DNA of 64,000 nucleotides. Origin: Streptomyces flaveolus (lineage in GTDB: Bacteria > Actinomycetota > Actinomycetes > Streptomycetales > Streptomycetaceae). Made by a program: the position numbers and the translations under genes. Of this stretch, positions 1 through 64,000 are shown one piece after another. The notes under the pieces were generated by a model that was not told the DNA's origin, ran no database searches, and worked only from the letters and a program-made list of their open reading frames with translations. The stretch lies in contig NZ_JNWV01000004.1 in assembly GCF_000716535.1 (NCBI RefSeq), forward strand, positions 124,001 to 188,000. The letters run 5' to 3'. How positions within the stretch are numbered: position 1 is the stretch's first letter; every line of letters begins with the position of its first letter.

Positions 1-99
1 CTCCTGACCACCCGGCCGCAGCCCGCGTGCGCGGAGCTGACGGCGGGTGGCGTAGCCGTCCGGTGCGAGCCGCCACCGGTAGACGGGCAGGGCACCCAT
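1..99 (-). CDS. RRQRL-motif zinc-binding-like protein, N-terminus only
   Basis: Only the first 33 codons are inside the window. The ATG overlaps the stop of the SpdB-like gene as TGATG, so the two are translationally coupled. The visible protein contains ATRRQLRARGLRPGG, matching the conserved N-terminal signature of proteins named RRQRL motif-containing zinc-binding proteins, which sit next to spdB genes in Streptomyces integrative elements. The zinc-binding part would lie further left. Function is unknown; context implies a role in element transfer. The open frame alone would be weak evidence, so the call depends on the signature and the coupling. Confidence 0.6.
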   Translation of the reverse strand, partial: MGALPVYRWRLAPDGYATRRQLRARGLRPGGQE

Positions 100-1196
100 C
101 ACGCGGCGCGCTCGGCGAGCAGGGCGTCACGCAGCTTGCGGGCGTTGGCCGGCGAGGTCCGCAGTTCCCGGCGGATGCCCTCGGCGGTGATCTGCCCGGC
201 GTCCAGTCCGGCCGTCGCCTTCCGCGCCTGAACCAACAGCTCCTCAGGTGTCCTGCGGGTACGGGGCGACTTCGCAGCAGCCGGAACCCGGCCGGTCACC
301 CGACGCGGGCGGGGCGATTCCGCCGGAGTGGTGCGGGCGGGGGGCGCCTCGATCGGCACCGGCCGGACGACCGGAACGACCGCCGGGATCGGCTTGCTCG
401 GTGTGGCCTGCTTGCCTAGATCGACCGGCACAGGATCGGGCACCACAAGCCGGGTCAGGGTGACCGTGGCCGGGGTCGATTCCGGCTGGTCAGCCATAGA
501 CCGTTCTCGGCCGTTCCCAGTCGATTCCTCCGCATTCGCGGCGGCAGTCGGTGTCGTGTTCCAGGCGGGCAGCTCCCACCCGGTGGCGACACTGGCGAGG
601 GCCTGCCCGGTGCCGTTACCCTGCCGGGCCCCTTCCAGCTCCGACCACGCGCCGGCGAGGTGGCCGGCGGTCTTTGCCTGGACGCGGGCGACGCGGGCAC
701 CGGCCGTGGTCACGGCCGTGAGTCGGGTCTCCTCGGTCACCGCGCCGGCCCGCAGGCGAGCACGGGCCACGGCCGCTTCGTCCCGCGCTTCCTGCTGGAT
801 CGACTGAATCTGATCGAGCGCGGTCGGGGTGAGCGCGGTCCGCTCCCACAGTCCGTGGACCAGCCACAGAGCCTTCGCGGCGATCGGCAACCACGCCACG
901 GCCAACCACGCGCCCACCGCATGGTCGGCGGTCAGAGCATGGGTGACCAGGACACCGGTCGCGATCGCCCCGAAGAACCAGCCAACCGCCGTCACGGTCC
1001 GGCTGTGGTCGCCCTGCGCAGCAAGGCGCCGCTCGTAGGCGAGGGTGGCCAGCCATCCGCCGTCGATACCGAGACCGACCACCAGGGCCACCGGCCACGG
1101 CATCGCGACACCGAGCCACATCATGACCACGGCCAGCGTGAGAACCATCGAGACGGCCGTCATCGCGACGGCCGGAAGTACGGTCTTGGCCTTCAC
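99..1196 (-). CDS. SpdB-like (DUF2637-type) plasmid-spread membrane protein
   Basis: Predicted 365-residue membrane protein. The GTG start at 1196 overlaps the TGA of the preceding gene (GTGA), which is why it is preferred over the much longer open frame reaching 1652. Four hydrophobic segments lie at about residues 4-28, 30-50, 65-85 and 90-112. A charged Ala/Glu/Arg-rich helix follows, then a proline-rich linker, then a C-terminal segment (about 315-365) resembling the helix-turn-helix found at the end of many Spd proteins. Spd proteins act with the TraB translocase to spread conjugated DNA along the mycelium. That function is inferred from family and operon position. Confidence 0.72.
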   Translation of the reverse strand: MKAKTVLPAVAMTAVSMVLTLAVVMMWLGVAMPWPVALVVGLGIDGGWLATLAYERRLAAQGDHSRTVTAVGWFFGAIATGVLVTHALTADHAVGAWLAVAWLPIAAKALWLVHGLWERTALTPTALDQIQSIQQEARDEAAVARARLRAGAVTEETRLTAVTTAGARVARVQAKTAGHLAGAWSELEGARQGNGTGQALASVATGWELPAWNTTPTAAANAEESTGNGRERSMADQPESTPATVTLTRLVVPDPVPVDLGKQATPSKPIPAVVPVVRPVPIEAPPARTTPAESPRPRRVTGRVPAAAKSPRTRRTPEELLVQARKATAGLDAGQITAEGIRRELRTSPANARKLRDALLAERAA

Positions 1197-1645
1197 GCCG
1201 CGCCCCCGATCGCCAGCAGGACCGCGAGCACGAGCAGGGCGCCGCCCGCCAGGGTGAGGTCGACGGCGCGGCGCAGGCAGGTGAACTTGGCGACCGCCAG
1301 GCGGGACAGGCCGGCGATGTCGGTGGCCAGGTCCCGCGAGACGGTGTCGGCGATCTCCTGCGCGGTGAGCGTGGCCCATAGCGGGAAGCCGTGCCGGCCG
1401 CTCAGGTTCGGGCGGACCGAGCGCAGCAGCAGACCGGCCGCCGCGAGCAGCACCGCCATACCGACGCCGCCGGCGATGCGGGCGGGCCAGGCCAGCGTGA
1501 GGTCGTGACCGACGGTCCAGGCCCCGGCGAGGACCGCGCCGACGAACGCCAGCAGAAGGCTGGTCTTGCCGTCCGTTCGCGCGATCTCCGCCTTCACCTC
1601 GGCGTGAGCGGCCACCAGGTCCCGGCCGGTGGTGGGGCGGTTCAT
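1193..1645 (-). CDS. Pycsar-effector-like (DUF5706) membrane protein
   Basis: A 150-residue protein whose N-terminal half (a helix with AEIARTDGKTSLLL followed by membrane segments at about 28-46 and 55-77, then a C-terminal segment at 129-150) looks like the PycTM/DUF5706 membrane effector domain of Pycsar anti-phage systems. Pycsar effectors depolarise the membrane when they sense cyclic CMP or UMP made by a cyclase. No uridylate or cytidylate cyclase gene is in the window. Start and stop overlap the genes on both sides by four bases, so it is an integral part of the transfer operon. It may serve transfer or entry exclusion rather than phage defence. The fold assignment is by eye. Confidence 0.65.
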   Translation of the reverse strand: MNRPTTGRDLVAAHAEVKAEIARTDGKTSLLLAFVGAVLAGAWTVGHDLTLAWPARIAGGVGMAVLLAAAGLLLRSVRPNLSGRHGFPLWATLTAQEIADTVSRDLATDIAGLSRLAVAKFTCLRRAVDLTLAGGALLVLAVLLAIGGAA

Positions 1646-1917
1646 GCGGCACCCCCGGGCAGGCTCGCCGTGGCCGCGCGGTTCGCCAGCGCGGCCCGCT
1701 CAGTCAGCACCCGGCGGCGGGCCCGGCGGATGCGGCGTTCGTCCAGCTCGCTCGGCGTGCGGTCCAGGGTGATGATCTGCGCGTCCAGCAGGTCGACGTC
1801 CTCCTTCGGGAACACGGGCTCCCGTTTCAGGCGTATGGAGACGTGACCTTTCGGTCTAAGCCCTCCGGGAGTGCCAAGGGCCCCGGGTCCCTCGCCCCCG
1901 CCGAGACGGGGCCTCAT
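1642..1917 (-). CDS. DUF6284-like small protein, start uncertain
   Basis: The C-terminal 55 or so residues (DLLDAQIITLDRTPSELDE, then an Arg-rich helix) match the DUF6284 family, found just upstream of spdB genes in Streptomyces elements. The stop overlaps the ATG of the next gene (ATGA). The N-terminus is unclear. The only in-frame ATG is at 1917, and the intervening residues are glycine/proline-rich and unlike the family. No good ribosome site precedes internal candidates such as the GTG at 1815. Either the true start is non-canonical or the 5' end has been replaced. Function unknown; probably the first gene of the transfer operon. Confidence 0.55.
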   Translation of the reverse strand: MRPRLGGGEGPGALGTPGGLRPKGHVSIRLKREPVFPKEDVDLLDAQIITLDRTPSELDERRIRRARRRVLTERAALANRAATASLPGGAA

Positions 1918-2039
1918 GACCCCTATCGGGGCCCTTTGTGGCGCTTCTTGCAGGTCAAAGCGTCCGTGAGCTGTGTCCCACCCAAGACAGACTGTGACAG
2001 CCCGTCAGGAGTAAGGAGCGACTCATTAGCGTTGGTGGT

Positions 2040-2108
2040 GTTGTACCAACAACTCAGAGTCTTCCCAGGGTTGTTGGGAACGTCAAGGCGAAGGGCGTAT
2101 GTTGTTGG
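2040..2108. promoter_or_regulatory. Candidate operators for the GntR regulator
   Basis: The heptamer TTGTTGG occurs at 2071-2077 and 2102-2108 and, inverted, at 2046-2052. The first site sits in GTTG-TAC-CAAC (2040-2050), a symmetric element of the kind HutC-type GntR repressors bind. All lie between the divergent transfer operon and the GntR gene. Binding is inferred from position and symmetry only. Confidence 0.45.
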
Positions 2109-2137
2109 CACAAGTCAGCCAAATGATGGGAGGAACC

Positions 2138-2899
2138 GTGAGGGAGCAACGCCCGAGGTACCACCGGATCGCTGATGACCTGCGAGGACAGATCGAGCGG
2201 GGCGAACTCGAACCAGGTGCCCAACTCCCCACCGAGTTCGAGTTGGTGGATCGATATGACGCGAGTCGGAACACTGTCCGATTGGCACTACGGCGCTTGA
2301 CCGAGGAAGGCCTCATCATCGCTGGTCAGGGGCGCGGAAGCTTCGTGCGTCGTAGCCTCAAGCCGGCCGTATGGGACTGGTCTGTCCTGGAGTCCCGCTC
2401 CAGGCATCAGTCCGACCAGCAGGGCGACCAGTGGGCCAGCATTGTGGCCGAAAGTGGCCGTCAACCTCGGCAGGAGGTCCGAGTATCGATCCGGCGCCCG
2501 CCCGCGGACGTGGCGGCACGCTTGCAGCTGGACCCTGAAACTGCACTCACCGTTGTACGAGAGCGCATTCGCATAGTGGACCAAGACCCCTATGCCCTCG
2601 CTGACTCGTACTTCCCCGAGGAACTAGTTCGGGGCACACCCCTGATGCTTCCTGAGGATGTGTCAGCTCCCGGTGGCGTCTTGGCGAGTGTCGGTCTCGT
2701 GCAGGCACGCTATCGGGATGAGATCACCGTGCGAATGCCTACCCGCGCAGAGATCGAGAAGCTGTCCCTGCCCTCTGCAACGCCTGTAGCCGTCCACATG
2801 CGCACCGGCTACGACAAGAACGACCGTCCACTACGGGTGATGATCACGATTCTCCCGGGGGACCGCCATGTCATCGCATACGACGTTGCAGCCGAATGA
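2138..2899 (+). CDS. GntR/HutC-family transcriptional regulator
   Basis: A 253-residue regulator. Residues about 8-75 form the GntR winged helix-turn-helix (LPTEFELVDRYDASRNTVR, then a wing ending GQGRGSFV). Residues about 95-245 resemble the UTRA effector-binding domain. The GTG at 2138 is chosen because GGGAGGA lies four bases upstream; an in-frame ATG at 2099 lacks such a site. In AICEs, regulators of this class (for example KorSA of pSAM2) repress transfer functions. The divergent transfer operon and the repeated heptamers in the intergenic region fit that role, but the ligand and targets are inferred. Confidence 0.85.
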   Translation: MREQRPRYHRIADDLRGQIERGELEPGAQLPTEFELVDRYDASRNTVRLALRRLTEEGLIIAGQGRGSFVRRSLKPAVWDWSVLESRSRHQSDQQGDQWASIVAESGRQPRQEVRVSIRRPPADVAARLQLDPETALTVVRERIRIVDQDPYALADSYFPEELVRGTPLMLPEDVSAPGGVLASVGLVQARYRDEITVRMPTRAEIEKLSLPSATPVAVHMRTGYDKNDRPLRVMITILPGDRHVIAYDVAAE

Positions 2900-2921
2900 C
2901 GTCGCCCAGGAGGCCTCCGGC

Positions 2922-3605
2922 GTGACAGTGCTGAAGAGAATCGATCCGACATTTCCGAACGATCGGCACCCTGAGAAGGTCTGGTACACGTCCTACGGTT
3001 CCAACATGCACCTGGATCGTCTGGCTGCGTACATCAAGGGAGGACGGCCACCGGGGGCAAACAGGGAGTACCCCGGGTGCCGGAATCCGACAATGCCGTC
3101 CCGGTCTGTCCCTGTGGAACTGACGGGCGCGATGTACTTCGCTACGGAGTCCCCTGTTTGGGGTGGTGGACGAGCCTTCTACGACCCGGGAGCGCGAGGT
3201 CGCGTGCTGGCCAGAGCCCATCTTGTGTCGGTTGGTCAGTTCTCAGACATCGCAGCGCAGGAGATGTACCGGGAGCCTGGAGCAGAAATCGATCTATCCA
3301 CCGTTCTCACAGAGGGGCGTGCAGTCTTGGGAGACGGACGGTACGAAACACTCGTGTGCGCCGGCCAATTGGATGGGCTCCCCGTTCTCACTTTCACCGC
3401 CCCTTGGGGGGTCAACGACGTGCGATGGGTGGCCCCGTCGGCTGCGTACATCCGCTTCCTGGCCCACGGGCTTCTGACGGCTGGCGCTTGGGATGCCGAT
3501 GCGGTCGCCTCTTACGTCGCTGCTTGCCCTGGTGCATCGGACCGCTGGTCGGAAGACGCCATCGCGGCCTTGCTGCGTGAAGGGTCCGGAGGTGCCACCC
3601 GCTGA
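2922..3605 (+). CDS. Gamma-glutamylcyclotransferase-fold protein
   Basis: A 227-residue protein starting at a GTG preceded by AGGAGG at 2908-2913, 22 bases after the regulator gene, so probably co-transcribed. WYTSYGSNM near residue 22 is the characteristic YGSN loop of the GGCT/AIG2 fold, which binds the gamma-glutamyl group. A conserved-looking glutamate follows in FATESPVWGGGRAFYDP, a candidate catalytic acid. Such enzymes cyclise gamma-glutamyl amines to 5-oxoproline. The substrate here is unknown. As I recall, similar Streptomyces proteins have sometimes been labelled histone deacetylase; nothing in this sequence supports that. Confidence 0.65.
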   Translation: MTVLKRIDPTFPNDRHPEKVWYTSYGSNMHLDRLAAYIKGGRPPGANREYPGCRNPTMPSRSVPVELTGAMYFATESPVWGGGRAFYDPGARGRVLARAHLVSVGQFSDIAAQEMYREPGAEIDLSTVLTEGRAVLGDGRYETLVCAGQLDGLPVLTFTAPWGVNDVRWVAPSAAYIRFLAHGLLTAGAWDADAVASYVAACPGASDRWSEDAIAALLREGSGGATR

Positions 3606-3675
3606 ACGCCCGCCGAAGCTAGTTGCTGCGGCGGGCGGTGGCTGTATCTGGCCTTCATGGCTACCCGGCTACGAA

Positions 3676-4887
3676 TCACGTGCCTTCGGAAGAGGGCGCC
3701 GCAGCCGGCCAACTGGTACCGCTACCGGTCTCCTTCACCCACTCTTCATAGCGCCAGCGCAGAGCATCGGGGTGCGGGGGGCGAGCGAGGCCACGGAGAT
3801 GCGGAGTCGTGATGCCCATTTGCTCAAGCGTTGGGCCACCCGGTCGGGTGACTACATCGAGCGTCTCCGGATCAAAGGCAAATAGGTAGGCATCGAAGGC
3901 ACGGTGGAGCGCGGCGTTGAGAGGGATGCCGTTACGAGGATCATTCGTGCCGTCCTCCGCAACAGGACACAAATGAGCTGCCTCCAGCATCTCTGGGACG
4001 CTGACGCCGGAGAGCGGGCAGCGAGGAGCGTAACGCTGGAAGACGCGCAGCTTGAAGCGTGACTGCCCGGGCCTAACGCGGACGTTTCGCCGCTCTTGTC
4101 GGCTTCCGTTACCTGTCAGACCAAATGGTTCCTCGTCTGAGTGATCCTCGCGGAGGATCTGCGAGGGCGGTTCCTCCTCGTACGACAGCAGGAAGGTGCT
4201 GCTCTGGTCGTCCCACCCCTCAACCCATGCGAACCGAACGATGCGCCATTTTGAGCGAGGCGTGGGCTTCGCCAGCACAAAGATAGGGAGCCTCAGGTTC
4301 GCAGCCGCCTTCATGGCGTCGATCTCCGCCGTATCACGGCCTGTACCCCTCTCGGTTTTTGGGTACCGGTAGAGCGCGCCGTCTTCAGTGAGGTCGTCCG
4401 GGTAGTGAGCTCCGGTGTGCAGGACACCGACCGCCACGCCACCCGCGTGAATGGCGCCAGTTCTCGCCACGTCCACCCAGATGCCCTGGCCACCTCCGTA
4501 CGCGCCGAACTCTCGGAGCGCCCTGGGAGCAACTCTATTCAGATCCGTGTTTGTGGCCCGGAGGTGCGCCCAAACAGCGTGACGCCAAGCTCGCTCCCCC
4601 TCGATCGTTTCGGGAGTGGCGTCAATGATGGAAAAGTCCAGCTTGTCAAGGATTCTGTTGCTATGCGCCTTACCGCCGCTGATTCGAGGCTCAGGAAGGC
4701 TGCCGTGCTGATGGCGGTAGGCCACGTTGGCGATCGCCTTAGCGTCATACAGCCGGCCCTGGTGTTGAACGTAGAACTGACGCGGCTGATCAAAGCCGTT
4801 ATCAGATAGGAAGGCCTCGCGGCCTACTCTGTCGCACTCCTTCATCGCCTGGAGTACGGCGTCACGATTGATTCCACCCCTAACCAT
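3676..4887 (-). CDS. ScoMcrA-headed HNH restriction endonuclease
   Basis: A 403-residue protein. Residues about 5-72 (INRDAVLQAMKECDRVGREA, then YDAKAIANVAY) resemble the N-terminal head domain of ScoMcrA, the type IV enzyme on SLP1. A central region with GIWVDVARTGAIHAGG and VLHTGAHYPDDL resembles a PUA/SRA-like base-reading module. The C-terminus carries an HNH_2-type nuclease (PRCPLSG, EAAHLCPVAEDGTNDPRNGI, LHRAFDAYLFAFDP). It probably cleaves modified foreign DNA. No sulfur-binding domain is evident, so specificity may differ from ScoMcrA. The ATG at 4887 is chosen because the head domain begins right after it; no clear ribosome site is visible. Confidence 0.75.
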   Translation of the reverse strand: MVRGGINRDAVLQAMKECDRVGREAFLSDNGFDQPRQFYVQHQGRLYDAKAIANVAYRHQHGSLPEPRISGGKAHSNRILDKLDFSIIDATPETIEGERAWRHAVWAHLRATNTDLNRVAPRALREFGAYGGGQGIWVDVARTGAIHAGGVAVGVLHTGAHYPDDLTEDGALYRYPKTERGTGRDTAEIDAMKAAANLRLPIFVLAKPTPRSKWRIVRFAWVEGWDDQSSTFLLSYEEEPPSQILREDHSDEEPFGLTGNGSRQERRNVRVRPGQSRFKLRVFQRYAPRCPLSGVSVPEMLEAAHLCPVAEDGTNDPRNGIPLNAALHRAFDAYLFAFDPETLDVVTRPGGPTLEQMGITTPHLRGLARPPHPDALRWRYEEWVKETGSGTSWPAAAPSSEGT

Positions 4888-5357
4888 GACGCCAGCGTAG
4901 GGGGCACCACTGACACGAGGCCTACGATTTGCGACCGAGAGCCCCCCACCCGCACGCCAACTGCGGCATCCATCGGCAGGGCTCCGCAGCTCTGCCAAGA
5001 CACGCCGTGCCAGGCGCGCCGTCCAGCTGCCAGGCTGTCAGCCGGCGGTGGGTCGGTGACTGGGTTGCAACCTCCTCACGGGGTCAAGAGCCCGCACCGT
5101 GTCTCCGCCCCGGCTGGTCGCGCCCGGCGGCTGCGGGCATGAAGTGGAAGACACCCTCTGTGGCTGGGGCGGTCGGCTCCGCGGCTTTATGCAGCCACTT
5201 TTGGGGAGCCTGGAAGATCACGGCCCCAACGTCGTGAGTTACGGGCAGGTTCACAGACTGCCCGACTCACCATCAGCTTACGGGGCCATGATCACTCCCC
5301 CCCCCAAGCAGCTCCAGCCCAAAGCCGCTCTGCCGACCTATGACGGTAAGTGACACG
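4888..5357. other. Non-coding gap between two nuclease genes
   Basis: 470 bases separate the HNH gene and the end of the OLD gene. I see no credible gene. A run of nine C residues lies at about 5297-5305. Both flanking genes are on the minus strand, so the promoter of the HNH gene should lie here, but no convincing -10/-35 pair was recognised. Confidence 0.5.
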
Positions 5358-7337
5358 TTAGCTTTCTCCGCCTCTCAGGTCTGACATGAAATTATGCAAC
5401 ACGTCAACCAATTCCTCAGGAGGTCCGCCAATCGCGGAAGCCAATTCCACCCCATCTCTCCGCTTTTTGAAGTGCCGCCCAAGGAAGTGAAGGTAAATCT
5501 CATCGAGTATCTCCTCTCCAGGAGCCCATCGAATCAGTTGTGCTGCTGACATTTCTCCTACTTCCTGCTCGGCGATATCCCAATATTCCTTTACGGTTGC
5601 CCGCATGGTTGCGGGATTGGGCAATCGGGACTCGATGAAATTCCAGAACTCGTCCTCGCTCACGCCACGACTGGCCAGTTCGCCGCGCGTCTTGTGATCC
5701 ATGAGGCGAATATTCCCAATTCGCCGCGCAACTCGATTGATCACCATGGCTGGACGTAGCTTTTCGGTGCTACGACGGATCGCTTGTCTTACGGTATCGG
5801 CGGTTACTTCCTTGACGGGTGAGTGACGCGACAGAACGGAGGTAATTCCTTGTGGTTGAAGCAAATAGTTTTCAATTTCCCGACAGTCAAGAATGTAAAC
5901 ACTTTCAGATCGGGACAGTCTATCCATGATTGCCGGTGCAAGCTCGTCCCGGTCGCGCAAATAAAGGACTCGACGCGCCCCGATTCGATCAGTCTCTGCT
6001 AGCCAACTGGCAAACAGATCGGCAAGCCTAGCGTTATCGCCACCGCCTCCCGAAATTACTGATACCCGTGGATTCCTTATCACCTCCGGAAACCAGGCGG
6101 TCAGGATATCTACATCTGATGGCCCCTCTACGACGAGAATCCGATCAGCGGACAACACGTCTGAGAGGCGGACCCCCAAGGAGCGCAGGAGCTCCAGCGG
6201 AGCTTCATCAACCGTCGATAGCTGTGAGGCACCTTCAGTCCGGGTTACTTGCCAAAGCTGGTTACCTCCGGGTGTCCAGTCGAGCATCACGGGGCTGTGT
6301 GTAGCGGCGATGATTAGCCTGTCGGAGGCCCACGAGTTAAATAGGCCGAGCAATGCACGTTGCGCTGCTGGGTGCAGATTCGTCTCAGGTTCCTCCACTA
6401 CGAGTACCGATGGAGGTTCCTGTGTTAGCCCCACGACAAGGGTGAGCAGAAGTTGTTCTACCCCTGTTCCTAGCTCCGTCAGGTTGTGCCGGAATCCATG
6501 ATTAAAAGGATCAGAGAACGCCACTTCGAGCGTATTACTTACCGTGGGTGTTTCCAGCCTCCCAACATCGGGAACCATCTGGGAAATCAACTCACGGAGC
6601 TCCTCCATGAGCTGGAAGCGGTTTGTTTGCAAATCGAGAAGTACGGCCGGAAGATTGCTGCCCGTTGGGTCTAGGCGCGGCTCGCTTGCGAGGCTGGCTG
6701 AACGAGGGGAACCGCCTCGGAGGGCCTTGAAGTGATAGAAATTAGAGCGCCAGAGGTCTAGCTCCTCCCAAATGGGAACAAGTTCCTGCATCTGCGACCG
6801 CAGCGACTCCATAGGACTGTAACTACTCGAAGCCCAGCGCTCCGAAAGGGTGACGCCGCCTCCAGTTGCACCTGACTGGTCTGGTGCGACTGCCTGAAAA
6901 CTGTATCCATGGCGTTTATCTGAAGTGATTCGCGCAACACATACTAGATCGGATGAGGGCCAACTTGCTTTGATCTCGAAGATGGAGAATCCTTCACCTG
7001 CTCTAATTCCGAACACTATCTGGATCTCTTGAAAGATCTCCTCGGCCGTAAGGAGCTCGCTCGGAATTCCGCGAATTCTGCTGAGGATGTCAGAGCGTGT
7101 TGCTTCAGACAGTCGGAAGGTGGCCGTCACGCGTGGGGCGGAGAATGAGCCGGCATTTTGATATCCGACTCCATGTTCATATCCAATGGTTCCGGCTATG
7201 ACATCCAGTGCCGACAGAAGGGAAGACTTTCCGCTATTGTTCGTACCTGATACGAGGATCAGGCCGCTTGTGGGAAGTATCCAATCGGCTTTCTGGAAGG
7301 CTCGATAGTTTTCAAGTGTGACGCGACGCAGCTCCAT
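5358..7337 (-). CDS. OLD-family ATPase with TOPRIM nuclease domain
   Basis: A 659-residue protein. The N-terminal ABC-type ATPase has Walker A GTNNSGKSS near residues 30-38, Walker B VLVVEEPETNLHP, and the switch motif AATHSP. The C-terminal TOPRIM domain has RILVVEGPSDVDIL (catalytic Glu) and YLRDRDEL (Asp-x-Asp). This is the layout of OLD (overcoming lysogenization defect) nucleases, several of which defend against phage; Gabija GajA is a relative. No UvrD-type helicase partner is adjacent, so it looks like a stand-alone class 1 OLD. Its sequence is visibly richer in A+T than its neighbours and uses AGA, ATA and CTA codons rare in Streptomyces, implying recent transfer. The ATG at 7337 begins right at the conserved N-terminal strand. 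Confidence 0.88.
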   Translation of the reverse strand: MELRRVTLENYRAFQKADWILPTSGLILVSGTNNSGKSSLLSALDVIAGTIGYEHGVGYQNAGSFSAPRVTATFRLSEATRSDILSRIRGIPSELLTAEEIFQEIQIVFGIRAGEGFSIFEIKASWPSSDLVCVARITSDKRHGYSFQAVAPDQSGATGGGVTLSERWASSSYSPMESLRSQMQELVPIWEELDLWRSNFYHFKALRGGSPRSASLASEPRLDPTGSNLPAVLLDLQTNRFQLMEELRELISQMVPDVGRLETPTVSNTLEVAFSDPFNHGFRHNLTELGTGVEQLLLTLVVGLTQEPPSVLVVEEPETNLHPAAQRALLGLFNSWASDRLIIAATHSPVMLDWTPGGNQLWQVTRTEGASQLSTVDEAPLELLRSLGVRLSDVLSADRILVVEGPSDVDILTAWFPEVIRNPRVSVISGGGGDNARLADLFASWLAETDRIGARRVLYLRDRDELAPAIMDRLSRSESVYILDCREIENYLLQPQGITSVLSRHSPVKEVTADTVRQAIRRSTEKLRPAMVINRVARRIGNIRLMDHKTRGELASRGVSEDEFWNFIESRLPNPATMRATVKEYWDIAEQEVGEMSAAQLIRWAPGEEILDEIYLHFLGRHFKKRRDGVELASAIGGPPEELVDVLHNFMSDLRGGES

Positions 7338-8032
7338 GGGAGAATGCTGGCACTCGCAGTGGGGTCCTGCAGCCCGTTTTGCCGAAATAGTTTGTGCCGA
7401 CTGTCTGTCGACGGTCCAGCTGGCGCGGATGGACGGGCGACGTAGCTGGGGAACGTGGCAGCTCACCACGGCACCAGAACCAGAGGACCGTGCCGGCAAG
7501 ATGGGCTATTGACCAGCTGCTTTCGCTCCCGGTCAGCCCTCTTCGCCAAGCAGGTGAGCTGACGGTTGGGCAAGCCCTCTGGGCCGTCCCTGGGCCGTCC
7601 GACGCTGACAGTCGATGCCCATGGGTGATGACCCCCACCCCGCTCTGGCCTGGGCCCCCGCAGATGATTTGCCACACTGGACGTGTTATGGCTACACCCG
7701 GAGAACTGGCATTTGTCAAGGTCATTGGTTGCAGCTGACACAACGCCTGACACCAACAGCAACGAACGGCAGCGGTCAGCCAGGGATGGCAGCGGACTGC
7801 GGACCGCGGCGCAGAGCGGGAGCACCGACCTGAAGACGCTGCATGATTGACCTGATAAAGATGCGGCCCGATCTCGCAGCGGCATGGCGTGCGGCCATCC
7901 TCTGGCCAAGAACCTGCCGGCCAGCCTCTGACTGCTGGAGGACGGCCAGGTCATGGGCCGCATCGCCTCTGATCGGTGGCCGGTCTTGAAAACCGCTGCG
8001 GCAGTGTCAGTGTCGCGTGTCAGGCTGTGGCC
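7338..8032. other. Divergent non-coding region with tRNA-Ser-like arm
   Basis: 695 bases lie between the divergent OLD and SRA-HNH genes and should hold both promoters. No convincing gene is present. At 7981-7995 the sequence CGGTCTTGAAAACCG matches a tRNA-Ser(UGA) anticodon stem-loop, but no T-arm or acceptor follows, so it is not a tRNA gene. Confidence 0.5.
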
Positions 8033-8926
8033 ATGATCGGTGACGTACCCAACGTTGAAGCGGGCCAGGAGTTCAGCACGCGCCGGCAGGCGCACGAGGC
8101 GGGTGTCCACAGGCCCTTGCAGGCGGGCATCTGCGGGACGAAGAAGACTGGCGCAGAGTCCATCGTCGTGTCCGGCGGCTACAAGGACGATGAGGACTAC
8201 GGAGACGTCATCGTTTACACCGGCCACGGTGGTCAGGACGGTGCCGGCAACCAGGTGACCGATCAGACTTTGGACGACTCCGGCAACGCAGCGCTCGTGA
8301 CTAGCTACCTCGAAGGACTGCCTGTCCGCGTCCTGCGTGGCTACCAGGCTGGCACCCCCTACGCCCCTGCGGCCGGGTACCGGTACGACGGTCTGTACCG
8401 GGTCACCAACTACGGCAGCAAGCTCGGCATCGATGGCTTCCTGATCTGGCAGTTCCGCCTCGAAGCCTATGACGACACGCCCACGCCCCAGACGACGCAG
8501 CAGGCGGAGCTCCCGAGTGCGCCTGGAGAGGGGGAGGCCGCCGTCACGGGGAACGAGACCCCCGAACGCGTCACCTCGACCGTGCAGCGCATCGTTCGGA
8601 GCAGCGCCGTGAAGCGGCAGGTCAAGGAGTGGCACGACAATCGGTGCCAGATCTGCGACCTGCGCATCGAGGTCCCCGGCGGTAGCTACAGTGAAGGGGC
8701 TCACATCCGAGCCCTCGGGGCTCCTCACAACGGCCCGGACACGACCGGCAACGTCCTCTGCCTGTGCCCGAACTGCCACGTGATGCTCGACGCCGGCGCC
8801 ATCGTCATCGAAGACGACCTGACGGTGATCCGCGGCGGCCAGCCTGCCGGCACGTTGCGAACCGACCCTCGGCACTTGATCGACCTGGACTGCGTCCGCC
8901 ACCACCGGGAACGCTGGCGTCAGTAG
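8033..8926 (+). CDS. SRA(YDG)-HNH modification-dependent endonuclease
   Basis: A 297-residue protein. The N-terminal half is an SRA/YDG domain (FSTRRQAHEAGVHRPLQAGI, then DYGDVIVYTGHGG and a YRYDGLYRV core), which flips out and reads 5-methylcytosine or related bases. The C-terminal HNH has a zinc-type CQIC pair, EGAHIRALG (catalytic His), and NVLCLCPNCHVMLD. It is likely a type IV restriction enzyme against modified DNA. The ATG at 8033 is taken because the SRA domain starts just after it; the ribosome site is weak. It is the last gene of the element, about 110 bases from the attachment site, where SLP1 carries ScoMcrA. Confidence 0.85.
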   Translation: MIGDVPNVEAGQEFSTRRQAHEAGVHRPLQAGICGTKKTGAESIVVSGGYKDDEDYGDVIVYTGHGGQDGAGNQVTDQTLDDSGNAALVTSYLEGLPVRVLRGYQAGTPYAPAAGYRYDGLYRVTNYGSKLGIDGFLIWQFRLEAYDDTPTPQTTQQAELPSAPGEGEAAVTGNETPERVTSTVQRIVRSSAVKRQVKEWHDNRCQICDLRIEVPGGSYSEGAHIRALGAPHNGPDTTGNVLCLCPNCHVMLDAGAIVIEDDLTVIRGGQPAGTLRTDPRHLIDLDCVRHHRERWRQ

Positions 8927-9037
8927 GCCGCGACCAAACCCGATCACGACGGGTCGGATCTGCGCCTGTTCCCCCAGGTGTCCCCCGGCGCCGAGGCGGT
9001 AGAGGGAAGTGGCAGGCTGCAGGGCATGAACTGAGCC

Positions 9038-9089
9038 CGCTGTAAATCTGCCGGCTCAGCCTTCCCAGGTTCGAATCCTGGCGCCGCCA
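9038..9089 (+). other. attR: 3' half of a tRNA-Tyr gene
   Basis: From CTGTAAAT (anticodon GTA) through a long variable arm, a perfect T-arm (stem CCAGG 9065-9069 / CCTGG 9077-9081, loop TTCGAAT), acceptor strand CGCCGCC (9082-9088) and discriminator A (9089), the sequence is a type II tRNA-Tyr 3' half. Upstream bases do not provide the acceptor, D-arm or 5' anticodon strand, so this is not a functional tRNA. Identity begins in the anticodon loop, where AICE integrases commonly cross over. It marks the right end of the integrated element. Confidence 0.88.
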
Positions 9090-9097
9090 CATGGGAC

Positions 9098-9135
9098 AGA
9101 GCCCCGTGATCTGCGAGAGCAGATCACGGGGCTCT
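9098..9135 (+). terminator. Intrinsic terminator after the att site
   Basis: A perfect 17-bp inverted repeat with loop GAGA (left arm 9098-9114, right arm 9119-9135), followed by a T-rich stretch. It lies 9 bases after the tRNA-Tyr 3' end and is probably the original terminator of the tRNA gene. Confidence 0.85.
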
Positions 9136-9204
9136 TGTCGTTGTCTCGGGGCGCCGCCGTCGGGGCAGGGGCACCACTGGTCGCGCTGCGGCCCCGTACC
9201 TCAC

Positions 9205-9210
9205 TAGAAT
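9205..9210 (+). promoter_or_regulatory. -10 box of a likely leaderless transcript
   Basis: TAGAAT ends exactly seven bases before the GTG start at 9218, so transcription should begin at or next to the start codon. No ribosome-binding site precedes the gene. The -35 region is weak. Confidence 0.5.
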
Positions 9211-9217
9211 CGAACGT

Positions 9218-9574
9218 GTGAACGAGGACCGTCCGCTGACGCGTCTCGACATGCTGCGCTTCGCCCGCCGCGTCGTCGAACACCAGGCCGCCAGGCAGCT
9301 CGCCCTGATGGACCGGTGGATCGCCGACGAGGAACGCCGGGAGACCGAACGGCAGCGCCGTCTCGACGCCCGGCAGGCCGCCGCCGCGGAGTGGGCCATC
9401 GAGCGCGGTCTCAACGGCCGGAGCACGGTGTACGTCCACGTCGGCGGCTGTACGGGCGCCGGCGGACGGGCCAAGGGCGTCGGCCGGGAGCAGGCGGTAC
9501 GGGCCCTCACCGAGGAAGGAGTCCCCGCGTGCCCGCTGTGCCGACCGGACACCGCGCTGGGGATTCTCGAATGA
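9218..9574 (+). CDS. DUF6233 family protein
   Basis: A 118-residue protein with a long basic/acidic helix (about residues 10-55), then a domain with STVYVHVGGCTGAGG and a C-terminal CPLCRPDTALGILE. This matches the DUF6233 family, which is widespread in Streptomyces and whose function is unknown. The paired cysteines may bind metal. GTG at 9218 is used because a -10 box lies seven bases upstream, suggesting leaderless translation. The first gene outside the integrated element; its ATGA end overlaps a possible start of the next frame. Confidence 0.75.
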   Translation: MNEDRPLTRLDMLRFARRVVEHQAARQLALMDRWIADEERRETERQRRLDARQAAAAEWAIERGLNGRSTVYVHVGGCTGAGGRAKGVGREQAVRALTEEGVPACPLCRPDTALGILE

Positions 9575-9618
9575 CCGGCCCGGGTGCGGGCCCGGCCGGT
9601 CCGGATGATGCTGGAGCC

Positions 9619-9843
9619 ATGGCCGGGAAACGTCCCATCATCGTGCACCTGCCGTCCCCGACCGGCGGTCGCCGGGTGCGGGTGGACGGCGAGATCCTCG
9701 GCCTCGCGCACAACGTGCGGGACCTGGTGGAGTTCCTGCGCCGGGCGGGGCTGGAGATCGAACCCGAGGAGGTGGCCGACTCGCCGCTGATCGACTGGCG
9801 GGGAGTGGGCCCCGACCGGTGGGAGGCGGAGACCCGGACCTGA
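9619..9843 (+). CDS. Small conserved-looking hypothetical protein
   Basis: A 74-residue protein beginning AGKRPIIVHLP and containing GGRRVRVDGEILGLAHNVRD followed by an amphipathic acidic helix. The ATG at 9619 has GGAG four bases upstream. An in-frame ATG at 9571 overlaps the stop of the DUF6233 gene (ATGA) and would add 16 glycine/proline-rich residues, so coupling from there is an alternative. I do not recognise the family. Compact size and position after the DUF6233 gene suggest a two-gene unit of unknown role. Confidence 0.6.
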   Translation: MAGKRPIIVHLPSPTGGRRVRVDGEILGLAHNVRDLVEFLRRAGLEIEPEEVADSPLIDWRGVGPDRWEAETRT

Positions 9844-9911
9844 TCGATGATCGCGCCGCCGTCGTCGCCCGGGAGGGGTGCGTGGACCACCCGCTCGGGC
9901 ACACTGGCGGC

Positions 9912-10124
9912 ATGTCCTCCCGACGCAGAACCTGTCCCGTGTGCCACCGCGACATCGCCGTCGTCGCGGGCCGCTTCGCACGGCACGACCCGCCCGGGGC
10001 GCGGGAGAACGGGGAACTCGTCTCCTGCGCCGGGTCGCGACAACCGGCGCAACTCGGCGCGGTGCAGCCTTCCTTGGACGGTTACGCCGTGCCCGACTTC
10101 CCGGGGCAGCTGCCGCTGTTCTGA
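9912..10124 (+). CDS. Small zinc-finger-like hypothetical protein
   Basis: A 70-residue protein starting SSRRRTCPVCHRDIAVVAGR, with FARHDPP and a later Cys in LVSCAGS. The CxxC, His and Cys arrangement suggests a single zinc site. The C-terminus ends in a hydrophobic GQLPLF. Short proteins of this type are common in Streptomyces chromosomes and phages; the function is unknown. ATG at 9912 is preferred over an earlier in-frame ATG at 9819 because the zinc motif begins directly after it. Confidence 0.6.
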   Translation: MSSRRRTCPVCHRDIAVVAGRFARHDPPGARENGELVSCAGSRQPAQLGAVQPSLDGYAVPDFPGQLPLF

Positions 10125-10262
10125 GTCCTGACGGGCCGACAGCGGGCGGGCGGGACTTCCTACGGCTCGTCAGCAAGGCGCGCGAGGAGGGATGGCGGGG
10201 AGGGCGAGCAGGAGGGCGAGGGAGGCGAGGCCGCTTGACCGGTCAACGGCCGGCGTCCCGGC

Positions 10263-10919
10263 TCAGTTCCCGGCCACCGACTTCACCGCGACCGACACCG
10301 GCGTCGAACCGCTGATCAGCTCCAGCGTGAGACCGGCCGTCGCCGGCGTGTCCACCAGCTCCGCGAGGACGGTCGCCACGTCGTCCCGGGGGATCGAGCC
10401 GCGCCCCGTGTGCGCCTCCAGCCGGACCAGGCCGGTGCCCGCGTCGTCCGTCAGCGCACCCGGGCGCAGGATCGTCCAGTCCAGCGCCTCCTGCCGGGTG
10501 AAGTAGGCGTCGGCCTCACCTTTGGCACGCAGGTACACGTCAAAGACGTCGTCCCCTTGGTGCGCGGGGTCGGCGCCCATTGAGGACACCACCACGAAGC
10601 GGCGCACGCGCGCGCGTAGGGCCGCGTCCGCGAACAGCACCGCCGCGCCCCTGTCCACCGTGTCCTTGCGGGCCGCGCCGCTGCCCGGGCCCGCGCCGGC
10701 CGCGAACACCGCCGCGCCCGCGCCCTGCAGGTGCGCCGCGACCTCCTCCACCGAGGCGGACTCCAGGTCGAGCAGGACCGGCTCGGCACCGGCCGCGCGC
10801 AGATCGTCGCCCTGCTCGGCTTTGCGGATGATGCCCGCCACCTCGTCCCCGCGCGCGGAGAGCAGGCGCTCCAGCCGCAGCGCGATCTGACCATGACCAC
10901 CAGCGATGACAATGCGCAT
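10263..10919 (-). CDS. NAD(P)-binding SDR/NmrA-like protein
   Basis: A 218-residue single-domain Rossmann protein. RIVIAGGHGQIALRLERLL is the N-terminal dinucleotide-binding loop (GGxGxIA type). VVVSSMGADPAHQ and the later YLRAKGEAD supply the Ser and the Tyr/Lys-like region of atypical short-chain dehydrogenases. WTILRPGALTDD is the typical C-terminal substrate-side motif. The ATG at 10919 is used because the first beta strand starts there; longer frames add only low-complexity residues. Probably a cytoplasmic NAD(P)H-dependent reductase or sensor; the substrate is unknown. Confidence 0.8.
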   Translation of the reverse strand: MRIVIAGGHGQIALRLERLLSARGDEVAGIIRKAEQGDDLRAAGAEPVLLDLESASVEEVAAHLQGAGAAVFAAGAGPGSGAARKDTVDRGAAVLFADAALRARVRRFVVVSSMGADPAHQGDDVFDVYLRAKGEADAYFTRQEALDWTILRPGALTDDAGTGLVRLEAHTGRGSIPRDDVATVLAELVDTPATAGLTLELISGSTPVSVAVKSVAGN

Positions 10920-11514
10920 GAGACCGACCGTACGCCCGGAGAGCCGCATCCGCCGCACGAGTCAACCGCCGTGCCGAAGCGCCCCGTAGACGCGCTCGCG
11001 CCCCGGCGCCCGGTCATGCCCGGATGCTCACAAGTGCGCGCTCGGCGTGTAAGCGCGGACGGATGCCGGCGCCCGAAGAAGGCCGCCCGTGCGGTGGACA
11101 CCGCTCTCCCCGACGCCCGCTCGGCGCACAGCAAACGATCAGGCGCGCTGGCGCATTTGGTGCGGACGCGGAACGATCACGCCCCCTCCCGGCCCCGCTC
11201 CACGGCGCGCACGCGTCCCGGTTCGCGCCCCAAGCGCGCACCCGCCGACACCACCTCACAACTTCACGCCCCGCCGCCCCGAAGTACTCCGTGCCGCCGA
11301 AGTGCCCACTGCCACCGTGAAGCCCGCCGCGCCGTGAAGCCCCCGTGCTGCGCCGAAGCCCGCCGTGCCGCCGAAGCCCGCTGCGCTGCCCCGGAAGTCC
11401 GCCGCCTCGCCCCGAAGCCCCCGCCACCACGAAGCCCTCCGCACCGCCCCGCGAGGTACCGCGGCCCCGGCCGGCTCCCGCGCCGCCCCTGCCGCCCCCC
11501 TCCCCGGCCGTCGC
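10920..11514. other. Non-coding, low-complexity GC-rich gap
   Basis: 595 bases between the SDR gene and the end of the amidohydrolase gene. Open frames here are proline/arginine- or glycine-rich and change frame through an imperfect repeat block (11281-11450). I see no supportable gene. The promoter of the SDR gene should lie near 10920-11000 but was not recognised. Confidence 0.5.
11281..11450. repeat. Nine imperfect GAAG-led units of 17-21 bp
   Basis: GAAG recurs at 11281, 11299, 11319, 11336, 11355, 11373, 11394, 11414 and 11431, each followed by a C-rich stretch close to CCCGCCGCGCCGCC. Unit lengths 18, 20, 17, 19, 18, 21, 20 and 17 are not multiples of three, so the array cannot encode one repeated peptide. 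It resembles a decayed minisatellite. Confidence 0.6.
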
Positions 11515-12780
11515 TCACGACAGCTCCCCCCGCCCCTGCCGAGGCAGGCCCAGTTCCGCTGTCGCCGCCGAGTTGCAGTACTCGCGGACCGCGCTCGTGC
11601 GGGCCACCACTCGGCCGCGGTGCACGACGATCCGGCTGTAGGCCAGGGACAGCGCGCCGGGAAGGTGGTCGCCGCGTACGGCCAGCAGTTCGGCCGGGAA
11701 GCCCGCTTCCACGCGGACCTCCGGCAGGCCCAGCACCGCGCGTGCCGAGGCGCACACGGCGTCGTAGGCGTCCTCGGGGCGCAGGCCGTGGGCGGAGGAG
11801 AGGAGGTAGGCGGCCTCCAGCGGGTCGCCGCGGCCGACGGGGTTCGACACGTCGCGCAGGGCACCGCTGCCGGCCGCCACCCGCACCCCGGCTGCGCGCA
11901 GCAGCCGTACCGGCGCCGTGCCCCGCCGGTCGGCGCCGCCGCAACCGCCCTGGGGCAGGCACACGACCGTCACACCGGCCGCCGCGAGCTGGTCGGCGAC
12001 GCGGGAGGCGGCATCGGTGGGCAGGCGCGCGAGACCGGCGCACGGCCCGATCGTCACGCCGGGGCGCAGGCCCCCCGCCATGGCCGCGAGCCGGGAGAGC
12101 CGGGCCGGGTCGGCGGCGTCCGTGTGCAGGTCCACGGGGCAGCCGTGTTCGGAGGCCACCTCCAGGACCGCCTCCACGTAGCCGGTGGGATCCGGGTCCA
12201 GGTCCGGGCAGCCGCCCACCACACCGGCGCCCATCTTCACCGCGTCCCGCAGCATGGCGAGCCCGTCGGCCCCGGCCACCCCGGTCAGCAGCCGTGGCAT
12301 CGCCACCGCCGACAGTTCCGCCAGCCCCCGCAGCGACCGCCGCGCCTGCAGGACCGCGCCCAGCGCGCCGAGCCCCTGGACGTCGCCCACGCGTACGTGC
12401 GCGCGTACCGCCGTCGCCCCGTGCCCGAGCTGGAGCAGGGCCGCCTCCGTGGCCCGGCGCTGGACGTCCTCGGGGGCGTACGACGCGGGGCCGGGGCGTT
12501 CGGCGGACAGGGCGGTGTCGCCGTGGGCGTGCGGTTCGGCCGGCGCCGGCAGGAGCAGATAACCGGTCAGGTCCACCCGCACGGCGCCCGTCCGGGCCGG
12601 GCCCGGCGCGAGACTGCCGGTGGTGCCCACGGCCTCGATGCGCCCGCCGCCCAGCCGTACGTCCACCGTTCGGCCGTCGGTGAGCCGTGCCCCGCAGAGC
12701 AGGAGCGCGGCCTGGTCGGACGGTCCGGAGGACCCCGACGAGTTCGACGGCGGTTGCGGCTGCGGCTGGCTGTCGGGCAT
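11515..12780 (-). CDS. Amidohydrolase-superfamily protein, active site incomplete
   Basis: A 421-residue protein with a disordered Ser/Gln/Pro start, a short beta-sandwich strand pair, and a TIM-barrel resembling cytosine deaminase-type amidohydrolases. The first metal motif is present (AEPHAHGDTAL), as is a later His in VDLHTDAADP. Where relatives have a His followed by Cys/Ala-x-x-Leu, this protein reads TIGPCAGLARL, and where they have the catalytic Asp (GSDN) it reads AAGSGALRD. It may be a non-catalytic or altered-chemistry homologue. Neighbours give no pathway clue. Confidence 0.7.
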   Translation of the reverse strand: MPDSQPQPQPPSNSSGSSGPSDQAALLLCGARLTDGRTVDVRLGGGRIEAVGTTGSLAPGPARTGAVRVDLTGYLLLPAPAEPHAHGDTALSAERPGPASYAPEDVQRRATEAALLQLGHGATAVRAHVRVGDVQGLGALGAVLQARRSLRGLAELSAVAMPRLLTGVAGADGLAMLRDAVKMGAGVVGGCPDLDPDPTGYVEAVLEVASEHGCPVDLHTDAADPARLSRLAAMAGGLRPGVTIGPCAGLARLPTDAASRVADQLAAAGVTVVCLPQGGCGGADRRGTAPVRLLRAAGVRVAAGSGALRDVSNPVGRGDPLEAAYLLSSAHGLRPEDAYDAVCASARAVLGLPEVRVEAGFPAELLAVRGDHLPGALSLAYSRIVVHRGRVVARTSAVREYCNSAATAELGLPRQGRGELS

Positions 12781-13129
12781 CGCGCTCCAGGGTGGGGGCC
12801 GGGGGGCGGGCGGGCCGGCGTGAGGGAATCGGGGCCGTCCACCGCCCCAAGATCACGCAGAGTGAGTCGAGCCTAGGGCGACGAGCCCCGCGGGACGCGC
12901 AGGAGCGCAATAGTCGTACCGGCGTGGTCCGCCCCAGGCGGTACACGCGTCACCCACGCGCGCGGGCGGGCAGACGCCGTGCGGCCGGGCAGACGCCCAG
13001 CGGTTAGGCGCCACGGACGCCCGCACACGCATGCGCGCGTGTCGTCGGTGATCGCGCCGTGCCTCCCGGGGTTCAAGGGGCTGCCGTGCGGGCTGTGGGG
13101 GGAGTCCCGGCGGGCGGCCGGATACGGAT
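12781..13129. other. Non-coding gap before the tRNA genes
   Basis: About 350 GC-rich bases between the start of the amidohydrolase gene (which reads leftward) and the tRNA-Thr promoter. The amidohydrolase promoter must lie here. Nothing else was recognised. Confidence 0.5.
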
Positions 13130-13159
13130 TTGGGCGAACGGCGGCGGACCGTGTAATGT
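13130..13159 (+). promoter_or_regulatory. Promoter of tRNA-Thr
   Basis: TTGGGC (13130-13135), an 18-base spacer and TAATGT (13154-13159) end eleven bases before the tRNA-Thr gene, a normal arrangement for a vegetative (HrdB-type) promoter. Confidence 0.6.
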
Positions 13160-13170
13160 CTTCATCGCTC

Positions 13171-13243
13171 GCCCCAATAGCTCAGTCGGCAGAGCGTCTC
13201 CATGGTAAGGAGAAGGTCAACGGTTCGATTCCGTTTTGGGGCT
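13171..13243 (+). tRNA. tRNA-Thr (GGT)
   Basis: A 73-nt cloverleaf. Acceptor GCCCCAA (13171-13177) pairs with TTGGGGC (13236-13242), with discriminator T. The anticodon loop in CTCCATGGTAAGGAG gives anticodon GGT. T-loop GGTTCGATTCC is present. No CCA is encoded. Confidence 0.95.
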
Positions 13244-13289
13244 CTGGTGTGAGAGGTTCCCGCCGCGAGGCGGGGGCTGATCTCATCAA

Positions 13290-13362
13290 AGCGGTGTAGC
13301 TCAGTCGGTAGAGCAAGCGGCTCATAATCGCTGTGTCACCGGTTCAAGTCCGGTCACCGCTA
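13290..13362 (+). tRNA. tRNA-Met (CAT), elongator
   Basis: A 73-nt cloverleaf. Acceptor AGCGGTG (13290-13296) pairs perfectly with CACCGCT (13355-13361), with discriminator A. Anticodon loop CTCATAA gives CAT. The fully paired acceptor start and the absence of the three-G:C anticodon stem argue for the elongator, not the initiator, tRNA. Confidence 0.93.
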
Positions 13363-13367
13363 CTGAC

Positions 13368-13412
13368 AGTAGCCGATTGCGGGGTCGGTCCTTCGATCGG
13401 CTACTCTTTCTT
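13368..13412 (+). terminator. Terminator after tRNA-Met
   Basis: Perfect 10-bp inverted repeat AGTAGCCGAT (13368-13377) / ATCGGCTACT (13396-13405) followed by a T-rich tail. A TACTCT at 13402-13407 within the right arm could also act as a -10 box for rpmG. Confidence 0.65.
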
Positions 13413-13452
13413 GCGTTGAATCAGTCCACCCGTTCGTCTTAGGAGCACTCAC

Positions 13453-13617
13453 GTGGCTGCCACCGACGTCCGCCCGAAGATCACGCTGGCCTGCGTGGAG
13501 TGCAAGGAGCGGAACTACATCACCAAGAAGAACCGGCGTAACAACCCGGACCGTCTTGAGATGAAGAAGCACTGCCCGCGTTGCAATGCGCACACCGCGC
13601 ACCGCGAGACGCGATAA
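13453..13617 (+). CDS. rpmG: 50S ribosomal protein L33
   Basis: A 54-residue L33 starting at GTG with AGGAG ten bases upstream. It contains the zinc-type cysteine pairs CVEC and CPRC (C+ paralogue) around the basic core [20 protein letters not shown]33 sits near the E site of the large subunit. Streptomyces carry additional L33 paralogues, and zinc-free versions are controlled by Zur. This copy follows two tRNA genes and is closed by a strong terminator, so it is its own transcription unit. Confidence 0.95.
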
Positions 13618-13627
13618 ACAGGCTCGT

Positions 13628-13671
13628 CCGTGAGGCCGCCCCCTTCCGAGGGGGCGGCCTCACGGCGTTTT
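13628..13671 (+). terminator. Terminator after rpmG
   Basis: Perfect 16-bp stem (13628-13643 with 13650-13665), six-base loop TTCCGA, then GTTTTA. Confidence 0.88.
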
Positions 13672-13787
13672 ACCGGCTCGGCACCCAGCCCGCCGTACCC
13701 GGCCGCCGCGCCGCCCCCGTGCGCATTCCGCGGCCGGTTTCCGGCTAATTTGGGGCCAGCACAGCAGACATCAGGAGGTGCCGGGCC

Positions 13788-14240
13788 ATGGCGCTCGACC
13801 AGTCCTTCGTGGGACGGACCTACCCGCCCACCGCGCCCTATGAGGTGGGCCGGGAGAAGATCCGCGAGTTCGCCGAGGCGGTGGGCGAGACCAACCCGGT
13901 GTACACGGACCCCGAGGCCGCCAAGGCATTCGGCTACTCCGACGTGATCGCCCCGCCGACCTTCGTGTTCTCCATCACCTTCCGCGCGGCCGGCCAGGTC
14001 GTCCAGGACCCGCAGCTGGGGCTGGACTACAGCCGCGTGGTGCACGGCGACCAGAAGTTCGTCTACGCCCGCCCGGTGCGCGCCGGCGACCGGCTCACGG
14101 TCACCTCCACGATCGAGGCGATCAAGTCCCTCGCGGGCAACGACATCCTGGACATCCGCGGTGAGGTGCACGACGAGGCCGGCGAGCACGTCGTGACCGC
14201 CTGGACCAAGCTCGTGGCCCGCGCGGCCGAGGAGGCGTGA
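13788..14240 (+). CDS. MaoC-type (R)-hydroxyacyl dehydratase subunit, HadA-like
   Basis: A 150-residue hot-dog-fold protein of the UPF0336/MaoC N-terminal type (FVGRTYPPTAPYEVGREKI, then VGETNPVYTDPEAAKAFGY and VIAPPTFVFSITF). It starts at ATG 13788 with AGGAGGT 10 bases upstream. In mycobacteria the homologous HadA pairs with HadB to dehydrate 3-hydroxyacyl-ACP in fatty-acid elongation, and hadABC lies between rpmG and secE, the same conserved neighbourhood as here. It lacks the full Asp/His hydratase motif found in the next gene, consistent with a structural or substrate-binding subunit of a heterodimer. Confidence 0.88.
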   Translation: MALDQSFVGRTYPPTAPYEVGREKIREFAEAVGETNPVYTDPEAAKAFGYSDVIAPPTFVFSITFRAAGQVVQDPQLGLDYSRVVHGDQKFVYARPVRAGDRLTVTSTIEAIKSLAGNDILDIRGEVHDEAGEHVVTAWTKLVARAAEEA

Positions 14241-14247
14241 GGACGCG

Positions 14248-14676
14248 ATGACGGCGAAGATCGCCTACGACGAGGTCGAGGTCGGCACCGAGCTGCCGGC
14301 GCAGACCTTCCCCGTGACCCGTGCCACGCTCGTGCGCTACGCGGGCGCCTCCGGGGACTTCAACCCGATCCACTGGAACGAGAAGTTCGCCAAGGAGGTG
14401 GGCCTGCCGGACGTCATCGCGCACGGCATGTTCACCATGGCCGAGGCGATCCGCGTGGTGACCGACTGGACCGGCGACCCGGGCGCGGTCGTGGAGTACG
14501 GCGTCCGCTTCACCAAGCCCGTCGTCGTCCCGAACGACGACCAGGGCGCCCTGGTCGAGGTCAGCGCCAAGGTCGCGGCCAAGCTGGACGACAACACCGT
14601 ACGGGTGGACCTGACGGCGATGAGCGCCGGCCAGAAGGTGCTGGGCATGTCCCGGGCGGTCGTACGGCTCGCCTGA
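14248..14676 (+). CDS. MaoC-type (R)-hydroxyacyl dehydratase subunit, HadB-like
   Basis: A 142-residue hot-dog protein with the hydratase-2 motif YAGASGDFNPIHWNEKFA, where the Asp and His are the catalytic pair, and VIAHGMFTMAEA. It starts seven bases after the preceding gene, so the two are co-transcribed and probably form the active heterodimer. The substrate is expected to be a 3-hydroxyacyl-ACP or -CoA; the exact pathway in Streptomyces is inferred from mycobacterial HadAB. Confidence 0.88.
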   Translation: MTAKIAYDEVEVGTELPAQTFPVTRATLVRYAGASGDFNPIHWNEKFAKEVGLPDVIAHGMFTMAEAIRVVTDWTGDPGAVVEYGVRFTKPVVVPNDDQGALVEVSAKVAAKLDDNTVRVDLTAMSAGQKVLGMSRAVVRLA

Positions 14677-14692
14677 CGACCCATGCGGTGTG

Positions 14693-14727
14693 TAAGGGGC
14701 GTCCCTCTCTGCGGGGCGCCCCTTACC
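14693..14727 (+). terminator. Terminator after the MaoC pair
   Basis: Inverted repeat GTAAGGGGCG (14693-14702) / CGCCCCTTAC (14718-14727) with a 15-base loop. No clear T-run follows. Confidence 0.65.
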
Positions 14728-14772
14728 CGTGGCGTTCTCACGCACCTCACGGACAGCCCCGCGAACCTGTCC

Positions 14773-14802
14773 TTGACGAAGTTAGTGATTGAGTACTAAC
14801 TT
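14773..14802 (+). promoter_or_regulatory. tetR promoter with overlapping operator
   Basis: GTTAGT (14781-14786), eight bases, ACTAAC (14795-14800) is a perfect inverted repeat placed between a TTGACG -35 (14773-14778) and the TetR start at 14809, overlapping the probable -10 (TACTAA 14794-14799 or TAACTT 14797-14802). The same element with the same spacing precedes the exporter gene, so it is the probable autoregulatory operator. The transcript may be nearly leaderless. Confidence 0.75.
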
Positions 14803-14808
14803 TGGCGC

Positions 14809-15378
14809 ATGCCCAGGATGAGCGCAGAGGAGCGACGCGAGAGCGTCATCCGCGCGGCGACCGCCGAGTTCGCGCGCGGCGGCTACCACGGCACCTCCAC
14901 GGAGGCCATCGCCAAGCGGGTCGGTGTCTCGCAGCCGTACCTCTTCCGGCTCTTCCCGGGAAAGAAGGCGATCTTCCTGGCGGCGGCCGAACGCTGCGTG
15001 GAGGACACCATCCGGACCTTCGAGGAGGCCTCGGAGGGGCTGCGGGGCGAAGATGCCCTGCACGCCATGGCGAACGCGTACACCAAGGTCATCGCTGAGC
15101 GGCCCGAGTGGCTGATGATGCAGATGCAGATGTACATCGCCGTGGCCGCCGCGGAGCAGGAGGGCGACCGGGAGTTCGGCGAGAGCGTGCGGGCCGGCTG
15201 GATGCGGCTGTGGGACACCGTCCGGCTGGCGCTCGGTGCGGACGTCGACGGGACGACCGCCTTCCTGGCGCACGGGATGCTCATCAACTGCCTGGTGGCC
15301 ATGGGTTTCCCGCCCGAGCACCGGGTGTGGGAGGGGCTCTATCCGTCGGCCCGGCTCACGGGTCGCCTGGAGGCGTAG
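14809..15378 (+). CDS. TetR-family regulator of the adjacent exporter
   Basis: A 189-residue TetR protein. Helix-turn-helix at about residues 20-50 (GYHGTSTEAIAKRVGVSQPYL, then LFPGKKAIF). The remainder is an all-helical ligand-binding domain with a Met-rich helix (LMMQMQMYIAVAA). The operator in its own promoter is repeated upstream of the DHA2 exporter gene. It is therefore likely to repress both itself and the exporter and to be released by the exporter's substrate or a related compound. The ligand is unknown. Confidence 0.85.
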   Translation: MPRMSAEERRESVIRAATAEFARGGYHGTSTEAIAKRVGVSQPYLFRLFPGKKAIFLAAAERCVEDTIRTFEEASEGLRGEDALHAMANAYTKVIAERPEWLMMQMQMYIAVAAAEQEGDREFGESVRAGWMRLWDTVRLALGADVDGTTAFLAHGMLINCLVAMGFPPEHRVWEGLYPSARLTGRLEA

Positions 15379-15423
15379 GGGCCTGGCCCCGTCGTCTCGG
15401 AGGGCATGGGCATGCCCGAGAAA

Positions 15424-15443
15424 GTTAGTCAGCAATAACTAAC
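15424..15443 (+). promoter_or_regulatory. Second TetR operator, before the exporter
   Basis: GTTAGT-N8-ACTAAC again, identical arms and spacing to the site at 14781-14800, ending 20 bases before the exporter ATG and just upstream of its GGGGGAG ribosome site. Confidence 0.75.
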
Positions 15444-15462
15444 TAAGATTCCTGGGGGAGCG

Positions 15463-16911
15463 ATGGCACAGACAGCAACACCCGGCACCACCCCGACGCG
15501 CGGCAGCGCCGTATGGGCCCTCGTCATCACCAGCGTCGCCGGATTCATGGCGTCCCTGGACAACCTCGTCGTCACCACCGCCCTGCCCTCCATCCGCAAG
15601 GACCTCGGCGGGGCACTGGACGACCTGGAGTGGACCGTGAGCGCGTACACGCTCACCTTCGCCGTCCTGCTGATGTTCGGCGCCGCGCTCGGCGACCGCT
15701 TCGGACGCCGGCGGATGTTCATCGCCGGACTCACCGTCTTCACCGGCGCTTCCGCCGCCGCGGCCATGGCGCCCGGCATCGGCTCCCTGATCGCCGCCCG
15801 CGCGGTCCAGGGCGTCGGCGCCGCCGTGATGCTGCCGCTCACCCTGACCCTGCTCACGGCGGCCGTGCCCGCGGCCAGGCGGGGGACGGTGTACGGCATC
15901 TGGGGCGCCGTGAACGGACTCGCCGTCGCCTCCGGGCCGCTGATCGGCGGCAGCCTCACCGAGCACGTCTCCTGGCACTGGATCTTCTGGCTGAACGTCC
16001 CGCTGGGCCTCGCCGCGCTGCCGCTCGCCCGGCTGCGCCTCGCCGAGTCCCACGGCACCGGCGCCCGCCTCGACCTCCCCGGCACGCTCCTCGCCAGCGG
16101 CGGGCTCTTCGGGATCGTGTACGGCCTGGTCCGCGGGCCCGCCGACGGCTGGAGCGACCCCGTGGTGCTGACCGCGCTCGGCGCGGGCGGGGCGCTGCTG
16201 GCGGGCTTCGTCGGCTACAGCTCCCGCGCGGCGCACCCCATGCTGCCCATGCGGCTGTTCCGCTCCCGGGCCTTCTCCGGGATCAACGCCGCCAGCCTGC
16301 TGATGTTCGTCGGGATGTTCGGCTCGATCTTCCTGCTCAGCCAGTACATGCAGGGCGTTCTCGGCTACTCGCCCACCGAGGCGGGGCTGAGGATGCTGCC
16401 GTGGACCGGCATGCCGATGCTCGTCGCGCCCGTCGCCGGGATCCTCTCCGACCGGGTCGGCGGCCGGCCGGTCGTCGCCGCGGGCCTGCTCCTCCAGGCC
16501 GTCGGGCTCGGCTACATGGCCCGGGTGGTCACCACGGACGCCTCCTACGCCAGTCAGCTGCCCGCCCTCGTCATCAGCGGCGTCGGCATGGCCCTGTACT
16601 TCGCGCCGGCCGCCAGCCTGGTCATGGGCAGTGTCCGCCCGCACGAGCAGGGGATCGCCTCCGGCGCGAACAACGCGCTGCGCGAGGTGGGCGGCGCGCT
16701 CGGCATCGCGGTGATGTCGTCGATCTTCTCCGCGCAGGGCGGTTACGAGTCCGCGCAGAGCTTCGTGGACGGTCTGCGGCCGGCCCTGGTCACCGGCTCG
16801 GCGGTGGTCGCCCTCGCCGCGGTCGCGGCCCTGGTGATCCCCGGCCGCCGGAGCGCCGCACCCGCGGCCGGGGAAGCGCCCGCGCCGGTCCTCGAAACCG
16901 CCGCCCGCTGA
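15463..16911 (+). CDS. DHA2-family (14-TMS) multidrug exporter
   Basis: A 482-residue major facilitator. Features of the EmrB/QacA drug:H+ antiporters are visible: FMASLDNLVVTTALPSIRKDL in the first membrane helix (motif D1), LGDRFGRRRMF in the first loop (motif A), and RAVQGVGAAVMLPL with SGPLIGGSLTEHVSWHWIFWLNVP (motif C region). It lies 84 bases after a TetR gene that shares its operator, so expression is likely induced by the toxic substrate. The substrate cannot be told from sequence. Confidence 0.88.
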   Translation: MAQTATPGTTPTRGSAVWALVITSVAGFMASLDNLVVTTALPSIRKDLGGALDDLEWTVSAYTLTFAVLLMFGAALGDRFGRRRMFIAGLTVFTGASAAAAMAPGIGSLIAARAVQGVGAAVMLPLTLTLLTAAVPAARRGTVYGIWGAVNGLAVASGPLIGGSLTEHVSWHWIFWLNVPLGLAALPLARLRLAESHGTGARLDLPGTLLASGGLFGIVYGLVRGPADGWSDPVVLTALGAGGALLAGFVGYSSRAAHPMLPMRLFRSRAFSGINAASLLMFVGMFGSIFLLSQYMQGVLGYSPTEAGLRMLPWTGMPMLVAPVAGILSDRVGGRPVVAAGLLLQAVGLGYMARVVTTDASYASQLPALVISGVGMALYFAPAASLVMGSVRPHEQGIASGANNALREVGGALGIAVMSSIFSAQGGYESAQSFVDGLRPALVTGSAVVALAAVAALVIPGRRSAAPAAGEAPAPVLETAAR

Positions 16912-16939
16912 CCCGCCACTCCCGCGCAAGGAGCCCGCG

Positions 16940-17320
16940 ATGCCCACGCTTCCCTGGACCGTGCCGACCCCGCCACCGGCCGGCGCCGAGGCGCACGTCT
17001 TCGCCTCGCGCTTCGAGACCCACACCCTGTGGGGCGCCCTCCGCTTCCTCGTCCGCACGCCGGCCGTCTGGCGACAGGTCGGCCGCGCGCCCGGCGCCTA
17101 CGGGGCCACCCTCAGGGCACAGCCCCTGCGGCGGACCTTCTGGACCCTGTCCGCCTGGGAGTCGGCCGCCGCGCTCGAGGAGTTCGCCCGCTCCGGAGCC
17201 CACCGGCCGACGTCCCGCGCCCTGGCGGCCCAGATGCGTGCCGTCCGGTTCGCCACCTGGCAGACCTCCGCCGACGAACTCCCGGTGAGCTGGGAGGAAG
17301 TGACACGGCGACTGACGTAG
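16940..17320 (+). CDS. DUF3291/ABM-like small protein
   Basis: A 126-residue protein starting 28 bases after the exporter and preceded by AAGGAG. Its pattern (AEAHVFASRFETHTL, ALRFLVRTPAVWRQ, RAQPLRRTFWTLSAWESAAAL, then a C-terminal WEEVTRRL) is that of the dimeric alpha+beta-barrel monooxygenase-like proteins often annotated DUF3291. The FWTLSAWES strand is the most diagnostic part. Probably co-transcribed with the exporter. Whether it is an enzyme or a stress-binding protein is not known. Confidence 0.65.
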   Translation: MPTLPWTVPTPPPAGAEAHVFASRFETHTLWGALRFLVRTPAVWRQVGRAPGAYGATLRAQPLRRTFWTLSAWESAAALEEFARSGAHRPTSRALAAQMRAVRFATWQTSADELPVSWEEVTRRLT

Positions 17321-17342
17321 CCGCCGCCGAGACGGCACCGCG

Positions 17343-17396
17343 CACGCGCGCGTGGACCTCCAGCCCACAGGGCGGTCCACGCGCGCGTGGTGCTTT
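17343..17396 (+). terminator. Terminator before murB
   Basis: Perfect 16-bp stem (17343-17358 with 17374-17389), 15-base loop, followed by GTGCTTTT. It separates the exporter operon from murB. Confidence 0.85.
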
Positions 17397-17566
17397 TCCG
17401 GGCGCGACGCTCGCCGGCGGCCCGGCGGCCGGCGCAAGGACAGCGCGCGCCACCGATGTTCCCGGCGCGCGCCGCCCCCGGGACCGGGGCTCCGGAGCCC
17501 GGCGCACCCCGCACCGGTCCGGCGAGACCCGGCTCCCGCCGGCACGGCCCCCGCCGACCCGTCTCG

Positions 17567-17572
17567 TAGTCT
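17567..17572 (+). promoter_or_regulatory. -10 box of a likely leaderless murB transcript
   Basis: TAGTCT ends seven bases before the GTG start of murB, and no ribosome site precedes that GTG. Confidence 0.55.
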
Positions 17573-17579
17573 TGGGCCC

Positions 17580-18635
17580 GTGCAGGTACTCCACGACGCC
17601 CCCCTTGCCCCGCTCACCACCTTCCGGCTGGGTGGTCCCGCGACGCGGCTGGTGACCGCCGCCACCGACGCCGAGGTGATCGCCGCGGTCCGCGAGGCCG
17701 ACGACAGCGGCACCCCGCTGCTGGTCATCGGCGGCGGATCGAACCTGGTCATCGGCGACAAGGGCTTCGACGGCACCGCGCTGCGCATCGCCACGCGCGG
17801 GGTCGAACTGCGCGGCACCACCCTGGAGCTGGCGGCCGGCGAGGTGTGGACCGACGCCGTCGCCCGCACCGTGGAGGCCGGGCTCGCCGGGATCGAGTGC
17901 CTGGCCGGCATCCCCGGATCCGCGGGCGCCACGCCGATCCAGAACGTGGGCGCCTACGGCCAGGAGGTCTCCTCGACGATCACCGAGGTGATCGCGTACG
18001 ACCGCCGGGCCGGCGAGACCGTCACGCTGACGAACGAGGAGTGCGCCTTCTCGTACCGCCACAGCCGTTTCAAGGCCGACCCGGAGCGCCATGTCGTGCT
18101 CCGGGTCCGCTTCGAGCTGGAGGACGCGGGCGGGCTGTCCGCGCCGGTCAAGTACGCCGAGGCGGCCCGCGCGCTCGGTGTGGAGCCGGGGGAGCGGGTG
18201 CCGCTGGCCGCCGCCCGGGAGACCGTGCTGAAGCTGCGCGCCGGCAAGGGGATGGTCCTCGACCCCGAGGACCACGACACCTGGTCGGCCGGCTCCTTCT
18301 TCACCAACCCGATCCTTGACCACGAGCAGTTCACCGCGTTCCACGCGCGCGTGCGCGAACGGCTCGGCGAGGGCGTCGAGCCCCCCGCCTACCCGGCGGG
18401 GGAGGGCCGCACGAAGACCTCCGCGGCCTGGCTGATCGACAAGGCGGGCTTCACCAAGGGCTACGGCAGCGGCCCCGCCCGCATCTCCACCAAGCACACC
18501 CTCGCGCTCACCAACCGGGGCGACGCGACCACGGAGGACCTGCTCGCGCTGGCTCGCGAAGTGGTCGCCGGCGTCCGCGAGGCCTTCGGGATCACCCTGG
18601 TCAACGAGCCGGTGACCGTCGGCGTCAGCCTCTGA
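17580..18635 (+). CDS. murB: UDP-N-acetylenolpyruvoylglucosamine reductase
   Basis: A 351-residue MurB, which reduces UDP-GlcNAc-enolpyruvate to UDP-MurNAc with NADPH and FAD in cytoplasmic peptidoglycan precursor synthesis. FAD-binding signatures are APLTTFRLGGPA, LLVIGGGSNLVIGD and AGIPGSAGATPIQNVGAYGQE. The catalytic Ser lies in the WSAGSFFTNPI region, and KTSAAWLIDKAGFTKGYG completes the C-terminal domain. The frame is open from 17352, but the GTG at 17580 matches the family start and lies seven bases after a -10 box. A monocistronic gene followed by a convergent gene. Confidence 0.95.
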   Translation: MQVLHDAPLAPLTTFRLGGPATRLVTAATDAEVIAAVREADDSGTPLLVIGGGSNLVIGDKGFDGTALRIATRGVELRGTTLELAAGEVWTDAVARTVEAGLAGIECLAGIPGSAGATPIQNVGAYGQEVSSTITEVIAYDRRAGETVTLTNEECAFSYRHSRFKADPERHVVLRVRFELEDAGGLSAPVKYAEAARALGVEPGERVPLAAARETVLKLRAGKGMVLDPEDHDTWSAGSFFTNPILDHEQFTAFHARVRERLGEGVEPPAYPAGEGRTKTSAAWLIDKAGFTKGYGSGPARISTKHTLALTNRGDATTEDLLALAREVVAGVREAFGITLVNEPVTVGVSL

Positions 18636-18702
18636 GAGCGGCTCCGGGAGCCTCGGGGAGTGGCTCGCGGAGCCTCCGGAGGCGGCTCCGGGCAGTGCCC
18701 GC

Positions 18703-19335
18703 TCAGTAAGCCACCCCGACCCCCTGCTTCAGGGTCTCCCTCGCGTCGATCATCGACAGCATCGCGTGCGCGACGTCCGCGCGCGCGATGAAGCGGCCCT
18801 TGGGCGGGAAGCCGCCGACGACGGTGCGATAGCGGCCGGTGAGCGGCTTGTCCTGGAGCCGCGGCGGCCGCACGGACGTCCAGTCCGTGCCGCTGCGGGC
18901 CAGCTCGGCCTCCATCTCGCGCAGATCGGCGTAGACGTCCTTCAGGATCGCCGACACCAGGCCCCGCACCCCGCGGTCCAGGGGACCGTCGTCCACCGGG
19001 GCGGGACCGACCGGGCCGGCACTGACCACGAGCAGCCGGCGTACGCCCTCCACCTCCATGGCGCCCAGGACCGTACGGGTCAGCCGGGTGGCCACCCCGG
19101 CGTCCTTGCGGCTGCGCGCGCCCAGGCCCGACAGGACGGCGTCCCGGCCCCGGACGGCGGGCCGCAGCTCCTCCGGGTCGGCCAGGCCGCTGCGGACGAC
19201 CTCCAGACGGTCGCCGGTGACAGTGAGCCGGGCCGGGTCCCGTACGACGGCCGTGACCTCGTGACCGGCGTCCAGGGCCTGGCGCACCAGCTCCCGGCCG
19301 ATCCCTCCCGTGGCGCCGAAAACAGTGAGCTTCAT
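18703..19335 (-). CDS. NAD(P)H-binding NmrA/SDR-like protein
   Basis: A 210-residue Rossmann protein: KLTVFGATGGIGRELVRQAL is the dinucleotide loop, LLVVSAGPVGPAP the Ser-bearing strand, and TDWTSVRPPRLQD the C-terminal motif of the NAD(P)H-binding (BVR-B-like) family. It is divergent from a TetR gene 101 bases away, with two operator-like palindromes between, so it is probably the regulator's target. Likely a small NADPH-dependent reductase; substrate unknown. A paralogue of similar design lies at 10263-10919. Confidence 0.82.
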   Translation of the reverse strand: MKLTVFGATGGIGRELVRQALDAGHEVTAVVRDPARLTVTGDRLEVVRSGLADPEELRPAVRGRDAVLSGLGARSRKDAGVATRLTRTVLGAMEVEGVRRLLVVSAGPVGPAPVDDGPLDRGVRGLVSAILKDVYADLREMEAELARSGTDWTSVRPPRLQDKPLTGRYRTVVGGFPPKGRFIARADVAHAMLSMIDARETLKQGVGVAY

Positions 19336-19355
19336 GCCGACCTTCCCCCTACTCA

Positions 19356-19413
19356 GGTGGGTAAGTACTTACTCACCCCTCTCCCCGACTAGAGTGGGTA
19401 AACACTCACCCAC
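19356..19413. promoter_or_regulatory. Paired operators between SDR and TetR genes
   Basis: Two related palindromes: 19356-19377 (arms GGTGGGTAAGT and ACTTACTCACC, one mismatch) and 19394-19413 (GTGGGT...ACCCAC). Both contain GGGTAA and TCACC. The second overlaps a TAGAGT that could be the TetR -10 box. The arrangement suits a TetR repressor controlling both divergent genes. Confidence 0.65.
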
Positions 19414-19436
19414 CCGTCAAGCCCGATCGGAGCTCC

Positions 19437-20060
19437 ATGGAGACGAAGCCGGCGCGTGTCCGCATACTCGACGCGGCCCACGAGCTGATGCTCACCGTCG
19501 GCCTCGCCCGCGCCACCACCAAGGAGATCGCCCGCGCGGCCGGCTGCTCCGAAGCGGCCCTCTACAAGTACTTCGACAGCAAGGAAGAGCTGTTCGTACG
19601 GGTCCTCACCGAACGCCTGCCCCGCCTCACCCCGCTGCTCAGCGGCCTCGCCGCCGCACCGGGCCAGGGCACGCTCGCCCAGAACCTCACCGAGATCGCC
19701 CGCCAGGCCGCCCTCTTCTACGAGCAGAGCTTCCCGATCGCCGCCTCCCTCTACGCCGAAACCCAGCTCAAGCGCCGCCACGACGAGGCGCTGCGCGCGA
19801 TCGGCTCCGGCCCGCACCTGCCCATCCAGGGCCTGGACGCCTACCTCCGCGCGGAACAGGCCGCCGGCCGGGTCCGCGCCGACGCCGACACCTACGCCGC
19901 CGCCTCCCTCCTCCTCGGCGCCTGCGCCCAGCGCGCGTTCGCCTACGACGCCACCGAGACCGGCGAACGCCCGCCCGTGGACGAGTTCGCCGCCCGCCTG
20001 GCGAGCACCCTGCTGGGCGGAATCTCCGTTGCGGACGCGCCGGTCGACCCGGGACCCTGA
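19437..20060 (+). CDS. TetR-family regulator
   Basis: A 207-residue TetR protein with helix-turn-helix at about residues 24-52 (ARATTKEIARAAGCSEAAL, then YKYFDSKEELF) and a helical C-terminal domain. It begins at ATG 19437 with GGAG four bases upstream. Divergent transcription from an SDR gene and the two palindromes between them indicate autoregulation and control of that SDR. The effector is unknown. Confidence 0.85.
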   Translation: METKPARVRILDAAHELMLTVGLARATTKEIARAAGCSEAALYKYFDSKEELFVRVLTERLPRLTPLLSGLAAAPGQGTLAQNLTEIARQAALFYEQSFPIAASLYAETQLKRRHDEALRAIGSGPHLPIQGLDAYLRAEQAAGRVRADADTYAAASLLLGACAQRAFAYDATETGERPPVDEFAARLASTLLGGISVADAPVDPGP

Positions 20061-20092
20061 CGCCATGAGGCACCGCACATGAGGCCCCGCCG

Positions 20093-20799
20093 ATGCGGTT
20101 GAGGCTGCGCGAGTTCCGGCCCCGCACCGGGCCGCACGAGTACCGGATCGTGCAGCCCCGGCACACCCTGCGCCACACCTCGCTGCGCGCCCCCGACCCC
20201 GTCGGCATGCTGCTCGGCGACCACGACGGGCTGAACCGGCTCGCCGGTCTGTTCTCCTTCGCCGCCCGCTCCCCGCACACCATCGTCCACGTGCCGCTGC
20301 GCGACGGCGTCCCGCCCGACGAGGGCGTCGGCGACCTGGTCGACCTCGTCCTCGCCCACGACAGCCTCGGCCTGCGCCCCAGCCAGTGGCCCGGCCTGCG
20401 CCGCCGACTACGGCAGGGCACCCCGCTGACCGTCCGCACCGACGAGGCCCGCACCGCACGGGACGCCGCCGCCTGGAGCGAGCGCCGCGACCGGGCCGGC
20501 TGCCGGAGCGACCTCAGGCACGTCACGCACGCGCGTACCCTCTTCCTCTTCGGCCACCGGGAGCTGTTCGCGGAGACGGCCACCTGTTCGCGGACGCGGC
20601 GGGCCGGGGGCCGTATCAGGACCGTGTCGCCGAAGGACGCATGGCGTACCTGGGGTCGTTCCTGCACCTGGTCGATCCGCCCGGCGGCGGGCACCCCGTC
20701 GAGGTGATGATCTGCTTCAAGCCCTATCCGCCCTACGCCCACTTCAGGCCGCCGGGCGCACCAGCCAGTCGTCCACGCCGGCCAGCAGCCGCGCCTTGA
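20093..20799 (+). pseudogene. Frameshifted conserved hypothetical gene
   Basis: The frame from ATG 20093 reads a coherent protein (LREFRPRTGPHEYRIVQPRH to LFLFGHRELFAETA), then becomes arginine-rich nonsense after about 20580. The coherent sequence resumes in another frame (HLFADAAGRGP, MAYLGSFLHLVDPPGGGHP, MICFKPYPPYAHF). The shift lies at about 20573-20590 in GC-rich DNA and could be a real mutation or a sequencing error. The 3' end overlaps the convergent adenosine deaminase gene. I do not know the family's function; the clean continuation in the second frame shows that it was one gene of about 225 codons. Confidence 0.7.
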
Positions 20800-21784
20800 C
20801 CTCCTCCGGGGCGGCCGAACCGCGCACCGACTGCCGGGCCAGCTCCGCCAGCTCGGCGTCCGTGAAGTCATGGGAGTGGCGGGCGATCTCGTACTGCGCG
20901 GCCAGCCGGGAGCCGAACAGCAGCGGGTCGTCGGCGCCCAGCGCCATCGGCACGCCCGCCTCGAAGAGCGTGCGCAGCGGCACGTCCTCCGGCTTCTCGT
21001 ACACGCCGAGCGCCACGTTCGACGCCGGGCACACCTCGCAGGTCACGCCCCGGTCGGCCAGCCGCTTCAGCAGCCGGGGGTCCTCGGCCGCCCGCACCCC
21101 GTGCCCGATCCGCGTGGCGTCCAGGTCGTCCAGGCAGTCCCGGACCGACGCCGGGCCGGTCAGCTCGCCACCGTGCGGGGCCGACAGCAGACCGCCCTCC
21201 CGCGCGATGTGGAAGGCCCGGTCGAAGTCGCGCGCCATGCCCCGCCGCTCGTCGTTGGAGAGCCCGAAGCCGACCACGCCACGGTCCGCGTAGCGCACCG
21301 CCAGCCGGGCCAGCGTGCGCGCGTCCAGCGGGTGCTTCATCCGGTTCGCGGCGACCAGAACGCGCATGCCGAGCCCGGTCTCCCGCGAGGTCGTGTCCAC
21401 CGCGTCCAGGATGATCTCCAGGGCCGGGATCAGACCGCCCAGCCGGGGCGCGTACGACGTCGGGTCCACCTGGATCTCCAGCCAGCCCGACCCGTCCCTC
21501 AGGTCCTCCTCGGCGGCCTCCCGGACCAGGCGCTGGATGTCCTCCGGCTCGCGCAGGCAGGAGCGCGCGGCGTCGTACAGCCGCTGGAAGCGGAACCAGC
21601 CCCGCTCGTCCGTGGCCCGCAGCTTCGGCGGTTCCCCGCTCGTCAGCGCCTCCGTCAGCGCGTCGGGCAGCCGGACGCCGTACTTGTCGGCCAGTTCCAG
21701 GACGGTGCCCGGTCGCATCGAGCCGGTGAAGTGCAGGTGCAGATGGGCTTTCGGAAGCTCAGAGAGATCACGTACACGCTCCAT
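20744..21784 (-). CDS. add: Adenosine deaminase
   Basis: A 346-residue metal-dependent deaminase converting (deoxy)adenosine to (deoxy)inosine in purine salvage. Motifs are KAHLHLHFTGSM (first metal histidines), APHGGELTGPASV (His and catalytic Glu), IGHGVRAAEDP (catalytic His), EVCPASNVALG, and ALGADDPLLFG (Asp pair). The ATG at 21784 is chosen because the conserved barrel begins within 15 residues; the 23 extra residues of the longer frame look like leader. The 3' end overlaps the frameshifted gene on the other strand. Confidence 0.92.
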   Translation of the reverse strand: MERVRDLSELPKAHLHLHFTGSMRPGTVLELADKYGVRLPDALTEALTSGEPPKLRATDERGWFRFQRLYDAARSCLREPEDIQRLVREAAEEDLRDGSGWLEIQVDPTSYAPRLGGLIPALEIILDAVDTTSRETGLGMRVLVAANRMKHPLDARTLARLAVRYADRGVVGFGLSNDERRGMARDFDRAFHIAREGGLLSAPHGGELTGPASVRDCLDDLDATRIGHGVRAAEDPRLLKRLADRGVTCEVCPASNVALGVYEKPEDVPLRTLFEAGVPMALGADDPLLFGSRLAAQYEIARHSHDFTDAELAELARQSVRGSAAPEEVKARLLAGVDDWLVRPAA

Positions 21785-21857
21785 TCCCAGATCCTGCCGT
21801 ACGTCCCCGCCGTCCCGGTAGCCGTTTCCCCGTACGTGGTCTTGCTCGCACAAACGA

Positions 21858-21893
21858 ACAGGGGCACCTCCGGAGATCCGGAGGTGCCCCTGT
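21858..21893 (-). terminator. Terminator after the aminotransferase gene
   Basis: A perfect 16-bp stem (21858-21873 with 21878-21893), loop AGAT. It lies just past the aminotransferase stop on the minus strand and before the adenosine deaminase start, with a T-rich stretch on the minus-strand side. Confidence 0.85.
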
Positions 21894-21908
21894 CCAGAAA
21901 TGGACGAC

Positions 21909-23135
21909 TCAGTCCCTGGCCTCCGCCAGCAGCTTCTGGATGCGGCTCACGCCCTCGACGAGGTCCTCGTCACCGAGCGCGTACGACAGCCGCACGTAGC
22001 CCGGCGTGCCGAAGGCCTCGCCCGGGACGACCGCGACCTCGGCCTCCTCCAGGATCAGCGCGGCCAGCTCGACGGTGTCCTGCGGGCGCTTGCCGCGGAT
22101 CTCCTTGCCGAGCAGCGCCTTGACCGACGGGTAGGCGTAGAACGCGCCCTCGGGCTCCGGGCAGACCACGCCCTCGATGTCGTTGAGCATCCGCACGATG
22201 GTCTTGCGGCGCCGGTCGAAGGCCTCGCGCATCTTCGCCACGGCCTCGAGGTCACCGGAGACGGCGGCCAGCGCGGCCACCTGGGCGACGTTGGAGACGT
22301 TCGAGGTGGCGTGCGACTGGAGGTTCGTCGCGGCCTTGACCACGTCCTTCGGGCCGATGACCCAGCCCACGCGCCAGCCGGTCATGGCGTACGTCTTCGC
22401 CACACCGTTGACCACGATGCACTTGTCGCGCAGCTCCGGGAAGAGCCCCGGCAGGGACACGGCGGCGGCGTCGCCGTAGACCAGGTGCTCGTAGATCTCG
22501 TCGGTGAGCACCCACAGGCCGTGCTCGACGGCCCAGCGGCCGATCGCCTCGGTCTCGGCCTCGGTGTACACGGCGCCGGTCGGGTTGGACGGGGAGACGA
22601 AGAGCACCACCTTCGTCTTCTCCGTGCGTGCCGCCTCCAGCTGCTCGACCGAGACCCGGTAGCCGGTCGTCTCGTCGGCGACGACCTCGACCGGGACACC
22701 GCCGGCCAGGCGGATCGACTCCGGGTAGGTCGTCCAGTACGGCGCCGGGACGATGACCTCGTCACCCGGGTCGAGGATGGCGGCGAACGCCTCGTAGATG
22801 GCCTGCTTGCCGCCGTTGGTGACCAGGATCTGCGAGACGTCGGGCTCCCAGCCGGAGTCGCGCAGCGTCTTCGCCGCGATGGCCGCCTTCAGCTCGGGCA
22901 GGCCGCCGGCCGGGGTGTAGCGGTGGTACTTGGGGTTCTTGCAGGCCTCGACGGCCGCCTCGACGATGTAGTCCGGGGTCGGGAAGTCGGGCTCACCGGC
23001 GCCGAAGCCGATCACCGGACGCCCGGCGGCCTTCAGGGCCTTGGCCTTGGCGTCCACGGCGAGGGTGGCGGACTCGGAGATCGCGCCGACTCGGGCGGAG
23101 ACCCGGCGCTCGGTGGGAGGGATTGCAGCGCTCAT
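21909..23135 (-). CDS. aspC: Aspartate aminotransferase (class I, PLP-dependent)
   Basis: A 408-residue fold-type I aminotransferase. [17 protein letters not shown], the PLP-phosphate loop [22 protein letters not shown] (Asn), [10 protein letters not shown] (Asp/Tyr) and [17 protein letters not shown] (Schiff-base Lys and Arg) are all intact, as is VRLSYALG near the C-terminus (substrate carboxylate Arg). It interconverts aspartate/2-oxoglutarate and oxaloacetate/glutamate. The ATG at 23135 is preferred to 23183 because typical homologues begin [15 protein letters not shown]. The gene lies next to tRNA-Trp and secE, as I recall in S. coelicolor. Confidence 0.92.
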
Positions 23136-23280
23136 GCGGCCCATCGTTCCAGACCGGAAATGAGCCCGGCACACGGGTTTCACAGACTGAACAGGAAGGG
23201 TCGAGGCGTGAACACGGGTCCGAATCCGGGCCCCGGCCAGGACGATCTATGGCCACGTGGCCCCGGACGGGCTCTTTCTG

Positions 23281-23310
23281 TTCGACGCCGGGCCCCGGAA
23301 CACGTACACT
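23281..23310 (+). promoter_or_regulatory. Promoter of tRNA-Trp/secE region
   Basis: TTCGAC (23281-23286), 18 bases, TACACT (23305-23310), about 85 bases before tRNA-Trp. The -10 is good, the -35 moderate. Confidence 0.5.
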
Positions 23311-23395
23311 CTCACCTCGTTGGCCTTCAGCAGCCGCCACCGAGCAGGTGCACACCGGGCACCCGGTCGGATGCGGTACGTTGGGGGACACACAA

Positions 23396-23468
23396 AGGGT
23401 CGTAGCTCAATTGGTAGAGCACCGGTCTCCAAAACCGGCGGTTGGGGGTTCAAGTCCCTCCGGCCCTG
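23396..23468 (+). tRNA. tRNA-Trp (CCA)
   Basis: A 73-nt cloverleaf. Acceptor AGGGTCG (23396-23402) pairs with CGGCCCT (23461-23467, one G:U), with discriminator G. The anticodon arm CCGGTCTCCAAAACCGG gives CCA; T-loop GGTTCAAGTCC is present. It lies just upstream of secE, the conserved actinobacterial and proteobacterial position. Confidence 0.95.
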
Positions 23469-23574
23469 CTACACACACCGCCAGGATGTGTGCGCATGTA
23501 CGTACTGCAATGCACCGCCGTGCGGCTCAGAAACCGGGCGCGGCACGGCCACGACCCGGGATCAGGTGAGGACT

Positions 23575-23862
23575 ATGACGGACGCCGTGGGCTCCATCGA
23601 CACGCCTGACGCCCAGGACGAGGTGTCCGAGTCCAAGAAGCGGACTCGCAAGGGCGGCAAGCGCGCCAAGAAGGGCCCGCTCAAGCGACTGGCCACCTTC
23701 TACCGCCAGATCATCGCGGAGCTCCGCAAGGTCGTCTGGCCCTCGCGCAACCAGTTGACCTCGTACACCACCGTGGTGATCTTCTTCGTCGCCATCATGA
23801 TCGCCCTGGTGACCGTGATTGACTATGGGCTCAACCACGCGGCCAAGTACGTCTTCGGCTGA
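23575..23862 (+). CDS. secE: Preprotein translocase subunit SecE
   Basis: A 95-residue SecE, the clamp subunit of the SecYEG channel. A lysine/arginine-rich cytoplasmic stretch ([18 protein letters not shown]) is followed by the conserved amphipathic helix ([20 protein letters not shown]) and a single membrane segment at about residues 62-85. It starts at ATG 23575 with GTGAGGA upstream. nusG follows 80 bases downstream across a hairpin. The pair is nearly always linked in bacteria. Confidence 0.95.
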
Positions 23863-23874
23863 GCCAAGAGCGAA

Positions 23875-23901
23875 GGGCGCCGTGGTACCGGCGCCCGTTT
23901 T
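23875..23901 (+). terminator. Hairpin between secE and nusG
   Basis: GGGCGCCG (23875-23882) / CGGCGCCC (23889-23896), six-base loop, followed by GTTTT. A weak terminator or attenuator that would lower nusG relative to secE. Confidence 0.6.
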
Positions 23902-23942
23902 CGCATGTTCCACCCCTATGTATCCAGGAAGAAGCAGCCATC

Positions 23943-24815
23943 GTGTCTGACCCGAACCTGAACGACGACGCCACCGAGCCCCGCGGGCTGGCTGCCGAGA
24001 CGGTGGACGACGAGCTCGACATCGTCGAGGGCGCGGACGAGCAGGACGAGTTCGAGGCTGCCGAGGCCGAGGCGGGTGAGCCGGCCGAGGAGGCCGCCCT
24101 GCACGCCGAGGACGAGGACGAAGAGGCCGACGAGGCCTACGAGGCCGACGAAGAGGCCGCTGTCGCGGAGGCCGCCGAGGAAGAGCCCGCCGCTCCGGTG
24201 GACCCGGTCGAGGCCCTGCGCGAGGAACTGCGCACCCTGCCCGGCGAGTGGTACGTCATCCACACCTACGCCGGCTACGAGAACCGCGTGAAGACCAACC
24301 TGGAGCAGCGCGCCGTCTCGCTGAACGTCGAGGACTACATCTTCCAGGCCGAGGTGCCGCAGGAAGAGGTCGTCCAGATCAAGAACGGCGACCGCAAGAC
24401 GATCAAGCAGAACAAGCTGCCGGGTTACGTCCTGGTCCGCATGGACCTGACCAACGAGTCCTGGGGCGTCGTCCGCAACACCCCGGGCGTCACCGGCTTC
24501 GTCGGCAACGCCTACGACCCGTACCCGCTGACGCTGGACGAGATCGTCAAGATGCTCGCCCCGGAGGCCGAGGAGAAGGCCGCTCGCGAGGCCGCCGAGG
24601 CCGAGGGCAAGCCCGCCCCGCAGCGCAAGGTCGAGGTCCAGGTGCTGGACTTCGAGGTCGGCGACTCGGTCACCGTCACCGACGGCCCGTTCGCCACCCT
24701 GCAGGCGACCATCAACGAGATCAACCCCGACTCGAAGAAGGTCAAGGGCCTGGTGGAGATCTTCGGCCGCGAGACGCCGGTCGAGCTCTCCTTCGACCAG
24801 ATCCAGAAGAACTAG
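23943..24815 (+). CDS. nusG: Transcription elongation/termination factor NusG
   Basis: A 290-residue NusG. Residues 1 to about 95 form a very acidic, low-complexity extension rich in Glu, Asp and Ala, typical of Streptomyces. The NGN domain follows ([38 protein letters not shown]), and a KOW domain ends the protein ([17 protein letters not shown], then [19 protein letters not shown]). It binds RNA polymerase and links it to Rho or ribosomes. GTG at 23943 follows AGGAAGAAG. A strong terminator follows, so rplK is read from its own promoter. Confidence 0.96.
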
Positions 24816-24841
24816 ATCTTTTCTGGACGTACCGCTTCCGC

Positions 24842-24887
24842 GCAGGTCAGGCGGGCTGGTTAAGCCCTCCTGACCTGCACGGTTTTT
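24842..24887 (+). terminator. Terminator after nusG
   Basis: GCAGGTCAGG (24842-24851) pairs with CCTGACCTGC (24869-24878), with an inner GGGCT/AGCCC stem, and is followed by GGTTTTT. Confidence 0.88.
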
Positions 24888-24913
24888 GGCCGCGCATCTA
24901 TACCCGTTATCGT
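24886..24913 (+). promoter_or_regulatory. Candidate rplK promoter
   Basis: TTGGCC (24886-24891), 16 bases, TATCGT (24908-24913), directly after the nusG terminator and about 70 bases before rplK. Confidence 0.45.
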
Positions 24914-24984
24914 TGTGCGGTATGCCTGCATCCGGGTGGTCCCCGGGAGCGGGCAGGACCCGAACCGAAAGGACCCGGAGAGCT

Positions 24985-25419
24985 ATGCCTCCCAAGAAGA
25001 AGAAGGTCACGGGGCTCATCAAGCTCCAGATCCAGGCCGGCGCCGCCAACCCGGCCCCGCCGGTCGGCCCGGCGCTGGGTCAGCACGGCGTCAACATCAT
25101 GGAGTTCTGCAAGGCCTACAACGCCGCGACCGAGTCGCAGCGCGGTTGGGTCATCCCGGTGGAGATCACGGTCTACGAGGACCGCTCCTTCACCTTCATC
25201 ACCAAGACGCCGCCGGCCGCGAAGATGATCCTCAAGGCCGCGGGCATCGAGAAGGGCTCCGGCGAGCCGCACAAGACCAAGGTCGCCAAGATCACCGAGG
25301 CGCAGGTCCGCGAGATCGCCCAGACCAAGATGGCCGACCTGAACGCAAACGACCTGGACGCCGCCGCGAAGATCATCGCCGGTACCGCGCGTTCCATGGG
25401 CGTCACGGTCGAGGGCTGA
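24985..25419 (+). CDS. rplK: 50S ribosomal protein L11
   Basis: A 144-residue L11, part of the GTPase-associated centre; in Streptomyces it is also needed for RelA activation and is the site of thiostrepton action. [19 protein letters not shown] and [20 protein letters not shown] form the N-terminal domain with the proline-rich face. The C-terminal rRNA-binding domain ends [13 protein letters not shown]. The start at 24985 (GGAG upstream) matches the universal N-terminus. It is followed by rplA after 101 bases. Confidence 0.97.
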
Positions 25420-25520
25420 CCCCAACCCCCCAAGCAGTCATGCGGCCGTAGCCGGTCGCACGTGGCAGGGCCTGCTCGGCCCAGGGACCACGACTCCTTC
25501 AGAACCCACAGGAGCAAGTT

Positions 25521-26246
25521 GTGAGCAAGCGCAGCAAGGCTCTCCGCGCTGCGGACGCCAAGGTCGACCGGGAGAAGCTGTACGCCCCGCTCGAGGCCGT
25601 CCGTCTGGCCAAGGAGACCTCCACGACCAAGTTCGACTCCACCGTCGAGGTCGCCTTCCGTCTGGGTGTCGACCCGCGCAAGGCCGACCAGATGGTCCGT
25701 GGCACCGTGAACCTTCCGCACGGCACCGGCAAGACCGCCCGGGTCCTGGTCTTCGCGACCGGTGACCGTGCTGCGGCCGCGGAGGCCGCCGGCGCCGACA
25801 TCGTCGGCTCCGACGAACTGATCGACGAGGTGGCGAAGGGCCGTCTGGACTTCGACGCCGTCGTCGCCACCCCGGACCTCATGGGCAAGGTCGGCCGCCT
25901 CGGCCGCGTCCTCGGCCCGCGTGGTCTGATGCCGAACCCGAAGACCGGCACCGTCACCCCCGACGTCGCCAAGGCCGTCACCGACATCAAGGGCGGCAAG
26001 ATCGAGTTCCGCGTCGACAAGCACTCGAACCTGCACTTCATCATCGGCAAGGCGTCCTTCGACGACGCCAAGCTGGTGGAGAACTACGGCGCCGCGCTGG
26101 AGGAGATCCTCCGTCTGAAGCCGTCCGCCGCCAAGGGTCGCTACATCAAGAAGGCCGCCATCACCACCACGATGGGCCCCGGCATCCCGGTCGACCCGAA
26201 CCGCACCCGTAACCTCCTCGTCGAGGAGGACCCGGCCGCCGTCTGA
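25521..26246 (+). CDS. rplA: 50S ribosomal protein L1
   Basis: A 241-residue L1, the mobile L1 stalk protein near the E site and, in many bacteria, translational repressor of its own L11 operon. Conserved parts include [54 protein letters not shown] (rRNA contact) and the C-terminal [14 protein letters not shown]. Starts at GTG 25521 with ACAGGAG upstream and is closed by a strong terminator. Confidence 0.97.
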
Positions 26247-26288
26247 GCCCGCAGCTCAGCCCGGTAGCCGCGTCAGGTACGCGTAAAG

Positions 26289-26336
26289 AAAAGGGCGGGC
26301 CCCGGAACCTTGCAGGTTCCGGGCCCGTCCTTTCTT
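26289..26336 (+). terminator. Terminator after rplA
   Basis: A roughly 16-bp stem with one bulged C (about 26293-26309 with 26315-26330) and a TTGCA loop; flanked by A-rich and T-rich runs (TTTCTTT), so it could also work in the other direction. Confidence 0.85.
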
Positions 26337-26420
26337 TGTGCGACCTTTCGCACGACTGTCAGTGGCCTGGCATACGGTGCAGGCACAGGACACGCATCAT
26401 GGCATTAGGGGTGGGATCAG

Positions 26421-27341
26421 ATGATGAGCACGACCGTGCGCCGGGCGGCCCTTTCCACAGCGGTGGTGGCCGCGCTGACCGGAGTGGCCGCGTGCGGCTC
26501 CTCCGACTCCGGCAAGGACGGCGGTGACAAGGCGGCCGGCAAGACCGTGACGCACGTCAGCCCCATCGCCGCCCTGCGCTCCGCCGAGAAGTCCACCGAC
26601 AAGGCCGACTCCGCCAAGGTGCGCTCCACCACGTCCATCGGCGACCTCATGTCGATGACCGCCAACGGCGCCCTCACCTGGGGCGACGGCCTCAAGGGCA
26701 ACCTCACCATCACCTACACCGGCGGCCAGATGGCCGAGATGATGAAGAAGGCCGGCACGCAGTCCATGGAGGCCCGGTACCTGCCGGACGCCTACTACGC
26801 GCACATGAGCGACGCCTTCGCCCAGCAGGCGGGCGGCGGCAAGCACTGGATCAAGTACTCCTACGACGACCTCGCCAAGCTCGGCGGCGCCTCCGGTTCG
26901 TACATGAAGGACCAGATCCAGAACGCCACGCCGAACCAGTCCGTGAAGATGCTGCTGGCCTCCGGCGACGTCAAGAAGGTCGGCGAGGAGACGATCTCCG
27001 GCGTCCACACCACCCACTACTCCGGCACGCTGAACGTCGCCGACCTCGCCGGCCGGACCAGCGACCTCAGCGCCGAGCAGCTCACGGCCCTGAAGAAGCA
27101 GCTCAGCCAGGCCGGTGTCACCACCGACACCGTCGACATCTGGATCAACGACGAGAACCTCCTGGTCAAGAAGACCGAGAAGGCCGACACGGCCAACGGC
27201 GCCATGACCAACACGTCCTTCTACACCGACTACGGCGTGAAGGTCACCGCCGAGGCGCCCCCGGCCGGCGACACCAAGGACTTCGCGGACATGATGAAGT
27301 CCAGCGGCACGCTGACGGGCGGCACCGGCGCGGCCTCCTGA
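26421..27341 (+). CDS. Secreted lipoprotein, LppX/LprG-like
   Basis: A 306-residue protein with a lipoprotein signal: basic start, hydrophobic core and lipobox LTGVAAC (lipidated Cys at about residue 25), then a Gly/Ser/Lys/Asp linker. The mature part resembles the DUF1396/LppX-LprAFG half-barrel family (ADSAKVRSTTSIGDLMSMT; GVHTTHYSGTLNVADLAGR; VDIWINDENLLVKKTEK), which binds lipids or hydrophobic cargo outside the membrane. ATG at 26421 or 26424. As I recall, a lipoprotein gene lies at this place in S. coelicolor too. Role unknown; the setting among ribosomal genes is probably incidental. Confidence 0.78.
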   Translation: MMSTTVRRAALSTAVVAALTGVAACGSSDSGKDGGDKAAGKTVTHVSPIAALRSAEKSTDKADSAKVRSTTSIGDLMSMTANGALTWGDGLKGNLTITYTGGQMAEMMKKAGTQSMEARYLPDAYYAHMSDAFAQQAGGGKHWIKYSYDDLAKLGGASGSYMKDQIQNATPNQSVKMLLASGDVKKVGEETISGVHTTHYSGTLNVADLAGRTSDLSAEQLTALKKQLSQAGVTTDTVDIWINDENLLVKKTEKADTANGAMTNTSFYTDYGVKVTAEAPPAGDTKDFADMMKSSGTLTGGTGAAS

Positions 27342-27361
27342 CCTACCCGCCCGACGGCCCT

Positions 27362-27404
27362 CCGGGCCCCCTGAGACGCGCTCAGCGCCTCTCAGGGGGC
27401 CCGG
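27362..27404 (+). terminator. Terminator after the lipoprotein gene
   Basis: Perfect 15-bp stem (27362-27376 with 27390-27404) and 13-base loop; no T-run. Confidence 0.8.
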
Positions 27405-27461
27405 TCCGTTGCGGGCGGAGGACTTGCCCTGCCCCGGCCGGACCGGTCCCAAACGGCCGAT

Positions 27462-27491
27462 TTGCTCGACGGAGCCCCCGTCCCGTACTCT
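27462..27491 (+). promoter_or_regulatory. rplJL promoter
   Basis: TTGCTC (27462-27467), 18 bases, TACTCT (27486-27491), placing the transcript start near 27498, at the 5' end of the L10 leader. Confidence 0.7.
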
Positions 27492-27497
27492 CTTCGA

Positions 27498-27643
27498 GAA
27501 GCCAAAGACCGCTGGTCGTTGCCGCGCGCTCGAACGAGGGTGCGGTGGCCGAAGGATCCGCTGAAAAGTGGGCGACCCGCGCAGGTGACAGTGGAAGAAC
27601 TCCCGGAGTACGCGCGCCGAGCGCGTGTGCGGCCGGTCGAGTC
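27498..27643 (+). ncRNA. Ribosomal protein L10 leader
   Basis: The long leader of rplJ contains the elements of the L10-binding leader RNA: AGACCGCTGGTCG near its start and GCAGGTGAC near 27580, around a GC-rich stem region. In many bacteria, free L10(L12)4 complex binds this structure and lowers rplJL expression. A terminator-like hairpin directly downstream suggests control by attenuation here. Exact ends are approximate. Confidence 0.7.
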
Positions 27644-27677
27644 CGCCCCGTGCGCCTGCGCCGGGGCGTTTCGTTTT
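27644..27677 (+). terminator. Attenuator hairpin in the rplJ leader
   Basis: CGCCCCG (27644-27650) / CGGGGCG (27662-27668) followed by TTTCGTTTT, about 60 bases before rplJ. It fits an attenuator controlled by the L10 leader upstream. Confidence 0.7.
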
Positions 27678-27735
27678 CCCCAGTCCTCCTTCGGGTCCGC
27701 GCGGTCCGAATCACCCGGAAGGAGGCCGAGGCTCT

Positions 27736-28266
27736 ATGGCGAGGCCCGACAAGGCTGCCGCGGTTGCGGAGCTGACGGACAAGTTCCGCAGCTCCAACGC
27801 CGCCGTGCTGACCGAGTACCGCGGTCTCACCGTGGCGCAGCTCAAGACGCTGCGCCGGTCGCTCGGTGAGAACGCCCAGTACGCCGTGGTGAAGAACACG
27901 CTGACCAAGATTGCGGCCAACGAGGCCGGGATCACGCTGGACGACCAGCTCTTCGCTGGTCCGACGGCCGTCGCCTTCGTCACCGGTGACCCGGTGGAGT
28001 CGGCGAAGGGTCTCCGTGACTTCGCCAAGGACAACCCGAATCTCGTCATCAAGGGCGGTGTCCTTGACGGCAAGGCGCTGTCCGCCGACGAGATCAAGAA
28101 GCTTGCGGACCTCGAGTCCCGCGAGGTTCTGCTCAGCAAGCTGGCCGGTGCCTTCAAGGCGAAGCAGTCCCAGGCTGCCTCCGTCTTCCAGGCGCTGCCG
28201 TCGAAGCTCGTCCGCACCGTGGACGCGCTGCGCGCCAAGCAGGCCGAGCAGGGCGGTGCCGAGTAA
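27736..28266 (+). CDS. rplJ: 50S ribosomal protein L10
   Basis: A 176-residue L10, base of the L7/L12 stalk that recruits translation factors. Conserved N-terminal rRNA-binding part ([48 protein letters not shown]) and a C-terminal helix ([14 protein letters not shown]) that binds L12 dimers. ATG at 27736 with GGAGG nine bases upstream; the longer frame from 27625 runs through the leader and is not coding. Autoregulated through the upstream leader; co-transcribed with rplL. Confidence 0.96.
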
Positions 28267-28377
28267 TTCGGCTCGCTTTCTGACCCGCACCAACGGCGCG
28301 GGTCGCAGCGGGCCGACGTACGCCCGCCTTACCCAGTACATCCGGCACCTGCCGATTTGAGTGGAAGGACCGCCATC

Positions 28378-28767
28378 ATGGCGAAGCTCAGCCAGGAAGA
28401 CCTGCTCGCCCAGTTCGAGGAGATGACCCTCATCGAGCTCTCCGAGTTCGTGAAGGCCTTCGAGGAGAAGTTCGACGTCACCGCCGCCGCTGCCGCGCCG
28501 GTCGTCGTCGCCGGCGGTGCCGCTGGTGGCGCCGAGGCCGCTGCCGAGGAGGAGAAGGACGAGTTCGACGTCATCCTCACCGGCGCCGGCGACAAGAAGA
28601 TCCAGGTCATCAAGGTCGTGCGTGAGCTGACCTCCCTGGGTCTGAAGGAGGCCAAGGACCTCGTCGACGGCACCCCGAAGCCGGTCCTCGAGAAGGTCAA
28701 CAAGGAGCAGGCCGACAAGGCCGCCGAGGCCCTCAAGGGCGCCGGCGCGTCCGTCGAGGTCAAGTAA
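28378..28767 (+). CDS. rplL: 50S ribosomal protein L7/L12
   Basis: A 129-residue L12. N-terminal dimer/L10-binding helices ([21 protein letters not shown]), an alanine-rich hinge (about residues 38-60), and the C-terminal factor-binding domain ([36 protein letters not shown]). ATG at 28378 has GGAAGGA upstream; seven residues of the longer frame are not part of the protein. Followed by a hairpin through which some transcripts may read into rpoBC. Confidence 0.97.
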
Positions 28768-28817
28768 GACCTTCGCGACCGCCGAAACGGCCCCGTAGGG
28801 CTGTAACGCGAACGCAC

Positions 28818-28853
28818 CGAAGGGCGATCATCCATCCGGGTGGTCGCCCTTCG
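28818..28853 (+). terminator. Hairpin after rplL
   Basis: CGAAGGGCGATCA (28818-28830) pairs with TGGTCGCCCTTCG (28841-28853), one G:U. Likely a partial terminator between rplJL and rpoBC. Confidence 0.75.
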
Positions 28854-29123
28854 GCGTTCCCCGGGGTCCGGCCTGGGCTGCCTTGCACCTCTGTTCGCGG
28901 GGGGTAAGGTGATCTTCGTCGTGTCTCCCGATGCTCCGGTTCCGGCAAGGAACCCTTGACGAACCGCACGCAGCGCGCAATTCTCAGGACGCGTCGTCAC
29001 AAGGATCCGAATCCGAGGCATGGATCGGCGACGAAGAGGGCAGTATCAACGTGCGTTGAGGGCGGCATGCCGAGGGCGTTGACAAGGGCGTTGAGGACAA
29101 CGAGGGTCTTCGAAAACCCGCAC

Positions 29124-29152
29124 TGGACATCAGTGTGCCAAGTGGCTACACT
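29124..29152 (+). promoter_or_regulatory. rpoB promoter
   Basis: TGGACA (29124-29129), 17 bases, TACACT (29147-29152) is the best vegetative promoter in the 460-base gap between rplL and rpoB. It gives a leader of about 155 bases. A second candidate, TTGACG (28956-28961) with AATTCT (28979-28984), is weaker. The rest of 28854-29316 holds no gene that I can support. Confidence 0.65.
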
Positions 29153-29248
29153 GACCCTTTGCGCTGCCTGTTAGCTGTCCCCTGCCCGTCACCAGGGGTC
29201 TGCCCTCACTCGAGCACAGTCGACCGAAGCCCCCCTGACCTGGGGTTT

Positions 29249-29280
29249 CCGTCCCTGTATGCGGGAGAGGGACCGGTACG
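29249..29280 (+). promoter_or_regulatory. Leader motif shared with rpsH
   Basis: Begins CCGTCC and contains TGTATG and GGGAGAGGGA; ends 36 bases before the rpoB start. A closely similar stretch lies at 56265-56294, 38 bases before rpsH. The left part can pair with the right part (TCCCT with AGGGA). A short frame, ATG at 29260, also runs through it. Function unknown. Confidence 0.5.
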
Positions 29281-29316
29281 CGCGTAGTGAGTCCGAGCCC
29301 TCGGAAGGACCCCCTC

Positions 29317-32300
29317 TTGGCCGCCTCGCGCACTGCCTCGACCGCGAATACGAACAACGGCGCCAGCACCGCCCCGCTGCGCATCTCCTTTGCAAAGATC
29401 AAGGAGCCCCTCGAGGTTCCGAACCTGCTCGCGCTGCAGACCGAGAGCTTTGACTGGCTGCTCGGCAACACCGCCTGGCAGACTCGGGTCGAGGAGGCTC
29501 TTGAGAACGGTCAGGACGTCCCCACCAAGTCCGGTCTGGAGGAGATCTTCGAGGAGATCTCCCCGATCGAGGACTTCTCCGGGTCGATGTCGCTGACGTT
29601 CCGGGACCACCGCTTCGAGCCGCCCAAGAACTCGATCGACGAGTGCAAGGAGCGCGACTTCACGTACGCCGCCCCGCTCTTCGTCACCGCTGAGTTCACC
29701 AACAACGAGACCGGCGAGATCAAGTCCCAGACCGTCTTCATGGGCGACTTCCCGCTCATGACGAACAAGGGCACCTTCGTCATCAACGGCACCGAGCGTG
29801 TCGTGGTGTCGCAGCTGGTCCGTTCCCCCGGTGTCTACTTCGACTCCACCATCGACAAGACGTCCGACAAGGACATCTTCTCCGCCAAGATCATCCCGTC
29901 CCGGGGTGCCTGGCTGGAGATGGAGATCGACAAGCGCGACATGGTCGGTGTCCGTATCGACCGCAAGCGCAAGCAGTCGGTCACCGTGCTGCTGAAGGCG
30001 CTCGGCTGGACGACCGAGCAGATCCTCGAGGAGTTCGGCGACTACGAGTCGATGCGCGCCACCCTGGAGAAGGACCACACCCAGGGCCAGGACGACGCGC
30101 TGCTCGACATCTACCGCAAGCTGCGTCCGGGCGAGCCCCCCACGCGTGAGGCCGCGCAGACGCTGCTGGAGAACCTGTACTTCAACCCCAAGCGCTACGA
30201 CCTCGCCAAGGTCGGCCGCTACAAGGTCAACAAGAAGCTGGGTACGGACACCCCGCTGGACGCGGGCATCCTGACCGTCGAGGACATCATCGCGACGATC
30301 AAGTACCTGGTGAAGCTGCACGCCGGCGAGACCGAGACCACCGGTGACAACGGCGAGACGGTCGTCGTCGAGACCGACGACATCGACCACTTCGGCAACC
30401 GTCGTCTGCGCAGCGTCGGCGAGCTCATCCAGAACCAGGTCCGCACGGGTCTGGCGCGTATGGAGCGTGTCGTCCGCGAGCGGATGACGACCCAGGACGT
30501 CGAGGCGATCACGCCGCAGACCCTGATCAACATCCGGCCGGTCGTCGCCTCCATCAAGGAGTTCTTCGGCACCAGCCAGCTGTCCCAGTTCATGGACCAG
30601 AACAACCCGCTGTCGGGTCTCACCCACAAGCGCCGTCTGTCGGCTCTTGGCCCGGGTGGTCTCTCCCGTGAGCGGGCCGGCTTCGAGGTCCGTGACGTGC
30701 ACCCGTCGCACTACGGCCGCATGTGCCCGATCGAGACGCCTGAAGGCCCGAACATCGGTCTGATCGGCTCGCTCGCCTCCTACGGCCGGGTCAACGCGTT
30801 CGGTTTCGTCGAGACCCCGTACCGCAAGGTCATCGACGGCCAGGTCACCGACGAGGTCGACTACCTGACCGCCGACGAGGAGGACCGCTTCGTCATCGCG
30901 CAGGCCAACGCGCCGCTGACGAACGACCTCCGTTTCGAGGAGAGCCGTGTGCTCGTCCGCCGCCGTGGCGGCGAGGTCGACTACGTCGGCCCCGAGGACG
31001 TGGACTACATGGACGTCTCGCCGCGCCAGATGGTGTCGGTCGCGACCGCCATGATCCCCTTCCTGGAGCACGACGACGCCAACCGTGCCCTCATGGGCGC
31101 GAACATGATGCGCCAGGCCGTTCCGCTGATTAAGTCGGAGGCCCCGCTCGTCGGCACCGGCATGGAGTACCGCTCCGCCGTCGACGCCGGCGACGTCGTC
31201 AAGGCCGAGAAGGCCGGTGTGGTCCAGGAGGTCTCCGCGGACTACATCACCACGGCCAACGACGACGGCACGTACATCACGTACCGCCTGGCCAAGTTCG
31301 CCCGTTCGAACCAGGGCACCTCGGTCAACCAGAAGGTCATCGTCAACGAGGGCGACCGTGTCGTCGAGGGCCAGGTCCTCGCCGACGGCCCGGCCACCCA
31401 GAACGGCGAGATGGCGCTCGGCAAGAACCTGCTCGTGGCGTTCATGCCGTGGGAGGGTCACAACTACGAGGACGCGATCATCCTGTCGCAGCGCCTCGTG
31501 CAGGACGACGTCCTCTCCTCGATCCACATCGAGGAGCACGAGGTCGACGCCCGTGACACCAAGCTCGGCCCCGAGGAGATCACCCGGGACATCCCGAACG
31601 TCTCCGAGGAGGTCCTCGCCGACCTCGACGAGCGCGGCATCATCCGCATCGGTGCCGAGGTCATCGCCGGTGACATCCTCGTCGGCAAGGTGACCCCGAA
31701 GGGTGAGACCGAGCTGACCCCCGAGGAGCGCCTGCTGCGCGCGATCTTCGGTGAGAAGGCCCGTGAGGTCCGTGACACCTCGCTGAAGGTGCCGCACGGC
31801 GAGACCGGCAAGGTCATCGGCGTGCGCGTCTTCGACCGCGAGGAGGGCGACGAGCTGCCGCCGGGCGTGAACCAGCTGGTCCGCGTCTACGTCGCGCAGA
31901 AGCGCAAGATCACCGACGGTGACAAGCTCGCCGGCCGTCACGGCAACAAGGGTGTCATCTCCAAGATCCTGCCGATCGAGGACATGCCGTTCCTGGAGGA
32001 CGGCACCCCGGTCGACATCATCCTCAACCCGCTGGGTGTGCCGTCCCGAATGAACCCGGGACAGGTCCTGGAGATCCACCTCGGCTGGCTCGCCAGCCGC
32101 GGCTGGGACGTCTCCGGCCTCGCGGAGGAGTGGGCCCAGCGCCTGCAGGTCATCGGCGCCGACAAGGTCGAGCCCGGCACCAACGTCGCCACCCCGGTCT
32201 TCGACGGTGCGCGTGAGGACGAGCTCGCGGGTCTGCTGCAGCACACCATCCCGAACCGGGACGGCGAGCGCATGGTGCTCCCGACCGGTAAGGCGCGGCT

Positions 32301-32802
32301 GTTCGACGGCCGTAGCGGTGAGCCGTTCCCGGACCCGATCTCGGTCGGCTACATGTACATCCTGAAGCTGCACCACCTGGTCGACGACAAGCTGCACGCC
32401 CGTTCGACCGGTCCGTACTCGATGATCACCCAGCAGCCGCTGGGTGGTAAGGCCCAGTTCGGTGGCCAGCGGTTCGGTGAGATGGAGGTGTGGGCCCTCG
32501 AGGCCTACGGCGCCGCGTACGCCCTCCAGGAGCTGCTGACCATCAAGTCCGACGACGTCACCGGCCGTGTGAAGGTCTACGAGGCCATCGTCAAGGGCGA
32601 GAACATCCCTGAGCCCGGCATTCCCGAGTCCTTCAAGGTGCTCATCAAGGAAATGCAGTCCCTGTGCCTCAACGTGGAGGTGCTGTCCTCGGACGGCATG
32701 TCCATCGAGATGCGCGACACCGACGAGGACGTCTTCCGCGCTGCGGAGGAGCTCGGTATCGACCTGTCCCGGCGCGAGCCGAGCAGCGTCGAAGAGGTCT
32801 GA
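29317..32802 (+). CDS. rpoB: DNA-directed RNA polymerase beta subunit
   Basis: A 1,161-residue RpoB. The start is TTG at 29317 with GGAAGGA eight bases upstream, giving [13 protein letters not shown] at the N-terminus and the length known for S. coelicolor; the GTG at 29287 would add ten residues. The rifampicin pocket ([20 protein letters not shown], then [16 protein letters not shown]) is wild type, so the strain should be rifampicin-sensitive at this locus. C-terminal [15 protein letters not shown] is intact. It forms the catalytic core with RpoC, 98 bases downstream. Confidence 0.97.
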
Positions 32803-32810
32803 CGGGAGTC

Positions 32811-32842
32811 CGGCGGGGCCCTGACCCACAAGGGCCCCGCCG
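32811..32842 (+). other. Hairpin between rpoB and rpoC
   Basis: A 12-bp perfect stem (32811-32822 with 32831-32842) and an eight-base loop right after the rpoB stop. No T-run follows, so it is more likely an mRNA-processing or stability element than a terminator. Confidence 0.6.
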
Positions 32843-32900
32843 ACCCCCAGGCCCCCGTTTCAGACCACAGACTTACGACCCTGAGAGGGATTGACGCATA

Positions 32901-36800
<3,900 letters not shown>

Positions 36801-36819
36801 GCGAGCAGCCTGAACTGAG

Positions 36820-36850
36820 GGGCGGCCACTCCGTTACGGGGTGGCCGCCC
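36820..36850 (+). terminator. Terminator after rpoC
   Basis: A 14-bp stem (36820-36833 with 36837-36850) and three-base loop TTA, followed by TTCGG. Confidence 0.88.
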
Positions 36851-37315
36851 TTCGGCGTGCTCGGACACGTGTTCCGTGCGGGCCAAGCGGTCGGTGTGAC
36901 ACGGATGTTGGGGGAACATCTGCGGGAAGCGACCCGTGTCTTCCGCGACTTGACGGCCGCCCCTGGTGGTGCCCCCGGGCCTGGGCCGGCAGCGCACGCG
37001 GCCCGGTCCGGCGGCCGCCGTGGTGTTCGGCTGGAGCGCTCGCACCGTCTTCCCCTGCGTGGACCGCTTGCGGCCCTGGATCGCGCTCTCCGCCGCCGTC
37101 CTGGTGGCTCTTGGGGGGTGATGCTCCGGCAGGGCTGAGAGGGCCCCCGCTCCGCCGAGGCGGCTCGCTACGGCCGCTCCGGGAGCGGCGCTGCCCTTGC
37201 CCGGCTGTACTGCCGGCGGAAGGACTACCACGGAGCGGTACCCTGGCCGGAGTTTGGATGATCGAGGATGCCGGCCCTGTCAAGGCCTGGCGTGTCGCTG
37301 CTCACCCCATTTGTT
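36851..37315. other. Gap between rpoC and the rpsL promoter
   Basis: About 465 bases. No gene is well supported. One small frame, GTG 36969 to TGA 37121, would give 50 residues ending in a membrane-like helix (PWIALSAAVLVALGG), but it lacks a clear ribosome site. The remaining frames have unnatural composition. Confidence 0.5.
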
Positions 37316-37344
37316 TTGACCGCAGCGAATGAGGTAGGTACGCT
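37316..37344 (+). promoter_or_regulatory. rpsL (str operon) promoter
   Basis: TTGACC (37316-37321), 17 bases, TACGCT (37339-37344): an excellent vegetative promoter, giving a leader of about 190 bases before rpsL. Confidence 0.85.
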
Positions 37345-37463
37345 CATACCTTGTGCCTGGGGTGTGCCCTGGCTCCTGTGCGTGCCTGCAAACCGCATGG
37401 CGAGCCGCGAGCGGCCACCGTAATCTGCGCCCTTTTCGCCTTGCGGCGGGAGTCTGGCGGATT

Positions 37464-37488
37464 CGACACACCCGACCGCGTGGGTCGG
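37464..37488 (+). promoter_or_regulatory. Leader hairpin shared by rpsL and rpsJ
   Basis: A 25-nt stretch beginning CGACACA with stem CCCGACC / GGGTCGG and a short GCGT-type loop; ends 50 bases before rpsL. The same sequence with a single A-to-G change is at 49118-49142 before rpsJ. Probably a regulatory or stabilising element in both leaders; the ligand is unknown. Confidence 0.65.
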
Positions 37489-37538
37489 CGACGTTCCAGG
37501 TTAGCTGTACCCATCGGCACACAGAAACCGGAGAAGTA

Positions 37539-37910
37539 GTGCCTACGATCCAGCAGCTGGTCCGCAAGGGCCGGCAGGACAAGGTCGAGAAGAACAAGAC
37601 GCCCGCACTCGAGGGTTCCCCTCAGCGTCGTGGCGTCTGCACGCGTGTGTTCACGACCACCCCGAAGAAGCCGAACTCGGCCCTCCGCAAGGTCGCGCGT
37701 GTGCGTCTGACCAGCGGCATCGAGGTCACCGCTTACATTCCGGGTGAGGGACACAACCTGCAGGAGCACTCCATCGTGCTCGTGCGCGGCGGCCGTGTGA
37801 AGGACCTGCCGGGTGTTCGCTACAAGATCATCCGCGGCTCGCTCGACACCCAGGGTGTCAAGAACCGCAAGCAGGCTCGCAGCCGTTACGGCGCCAAGAA
37901 GGAGAAGTAA
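37539..37910 (+). CDS. rpsL: 30S ribosomal protein S12
   Basis: A 123-residue S12, the decoding-centre protein. [18 protein letters not shown] and [18 protein letters not shown] contain the wild-type lysines (K43 and K88) whose mutation gives streptomycin resistance or antibiotic overproduction in Streptomyces; none is changed. GTG at 37539 has GGAGAAG upstream. First gene of the str operon, two bases before rpsG. Confidence 0.97.
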
Positions 37911-37912
37911 GA

Positions 37913-38383
37913 ATGCCTCGTAAGGGCCCCGCCCCGAAGCGCCCGGTCATCATCGACCCGGTCTACGGCTCTCCTCTGGTGACCTCCCTGATCAACAAGG
38001 TGCTGCTGAACGGCAAGCGCTCCACCGCCGAGCGCATCGTCTACGGCGCCATGGAGGGCCTGCGCGAGAAGACCGGCAACGACCCGGTCATCACGCTCAA
38101 GCGCGCTCTTGAGAACATCAAGCCGACCCTCGAGGTCAAGTCCCGCCGTGTCGGTGGCGCCACCTACCAGGTCCCGGTCGAGGTCAAGCCCGGCCGTGCC
38201 AACACCCTGGCGCTGCGCTGGCTGGTCGGTTACTCCCGCGCCCGTCGCGAGAAGACCATGACCGAGCGTCTCCTCAACGAGCTTCTCGACGCCTCCAACG
38301 GCCTCGGTGCGGCCGTGAAGAAGCGCGAGGACACCCACAAGATGGCCGAGTCCAACAAGGCCTTCGCGCACTACCGCTGGTAG
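37913..38383 (+). CDS. rpsG: 30S ribosomal protein S7
   Basis: A 156-residue S7, primary assembly protein of the 30S head. [20 protein letters not shown], the arginine-rich [20 protein letters not shown], and [18 protein letters not shown] are conserved. Begins two bases after rpsL, so translation is probably coupled; in E. coli S7 represses its own operon. fusA follows 39 bases later. Confidence 0.97.
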
Positions 38384-38422
38384 TCGCTACCCACATCGAG
38401 ACCGAGAGAAGACTGAAGCCTT

Positions 38423-40549
38423 ATGGCTACCACTTCACTTGACCTGGCCAGGGTCCGAAACATCGGGATCATGGCCCACATCGACGCGGGCAAGACGACC
38501 ACCACCGAGCGGATCCTGTTCTACACCGGTGTGTCTTACAAGATCGGTGAGGTCCACGACGGCGCTGCCACCATGGACTGGATGGAGCAGGAGCAGGAGC
38601 GTGGCATCACGATCACCTCTGCTGCCACCACCTGTCACTGGTCGCTGGAAGACGTCGACCACACCATCAACATCATCGACACGCCGGGTCACGTCGACTT
38701 CACCGTCGAGGTGGAGCGTTCCCTGCGCGTGCTCGACGGTGCTGTCACGGTGTTCGACGGCGTCGCCGGCGTTGAGCCCCAGTCCGAGACGGTGTGGCGT
38801 CAGGCGGACCGCTACGGCGTTCCGCGGATCTGCTTCGTCAACAAGCTCGACCGCACCGGTGCCGAGTTCCACCGCTGTGTCGACATGATCTCCGACCGTC
38901 TGGGCGCGCAGCCGCTGGTCATGCAGCTGCCGATCGGTGCCGAGGCGGACTTCAAGGGCGTCGTCGACCTGGTGAAGATGAAGGCCCTGGTCTGGTCGGC
39001 CGAGGCGACCAAGGGCGAGATGTACGACACCGTCGACATCCCCGCCACGCACACCGAGGCCGCCGAGGAGTGGCGCGGCAAGCTGGTCGAGGCCGTCGCC
39101 GAGAACGACGAAGAGATCATGGAGCTGTACCTGGAGGGCGAGGAGCCCACCGAGGAGCAGCTGTACGCCGCGATCCGTCGTATCACCATCGCGTCCGGCA
39201 AGGGCACCGGCACCACCGTCACCCCGGTGTTCTGCGGCACCGCGTTCAAGAACAAGGGCGTCCAGCCCCTGCTCGACGCGGTCGTGCGCTACCTGCCGTC
39301 CCCGGTCGACATCGAGGCCATCGAGGGCCACGACGTCAAGGACCCGGAGACGGTCATCAAGCGCAAGCCGTCCGACGAGGAGCCGCTGTCCGCGCTGGCG
39401 TTCAAGATCATGAGCGACCCGCACCTGGGCAAGCTGACCTTCGTCCGCGTGTACTCCGGCCGCCTGGAGTCCGGCACCTCCGTGCTGAACTCCGTCAAGG
39501 GCAAGAAGGAGCGCATCGGCAAGATCTACCGCATGCACGCCAACAAGCGTGAGGAGATCGAGTCGGTGGGCGCCGGCGACATCGTCGCCGTCATGGGCCT
39601 GAAGCAGACCACCACCGGTGAGACGCTGTCGGACGACAAGGCCCCGGTGATCCTGGAGTCCATGGACTTCCCGGCGCCGGTCATCCAGGTCGCCATCGAG
39701 CCCAAGTCGAAGGGCGACCAGGAGAAGCTGGGCGTCGCGATCCAGCGCCTGGCCGAGGAGGACCCGTCCTTCCAGGTCCACTCGGACGAGGAGACCGGCC
39801 AGACCATCATCGGCGGTATGGGCGAGCTGCACCTCGAGGTGCTCGTCGACCGTATGCGCCGTGAGTTCAAGGTCGAGGCCAACGTCGGCAAGCCGCAGGT
39901 CGCGTACCGCGAGACCATCCGCAAGGCGGTCGAGAAGGTCGAGTACACCCACAAGAAGCAGACGGGTGGTACCGGTCAGTTCGCCCGCGTCATCATCGCG
40001 ATCGAGCCGATCGAGAGCGGCGACGCCTCGTACGAGTTCGTCAACAAGGTGACCGGTGGCCGCGTGCCGAAGGAGTACATCCCTTCGGTCGACGCCGGTG
40101 CGCAGGAGGCCATGCAGTTCGGCATCCTCGCCGGTTACGAGATGACCGGTGTCCGCGTCACGCTGCTCGACGGTGCCTACCACGAGGTGGACTCCTCCGA
40201 GCTGGCGTTCAAGATCGCCGGTTCGCAGGCCTTCAAGGAGGCCGCGCGCAAGGCCAGCCCTGTGCTCCTTGAGCCGATGATGGCCGTCGAGGTCACCACG
40301 CCCGAGGACTACATGGGCGAGGTCATCGGCGACATCAACTCCCGCCGTGGCCAGATCCAGGCCATGGAGGAGCGGGCTGGTGCCCGCGTCGTGAAGGGCC
40401 TCGTGCCCCTGTCGGAGATGTTCGGCTACGTCGGCGACCTCCGCAGCAAGACGTCGGGTCGCGCAAGCTACTCGATGCAGTTCGACTCCTACGCCGAGGT
40501 TCCGCGGAACGTCGCCGAGGAGATCATCGCGAAGGCCAAGGGCGAGTAA
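38423..40549 (+). CDS. fusA: Elongation factor G
   Basis: A 708-residue EF-G, the translocase GTPase. The G motifs are complete: [15 protein letters not shown] (P-loop), [14 protein letters not shown] (switch I), [16 protein letters not shown] and [10 protein letters not shown]. Domains II to V are full length, ending [19 protein letters not shown]. No unusual change was seen. It lies between rpsG and tuf in the str operon; a hairpin in the fusA-tuf gap may separate expression levels. Confidence 0.97.
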
Positions 40550-40592
40550 CGCACCGCGTTCACACGCCGTAGGCTTGACTCCGGAGCCTCCA

Positions 40593-40626
40593 GGGGCAAA
40601 CGTCCGCAATCGTGAGTGTTTGCCCC
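40593..40626 (+). other. Hairpin in the fusA-tuf gap
   Basis: GGGGCAAAC (40593-40601) pairs with GTTTGCCCC (40618-40626). A TAGGCT at about 40571-40576 could be a -10 for a separate tuf promoter, known in other streptomycetes, but no matching -35 was found. Confidence 0.5.
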
Positions 40627-40705
40627 GGGTTCCGGGCCTTTACAGCAAAGATCACCTGGCGCCGATGAAGTAAGGCGTACAGAACCACTCCACAGGAGGA
40701 CCCCA

Positions 40706-41899
<1,194 letters not shown>

Positions 41900-41963
41900 G
41901 TTCCGCTTGCTTGCGGTTTGACGGCCTGGGGGTCAGTTCCCGACCCGAAGGTCTCGACCTGCG

Positions 41964-41997
41964 AGAGGCCCGTACGACTCCGGTCGTACGGGCCTCT
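41964..41997 (+). terminator. Terminator of the str operon
   Basis: A perfect 15-bp stem (41964-41978 with 41983-41997), loop TCCG, then TCGTCTTTCC. Confidence 0.9.
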
Positions 41998-42022
41998 TCG
42001 TCTTTCCCCGCCCGCGACCGCA

Positions 42023-42028
42023 TACGGT
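42023..42028 (+). promoter_or_regulatory. -10 box of a likely leaderless transcript
   Basis: TACGGT ends exactly seven bases before the GTG at 42036, which has no ribosome site; the same geometry as at murB and at 9218. Confidence 0.5.
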
Positions 42029-42035
42029 TCTCCGG

Positions 42036-42788
42036 GTGAGGAAGAGGACCTTGATACACGCGGCGCTGCAGACCGTCGTCCCCTGGCTGGCGGTGGCGGC
42101 CGTGGTGATCGCCATGGCCTGGCAGCAGGGCCTGTTCGACCGGGGCGCCCCGGCCGCGTCGGGTCCGGCCCGCACCATCGCGCTGCCGGGAGGCGGGTTC
42201 TCCGACGGCGGCCGGTGCGGAGCCAAGGGCTACCACTACTTCCCGCTGCCCGCGGACGCGTCCGCACCCCCCGCGGCGCAGTCCGCCGACTCGCGGCCCG
42301 GTCCGCAGCTCGTGCTCGGCTCCTACGGCTACGAGAAGCTGTCCCGCGCCCCCGGCCGCTTCACCGTCGGCCTGCTCTTCGCGCCGGGCCCCGAGGGATC
42401 GCTGAAGCTGTCGCGGACCCTGGGCGGCGAGGGCGTCGCCGTCGAGATCGAGGGCCCGGACGGGCTGGTCGGCGGAGCGCACGGCCTGCCCGTCACCTGG
42501 GATTCCGCCACGCAGTCCGGCACCGGTGGCAGCGCCGAGGTGTCCCTGCCGCTGGAGGCACTGTGCCCCGGGCAGGACGCGGAGACCGTGAGGAAGAGGC
42601 TCGAGCCGCCGATCGACTCCTCCAACACCATCACCGGGCAGCCGGCCTACACCCTGACCGTGTCGGTGCGTGACCCGGGCATCGGAACGCAGCGCAGGTC
42701 GATCGGCCTCCCGCCGGGCGGCAACCTGCTCAGCGCGAACAATCTGGTGCCGGAGGACGGCTCCATGCTCGCGAGCACGGCGTACTGA
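42036..42788 (+). CDS. Membrane-anchored or secreted hypothetical protein
   Basis: A 250-residue protein with one hydrophobic N-terminal segment (about residues 10-28, VVPWLAVAAVVIAMAW), then a Pro/Ala/Ser-rich extracellular region with paired cysteines (GGRCGAKGYHYF; LEALCPGQD). Beta-rich stretches follow, with no known catalytic motif. GTG at 42036 appears leaderless. I do not recognise the family. It is the first gene after the str operon terminator and starts the variable interval before the S10 operon. Confidence 0.65.
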   Translation: MRKRTLIHAALQTVVPWLAVAAVVIAMAWQQGLFDRGAPAASGPARTIALPGGGFSDGGRCGAKGYHYFPLPADASAPPAAQSADSRPGPQLVLGSYGYEKLSRAPGRFTVGLLFAPGPEGSLKLSRTLGGEGVAVEIEGPDGLVGGAHGLPVTWDSATQSGTGGSAEVSLPLEALCPGQDAETVRKRLEPPIDSSNTITGQPAYTLTVSVRDPGIGTQRRSIGLPPGGNLLSANNLVPEDGSMLASTAY

Positions 42789-42845
42789 CGGCTTCGAAAC
42801 TATTCGGCGCGTACGACCCGTTCCCCCCGCCCCTGCCTCCCTCCA

Positions 42846-42872
42846 CTATTTGTCATGCCGGTGAGCAAATAG
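42846..42872 (+). promoter_or_regulatory. Candidate operator before the GH115 gene
   Basis: Inverted repeat CTATTTG (42846-42852) and CAAATAG (42866-42872) with a 13-base spacer, 28 bases before the GH115 start and A/T-rich against its surroundings. A possible repressor site for sugar-responsive control. Confidence 0.35.
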
Positions 42873-42899
42873 GTGCTGGAGGTACTGGAGGGGTGAGGT

Positions 42900-45800
42900 A
42901 TGTCGTCTGCGCACGTCAGCCGTAGGACGGTGCTCGGCGGGACGGTCCTGGGCGCCGGGCTGGCCGCGATGCCCGTGGGGGCCTCGGGGACCGCGTCCGC
43001 CGCCACGGGGGACGGGCTCCGGGTGACGGACCCGGGGGCGTACATCTCGTTCACGGGCGGGGTGTTCTCCCTGGTCGGCGCGCCCGTGGTGGTGAGCGCG
43101 GAGGACCACCCCGGGGTCGTGCGGGTGGCCGGGGACCTCCGGGACGACCTCGCGCGCGTGACCGGCGTCCGCCCCGGCACGACGATCGGCCGCTTCCCGG
43201 TGCTCCTCGGCACGATCGGCCGCAGCCCGCTGATCGACGGCCTGATCCGGTCCGGAAGGCTCGACGTCACGGGCGTACGGGGCAGGTGGGAGACCTCGCT
43301 GCAGACGGTCGTGGAGCACCCGATGCCCGGCGTGGAGCGGGCGTTCGTCATCGCGGGCAGCGACCCGCGGGGCACGATCTTCGGGGCGTACGACGTCTCG
43401 TACGGCATCGGCGTCTCGCCCTGGCACTGGTGGGCCGACGTGCCGCCGGCCCGGCGCGACGCGGTGTGGGTGAAGGCCGGCCGCTTCACCCAGGGCACCC
43501 CGGCGGTGAAGTACCGGGGCGTCTTCATCAACGACGAGAACCCGGCGCTCGGCACCTGGGCACCGGCGTACTTCGGCCCGGGGAAGGCACCTAGCTACCC
43601 CGGCGGCTTCACCGCCGACTTCTACACGAAGGTCTTCGAGGTCCTGCTGCGCCTGAAGGGCAACTACCTGTGGCCGGCGGTGTGGGGCCGGGCGTTCGCG
43701 GAGGACGACCCGGACAACCACCGGCGGGCGGCCGAGTACGGCATCGTCATGGGCACGTCCCACGAGGCGCCGATGATGCGGGGCATCGAGGAGTGGAACC
43801 GGCACGCAGGCTCCGGGACCGACCCCTACGGGGGCACGGGCGAATGGTCGTACCGCCGCAACGCGGAGGCGATCCGCGCGTACTGGCGCGCGGGCATCCA
43901 GCGCATGGTCGACCAGGGCTTCGAGGGCGTCGTCACCCTCGGCATGCGCGGCAACGGCGACACCGGCCTGCCCGACGGCGACGGCATCGAACTGATGCAG
44001 CAGATCATCGCCGACCAGCGCCGCATCATCGAGGAGGTGACCGGCAGGCCGGCGGCCGAGACCCCCCAGGTCTGGACCCTCTACAAGGAGGTGCAGCGCT
44101 ACTGGGACCGCGGCCTGCGCGCCCCGGACGACGTCACCGTGGTCCTCACCGACGACAACTGGGGCAACATCCGCAAGCACCCGGACAGCCCCCGCACCGG
44201 CGGCTACGGCCTCTACTACCACTTCGACTACGTCGGCGCCGGCCGCAACTACAAGTGGGTCGACACCGCCAACCTCAGGAACGTCTGGGACCAGCTCCAC
44301 CAGGCGCACGCCTACGGCAACCACGGCCTGTGGGTGGCCAACGTCGGCGACCTGAAGGGCAACGAACTGCCGACGGAGTTCTTCCTCGGCTACGCCTGGA
44401 ATCCCGACGCCTGGCCGCTGGAGCGCCTCGGCGCGTGGGAGGAGCGCTACGCCCGCCAGAACTTCGGCGAGGCACAGGCGAAGGAGATCGCGTCCCTGCT
44501 GGCGACCTACGGACGGCTCCAGGCCCGCCGCAAGCCGGAGCTGCTGAACCGCCGGATCACCCTCTCCGGCGATCAGGTCGTGTACGACGACCAGCAGAGC
44601 CCGTACTACTTCGCGCACCGGGAACTGGAACGGGTCACCGAGGAGTGGCGCGCGCTGGGGCGCCGCGCGGAACGCGTCGAGCGCAGACTGCCGGGGAAGC
44701 TGCGGGACGCGTGGTTCGAACTGGCGGGTTACGCGGTCACGGCGACCGCGAACCTGTACGCGCTGCGGGAAGCGGAGTTCACGAACCTGCTGTACGCGGC
44801 GCAGGGCCGGGCCGCGACCAACGACCGCGCGGCGCAGGCGGAGGCCGCCCTCGGCCAGGACCTCGCCCTCGCCGACCGCTTCAACTCCCGTGTGGCCGAC
44901 GGGAAATGGCAGGGCTTCCAGACCCAGCCGCACATCGACTACGGGGACGTCGAGCGCTACGGCCCCAATGCGGGGTGGCAGCAGCCGGAGAAGGACAACG
45001 TGGCGCTGCCGGATGTGCTGTTCCCCGCGGTGAGGCGCATCGAGGTGCCCTCGGGCGCGGAGCTGGGCGTGTCCGTGGACGGGGCCGAGGACGCGGGGGA
45101 GTGGTGGCCGGGAGGTTCCTCCTCGGCCGCGTCGCTGCCACCGTTCAGCCCGTACCAGACCCGCCCCCGGCAGTACGTGGAGATCTTCAACCGGGGCCGT
45201 ACGCCCTTCCCGTACGAGGTCTCGGTCTCGGCGCCCTGGCTGCGGGTGGCCCGCCCGCGCGGCCGGGTGGACCAGCAGGTCCGCCTGGAGGTGGAGGTGG
45301 ACTGGTCCCTGGCTCCGGCCGGGCGCGCGGAGGCGACTTTGACGGTCCACGGGGCGGGTGCGTCGGTCCCGGTCCGCTGTGTGGCGGAACGCCCGTCGGG
45401 GGTGCGGGTGCGGGGCTTCGTGGAGGCCGGCGGCTACGTGGCGATCGACGCCGGGCACTACGACCGGGCGGTCGGGCAGTGGCGCCGTATCGACGGCATC
45501 GGCCGGACCGGCGCGGGTGTGACCCCGTGGCCGGTGACGTCCCCGAGCCGTACTCCGGGCGGCGACTCACCTCGCCTGGAGTACGAGGTGACGCTGCTGT
45601 CCGCTCCCGGCGAGGTGACGGTCTGGGCCCATCTGTCCCCCCGCAACCCGGCCGTCCCCGGCGTCGCGGGCCTGCGCTACGGCATCTCCCTCGACGACGG
45701 CCCGATCCGGACCGTGGACATCACGACGGGTGCGGACGACGGCGCGCTGAACACGGTGTGGGCCCGCCACACCTCGGACAACGTCAACGCGACGGCGACC

Positions 45801-45956
45801 ACGCACGCCGTGACGAAGCCGGGCGTCCACCGGCTGAAGTTCTGGATGGTGGACCCGACGGTGGTCGTACAACGCCTGCTCATCGACACGGGCGGGCTGC
45901 CGCGGCTGTATCTGGGGCCGCTGGAGAGCGCGCGGGTGGGGGAGGGTCACCCGTAG
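42900..45956 (+). CDS. Secreted GH115-family alpha-glucuronidase
   Basis: A 1,018-residue protein with a Tat signal (SRRTVLGGTVLGAG at residues 7-20; cleavage near 35 after TASAA). The body matches glycoside hydrolase family 115, xylan alpha-1,2-(4-O-methyl)-glucuronosidases: an N-terminal domain, then a barrel with SYGIGVSPWHWWADVPPA, KYRGVFINDENPALG, LKGNYLWPAVWGRAF, GTSHEAPMMRG and VTLGMRGNGDTG. A C-terminal beta domain at about 830-1010 follows. It removes glucuronic acid side chains from xylan outside the cell. ATG at 42900 with GGAGGGGTGAGG upstream. Its last 10 bases overlap the convergent gene. Confidence 0.85.
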   Translation: MSSAHVSRRTVLGGTVLGAGLAAMPVGASGTASAATGDGLRVTDPGAYISFTGGVFSLVGAPVVVSAEDHPGVVRVAGDLRDDLARVTGVRPGTTIGRFPVLLGTIGRSPLIDGLIRSGRLDVTGVRGRWETSLQTVVEHPMPGVERAFVIAGSDPRGTIFGAYDVSYGIGVSPWHWWADVPPARRDAVWVKAGRFTQGTPAVKYRGVFINDENPALGTWAPAYFGPGKAPSYPGGFTADFYTKVFEVLLRLKGNYLWPAVWGRAFAEDDPDNHRRAAEYGIVMGTSHEAPMMRGIEEWNRHAGSGTDPYGGTGEWSYRRNAEAIRAYWRAGIQRMVDQGFEGVVTLGMRGNGDTGLPDGDGIELMQQIIADQRRIIEEVTGRPAAETPQVWTLYKEVQRYWDRGLRAPDDVTVVLTDDNWGNIRKHPDSPRTGGYGLYYHFDYVGAGRNYKWVDTANLRNVWDQLHQAHAYGNHGLWVANVGDLKGNELPTEFFLGYAWNPDAWPLERLGAWEERYARQNFGEAQAKEIASLLATYGRLQARRKPELLNRRITLSGDQVVYDDQQSPYYFAHRELERVTEEWRALGRRAERVERRLPGKLRDAWFELAGYAVTATANLYALREAEFTNLLYAAQGRAATNDRAAQAEAALGQDLALADRFNSRVADGKWQGFQTQPHIDYGDVERYGPNAGWQQPEKDNVALPDVLFPAVRRIEVPSGAELGVSVDGAEDAGEWWPGGSSSAASLPPFSPYQTRPRQYVEIFNRGRTPFPYEVSVSAPWLRVARPRGRVDQQVRLEVEVDWSLAPAGRAEATLTVHGAGASVPVRCVAERPSGVRVRGFVEAGGYVAIDAGHYDRAVGQWRRIDGIGRTGAGVTPWPVTSPSRTPGGDSPRLEYEVTLLSAPGEVTVWAHLSPRNPAVPGVAGLRYGISLDDGPIRTVDITTGADDGALNTVWARHTSDNVNATATTHAVTKPGVHRLKFWMVDPTVVVQRLLIDTGGLPRLYLGPLESARVGEGHP

Positions 45957-46537
45957 AGCGGCAGACCCTCCGTCGAGATCGTCCAGTCGGCGATCGTCAC
46001 GTCCTCGCCATAGACGAAGTCCTTGCGTGTGGCGTAGCGGGGGCCGGCCGGAGTGGGGTGGATGTCCGTGAAGACGGCGCCTGTGCCGGTGCGGGGGTCG
46101 AAGACCGCGTAGACCGGGACACCCATCAGGGGGTAGTCGCGGACCTTGCCCACCCAGTCGTTGTCCGGGTTGGAGCGGGAGACGATCTCGATGGCGGCGA
46201 TGAGCGTGCGGGGATCGAAGCAACCCGGGACGTCCATGTCCTCCATGGTGATCACCATGATGTCCGGTCGGCGCATGAGGCCCTGGGACTCGTCCTCGAC
46301 ATCCGGTTCGCCGGTGTGAGCCACGATCTCCTCTGGCATCACCCTTTCCAGACGCCTCCGCAGGTGCACAGTGGTCAGCTCATGCGGACCGACGGGCGCC
46401 GTCGTGTCGTGGACGATCCCTTCCTGGGTGATCTCGAACTTGCCGGGCAGGATGTCGTCCGCGGACTGCACGAAATCCCGCATGGCTCGGTAGCGGTGGA
46501 AAGCGCCCCGCCGCGCGTTGCCCGGTGCGATGGTCAT
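45947..46537 (-). CDS. Uma2-family (DUF820) PD-(D/E)XK nuclease-like protein
   Basis: A 196-residue protein. RPDIMVITMEDMD, AAIEIVSRSNPDNDW and VGKVRDYPLMGVPVYAVFDP supply the Asp...Glu-x-x...Lys core of the Uma2/DUF820 PD-(D/E)XK fold, which is abundant and of unknown role in Streptomyces. ATG at 46537 has AGGAG 11 bases upstream; the ATG at 46585 lacks a site. Cleavage activity is inferred from the fold only. Its 3' end overlaps the GH115 gene. Confidence 0.8.
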   Translation of the reverse strand: MTIAPGNARRGAFHRYRAMRDFVQSADDILPGKFEITQEGIVHDTTAPVGPHELTTVHLRRRLERVMPEEIVAHTGEPDVEDESQGLMRRPDIMVITMEDMDVPGCFDPRTLIAAIEIVSRSNPDNDWVGKVRDYPLMGVPVYAVFDPRTGTGAVFTDIHPTPAGPRYATRKDFVYGEDVTIADWTISTEGLPLYG

Positions 46538-46586
46538 GGCGCTCGCTCCTCGTCTGTGCCCAGGGGCAAGGATCGTCGCTTTCATG

Positions 46587-47456
46587 CTAGGCGGACTCCT
46601 GGAGGCGGGTTCGGCAGCCGCGGCAGCGGCCCGGTCGTGGCGCGCGGAAGGCGCGGTCGCAGCCGTCGCAGGTCTGGAGAGGGTGCCGGACGGTCGGGGG
46701 CGGTTCGGGTGCGCGGTACGGGGGAAGGGGCGGGAGTCCGGCCGCCAGGCGGTGGGCCAGGAGTGCGGCCGGACGGATCAGGGGTTCCTCCGGCAGGCCC
46801 GTGGTCAGTGCGTGGCGTACGGCGGTGGGGGTGAGGTCCCGCTCCAGCCAGGCCGCGACACCGGGGGCGAGGTGCTCGGTCTCGGTGGCGGACAGGAGCA
46901 GGCGCGGGTCCGTGCGGCGCAGGTCCGAGAGGACGCCGGTGGCCGCCCGCAGGAGGGCGGGGGAGGGGTACGCGGGCTCGGGTACGGCGGGGAGGGCCGC
47001 GCGGCGGGCGGGCTTGTGCTGCGCCGCGGTGGCCGCCCGGCGCGTTCGCGGGGCCTCGGACGCCTCACGCCGGTGGCCCGGCTGGTTGCAGGAGATCGTG
47101 CGGGTGACGATACGGCCGCCGGGGACGCGGGTGCGTTCGCGGCGCAGGTAGCCGTGGGCCTCCAGCTCGCGCAGCGCGGCGGCGATACGGGTCGCGCCCT
47201 CGGGGAAGCGGGCGGCGAGGGTCTTGATGTCGACGCGGGCGCCGGGCGGCAGCGACTGGATGTGGCAGGCCAGACCGATCGCGAGGAGCGAGAGGTCCGG
47301 GTGCTGGGCGAGGTGGTTGCCGATCACCGTGAACCGTGTGGTGTGGCGGGTGTGGTCGTGGATGAGCCCGCCGCTGTGAGGGGCCCGGTTCGGGTGGTTG
47401 TCGGCGGTAACGGGGGACGCGGCGCATGTGGGCGCGCTAGGGTTTTCAACATCCAT
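46587..47456 (-). CDS. Helix-turn-helix protein with C-terminal zinc ribbon
   Basis: A 289-residue protein. Residues about 35-125 form a winged helix (FTVIGNHLAQHPDLSLLAIG, then TLAARFPEGATRIAAALREL and GYLRRERTRVPGGR). An Ala/Arg-rich linker and a helical region follow. Near the C-terminus CDGCDRAF and GRCRGCRTRL form a CxxC...CxxC zinc ribbon. Such proteins are common in Streptomyces as unclassified DNA-binding proteins. ATG at 47456 has GAGGAAGG upstream; the open frame continues to 47972 but that part covers gene relics and is not coding. Target unknown. Confidence 0.75.
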   Translation of the reverse strand: MDVENPSAPTCAASPVTADNHPNRAPHSGGLIHDHTRHTTRFTVIGNHLAQHPDLSLLAIGLACHIQSLPPGARVDIKTLAARFPEGATRIAAALRELEAHGYLRRERTRVPGGRIVTRTISCNQPGHRREASEAPRTRRAATAAQHKPARRAALPAVPEPAYPSPALLRAATGVLSDLRRTDPRLLLSATETEHLAPGVAAWLERDLTPTAVRHALTTGLPEEPLIRPAALLAHRLAAGLPPLPPYRAPEPPPTVRHPLQTCDGCDRAFRAPRPGRCRGCRTRLQESA

Positions 47457-47655
47457 CGGGAAGTTGGAGCCTTCCTCGGTGGTCAGGCCCTCGCTCGGGA
47501 TCGCTACTCCCGGCGAGGGCCGACGCATGTGTACGGTCCTGTCGCGCCGAGCGTAAGGCAGGCAACCCGCCCGAAATCCAGCCGAGTTGGACGTATTCAC
47601 CCTCGCGGGTGAGTCAGCGCCGTGGGCGGGAGGGGTGGGGCTTGGCGGGGTTCTT

Positions 47656-47808
47656 TCACCTCGTTGTTCCTTGGGGAAAGCCGCCCATGGCGCCGGAGCA
47701 CGAGGTGTCGGGTTCCGGTGCGGTGAGAGCGACCTCGGCCCAGACGGTCTTGGCCGGATGCCGTCCGTGGGCGACGCCCCAGCGGTCGGCGAGGGCCGCG
47801 CCGACGAC
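47656..47808 (-). pseudogene. C-terminal relic of an RsbW-like ATP-binding protein
   Basis: The minus-strand frame reads VVGAALADRWGVAHGRHPAK followed by TVWAEVAL and a natural stop at 47656-47658. This is the typical C-terminal end of Streptomyces anti-sigma-factor-like HATPase proteins. An in-frame TAG (47809-47811) directly precedes it and no upstream catalytic part is present, so the 5' part has been lost. Confidence 0.65.
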
Positions 47809-47811
47809 CTA

Positions 47812-47901
47812 GAGCGGCAACTGGAAGTCGCCGCCGCGTCCCTGGCCACCATCCACGTCCGCGACTCCGAGAACCCCGGCGCCCCCGCCTGGGCGGGGTG
47901 C
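47812..47901 (+). pseudogene. Relic of a DUF397 gene
   Basis: The plus-strand frame reads LEVAAASLATIHVRDSENPG, the diagnostic core of DUF397 proteins (normally preceded by a W-K-S-S-Y segment, which is absent). It abuts the ATPase relic. The fragment continues into unrelated sequence without the usual C-terminal motif. Confidence 0.6.
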
Positions 47902-48247
47902 CTGTGGAATCCGTACCCGTGGGGACCCCCGGCTTGCCGTCGTGTGGGCCCCGCCCCGGCAGTGGGGCCCACCGCCCTCCGGTCCCGCTCCGGGGCCCTC
48001 GGCCGGCTCGGTCTCCTAGCTTCATGGGCTGTCGCTACTCTGGCAGGTGCACGCTAATGACCTAGTCGCCGAGTCGGTGGCCGTGGTCAACCGGAGCGAG
48101 GTCGGCTCCGACGACGCCCCCGCCCTGACGCAGAGGCTGAGGTTCTCGGCCCTCGTGGGCGGGGTGCGCCGTGACCTCATGCAGTCCCAGGTGTATCTGG
48201 TCCGCCCGGACCGAGCAGTAGTCGACCATTCGCAGGCGGTTCTTCTG

Positions 48248-48757
48248 ATGGGGCTTTTCGATCTGTTCACCGGCACCCGGCGCCCTGACAGCGGGGTCGC
48301 GGCACGGTCGCCCGGGGAGGTGCGGGCGGCGCTGCTCGCGGTCGGCGGGCCGGACGTGCCGTACACCGTGCGCGAGGGCGCCGCCGACGGCGCCGAGCTG
48401 GTGGCGGAATGGCGCGTCCGGGAACCCGCCTGGCACACCTTCTTCGCCCGGACCCAGGTGAGCCGGACCCTTGAGATCCGGATGCGTCTGGTCCCGGAGC
48501 GTCGTGAGGTCCGCGCTCTCGACCGGGAGTGGGAGGTCACCTGGGTCGGCGAAACGCCCAGGCTGGCCTTGTCCAAGGAGCAGTCCCGCGGGCAGGTCAG
48601 GACCGTCTCGCGGCGCTGGACGGTCGACCGGGGGAGCGACGGCAGGCTCCGGATGACGGAGGACTTCCGCTTCGATTCCGCAGAGCTGAAGACGCCCCTC
48701 CAGGAGGCGGTCCTCCGCATGGGGTGGATATGGCGCGGGGCCCTGTTCAAACTGTGA
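48248..48757 (+). CDS. Conserved-looking hypothetical protein
   Basis: A 169-residue protein beginning GLFDLFTGTRRPDSGVAARS. It contains alternating charged and hydrophobic strands (AELVAEWRVREPAWHTFF; RTLEIRMRLVPERREVRAL; DREWEVTWVGETPRL) and ends WIWRGALFKL, suggesting a single beta-rich cytoplasmic domain. The ATG at 48248 begins the ordered part; the frame is open from 48047 but that part looks non-coding. I do not recognise a named domain. It is the last gene before the S10 operon. Confidence 0.65.
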   Translation: MGLFDLFTGTRRPDSGVAARSPGEVRAALLAVGGPDVPYTVREGAADGAELVAEWRVREPAWHTFFARTQVSRTLEIRMRLVPERREVRALDREWEVTWVGETPRLALSKEQSRGQVRTVSRRWTVDRGSDGRLRMTEDFRFDSAELKTPLQEAVLRMGWIWRGALFKL

Positions 48758-48794
48758 TCGCCGGGCTGTGGTCCCGACGCGGCAGCACCCGGGT

Positions 48795-48822
48795 TTGACC
48801 TACATCACTCCCGGGGTAATCT
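48795..48822 (+). promoter_or_regulatory. S10 operon promoter
   Basis: TTGACC (48795-48800), 16 bases, TAATCT (48817-48822). This gives a leader of about 380 bases before rpsJ. No other gene was seen in 48758-49206. Confidence 0.7.
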
Positions 48823-49117
48823 CTTCGGCTCGATTGGCGGAGGAGCTGCCCCATATGGCAGACTGTCCGAGTTGCTCGGTCGAGTGTTGATGCTGCGCGC
48901 CTCCCGCCGGGAGGACCGGAAGCGAGTCCCACAGTACTCGTCGTCCTAACTGCCCTCGGGCAGCACTGGGGCGGACGTACGGGAATCTTCCGGGAAGCGT
49001 GGGCGCGGCACCGGCCAGGCGCCCGGTGGGCCCGAGGTCCCCGGTCCGCGGTTCCGGAAGGGCCGTGTCAATCCCGCAGGGATGTTCGAACAAGGGACAT
49101 CTGTGTCAGCGGGAGCG

Positions 49118-49142
49118 CGACACGCCCGACCGCGTGGGTCGG
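49118..49142 (+). promoter_or_regulatory. Leader hairpin shared by rpsJ and rpsL
   Basis: The same 25-nt stem-loop as at 37464-37488 (CCCGACC / GGGTCGG), one base different, ending 64 bases before rpsJ. Confidence 0.65.
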
Positions 49143-49206
49143 AGAACGAGGGATGCAGGAAACACCGGGTCCAGAGCGTGAGAAGAGACAGGACTACTGA
49201 GTAGCC

Positions 49207-49515
49207 ATGGCGGGACAGAAGATCCGCATCCGGCTCAAGGCCTACGACCACGAGGTCATCGACTCCTCGGCGAAGAAGATCGTCGAGACGGTGACCCGCA
49301 CTGGTGCGTCGGTCGCGGGCCCGGTGCCGCTGCCCACTGAGAAGAACGTGTACTGCGTCATCAAGTCGCCGCACAAGTACAAGGACTCGCGCGAGCACTT
49401 CGAGATGCGCACGCACAAGCGCCTGATCGACATCCTCGACCCGACCCCCAAGACCGTTGACTCTCTGATGCGACTCGACCTGCCGGCCGGTGTCGACATC
49501 GAGATCAAGCTCTGA
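49207..49515 (+). CDS. rpsJ: 30S ribosomal protein S10
   Basis: A 102-residue S10 (NusE), a 30S head protein and partner of NusB/NusG in transcription antitermination. [40 protein letters not shown] and [20 protein letters not shown] are conserved. First gene of the S10 operon, with a long leader; rplC follows after 16 bases. Confidence 0.97.
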
Positions 49516-49531
49516 GGCTGGTGGGCTGAGA

Positions 49532-50176
49532 ATGGCTAAGCAGATCAAGGGCATCCTGGGCGAGAAGCTCGGCATGACGCAGGTGTGGGACGAGAACAAC
49601 CGCGTTGTTCCGGTCACCGTCGTCAAGGCCGGGCCCAACGTCGTCACCCAGGTCCGTACGAACGACACTGACGGCTACGAGTCGGTCCAGATCGCCTTCG
49701 GCGAGATCGACCCGCGCAAGGTGAACAAGCCCCTCAAGGGCCACTTCGCCAAGGCCGACGTCACCCCGCGTCGTCACCTCGTCGAGATCCGCACCGCGGA
49801 CGCCTCCGAGTACACGCTCGGCCAGGAGATCACCGCTGCGGTGTTCGAGGCCGGTACCAAGGTCGACGTCACCGGCAAGAGCAAGGGCAAGGGCTTCGCC
49901 GGTGTCATGAAGCGCCACAACTTCCGTGGCCTCGGCGCCGGACACGGCACCCAGCGCAAGCACCGCTCCCCCGGTTCCATCGGTGGCTGCGCCACCCCGG
50001 GCCGTGTGTTCAAGGGCCTCCGCATGGCGGGTCGCATGGGCAACGAGCGGGTCACCACCCAGAACCTGACCGTCCACGCCGTTGACGCGGAGAAGGGTCT
50101 GCTGCTCATCAAGGGCGCGGTTCCCGGTCCGAACGGCGGCCTCGTCCTGGTCCGCACCGCGGCCAAGGGGGCCTGA
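49532..50176 (+). CDS. rplC: 50S ribosomal protein L3
   Basis: A 214-residue L3, an early assembly protein whose extended loop reaches the peptidyl-transferase centre. [20 protein letters not shown] at the N-terminus; the central loop carries [20 protein letters not shown] and [22 protein letters not shown] at 49532; earlier in-frame starts overlap rpsJ and are not used. rplD follows eight bases later. Confidence 0.97.
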
Positions 50177-50184
50177 GGTAACCG

Positions 50185-50838
50185 ATGAGCACTGTTGACA
50201 TCCTTTCGCCGGCGGGCGACAAGGCCGGTTCCGTCGAGCTCCCCGCGGAGATCTTCGACGCCAAGGTCAGCGTTCCGCTGATCCACCAGGTCGTCGTCGC
50301 GCAGCTGGCCGCTGCCCGCCAGGGCACGCACAAGACCAAGACCCGTGGCGAAGTCCGTGGTGGTGGCAAGAAGCCGTACCGCCAGAAGGGCACCGGTCGC
50401 GCCCGTCAGGGTTCGACCCGCGCGCCGCAGTTCGCCGGTGGTGGCGTCGTGCACGGTCCCGTGCCGCGTGACTACTCGCAGCGCACCCCGAAGAAGATGA
50501 AGGCCGCCGCCCTGCGCGGTGCCCTCACCGACCGGGCGCGTCACAACCGCATCCACGTCGTCTCCGGCGTGGTCGAGGGCGAGACCCCCAGCACCAAGGC
50601 CGCCAAGTCGCTGTTCGGCAAGATCTCGGAGCGCAAGAACCTGCTCCTGGTCGTCGACCGCGCCGACGAGGCCGCGTGGCTGTCCGCCCGCAACCTGCCC
50701 CAGGTCCACATCCTGGAGCCGGGCCAGCTGAACACGTACGACGTTCTCGTCTCGGACGACGTGGTCTTCACCCAGGCCGCTTTCGAGTCCTTCGTCGCCG
50801 GCCCGAAGGCCAACGACACCGAAGGGAGCGAGGTCTGA
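50185..50838 (+). CDS. rplD: 50S ribosomal protein L4
   Basis: A 217-residue L4, lining the exit tunnel; in E. coli it also represses the S10 operon. The tunnel loop is visible as [20 protein letters not shown] and [17 protein letters not shown]. The stop overlaps the rplW start (TGATG), indicating coupled translation. Confidence 0.97.
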
Positions 50839-51257
50839 TGGCCATCCGTCACCCCGCTATCGCCTCGAAGGCCGCCAAGGCCGCCAAGGCCGCGCGCGTC
50901 GCCAAGGCGCGTCGCCACGCCACCGAGGGCAAGAACACCGTCGAGACCCCGCTGAGCAAGTCGTACACGGACCCCCGTGACGTCCTGCTGAAGCCGGTCG
51001 TCTCCGAGAAGAGCTACGCGCTCCTCGACGAGAACAAGTACACGTTCATCGTCGACCCGAACGCCAACAAGACCCAGATCAAGCAGGCCGTTCAGGCGGT
51101 CTTCGACGTCAAGGTCACCGGGGTCAACACGATCAACCGCCAGGGCAAGCGCAAGCGGACCCGCACCGGCTTCGGCCAGCGTGCGGCCACCAAGCGCGCG
51201 ATCGTGACCCTCGCCGAGGGCGACCGTATCGACATCTTCGGCGGTCCGACCGCGTAA
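50838..51257 (+). CDS. rplW: 50S ribosomal protein L23
   Basis: A 139-residue L23, located at the tunnel exit where trigger factor and SRP dock. The conserved core starts near [20 protein letters not shown]. It is preceded by a Lys/Ala/Arg-rich N-terminal extension of about 45 residues ([20 protein letters not shown]) not found in E. coli L23. ATG at 50838 overlaps the rplD stop, so the extension is translated. Confidence 0.97.
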
Positions 51258-51295
51258 GCGGGTCGGATCGTCCGATATCGGACGAGGACTGAGAA

Positions 51296-52132
51296 ATGGG
51301 AATCCGCAAGTACAAGCCGACTACGCCGGGCCGTCGTGGCGCCAGCGTCGCCGACTTCGTCGAGGTCACGCGGTCCACGCCGGAGAAGTCGCTGGTCCGT
51401 CCCCTGCACAGCAAGGGCGGCCGTAACAACGCCGGTCGTGTGACCGTTCGCCACCAGGGTGGCGGACACAAGCGCGCCTACCGTGTGATCGACTTCCGTC
51501 GTCACGACAAGGACGGCGTGCCGGCGAAGGTCGCGCACATCGAGTACGACCCCAACCGCACCGCGCGCATCGCGCTGCTGCACTACGCCGACGGCGAGAA
51601 GCGCTACATCCTCGCCCCGCGCAACCTGCAGCAGGGTGACCGCGTCGAGAACGGTCCCGGGGCCGACATCAAGCCGGGCAACAACCTGGCCCTCCGCAAC
51701 ATCCCGGTCGGTACCACGATCCACGCGATCGAGCTCCGTCCCGGTGGCGGTGCCAAGTTCGCCCGCTCCGCCGGTGCCTCCGTGCAGCTGCTCGCGAAGG
51801 AGGGCGCCTACGCCCACCTGCGTATGCCGTCCGGTGAGATCCGCCTGGTCGACGTGCGCTGCCGCGCCACCGTCGGCGAGGTCGGCAACGCCGAGCAGAG
51901 CAACATCAACTGGGGCAAGGCGGGCCGCAAGCGGTGGCTGGGCGTTCGCCCGACCGTCCGTGGTGTGGTCATGAACCCGGTTGACCACCCGCACGGTGGT
52001 GGTGAGGGCCGGACCTCCGGTGGTCGCCACCCTGTGTCCCCGTGGGGCAAGAAGGAAGGCCGTACTCGTTCGCCCAAGAAGGCGTCGAACAAGTACATCG
52101 TCCGCCGCCGCAAGACGAACAAGAAGCGCTAA
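51296..52132 (+). CDS. rplB: 50S ribosomal protein L2
   Basis: A 278-residue L2, near the peptidyl-transferase centre and required for subunit association. [23 protein letters not shown]-like loop residues in [20 protein letters not shown] (with the conserved His), and the basic C-terminus [15 protein letters not shown] are present. Starts 38 bases after rplW, with GAGGA upstream. Confidence 0.97.
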
Positions 52133-52144
52133 GGACGGGTTGAG

Positions 52145-52426
52145 ATGCCTCGTAGCTTGAAGAAGGGGCCCTTCGTCGACGACCACCTGATGAAGAAGGT
52201 GGACACGCAGAACGAAGCCGGCACCAAGAACGTCATCAAGACCTGGTCCCGTCGCTCGATGATCGTCCCGGCCATGCTCGGCCACACGATCGCGGTGCAC
52301 AACGGCAAGACCCACATCCCGGTGTTCGTCACCGAGTCGATGGTCGGCCACAAGCTCGGCGAGTTCTCGCCGACGCGCACCTTCCGGGGCCACGTCAAGG
52401 AAGACCGGAAGTCGAAGCGCCGCTAG
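52145..52426 (+). CDS. rpsS: 30S ribosomal protein S19
   Basis: A 93-residue S19 in the 30S head, contacting L5 and the P-site region. [39 protein letters not shown] and [19 protein letters not shown] are conserved. It lies 12 bases after rplB, and rplV follows after 43 bases. Confidence 0.97.
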
Positions 52427-52469
52427 TAGCGGATCGCATTCAGACACGTAAGTAACTGAAGGGACAACC

Positions 52470-52817
52470 ATGGAAGCCAGGGCCCAGGCGCGGTACATCC
52501 GCGTCACGCCCATGAAGGCCCGCCGCGTGGTGGACCTCATCCGTGGCATGGACGCCACGGAGGCCCAGGCCGTCCTGCGATTCGCTCCGCAGGCCGCCTC
52601 GGTGCCGGTGGGCAAGGTGCTGGACAGCGCCATCGCCAACGCCGCGCACAACTACGACCACACCGATGTCGACAGCCTCTTCATCTCCGAGGCCTACGTC
52701 GACGAGGGCCCGACCCTGAAGCGGTTCCGTCCGCGTGCCCAGGGCCGTGCCTACCGGATCCGCAAGCGGACCAGCCACATCACCGTGGTCGTCAGCAGCA
52801 AGGAAGGAACCCGGTAA
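52470..52817 (+). CDS. rplV: 50S ribosomal protein L22
   Basis: A 115-residue L22, whose hairpin lines the exit tunnel at the macrolide-binding constriction. [20 protein letters not shown] and the loop [20 protein letters not shown] are intact with no insertion or deletion of the kind that gives macrolide resistance. The stop overlaps the rpsC start by one base (TAATG). Confidence 0.97.
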
Positions 52818-53638
52818 TGGGCCAGAAGGTAAACCCGCACGGGTTCCGGCTCGGTGTCACGACCGACTTCAAGTCGCGTTGGTACGCCGACAAGCTGTAC
52901 AAGGACTACGTCAAGGAAGACGTCGCCATCCGTCGGATGATGACGTCCGGCATGGAGCGCGCCGGCATCTCCAAGGTCGAGATCGAGCGCACCCGTGACC
53001 GCGTGCGTGTGGACATCCACACCGCTCGTCCGGGCATCGTCATCGGCCGCCGTGGCGCCGAGGCCGACCGCATCCGCGGTGACCTCGAGAAGCTCACGGG
53101 CAAGCAGGTCCAGCTGAACATCCTCGAGGTCAAGAACCCCGAGACCGACGCTCAGCTCGTGGCCCAGGCCGTCGCCGAGCAGCTCTCCTCCCGCGTCTCC
53201 TTCCGTCGGGCCATGCGCAAGAGCATGCAGTCCGCCATGAAGGCCGGCGCCAAGGGCATCAAGATCCAGTGCGGTGGCCGCCTCGGCGGCGCCGAGATGT
53301 CCCGCTCGGAGTTCTACCGCGAGGGCCGCGTGCCCCTGCACACGCTCCGTGCGAACGTGGACTACGGCTTCTTCGAGGCCAAGACGACCTTCGGCCGCAT
53401 CGGTGTGAAGGTCTGGATCTACAAGGGCGACGTCAAGAACATCGCCGAGGTCCGCGCCGAGAACGCTGCCGCCCGTGCGGGTAACCGCCCGGCCCGCGGT
53501 GGCGCCGACCGCCCGGCCCGTGGTGGCCGCGGTGGCGAGCGGCGCGGTCGCAAGCCGCAGCAGGCTGCCGGTGCCGAGGCCCCCAAGGCCGAGGCTCCCG
53601 CCGCCGCTCCGGCTGAGAGCACCGGAACGGAGGCCTGA
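52817..53638 (+). CDS. rpsC: 30S ribosomal protein S3
   Basis: A 273-residue S3 at the mRNA entry channel. The KH domain ([20 protein letters not shown]) and the C-terminal domain ([20 protein letters not shown]) are conserved. The last 60 or so residues form a streptomycete tail, first rich in Arg/Gly ([19 protein letters not shown]) then in Ala/Pro/Glu. Begins inside the rplV stop codon. Confidence 0.97.
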
Positions 53639-53643
53639 CCGTC

Positions 53644-54063
53644 ATGCTGATCCCCCGTAGGGTCAAGCACCGCAAGCAGCACCACCCGAAGCGCAACGGT
53701 ATGTCCAAGGGTGGAACGCAGGTTGCGTTCGGCGAGTACGGCATCCAGGCGCTGACCCCGGCCTACGTGACGAACCGCCAGATCGAGGCGGCTCGTATCG
53801 CGATGACCCGCCACATCAAGCGTGGCGGCAAGGTCTGGATCAACATCTACCCGGACCGTCCCCTCACCAAGAAGCCGGCCGAGACCCGCATGGGTTCCGG
53901 TAAGGGTTCTCCGGAGTGGTGGATCGCCAACGTCAAGCCCGGACGTGTGATGTTCGAGCTGTCGTACCCCAACGAGAAGATCGCCCGTGAGGCGCTGACG
54001 CGTGCGGCCCACAAGCTGCCGATGAAGTGCCGGATCGTCAAGCGCGAGGCAGGTGAAGCGTGA
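53644..54063 (+). CDS. rplP: 50S ribosomal protein L16
   Basis: A 139-residue L16, which positions the A-site tRNA elbow. [20 protein letters not shown], the Gly-rich [20 protein letters not shown], and the [12 protein letters not shown] end are conserved. Five bases after rpsC; its stop overlaps the rpmC ATG (TGATG). Confidence 0.97.
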
Positions 54064-54287
54064 TGTCGGCCGGTACCAAGGCGTCCGAGCTGCGCGAGCT
54101 GGGCAACGAGGAGCTTCTGGCGAAGCTCCGCGAGGCCAAGGAAGAGCTGTTCAACCTCCGCTTCCAGGCGGCGACGGGTCAGCTCGAGAACCACGGTCGG
54201 CTGAAGGCCGTCCGCAAGGACATCGCGCGGATCTACACCCTGATGCGTGAGCGCGAGCTGGGCATCGAGACGGTGGAGAGCGCCTGA
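54063..54287 (+). CDS. rpmC: 50S ribosomal protein L29
   Basis: A 74-residue two-helix protein at the tunnel exit next to L23. [37 protein letters not shown] and the helix ending MRERELG are typical. A GTG at 54060 lies just upstream in frame, but the ATG at 54063 overlapping the rplP stop is preferred. Its own stop overlaps the rpsQ start. Confidence 0.96.
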
Positions 54288-54574
54288 TGAGCGAGAGCAA
54301 CGTGACTGAGCAGAACACCGAAGCCCGAGGCTTCCGCAAGACCCGTGAGGGTCTGGTCGTCAGCGACAAGATGGACAAGACCGTCGTCGTCGCCGTCGAG
54401 GACCGTGTGAAGCACGCGCTGTACGGCAAGGTCATCCGCCGTACGAACAAGCTCAAGGCCCACGACGAGCAGAACGCTGCGGGTGTCGGCGACCGCGTCC
54501 TCCTCATGGAGACCCGGCCGCTGTCCGCGACGAAGCGCTGGCGCGTCGTCGAGATCCTCGAGAAGGCCAAGTAA
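54287..54574 (+). CDS. rpsQ: 30S ribosomal protein S17
   Basis: A 95-residue S17, an OB-fold protein binding 16S rRNA early in assembly. [20 protein letters not shown] and [20 protein letters not shown] are conserved. It is preceded by a short acidic/polar N-terminal extension ([14 protein letters not shown]). Begins within the rpmC stop; followed by a 104-base gap with two hairpins. Confidence 0.97.
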
Positions 54575-54576
54575 TT

Positions 54577-54650
54577 CCTGCGGGGCAGACCCCGCAGGTC
54601 AGTTCCGCCAGGCTCGGCAGGGGCTCCCCCTGAAAGGGCAGCCCCTGCCG
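54577..54650 (+). other. Two hairpins between rpsQ and rplN
   Basis: CCTGCGGGG (54577-54585) / CCCCGCAGG (54590-54598), and an 11-bp stem (54615-54625 with 54640-54650). Neither is followed by a T-run. They sit at the S10/spc operon boundary and may be partial terminators or processing sites. Confidence 0.6.
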
Positions 54651-54678
54651 GGAACCGGCAGACGATCAGGAGATAGAC

Positions 54679-55047
54679 GTGATCCAGCAGGAGTCGCGAC
54701 TGCGTGTCGCCGACAACACTGGTGCGAAGGAGATCCTTTGCATCCGTGTGCTCGGTGGCTCCGGTCGCCGCTACGCGGGCATCGGTGACGTCATCGTCGC
54801 CACCGTCAAGGACGCGATCCCCGGTGGCAACGTGAAGAAGGGTGACGTCGTCAAGGCGGTCATCGTTCGCACCGTCAAGGAGCGCCGCCGTCCGGACGGC
54901 TCGTACATCCGCTTCGACGAGAACGCCGCTGTCATTCTGAAGAACGACGGCGACCCTCGCGGCACCCGCATCTTCGGCCCGGTCGGGCGTGAGCTGCGCG
55001 AGAAGAAGTTCATGAAGATCATCTCGCTGGCTCCGGAGGTGCTGTAA
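54679..55047 (+). CDS. rplN: 50S ribosomal protein L14
   Basis: A 122-residue L14, which contacts 16S rRNA in an intersubunit bridge. [40 protein letters not shown] and [20 protein letters not shown] are conserved. GTG at 54679 with CAGGAGAT upstream. First gene of the classical spc operon; rplX starts two bases after it. Confidence 0.97.
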
Positions 55048-55049
55048 GC

Positions 55050-55373
55050 ATGAAGATCAAGAAGGGCGACCTGGTCCAGGTCATCACCGGCAAGGACAAG
55101 GGCAAGCAGGGCAAGGTCATTGCCGCTTACCCGCGCGAGGAGCGTGTCCTGGTCGAGGGTGTCAACCGGGTCAAGAAGCACACCAAGGCCGGTCCGACCG
55201 CCAGCGGTTCGCAGGCCGGCGGCATCGTGACCACCGAGGCCCCGATCCACGTGTCCAACGTTCAGCTGGTCGTGGAGAAGGACGGCCAGAAGGTCGTCAC
55301 GCGTGTCGGCTACCGCTTCGACGAAGAGGGCAACAAGATCCGCGTTGCCAAGCGGACGGGTGAGGACATCTGA
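55050..55373 (+). CDS. rplX: 50S ribosomal protein L24
   Basis: A 107-residue L24, an assembly initiator with a KOW domain ([20 protein letters not shown]). [16 protein letters not shown] and the C-terminal [20 protein letters not shown] match the family. Its stop overlaps the rplE start by one base. Confidence 0.97.
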
Positions 55374-55930
55374 TGGCTACCACCACCACTCCGCGTCTGA
55401 AGCAGAAGTACCGCGAGGAGATCGCGGGCAAGCTGCGTGACGAGTTCAAGTACGAGAACGTCATGCAGGTCCCGGGCCTCGTCAAGATCGTGGTCAACAT
55501 GGGTGTGGGCGACGCCGCCCGCGACTCCAAGCTGATCGAGGGCGCCATCCGCGACCTCACCACGATCACCGGTCAGAAGCCGGCCGTCACCAAGGCCCGC
55601 AAGTCCATCGCGCAGTTCAAGCTGCGTGAGGGCCAGCCGATCGGTGCCCACGTCACGCTCCGTGGCGACCGCATGTGGGAGTTCCTGGACCGCACCCTGT
55701 CGCTCGCGCTGCCGCGCATCCGCGACTTCCGCGGCCTGTCCCCCAAGCAGTTCGACGGCCGTGGCAACTACACCTTCGGTCTCACGGAGCAGGTCATGTT
55801 CCACGAGATCGACCAGGACAAGATCGACCGCGTCCGGGGTATGGACATCACCGTGGTGACCACGGCGACCAACGACGAAGAGGGCCGTGCCCTTCTCCGT
55901 CACCTCGGCTTCCCGTTCAAGGAGGCGTGA
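55373..55930 (+). CDS. rplE: 50S ribosomal protein L5
   Basis: A 185-residue L5, which binds 5S rRNA and contacts the P-site t[43 protein letters not shown], and [20 protein letters not shown] are conserved. Coupled to rplX by overlap; rpsN follows after five bases. Confidence 0.97.
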
Positions 55931-55935
55931 GCGAG

Positions 55936-56121
55936 ATGGCGAAGAAGGCTCTCATCGCGAAGGCTGCTCGCAAGCCCAAGTTCGGTGTGCGTGGCTACAC
56001 CCGCTGCCAGCGCTGCGGCCGTCCCCACTCCGTGTACCGCAAGTTCGGCCTGTGCCGCGTGTGCCTTCGTGAGATGGCTCACCGTGGCGAGCTGCCGGGC
56101 GTGACCAAGAGCTCCTGGTAA
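55936..56121 (+). CDS. rpsN: 30S ribosomal protein S14, zinc type
   Basis: A 61-residue S14 of the type Z class, with a four-cysteine zinc site ([20 protein letters not shown]). [20 protein letters not shown] and the end [11 protein letters not shown] are typical. It starts at ATG 55936 and is far shorter than the zinc-free S14 paralogue that streptomycetes induce on zinc starvation. Followed by a 211-base gap before rpsH. Confidence 0.97.
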
Positions 56122-56264
56122 TCCCCACTTTTAGGGATTCCTGGACCTCTCGGTAAGCAACCGGGACGGCAGGGGCGCCTGCCCTCATGGCTTAGGCTAG
56201 GAGGGTTGGGCCTCTGCCGCCCTGAACGACTTACTACGCCGTAGGTCCCCGCACCGCACCCGTC

Positions 56265-56294
56265 CCGTCCATGTATGGGGAGAGGGATGGCGCA
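56265..56294 (+). promoter_or_regulatory. Leader motif shared with rpoB
   Basis: Begins CCGTCC and contains TGTATG and GGGGAGAGGGA; ends 38 bases before rpsH. Closely similar to 29249-29280 before rpoB. A short frame from ATG 56271 runs to a TGA overlapping the rpsH ATG. A TAGGCT at 56193-56198 upstream may be the -10 of a promoter inside the spc operon. Confidence 0.5.
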
Positions 56295-56332
56295 TATAGG
56301 AAACCCCGGCGAGAAAGGCCACAGGCCAATTC

Positions 56333-56731
56333 ATGACCATGACTGATCCGATCGCAGACATGCTGACGCGTCTGCGGAACGCGAACTCGGCGTACCACGA
56401 CTCGGTGTCGATGCCGCACTCCAAGATCAAGTCTCACATCGCGGAGATCCTCCAGCAGGAGGGCTTCATCACGGGCTGGAAGGTCGAGGACGCCGAGGTC
56501 GGCAAGAACCTCGTCCTGGAGCTGAAGTTCGGCCCCAACCGTGAGCGCTCCATCGCGGGCATCAAGCGGATCTCCAAGCCCGGTCTCCGGGTGTACGCGA
56601 AGTCCACCAACCTGCCGAAGGTGCTCGGCGGCCTCGGCGTGGCGATCATCTCCACGTCGCACGGGCTCCTCACCGACAAGCAGGCCGGCAAGAAGGGCGT
56701 GGGTGGGGAAGTCCTCGCCTACGTCTGGTAG
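56333..56731 (+). CDS. rpsH: 30S ribosomal protein S8
   Basis: A 132-residue S8, which binds 16S helix 21; in E. coli it represses the spc operon. [39 protein letters not shown] and the end [20 protein letters not shown] are conserved. ATG at 56333 (a second in-frame ATG lies six bases on). It is preceded by a 211-base gap that carries a leader motif also found before rpoB. Confidence 0.97.
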
Positions 56732-56755
56732 CAGAAGGGAACGGAGGAAACAGCT

Positions 56756-57295
56756 ATGTCGCGCATCGGCAAGCTCCCCATCGCGGTTCCCGCCGGCGTG
56801 GACGTCACCATCGACGGCCGCACGGTCTCGGTCAAGGGCCCCAAGGGCTCGCTGACCCACACCGTTGCCGCGCCGATCGACATCGCTAAGGGCGAGGACG
56901 GCACCCTTCAGGTGCTGCGCCCGAACGACGAGCGTCAGAGCAAGGCCCTGCACGGCCTCTCCCGCACGCTGGTGGCGAACATGATCACCGGCGTGACCCA
57001 GGGTTACGTGAAGAAGCTCGAGATCAGCGGTGTCGGTTACCGAGTGACCGCCAAGGGTTCGAACCTGGAGTTCGCTCTCGGTTACAGCCACCCGATCGTC
57101 GTCGAGGCCCCCGAGGGCATCACCTTCAAGGTGGAGTCCCCGACCCGTTTCTCGGTCGAGGGCATCGACAAGCAGAAGGTCGGCGAGGTTGCGGCCAACA
57201 TCCGCAAGCTGCGCAAGCCCGACCCGTACAAGGCCAAGGGCGTCAAGTACGAGGGCGAAGTCATCCGCCGCAAGGTCGGAAAGGCGGGTAAGTAA
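56756..57295 (+). CDS. rplF: 50S ribosomal protein L6
   Basis: A 179-residue L6, located near the sarcin-ricin loop. [40 protein letters not shown] and the C-terminal [20 protein letters not shown] are conserved. ATG at 56756 has GGAGGAAA upstream; rplR follows after three bases. Confidence 0.97.
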
Positions 57296-57298
57296 GCC

Positions 57299-57682
57299 AT
57301 GGCATACGGGCAGAAGATCCTCAAGGGCGACGCCTACAAGCGCGCCGCGATCAAGCGCCGTCACATCCGGATCCGCAAGCGGATCGCCGGTACGGCGGAG
57401 CGCCCCCGTCTGGTCGTGACCCGCTCCAACCGCCACATCGTGGCGCAGGTGATCGACGACCTGAAGGGCCACACCCTGGCGTCGGCGTCCACCCTGGACG
57501 CGTCGATCCGTGGCGGCGAGGCCGACAAGTCCGCGCAGGCCAAGCAGGTCGGCGCCCTGGTCGCCGAGCGTGCCAAGGCCGCCGGTGTCGAGGCCGTCGT
57601 GTTCGACCGTGGTGGCAACCAGTACGCCGGGCGCATCGCCGCCCTGGCGGACGCCGCCCGCGAAGCCGGGCTCAAGTTCTGA
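57299..57682 (+). CDS. rplR: 50S ribosomal protein L18
   Basis: A 127-residue L18, which binds 5S rRNA with L5. The basic N-terminus ([20 protein letters not shown]) and [20 protein letters not shown], with the C-terminal [20 protein letters not shown], are conserved. Three bases after rplF. Confidence 0.97.
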
Positions 57683-57718
57683 GCCGCTTGTAGCTAGCGG
57701 AAAGAGAGAGGTAATCCA

Positions 57719-58324
57719 ATGGCTGGACCCCAGCGCCGCGGAAGCGGTGCCGGTGGCGGCGAGCGGCGGGACCGGAAGGGCCGTGACGGCGGCGCTGCTG
57801 CCGCCGAGAAGACCGCGTACGTCGAGCGCGTCGTCGCGATCAACCGCGTCGCCAAGGTTGTGAAGGGTGGTCGTCGCTTCAGCTTCACCGCGCTGGTCGT
57901 GGTGGGCGACGGTGACGGCACCGTGGGTGTCGGATACGGCAAGGCCAAGGAGGTGCCGGCCGCCATCGCCAAGGGCGTTGAGGAGGCCAAGAAGCACTTC
58001 TTCAAGGTCCCCCGGATCCAGGGCACCATCCCGCACCCCATCCAGGGTGAGAAGGCTGCCGGCGTCGTGCTGCTCAAGCCCGCGTCCCCCGGTACCGGTG
58101 TTATCGCCGGTGGTCCGGTGCGTGCCGTGCTGGAGTGCGCCGGTATCCACGACGTGCTGTCGAAGTCGCTCGGCTCCGACAACGCGATCAACATCGTGCA
58201 CGCGACCGTGGAGGCCCTGAAGGGTCTGCAGCGTCCCGAGGAGATCGCGGCCCGCCGTGGTCTGCCGCTCGAGGACGTCGCTCCCGCGGCCCTGCTGCGT
58301 GCGCGTGCCGGGGCGGGTGCGTAA
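57719..58324 (+). CDS. rpsE: 30S ribosomal protein S5
   Basis: A 201-residue S5, important for decoding accuracy and mRNA unwinding at the entry site. A Gly/Arg-rich N-terminal extension of about 35 residues precedes the core: [20 protein letters not shown] (the spectinomycin loop, intact), [20 protein letters not shown], and [23 protein letters not shown] at 57719 with GAGAGGT upstream. Confidence 0.97.
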
Positions 58325-58326
58325 TC

Positions 58327-58509
58327 ATGGCGCAGCTCAAGATCACGCAGGTCAAGTCCTACATCGGCAGCAAGCAGAACCACCGTGACACCCTGCGGTC
58401 GCTTGGTCTCAAGGGGATCAACACCGTGGTCGTCAAGGAGGACCGCCCCGAGTTCCGCGGAATGGTGCACACCGTCCGCCACCTCGTGACGGTCGAGGAG
58501 GTCGACTGA
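58327..58509 (+). CDS. rpmD: 50S ribosomal protein L30
   Basis: A 60-residue L30. [20 protein letters not shown] and [20 protein letters not shown] are typical of the family. It starts two bases after rpsE and ends two bases before rplO, so the three genes are tightly packed and probably coupled. Confidence 0.97.
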
Positions 58510-58511
58510 TC

Positions 58512-58967
58512 ATGGCGGAGCAGAACCCGCTGAAGATCCACAACCTCCGTCCCGCCCCGGGCGCCAAGACCGCCAAGACCCGTGTCGGTCGTGGTGAGGC
58601 GTCGAAGGGTAAGACGGCCGGTCGTGGTACCAAGGGCACCAAGGCCCGCTACCAGGTTCCGGAGCGCTTCGAGGGCGGCCAGATGCCGCTGCACATGCGC
58701 CTCCCGAAGCTGAAGGGCTTCAAGAACCCGTTCAAGACCGAGTACCAGGTCGTGAACCTCGACAAGCTGGCCGCGCTCTACCCCGAGGGTGGCGAGGTCA
58801 CGGTCGAGGGTCTGGTGGCCAAGGGTGCCGTTCGCAAGAACAGCCTCGTCAAGGTCCTCGGCCAGGGCGAGATCTCCGTGGCGCTGCAGGTGACGGTCGA
58901 CGCCGTCTCCGGCTCCGCCAAGGAGAAGATCACCGCCGCCGGCGGCACGGTCACCGAGCTCGTCTGA
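58512..58967 (+). CDS. rplO: 50S ribosomal protein L15
   Basis: A 151-residue L15, a late-assembly 50S protein. The glycine-rich N-terminal arm (KTARVGRG-like [20 protein letters not shown]) and [20 protein letters not shown] are conserved. A strong hairpin lies between it and secY. Confidence 0.97.
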
Positions 58968-59005
58968 GTCCTTCGGACGACGCCTCGATGACGTAAACGG
59001 TCCCG

Positions 59006-59038
59006 ACCGGGGATACCTCACAATGAGGTATCCCCGGT
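59006..59038 (+). terminator. Hairpin between rplO and secY
   Basis: A perfect 15-bp stem (59006-59020 with 59024-59038) and a three-base loop CAA. Only a weak T-rich tail follows. It probably reduces read-through so that secY-adk-map are expressed below the ribosomal genes. Confidence 0.8.
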
Positions 59039-59155
59039 TGGTCGTTCCTAGGGGGGCAGTGTCGCCGGTAAGGTGGCCTGCACTGTTCTTTTTCGTATTC
59101 GTCGAACTCAGACCGTCACCCTTGACGCAGTTGCGCGGGGGTCGCAGGAGGCACC

Positions 59156-60469
59156 GTGCTCACCGCGTTCGCCCGGGCGTTCAGGACGCCCGACCTGCGC
59201 AAGAAGCTGCTCTTCACGCTGGGCATCATCGTGGTCTACCGGGTCGGTACCCACATCCCGATCCCCGGCGTGAACTACAAGGCAGTCCAGACCTGTGTGA
59301 ACGAGGCCCAGGGCAACCAGGGCCTGTTCGGCCTCGTGAACATGTTCAGTGGCGGTGCGCTACTGCAGATCACGGTCTTCGCGCTCGGCATCATGCCGTA
59401 CATCACGGCCAGCATCATCCTTCAGCTGCTGACCGTGGTCATCCCGCGCCTGGAGGCCCTGAAGAAGGAGGGCCAGGCCGGCACGGCGAAGATCACGCAG
59501 TACACCCGCTACCTCACCGTGGCGCTCGCCATCCTCCAGGGCACCGGCCTGGTCGCCACCGCCCGCAGCGGCGCGCTCTTCAGCGGCTGCTCGGTCGCCA
59601 CGAGCATCGTCCCGGACCAGGCGATCTTCACCACGATCACCATGGTCATCTGCATGACCGCGGGTACGGCCGTCGTGATGTGGCTCGGCGAGCTGGTCAC
59701 CGACCGCGGCATCGGCAACGGCATGTCGATCCTGATGTTCATCTCGATCGCCGCGACCTTCCCGTCCGCGCTGTGGGCCATCAAGAAGCAGGGCACCCTG
59801 GCCGGCGGCTGGATCGAGTTCGCCACCGTCATCGCGGTGGGCCTGGTCATGGTCGGGCTCGTCGTCTTCGTCGAGCAGGCTCAGCGCCGCATCCCGGTGC
59901 AGTACGCGAAGCGCATGATCGGACGCCGTTCCTACGGCGGCACGTCCACCTACATCCCGCTCAAGGTGAACCAGGCGGGTGTGATTCCCGTCATCTTCGC
60001 CTCCTCGCTGCTCTACATCCCGGCGCTGGTGGCGCAGTTCGCGGGGGGCAAGTCGGGCTGGAAGACCTGGATCGAGCAGAACCTCACCAAGGGCGACCAC
60101 CCGATTTACATCACTACGTACTTCTTGCTCATCGTTTTCTTCGCGTTCTTCTATGTGGCGATCTCCTTCAACCCCGAGGAAGTAGCCGACAACATGAAGA
60201 AGTATGGTGGCTTCATCCCGGGCATCCGGGCTGGCCGACCGACCGCTGAGTACCTGAGCTACGTGCTCAACCGGATCACCTGGCCGGGTTCGCTGTATCT
60301 GGGTCTGATCGCTCTCGTACCGACACTGGCGTTGGTGGGCTTCGGAGCAAGCCAGAACTTCCCCTTCGGCGGGACCAGCATCCTGATCATCGTGGGTGTC
60401 GGTCTCGAGACGGTGAAGCAGATCGAGAGCCAGCTCCAGCAGCGCAATTACGAAGGGTTCCTCCGCTGA
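59156..60469 (+). CDS. secY: Preprotein translocase subunit SecY
   Basis: A 437-residue ten-helix channel protein. [20 protein letters not shown] begins helix 1; the plug follows with [20 protein letters not shown]; helix 5 region [20 protein letters not shown] and the cytoplasmic loop [19 protein letters not shown] bind SecA and ribosomes. GTG at 59156 is preceded by GGAGG. Its stop overlaps the adk ATG (TGATG). Confidence 0.97.
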
Positions 60470-61131
60470 TGCGTATCGTCCTCGTCGGGCCGCCGGGTGC
60501 CGGTAAGGGAACGCAGGCCGTCCGGCTCGCTGAGACGCTGGCCGTCCCGCACATCTCCACGGGCGACCTGTTCCGGGCCAACATCAGTCGGCAGACGGAG
60601 CTGGGCAAGCTCGCGAAGTCCTACATGGACGCCGGCAACCTCGTTCCCGACGAGGTGACGATCGCGATGGCCAAGGACCGCATGGAGCAGCCGGACGCGG
60701 AGAACGGCTTCCTGCTGGACGGCTTCCCGCGGAACGTCTCGCAGGCGGAGGCGCTGGACGAGCTGCTGCAGACCGAGGGCATCACGCTGGACGCCGTCCT
60801 GGACCTGGAGGTCCCCGAGGACGAGGTCGTCAAGCGCATCGCGGGCCGGCGCATCTGCCGGAACGACTCCTCCCACGTCTTCCACGTGACCTACAGCCCA
60901 CCGAAGCAGGAGGGCGTCTGCGACGTCTGCGGCGGCGAGCTGTACCAGCGCGACGACGACTCCGAGGAGACCGTCCGCAAGCGGCTGGAGGTCTACCACA
61001 CGCAGACCGAGCCGATCATCGACTACTACAAGGCGCAGGGCCTGGTCGTGACGATCTCCTCCCTGGGCCCGGTCGACGAGATCACGCGGCGGGCGCTGGA
61101 GGCCCTCAAGCGCGAGAAGGCCGACAAGTAG
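60469..61131 (+). CDS. adk: Adenylate kinase
   Basis: A 220-residue long-form adenylate kinase (ATP + AMP = 2 ADP). P-loop [14 protein letters not shown] site [33 protein letters not shown]. The lid has a metal-type site with three cysteines and an Asp (ICRND, then [11 protein letters not shown]), the Asp in place of the second Cys. Coupled to secY by a one-base overlap; followed by map. Confidence 0.96.
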
Positions 61132-61233
61132 CTCCCGGCCCTTCCGGCCGCGGTGCCCTGCCCGGGGCGCCGCGGCCGTACTGTTGTACAGGTATCCCCA
61201 GTCGATGTGAGTGACGGAGAGCGCAGGCCCCTC

Positions 61234-62070
61234 ATGGTGCAGATCAAGACCCCCGAGCAGATCGCGAAGATGCGGGCGGCGGGCCTGGTCGTAGCCGCCA
61301 TCCACGCGGCCACGCGCGAGGCCGCGGTGCCGGGCGCCAGCACCAGGGACCTGGACGAGGTCGCCCGCAAGGTCCTCGCCGAGCACGGCGCCAAGTCGAA
61401 CTTCCTCGGCTACGGCGGCTTCCCCGCGACCATCTGCACCTCGGTGAACGACGTGGTCGTCCACGGCATCCCCTCCGACGACGTCGTCCTCAAGGACGGC
61501 GACATCATCTCCATCGACTGCGGCGCGATCGTCGACGGCTGGCACGGCGACGCGGCCTACACCGCGTTCGTGGGCTCCGGTCACGCCCCGGAGCTGATCG
61601 AGCTGTCCCGGGTGACGGAAGAGTCGATGTGGGCCGGTATCGCGGCCATGAAGCAGGGCAACCGCCTGGTCGACATCTCCCGGGCGATCGAGACGTACAT
61701 CCGCCGCCAGCCCAAGCCGGGCGGCGGCCGGTACGGGATCATCGAGGACTACGGCGGCCACGGCATCGGCACCGAGATGCACATGGACCCGCACCTGCTG
61801 AACTACGTCGACCGCCGGCGCGGCAAGGGCCCCAAGCTGGTCCCGGGCTTCTGCCTCGCGATCGAGCCGATGGTGTCGCTGGGCACCCCGCGCACCGAGG
61901 TCCTGTCGGACGACTGGACGGTGATCACCACCGACGGCACCTGGTCCTCCCACTGGGAGCACTCCGTCGCCCTCACCGACCAGGGCCCCCTGGTCCTGAC
62001 GGCCCCCGACGGCGGCAGGGCGAAGCTCGCCGAGTACGGCGTCACGGCTGCTCCCGACCCGCTCGCATAG
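61234..62070 (+). CDS. map: Methionine aminopeptidase, type I
   Basis: A 278-residue MetAP that removes the initiator Met from nascent proteins. Metal ligands are visible: IDCGAIVDGWHGDAAYT (two Asp), YGGHGIGTEMH (His), AIEPMVSLG (Glu), and WEHSVALTD (Glu); TSVNDVVVHGIPSDD holds the substrate His. ATG at 61234 with GGAGA upstream; the longer frame from 61153 adds an unconserved stretch. Streptomycetes usually have more than one map gene; this is the spc-linked copy. Confidence 0.95.
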   Translation: MVQIKTPEQIAKMRAAGLVVAAIHAATREAAVPGASTRDLDEVARKVLAEHGAKSNFLGYGGFPATICTSVNDVVVHGIPSDDVVLKDGDIISIDCGAIVDGWHGDAAYTAFVGSGHAPELIELSRVTEESMWAGIAAMKQGNRLVDISRAIETYIRRQPKPGGGRYGIIEDYGGHGIGTEMHMDPHLLNYVDRRRGKGPKLVPGFCLAIEPMVSLGTPRTEVLSDDWTVITTDGTWSSHWEHSVALTDQGPLVLTAPDGGRAKLAEYGVTAAPDPLA

Positions 62071-62232
62071 GGATCACCCGCATGGGGCAGACTTCCTCGA
62101 TTCGCCTTTCCGGGTGCGCCGACGTAGACTGACTCGTCGGCTCTCGTGCACCCGCATGTCCGCATGCTCCCGCCAGGGGATCCCAGGGATCGCCTGAGAG
62201 TCGATCAAGGTAGTCGATTCGAAGGGCGAAGC

Positions 62233-62454
62233 GTGGCCAAGAAGCAAGGTGCCATCGAGATCGAGGGCACTGTCGTCGAGTCTCTGCCGAACGCCATGTT
62301 CAAGGTCGAGCTCCAGAACGGCCACCAGGTCCTGGCACACATCAGCGGCAAGATGCGTATGCACTACATCCGCATCCTCCCTGACGACCGGGTCGTGGTG
62401 GAGCTGTCTCCGTACGACCTGACGCGTGGCCGGATCGTCTACCGGTACAAGTAG
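62233..62454 (+). CDS. infA: Translation initiation factor IF-1
   Basis: A 73-residue OB-fold protein that blocks the A site during initiation. [40 protein letters not shown] and [16 protein letters not shown] are near-universal. GTG at 62233. A TAGACT at 62125-62130 about 100 bases upstream is a plausible -10, so infA-rpmJ-rpsM may have their own promoter. Confidence 0.97.
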
Positions 62455-62514
62455 ATCTTGCCCGCGCCCCGGGCCCGCCCGGTGCGATGGCACTGACCCG
62501 GAGAACCTCACCCC

Positions 62515-62628
62515 ATGAAGGTCAAGCCGAGCGTCAAGAAGATCTGCGACAAGTGCAGGGTGATCCGCCGTCACGGCCGGGTCATGGTCATCTGCGAGAA
62601 CCCGCGCCACAAGCAGCGCCAGGGCTGA
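62515..62628 (+). CDS. rpmJ: 50S ribosomal protein L36
   Basis: A 37-residue zinc-type L36: [20 protein letters not shown], then [17 protein letters not shown]. The CxxC, Cys and His ligands (C+ form) are all present. It begins at ATG 62515, 60 bases after infA. The smallest ribosomal protein in the window. Confidence 0.96.
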
Positions 62629-62821
62629 CGCACGACCATCACCCTCTGCACCTCTATCGCAGAGTTTTCGCGCGACGCGAGCTGAATATGTTCATACGCA
62701 GAGCCCGAGCCAACCAGCTCGACACCCCCGGTTCGGAGGCCGGGGACCCGGTTCGTACCTAGTACGGCGGCCGGGAGCCGGTTCTGTGGAAGACCTCCGA
62801 AGATTCACCAGGAGCCATTGA

Positions 62822-63202
62822 ATGGCACGCGTTTCCGGTGTCGACATCCCGCGCGACAAGCGCGTGGAGATCGCCCTCACCTACGTGTTCGGCATCGGCC
62901 GGACCCTCTCGAAGGAGACGCTGGCTGCGACCGGCGTCGACCCGAACACCCGCGTTCGTGACCTGACCGAAGAGCAGCTGGTCGCGATCCGCGAGTACGT
63001 CGACAACAACATCAAGACCGAGGGTGACCTCCGTCGCGAGATCCAGGCCGACATCCGCCGCAAGGTCGAGATCGGCACTTACCAGGGTCTCCGTCACCGT
63101 CGCGGTCTGCCCGTCCGCGGTCAGCGCACCAGCACCAACGCCCGCACCCGCAAGGGCCCGCGTCGCGCCATCGCCGGCAAGAAGAAGCCGGGCAAGAAGT
63201 AG
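62822..63202 (+). CDS. rpsM: 30S ribosomal protein S13
   Basis: A 126-residue S13, which contacts the P-site tRNA and bridges to the 50[41 protein letters not shown] and the basic tail [20 protein letters not shown] are conserved. It follows a 193-base gap after rpmJ that may carry a promoter I could not define; rpsK follows after 66 bases. Confidence 0.97.
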
Positions 63203-63268
63203 TCCGCAGCGGACACCTGTCCACGGTCTTCGCTGTAGGACCGACCACCTCCCTCTAGGAGTTTGTAG

Positions 63269-63673
63269 ATGCCCCCCAAGGGACGTCAGGGCGCTGCCAA
63301 GAAGGTGCGCCGCAAGGAAAAGAAGAACGTCGCTCACGGCCACGCGCACATCAAGAGCACGTTCAACAACACGATCGTCTCGATCACGGACCCGTCCGGC
63401 AACGTGATCTCCTGGGCCTCCGCCGGCCACGTCGGCTTCAAGGGCTCCCGGAAGTCCACGCCGTTCGCCGCGCAGATGGCCGCCGAGTCGGCCGCCCGCC
63501 GCGCCCAGGAGCACGGCATGCGCAAGGTCGACGTGTTCGTCAAGGGCCCGGGTTCCGGTCGTGAGACCGCGATCCGCTCCCTGCAGGCCACGGGCCTCGA
63601 GGTCGGCTCCATCCAGGACGTCACCCCGACCCCGCACAACGGCTGCCGCCCGCCGAAGCGTCGTCGCGTCTGA
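63269..63673 (+). CDS. rpsK: 30S ribosomal protein S11
   Basis: A 134-residue S11, on the 30S platform near the E site. [40 protein letters not shown] and [18 protein letters not shown] are nearly invariant. ATG at 63269 with CTAGGAG upstream. rpsD, often next in other bacteria, is absent here; rpoA follows directly, as in other streptomycetes. Confidence 0.97.
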
Positions 63674-63695
63674 CGCTTCGCAGGTCGCTGGTCGC

Positions 63696-63729
63696 GGGCG
63701 GTACGGCTCTTTCGGGTCGTGCCGCCCGT
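63696..63729 (+). other. Hairpin between rpsK and rpoA
   Basis: GGGCGGTACG pairs with CGTGCCGCCC (one G:U) around a roughly 14-base loop. No T-run follows; a possible partial terminator or processing site before rpoA. Confidence 0.5.
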
Positions 63730-63817
63730 ACCCTTGCAGTACCCGCGCTTTTCTCGGGCGCGGTTTCCGTCGGACGTCAAATAGCGGGCGTCCACGAAAG
63801 AAGGATCTGATCCACAC

Positions 63818-64000
63818 ATGCTGATCGCTCAGCGTCCCTCGTTGACCGAAGAGGTCGTCGACGAGTTCCGCTCCCGGTTCGTGATCGAGCCGCTGGAGCC
63901 GGGCTTCGGCTACACCCTCGGCAACTCCCTCCGCCGTACCCTCCTCTCCTCGATCCCCGGTGCCGCTGTCACCAGCATCCGGATCGACGGCGTGCTGCAC
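63818..64000 (+). CDS. rpoA: RNA polymerase alpha subunit, N-terminal part
   Basis: The first 61 codons are inside the window: [20 protein letters not shown], then [20 protein letters not shown] and [20 protein letters not shown], the universal start of the alpha dimerisation domain. ATG at 63818 with GAAGGA 11 bases upstream. The remainder, including the C-terminal DNA-binding domain, lies beyond the window, where rplQ would be expected next. Confidence 0.96.

What the first reader, a model, noticed from the sequence alone, without database searches (positions are those of the whole stretch)
37464..49142. Same 25-nt leader hairpin before rpsL and rpsJ
Positions 37464-37488 and 49118-49142 are identical except for one A/G difference and fold as CCCGACC/GGGTCGG with a short loop. 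They lie 50 and 64 bases before the first genes of two separate ribosomal operons (str and S10), 11.6 kb apart. The surrounding leader sequence differs, so this is a conserved island rather than a recent duplication. It could be a protein-binding site, an mRNA stability element or an antitermination signal shared by both operons.
Basis: seen in the sequence. Interest (0 to 1): 0.7.

Follow-up and report, generated by a model that had tools for sequence, protein, structure and literature searches.

The report
WhiA operator heading both ribosomal operons
The repeated 25-letter sequence in front of two ribosomal protein operons is real and conserved across actinobacteria, and is most likely a DNA docking site for the regulator WhiA rather than an RNA hairpin, which suggests that a protein best known for sporulation also oversees ribosome production.

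Summary
The repeat is real. CGACAC[A/G]CCCGACCGCGTGGGTCGG lies 50 nt before rpsL and 64 nt before rpsJ. These are the only two matches (up to 3 mismatches) in the 10.35 Mb genome; 149 of 150 congeneric genomes match. Across the class it precedes rpsL in 90 of 100 distinct leaders and rpsJ in 50 of 94, mainly where rpsJ is separated from tuf.

Its left half, GACACRCC, is the published WhiA core. Published ChIP-seq places WhiA 75 bp before rpsJ in Streptomyces venezuelae, and a 2024 paper shows WhiA acting on a mycoplasma rpsJ operon. The hairpin reading is weak: among 70 distinct sites no stem pair shows a compensatory change, and 17 keep all six pairs. In 21 other genomes of the phylum a related element sits 3-6 bp upstream of a -35 box, before rpsL in all 21.

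Best explanation: a bipartite WhiA DNA operator at the heads of the str and S10 operons. WhiA control of rpsJ is known; the rpsL copy and the 25-bp form were not in the main-text passages I read. How a site 114 or 290 nt downstream of the predicted start acts is not shown.

The parts
37464..37488 (+). rpsL copy of the 25-bp element: CGACACACCCGACCGCGTGGGTCGG
37465..37472 (+). WhiA core GACACACC within the rpsL copy
   Evidence: matches GAYACRCY (PMC11701221) and GACAC (PMC3781837)
37473..37488 (+). conserved second half CGACCGCGTGGGTCGG (actinobacterial auxiliary part, inferred)
37316..37344 (+). predicted sigma-A-type promoter of rpsL, TTGACC-17-TACGCT; predicted start about 37351, 114 nt upstream of the core
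   Evidence: (L041; a TTGACC-17-TAC[G/C]CT pair in all 8 congeneric leaders L035-L042), alignment
37539..37910 (+). rpsL (S12), first gene of the str operon
49118..49142 (+). rpsJ copy of the 25-bp element: CGACACGCCCGACCGCGTGGGTCGG
49119..49126 (+). WhiA core GACACGCC within the rpsJ copy
   Evidence: published WhiA ChIP peak 75 bp before rpsJ in S. venezuelae
49127..49142 (+). conserved second half CGACCGCGTGGGTCGG
48795..48822 (+). predicted promoter of rpsJ, TTGACC-16-TAATCT; predicted start about 48829, 290 nt upstream of the core
   Evidence: (L071; a pair found in 7 of the 8 congeneric leaders L065-L072), alignment
49207..49515 (+). rpsJ (S10), first gene of the S10 operon

Best explanation
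The 25-mer is a double-stranded DNA operator for WhiA. The C-terminal HTH of WhiA recognises GACACRCC (published footprinting, ChIP and EMSA support the core in other species). The second half, CCCG-N4-CGKGGGTCGG, is probably an actinobacterial auxiliary half contacted by WhiA's LAGLIDADG-like domain (inferred). Such a site heads the separately transcribed parts of the str/S10 ribosomal superoperon, so one regulator could set both operons. The direction and mechanism of control in this genome are not shown. In S. venezuelae the whiA mutant has lower rpsJ expression; in Mycoplasma gallisepticum WhiA represses rpsJ and is proposed to be relieved by ATP. The site lies downstream of the predicted start here, as published for Mollicutes, so an effect on early elongation or initiation, or on DNA bending or looping, is the most likely route (inferred).
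For: The core matches the published WhiA site, and ChIP-seq in S. venezuelae places WhiA 75 bp before rpsJ (here the core is 81-88 bp before the ATG). The GAYACRCY core at rpsJ is published across phyla, and in most Mollicutes it too lies downstream of the start. Conserved at both operons: 149 of 150 congeneric genomes; 90 of 100 distinct rpsL leaders and 50 of 94 rpsJ leaders of the class at up to 6 mismatches, against 1 of 100 and 0 of 94 shuffled. Of 73 genomes with both leaders, 72 have at least one copy at up to 7 mismatches, and the 73rd keeps GACACGCCCGG. In 21 of 396 phylum genomes ACGCCCGG-NNN-CGTGG sits 3-6 bp upstream of TTGAC (24 sites; reversed control 0 in every row). All 24 are preceded by GAN, 19 of 24 match GAYACRCY, and TANNNT follows at 17-18 bp in 22 of 24 (my reading). 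Of the 24 sites 21, one in each genome, lie before rpsL and 3 before tuf: a DNA position at translation genes. All 21 of those genomes have WhiA. Of 33 other-class genomes with leaders examined, the relaxed element is in 7 of 21 with WhiA and 0 of 12 without (Fisher one-sided p 0.027); limited to the 27 with a readable rpsL leader, 7 of 17 and 0 of 10 (p 0.022; leaders, WhiA). No stem covariation. The genome encodes a full WhiA with three WhiA domains.
Against: No binding data for rpsL were seen: rpsL occurs 0 times in the main texts of both WhiA papers, and supplementary files could not be opened. The predicted start lies about 114 nt (rpsL) and 290 nt (rpsJ) upstream of the core, odd for a classical operator; that scan had far more upstream than downstream sequence to search, and 37 of 134 sites gave no promoter. 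Reported effects differ in sign between S. venezuelae and M. gallisepticum. In Bacilli the same core is embedded in a covarying RNA leader (RF03136), so an RNA role is conceivable. Outside the class the core is looser: only 2 of the 7 relaxed elements and 19 of the 24 sites match GAYACRCY, and strict GAYACRCY is in 2 of 27 rpsL and 2 of 40 rpsJ leaders (shuffled 0 and 1). The PF02650 search did not ring in the B. subtilis control although the literature gives that species a WhiA, so absences in the co-occurrence test may be false. Within the class WhiA is nearly universal (111 of 118) and uninformative. Two other published ChIP targets in the window (infA, rpsH) have neither GACAC on either strand nor the 19-mer below 4 mismatches within 320 nt upstream.
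Confidence: 0.8

Rival explanations
1. An RNA leader element: the transcribed hairpin CCGACC-GCGTG-GGTCGG with its GACAC 5' flank is bound by a ribosomal protein or an antitermination factor.
For: In all 97 of 134 class sites where a promoter was found, it lies upstream of the element; the hairpin is perfect in this genome; in Bacilli the core lies within leaders that match the S10 leader RF03136 (4 of 7 loci scanned), whose outer stem covaries strongly.
Against: 0 two-sided changes in 6 pairs over 70 distinct 25-mers, 93 of 420 cells broken, 17 of 70 with all six pairs; abrupt sequence island with no conserved flank; related element upstream of the -35 box in 21 genomes; relative to the RF03136 consensus the GACACACC block is an insert in the one alignment viewed; no Rfam hit at E<=10 for the rpsJ copy.
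Confidence: 0.12
2. A DNA operator for another regulator that happens to include GACAC, or for a WhiA partner such as WhiB.
For: Much of the second half is as conserved as the core and has no assigned reader; in S. venezuelae WhiA and WhiB need each other in vivo (passage).
Against: The core is the published WhiA site and WhiA is found at rpsJ by ChIP; the GAYACRCY core is reported across phyla that retain whiA, while Wbl proteins are described as exclusive to Actinobacteria (abstract start).
Confidence: 0.06
3. A structural site (chromosome organisation, looping between the two operons) without direct control of transcription.
For: WhiA affects chromosome segregation in B. subtilis (passage); position relative to the predicted promoter varies between lineages.
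Against: Sites track operon heads and are mostly absent where rpsJ is close to tuf; expression of rpsJ changes in a whiA mutant of S. venezuelae and with site mutations in M. gallisepticum.
Confidence: 0.02

Closest known systems
WhiA operators of Streptomyces (Bush et al. 2013, PMC3781837; passages, sections 8 and 13 read)
   Same: GACAC core; WhiA ChIP peak 75 bp before rpsJ
   Different: There the motif is 5 bp and MEME found no further associated sequence; here 25 bp with a conserved second half, and a second copy at rpsL
WhiA site in the rpsJ operon promoter (Fisunov et al. 2024, PMC11701221; abstract, passages and five sections read)
   Same: GAYACRCY core at rpsJ, a clade-specific auxiliary motif downstream in some clades, site downstream of the start in most Mollicutes
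   Different: Auxiliary motif GTTGT in M. gallisepticum against CGKGGGTCGG here; rpsL is not mentioned in the main text; its supplementary figure of clade motifs was not seen
S10-Clostridia ribosomal protein leader (Rfam RF03136)
   Same: Bacilli rpsJ leaders that match it also carry GACACACCCGG
   Different: A structured RNA with covarying stems; the window does not match it, and the GACACACC block is an insert to its consensus
rpsJ motif RLC-47-1 (PMC11109978, passages)
   Same: 5' UTR of rpsJ

Membership tests
WhiA operator | GACAC / GAYACRCY core upstream of the target | tested here: met
WhiA operator | WhiA encoded in the same genome | tested here: met
   three WhiA Pfam domains
WhiA operator | WhiA binding shown at the site | not testable with these tools
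   published for rpsJ in S. venezuelae by ChIP; nothing seen for rpsL
WhiA operator | co-occurrence of site and WhiA across genomes | tested here: inconclusive
   7 of 21 with WhiA against 0 of 12 without, p 0.027; 7 of 17 against 0 of 10 with a readable rpsL leader, p 0.022; B. subtilis control missed; near-universal in class
Structured ribosomal-protein leader RNA | compensatory base changes in the stem | tested here: not met
   no two-sided change in 70 distinct 25-mers
Structured ribosomal-protein leader RNA | element transcribed in all lineages | tested here: not met
   upstream of the -35 box in 21 of 396 phylum genomes (24 sites); the promoters are predicted, not mapped
S10-Clostridia leader RF03136 | covariance-model match | tested here: not met
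   no match in the window; it matches 4 of the 7 Bacilli loci scanned

The most novel reading that the evidence does not exclude
The ancestral job of WhiA is to control the heads of the ribosomal operons: it reads a bipartite site, the HTH on GACACRCC and the LAGLIDADG-like domain on CCCG-N4-CGKGGGTCGG, and couples str and S10 transcription to cell energy across actinobacteria. Sporulation control in Streptomyces would be a later recruitment using the short core alone.
Probability: 0.35. Interest if true: 0.75.

Novelty: new member of a known kind. Interest (0 to 1): 0.55.

Why it matters
Bush et al. counted 15,116 GACAC sequences in S. venezuelae, only a fraction of them bound, and wrote that further specificity determinants must presumably exist. 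The 25-bp element offers a concrete candidate determinant and two highly conserved sites to test it on. It also points to ribosome production as a conserved function of WhiA in non-sporulating bacteria, and ties the str operon (rpsL), not only S10, to it.

Tried and rejected
RNA hairpin: tested by pair counts and rejected as the main reading. An alternative stem CCCG/CGGG is 257 of 280 paired but has no two-sided change either. An enclosing stem in actinobacterial leaders was sought by duplex energies. With swapped partners some windows looked better than control (rpsL z -3.0 and -3.6 at 35 and 50 nt, rpsJ z -6.2 at 20 nt); with composition-matched shuffles the mean z was near 0 (-0.25 to 0.32). 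The Bacilli positive control, z -4.0 under swapping, also gave about 0 under shuffling (0.12), so this test says nothing either way. RNAalifold of 22 rpsL and 19 rpsJ congeneric leaders folds the 25-mer into the hairpin, where it hardly varies, and gave no convincing covarying stem around it.

ResR/McdR of mycobacteria (PMC10336103, passages) was considered as the regulator; the ribosomal target shown there is rplN, so it was dropped.

A -10-like box just downstream of the element (TTAGCT/TTAGTT in the aligned rpsL leaders) was considered as a second promoter; I saw no counterpart at rpsJ, and there is no conserved signal at that distance class-wide.

WhiA co-occurrence inside the class is uninformative because WhiA is nearly universal.

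A text search for motif letters in print found two Pseudomonas papers by listing, neither about this. Searches for WhiA with rpsL and WhiA with ribosomal terms showed no report of the rpsL site in the listings. Supplementary files could not be opened and subscription papers are not held, so the rpsL site may already be in a table I did not see.

Rows dropped before counts: 12 of 118 class genomes without an S12 match and 12 of 118 without an S10 match; leaders shorter than 60 nt (two reported); leaders identical over their last 200 nt counted once; 7 of 40 other-class regions too short for the WhiA comparison.
Full report
Observation. The two 25-mers are as described. The stem is CCGACC/GGTCGG with loop GCGTG, not CCCGACC/GGGTCGG. 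In the window the 24-mer has 2 matches at up to 3 mismatches against 0.00 expected, and in the whole genome only these 2. The bare core GACACRCC is not enriched in the window: 11 matches against 10.4 expected. An 18-mer covering core and inner second half has 6 exact matches in the genome, these two included, and 122 at up to 1 mismatch against 74 for the reversed control, so specificity needs the whole element.

Distribution. Of 150 congeneric genomes 149 match at up to 2 mismatches; by my reading of the table 148 have two matches, one (G775) has one, and the one without (G654) is 79% complete. Of 296 class genomes 259 match at up to 3 mismatches. From leaders chosen by homology of S12 or S10, not by motif, 90 of 100 distinct rpsL leaders and 50 of 94 rpsJ leaders carry it at up to 6 mismatches; shuffled leaders 1 of 100 and 0 of 94. 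In 73 genomes with both leaders, at up to 7 mismatches: 39 rpsL copy only, 26 both, 7 rpsJ only, 1 neither. The last, L161, still has GACACGCCCGG upstream of rpsJ. With an rpsJ copy the tuf-rpsJ gap is 235 nt or more in all 35 measured; without a copy 30 of 43 measured gaps are below 235 nt and 13 above, one of them 811 nt (L161). So the copies mark operon heads, imperfectly.

Anatomy. Over 96 rpsL and 60 rpsJ sites (these include loci first found by the motif) GACAC, CCCG and CG-K-G are nearly invariant, the tail TCGG less so, and conservation stops at both edges. A promoter-like pair was found at 97 of 134 sites, upstream in all 97. For this genome it gives starts 114 and 290 nt before the core; the pair is visibly conserved in aligned congeneric leaders.

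DNA or RNA. In 70 distinct 25-mers, 327 of 420 cells of the stem pair, no pair shows a change on both sides, and 17 of 70 keep all six pairs. In other classes of the phylum 7 of 67 leaders have GANACRCCCGNNNNCGKGG at up to 1 mismatch (0.05 expected by shuffles), all before rpsL; only 2 of these 7 have a strict GAYACRCY. A gapped pattern placing the element just before TTGAC matches 21 of 396 phylum genomes, 24 sites, reversed control 0 in every row; 19 of the 24 match GAYACRCY. By tblastn 21 of the 24 sites, one per genome, lie before rpsL, and the other 3 before tuf. There the element is upstream of the predicted transcript. In 74 of 80 Bacilli rpsJ leaders GAYACRCY is present, mostly as GACACACCCGG (shuffles 1.4 of 80), about 36-38 or 87-133 nt after the best-scoring predicted start in all but one of 74, inside a leader whose outer stem covaries and which matches RF03136 in 4 of the 7 Bacilli loci scanned. 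The block is an insert to that family's consensus in the one alignment viewed.

Known biology. Bush et al. 2013 (PMC3781837; passages, sections 8 and 13 read) report GACAC as the WhiA site, a ChIP peak 75 bp before rpsJ and lower expression of translation targets, S10 included, in a whiA mutant. Fisunov et al. 2024 (PMC11701221; abstract, passages, sections 3.2, 3.4, 3.8, 4.1 and 4.2 read) report the GAYACRCY core at rpsJ in many phyla, Actinobacteria among those listed, clade-specific downstream motifs, WhiA repression of rpsJ in M. gallisepticum and ATP sensing. Neither main text contains the word rpsL. Eckert and Weinberg 2020 (PMC7247131, passages) list no actinobacterial S10 or S12 leader in their table of new leaders.

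WhiA. The genome has one HTH_WhiA match, in a gene with all three WhiA Pfam domains; its closest solved relatives by sequence are chains of 8dy7 and 8dy9, named WhiA. That these are RNA polymerase complexes with WhiB is recalled, not from a call. WhiA was found in 111 of 118 class genomes and in 39 of 51 other-class genomes, including all 21 with the promoter-adjacent element. Among other-class genomes not chosen by motif the element is in 7 of 21 with WhiA and 0 of 12 without (p 0.027), or 7 of 17 and 0 of 10 where an rpsL leader was readable (p 0.022). The control B. subtilis did not ring, against the literature, so absences are uncertain.

Conclusion. A WhiA DNA operator fits the core, the published ChIP, the class-wide conservation at both operons and the promoter-adjacent copies at rpsL and tuf. 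The role of the second half, the sign of control and the mechanism from inside the leader are inferred. RNA function is not excluded for this class.

Noticed in passing
window 48870-49030 (+): The rpsJ leader holds a long, strongly conserved, apparently structured block (GGACCGGAAGCGAGTCCCACAGTACTCGTCG and surroundings); RNAalifold on 19 congeneric leaders gives 89 pairs, 8 with two-sided changes, in the whole leader. No Rfam match at gathering threshold; in loci L001-L262 the block was found (up to 9 mismatches) only in loci of this genus. A candidate unannotated ribosomal leader.
   Followed up: partly
window 41900-48794: The tuf-rpsJ interval is over 7 kb here and very variable in the genus (the two elements lie about 5 to 40 kb apart in the listed rows), while the 25-mers stay nearly constant.
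   Followed up: no
window 47457-47700 (-): Match to Rfam RF02673 (Streptomyces sRNA scr4677), 188.8 bits.
   Followed up: no
L359, L364, L365 (G455, G494, G552): A second copy of the promoter-adjacent element lies upstream of an EF-Tu (tuf) gene.
   Followed up: partly
L263-L342, rpsJ leaders of Bacilli: GACACACCCGGCC-N-CTTTGCCATGGC is highly conserved inside the S10 leader RNA and may be a WhiA site nested in a ribosomal leader; predicted starts about 37 nt or about 104 nt before the core.
   Followed up: partly
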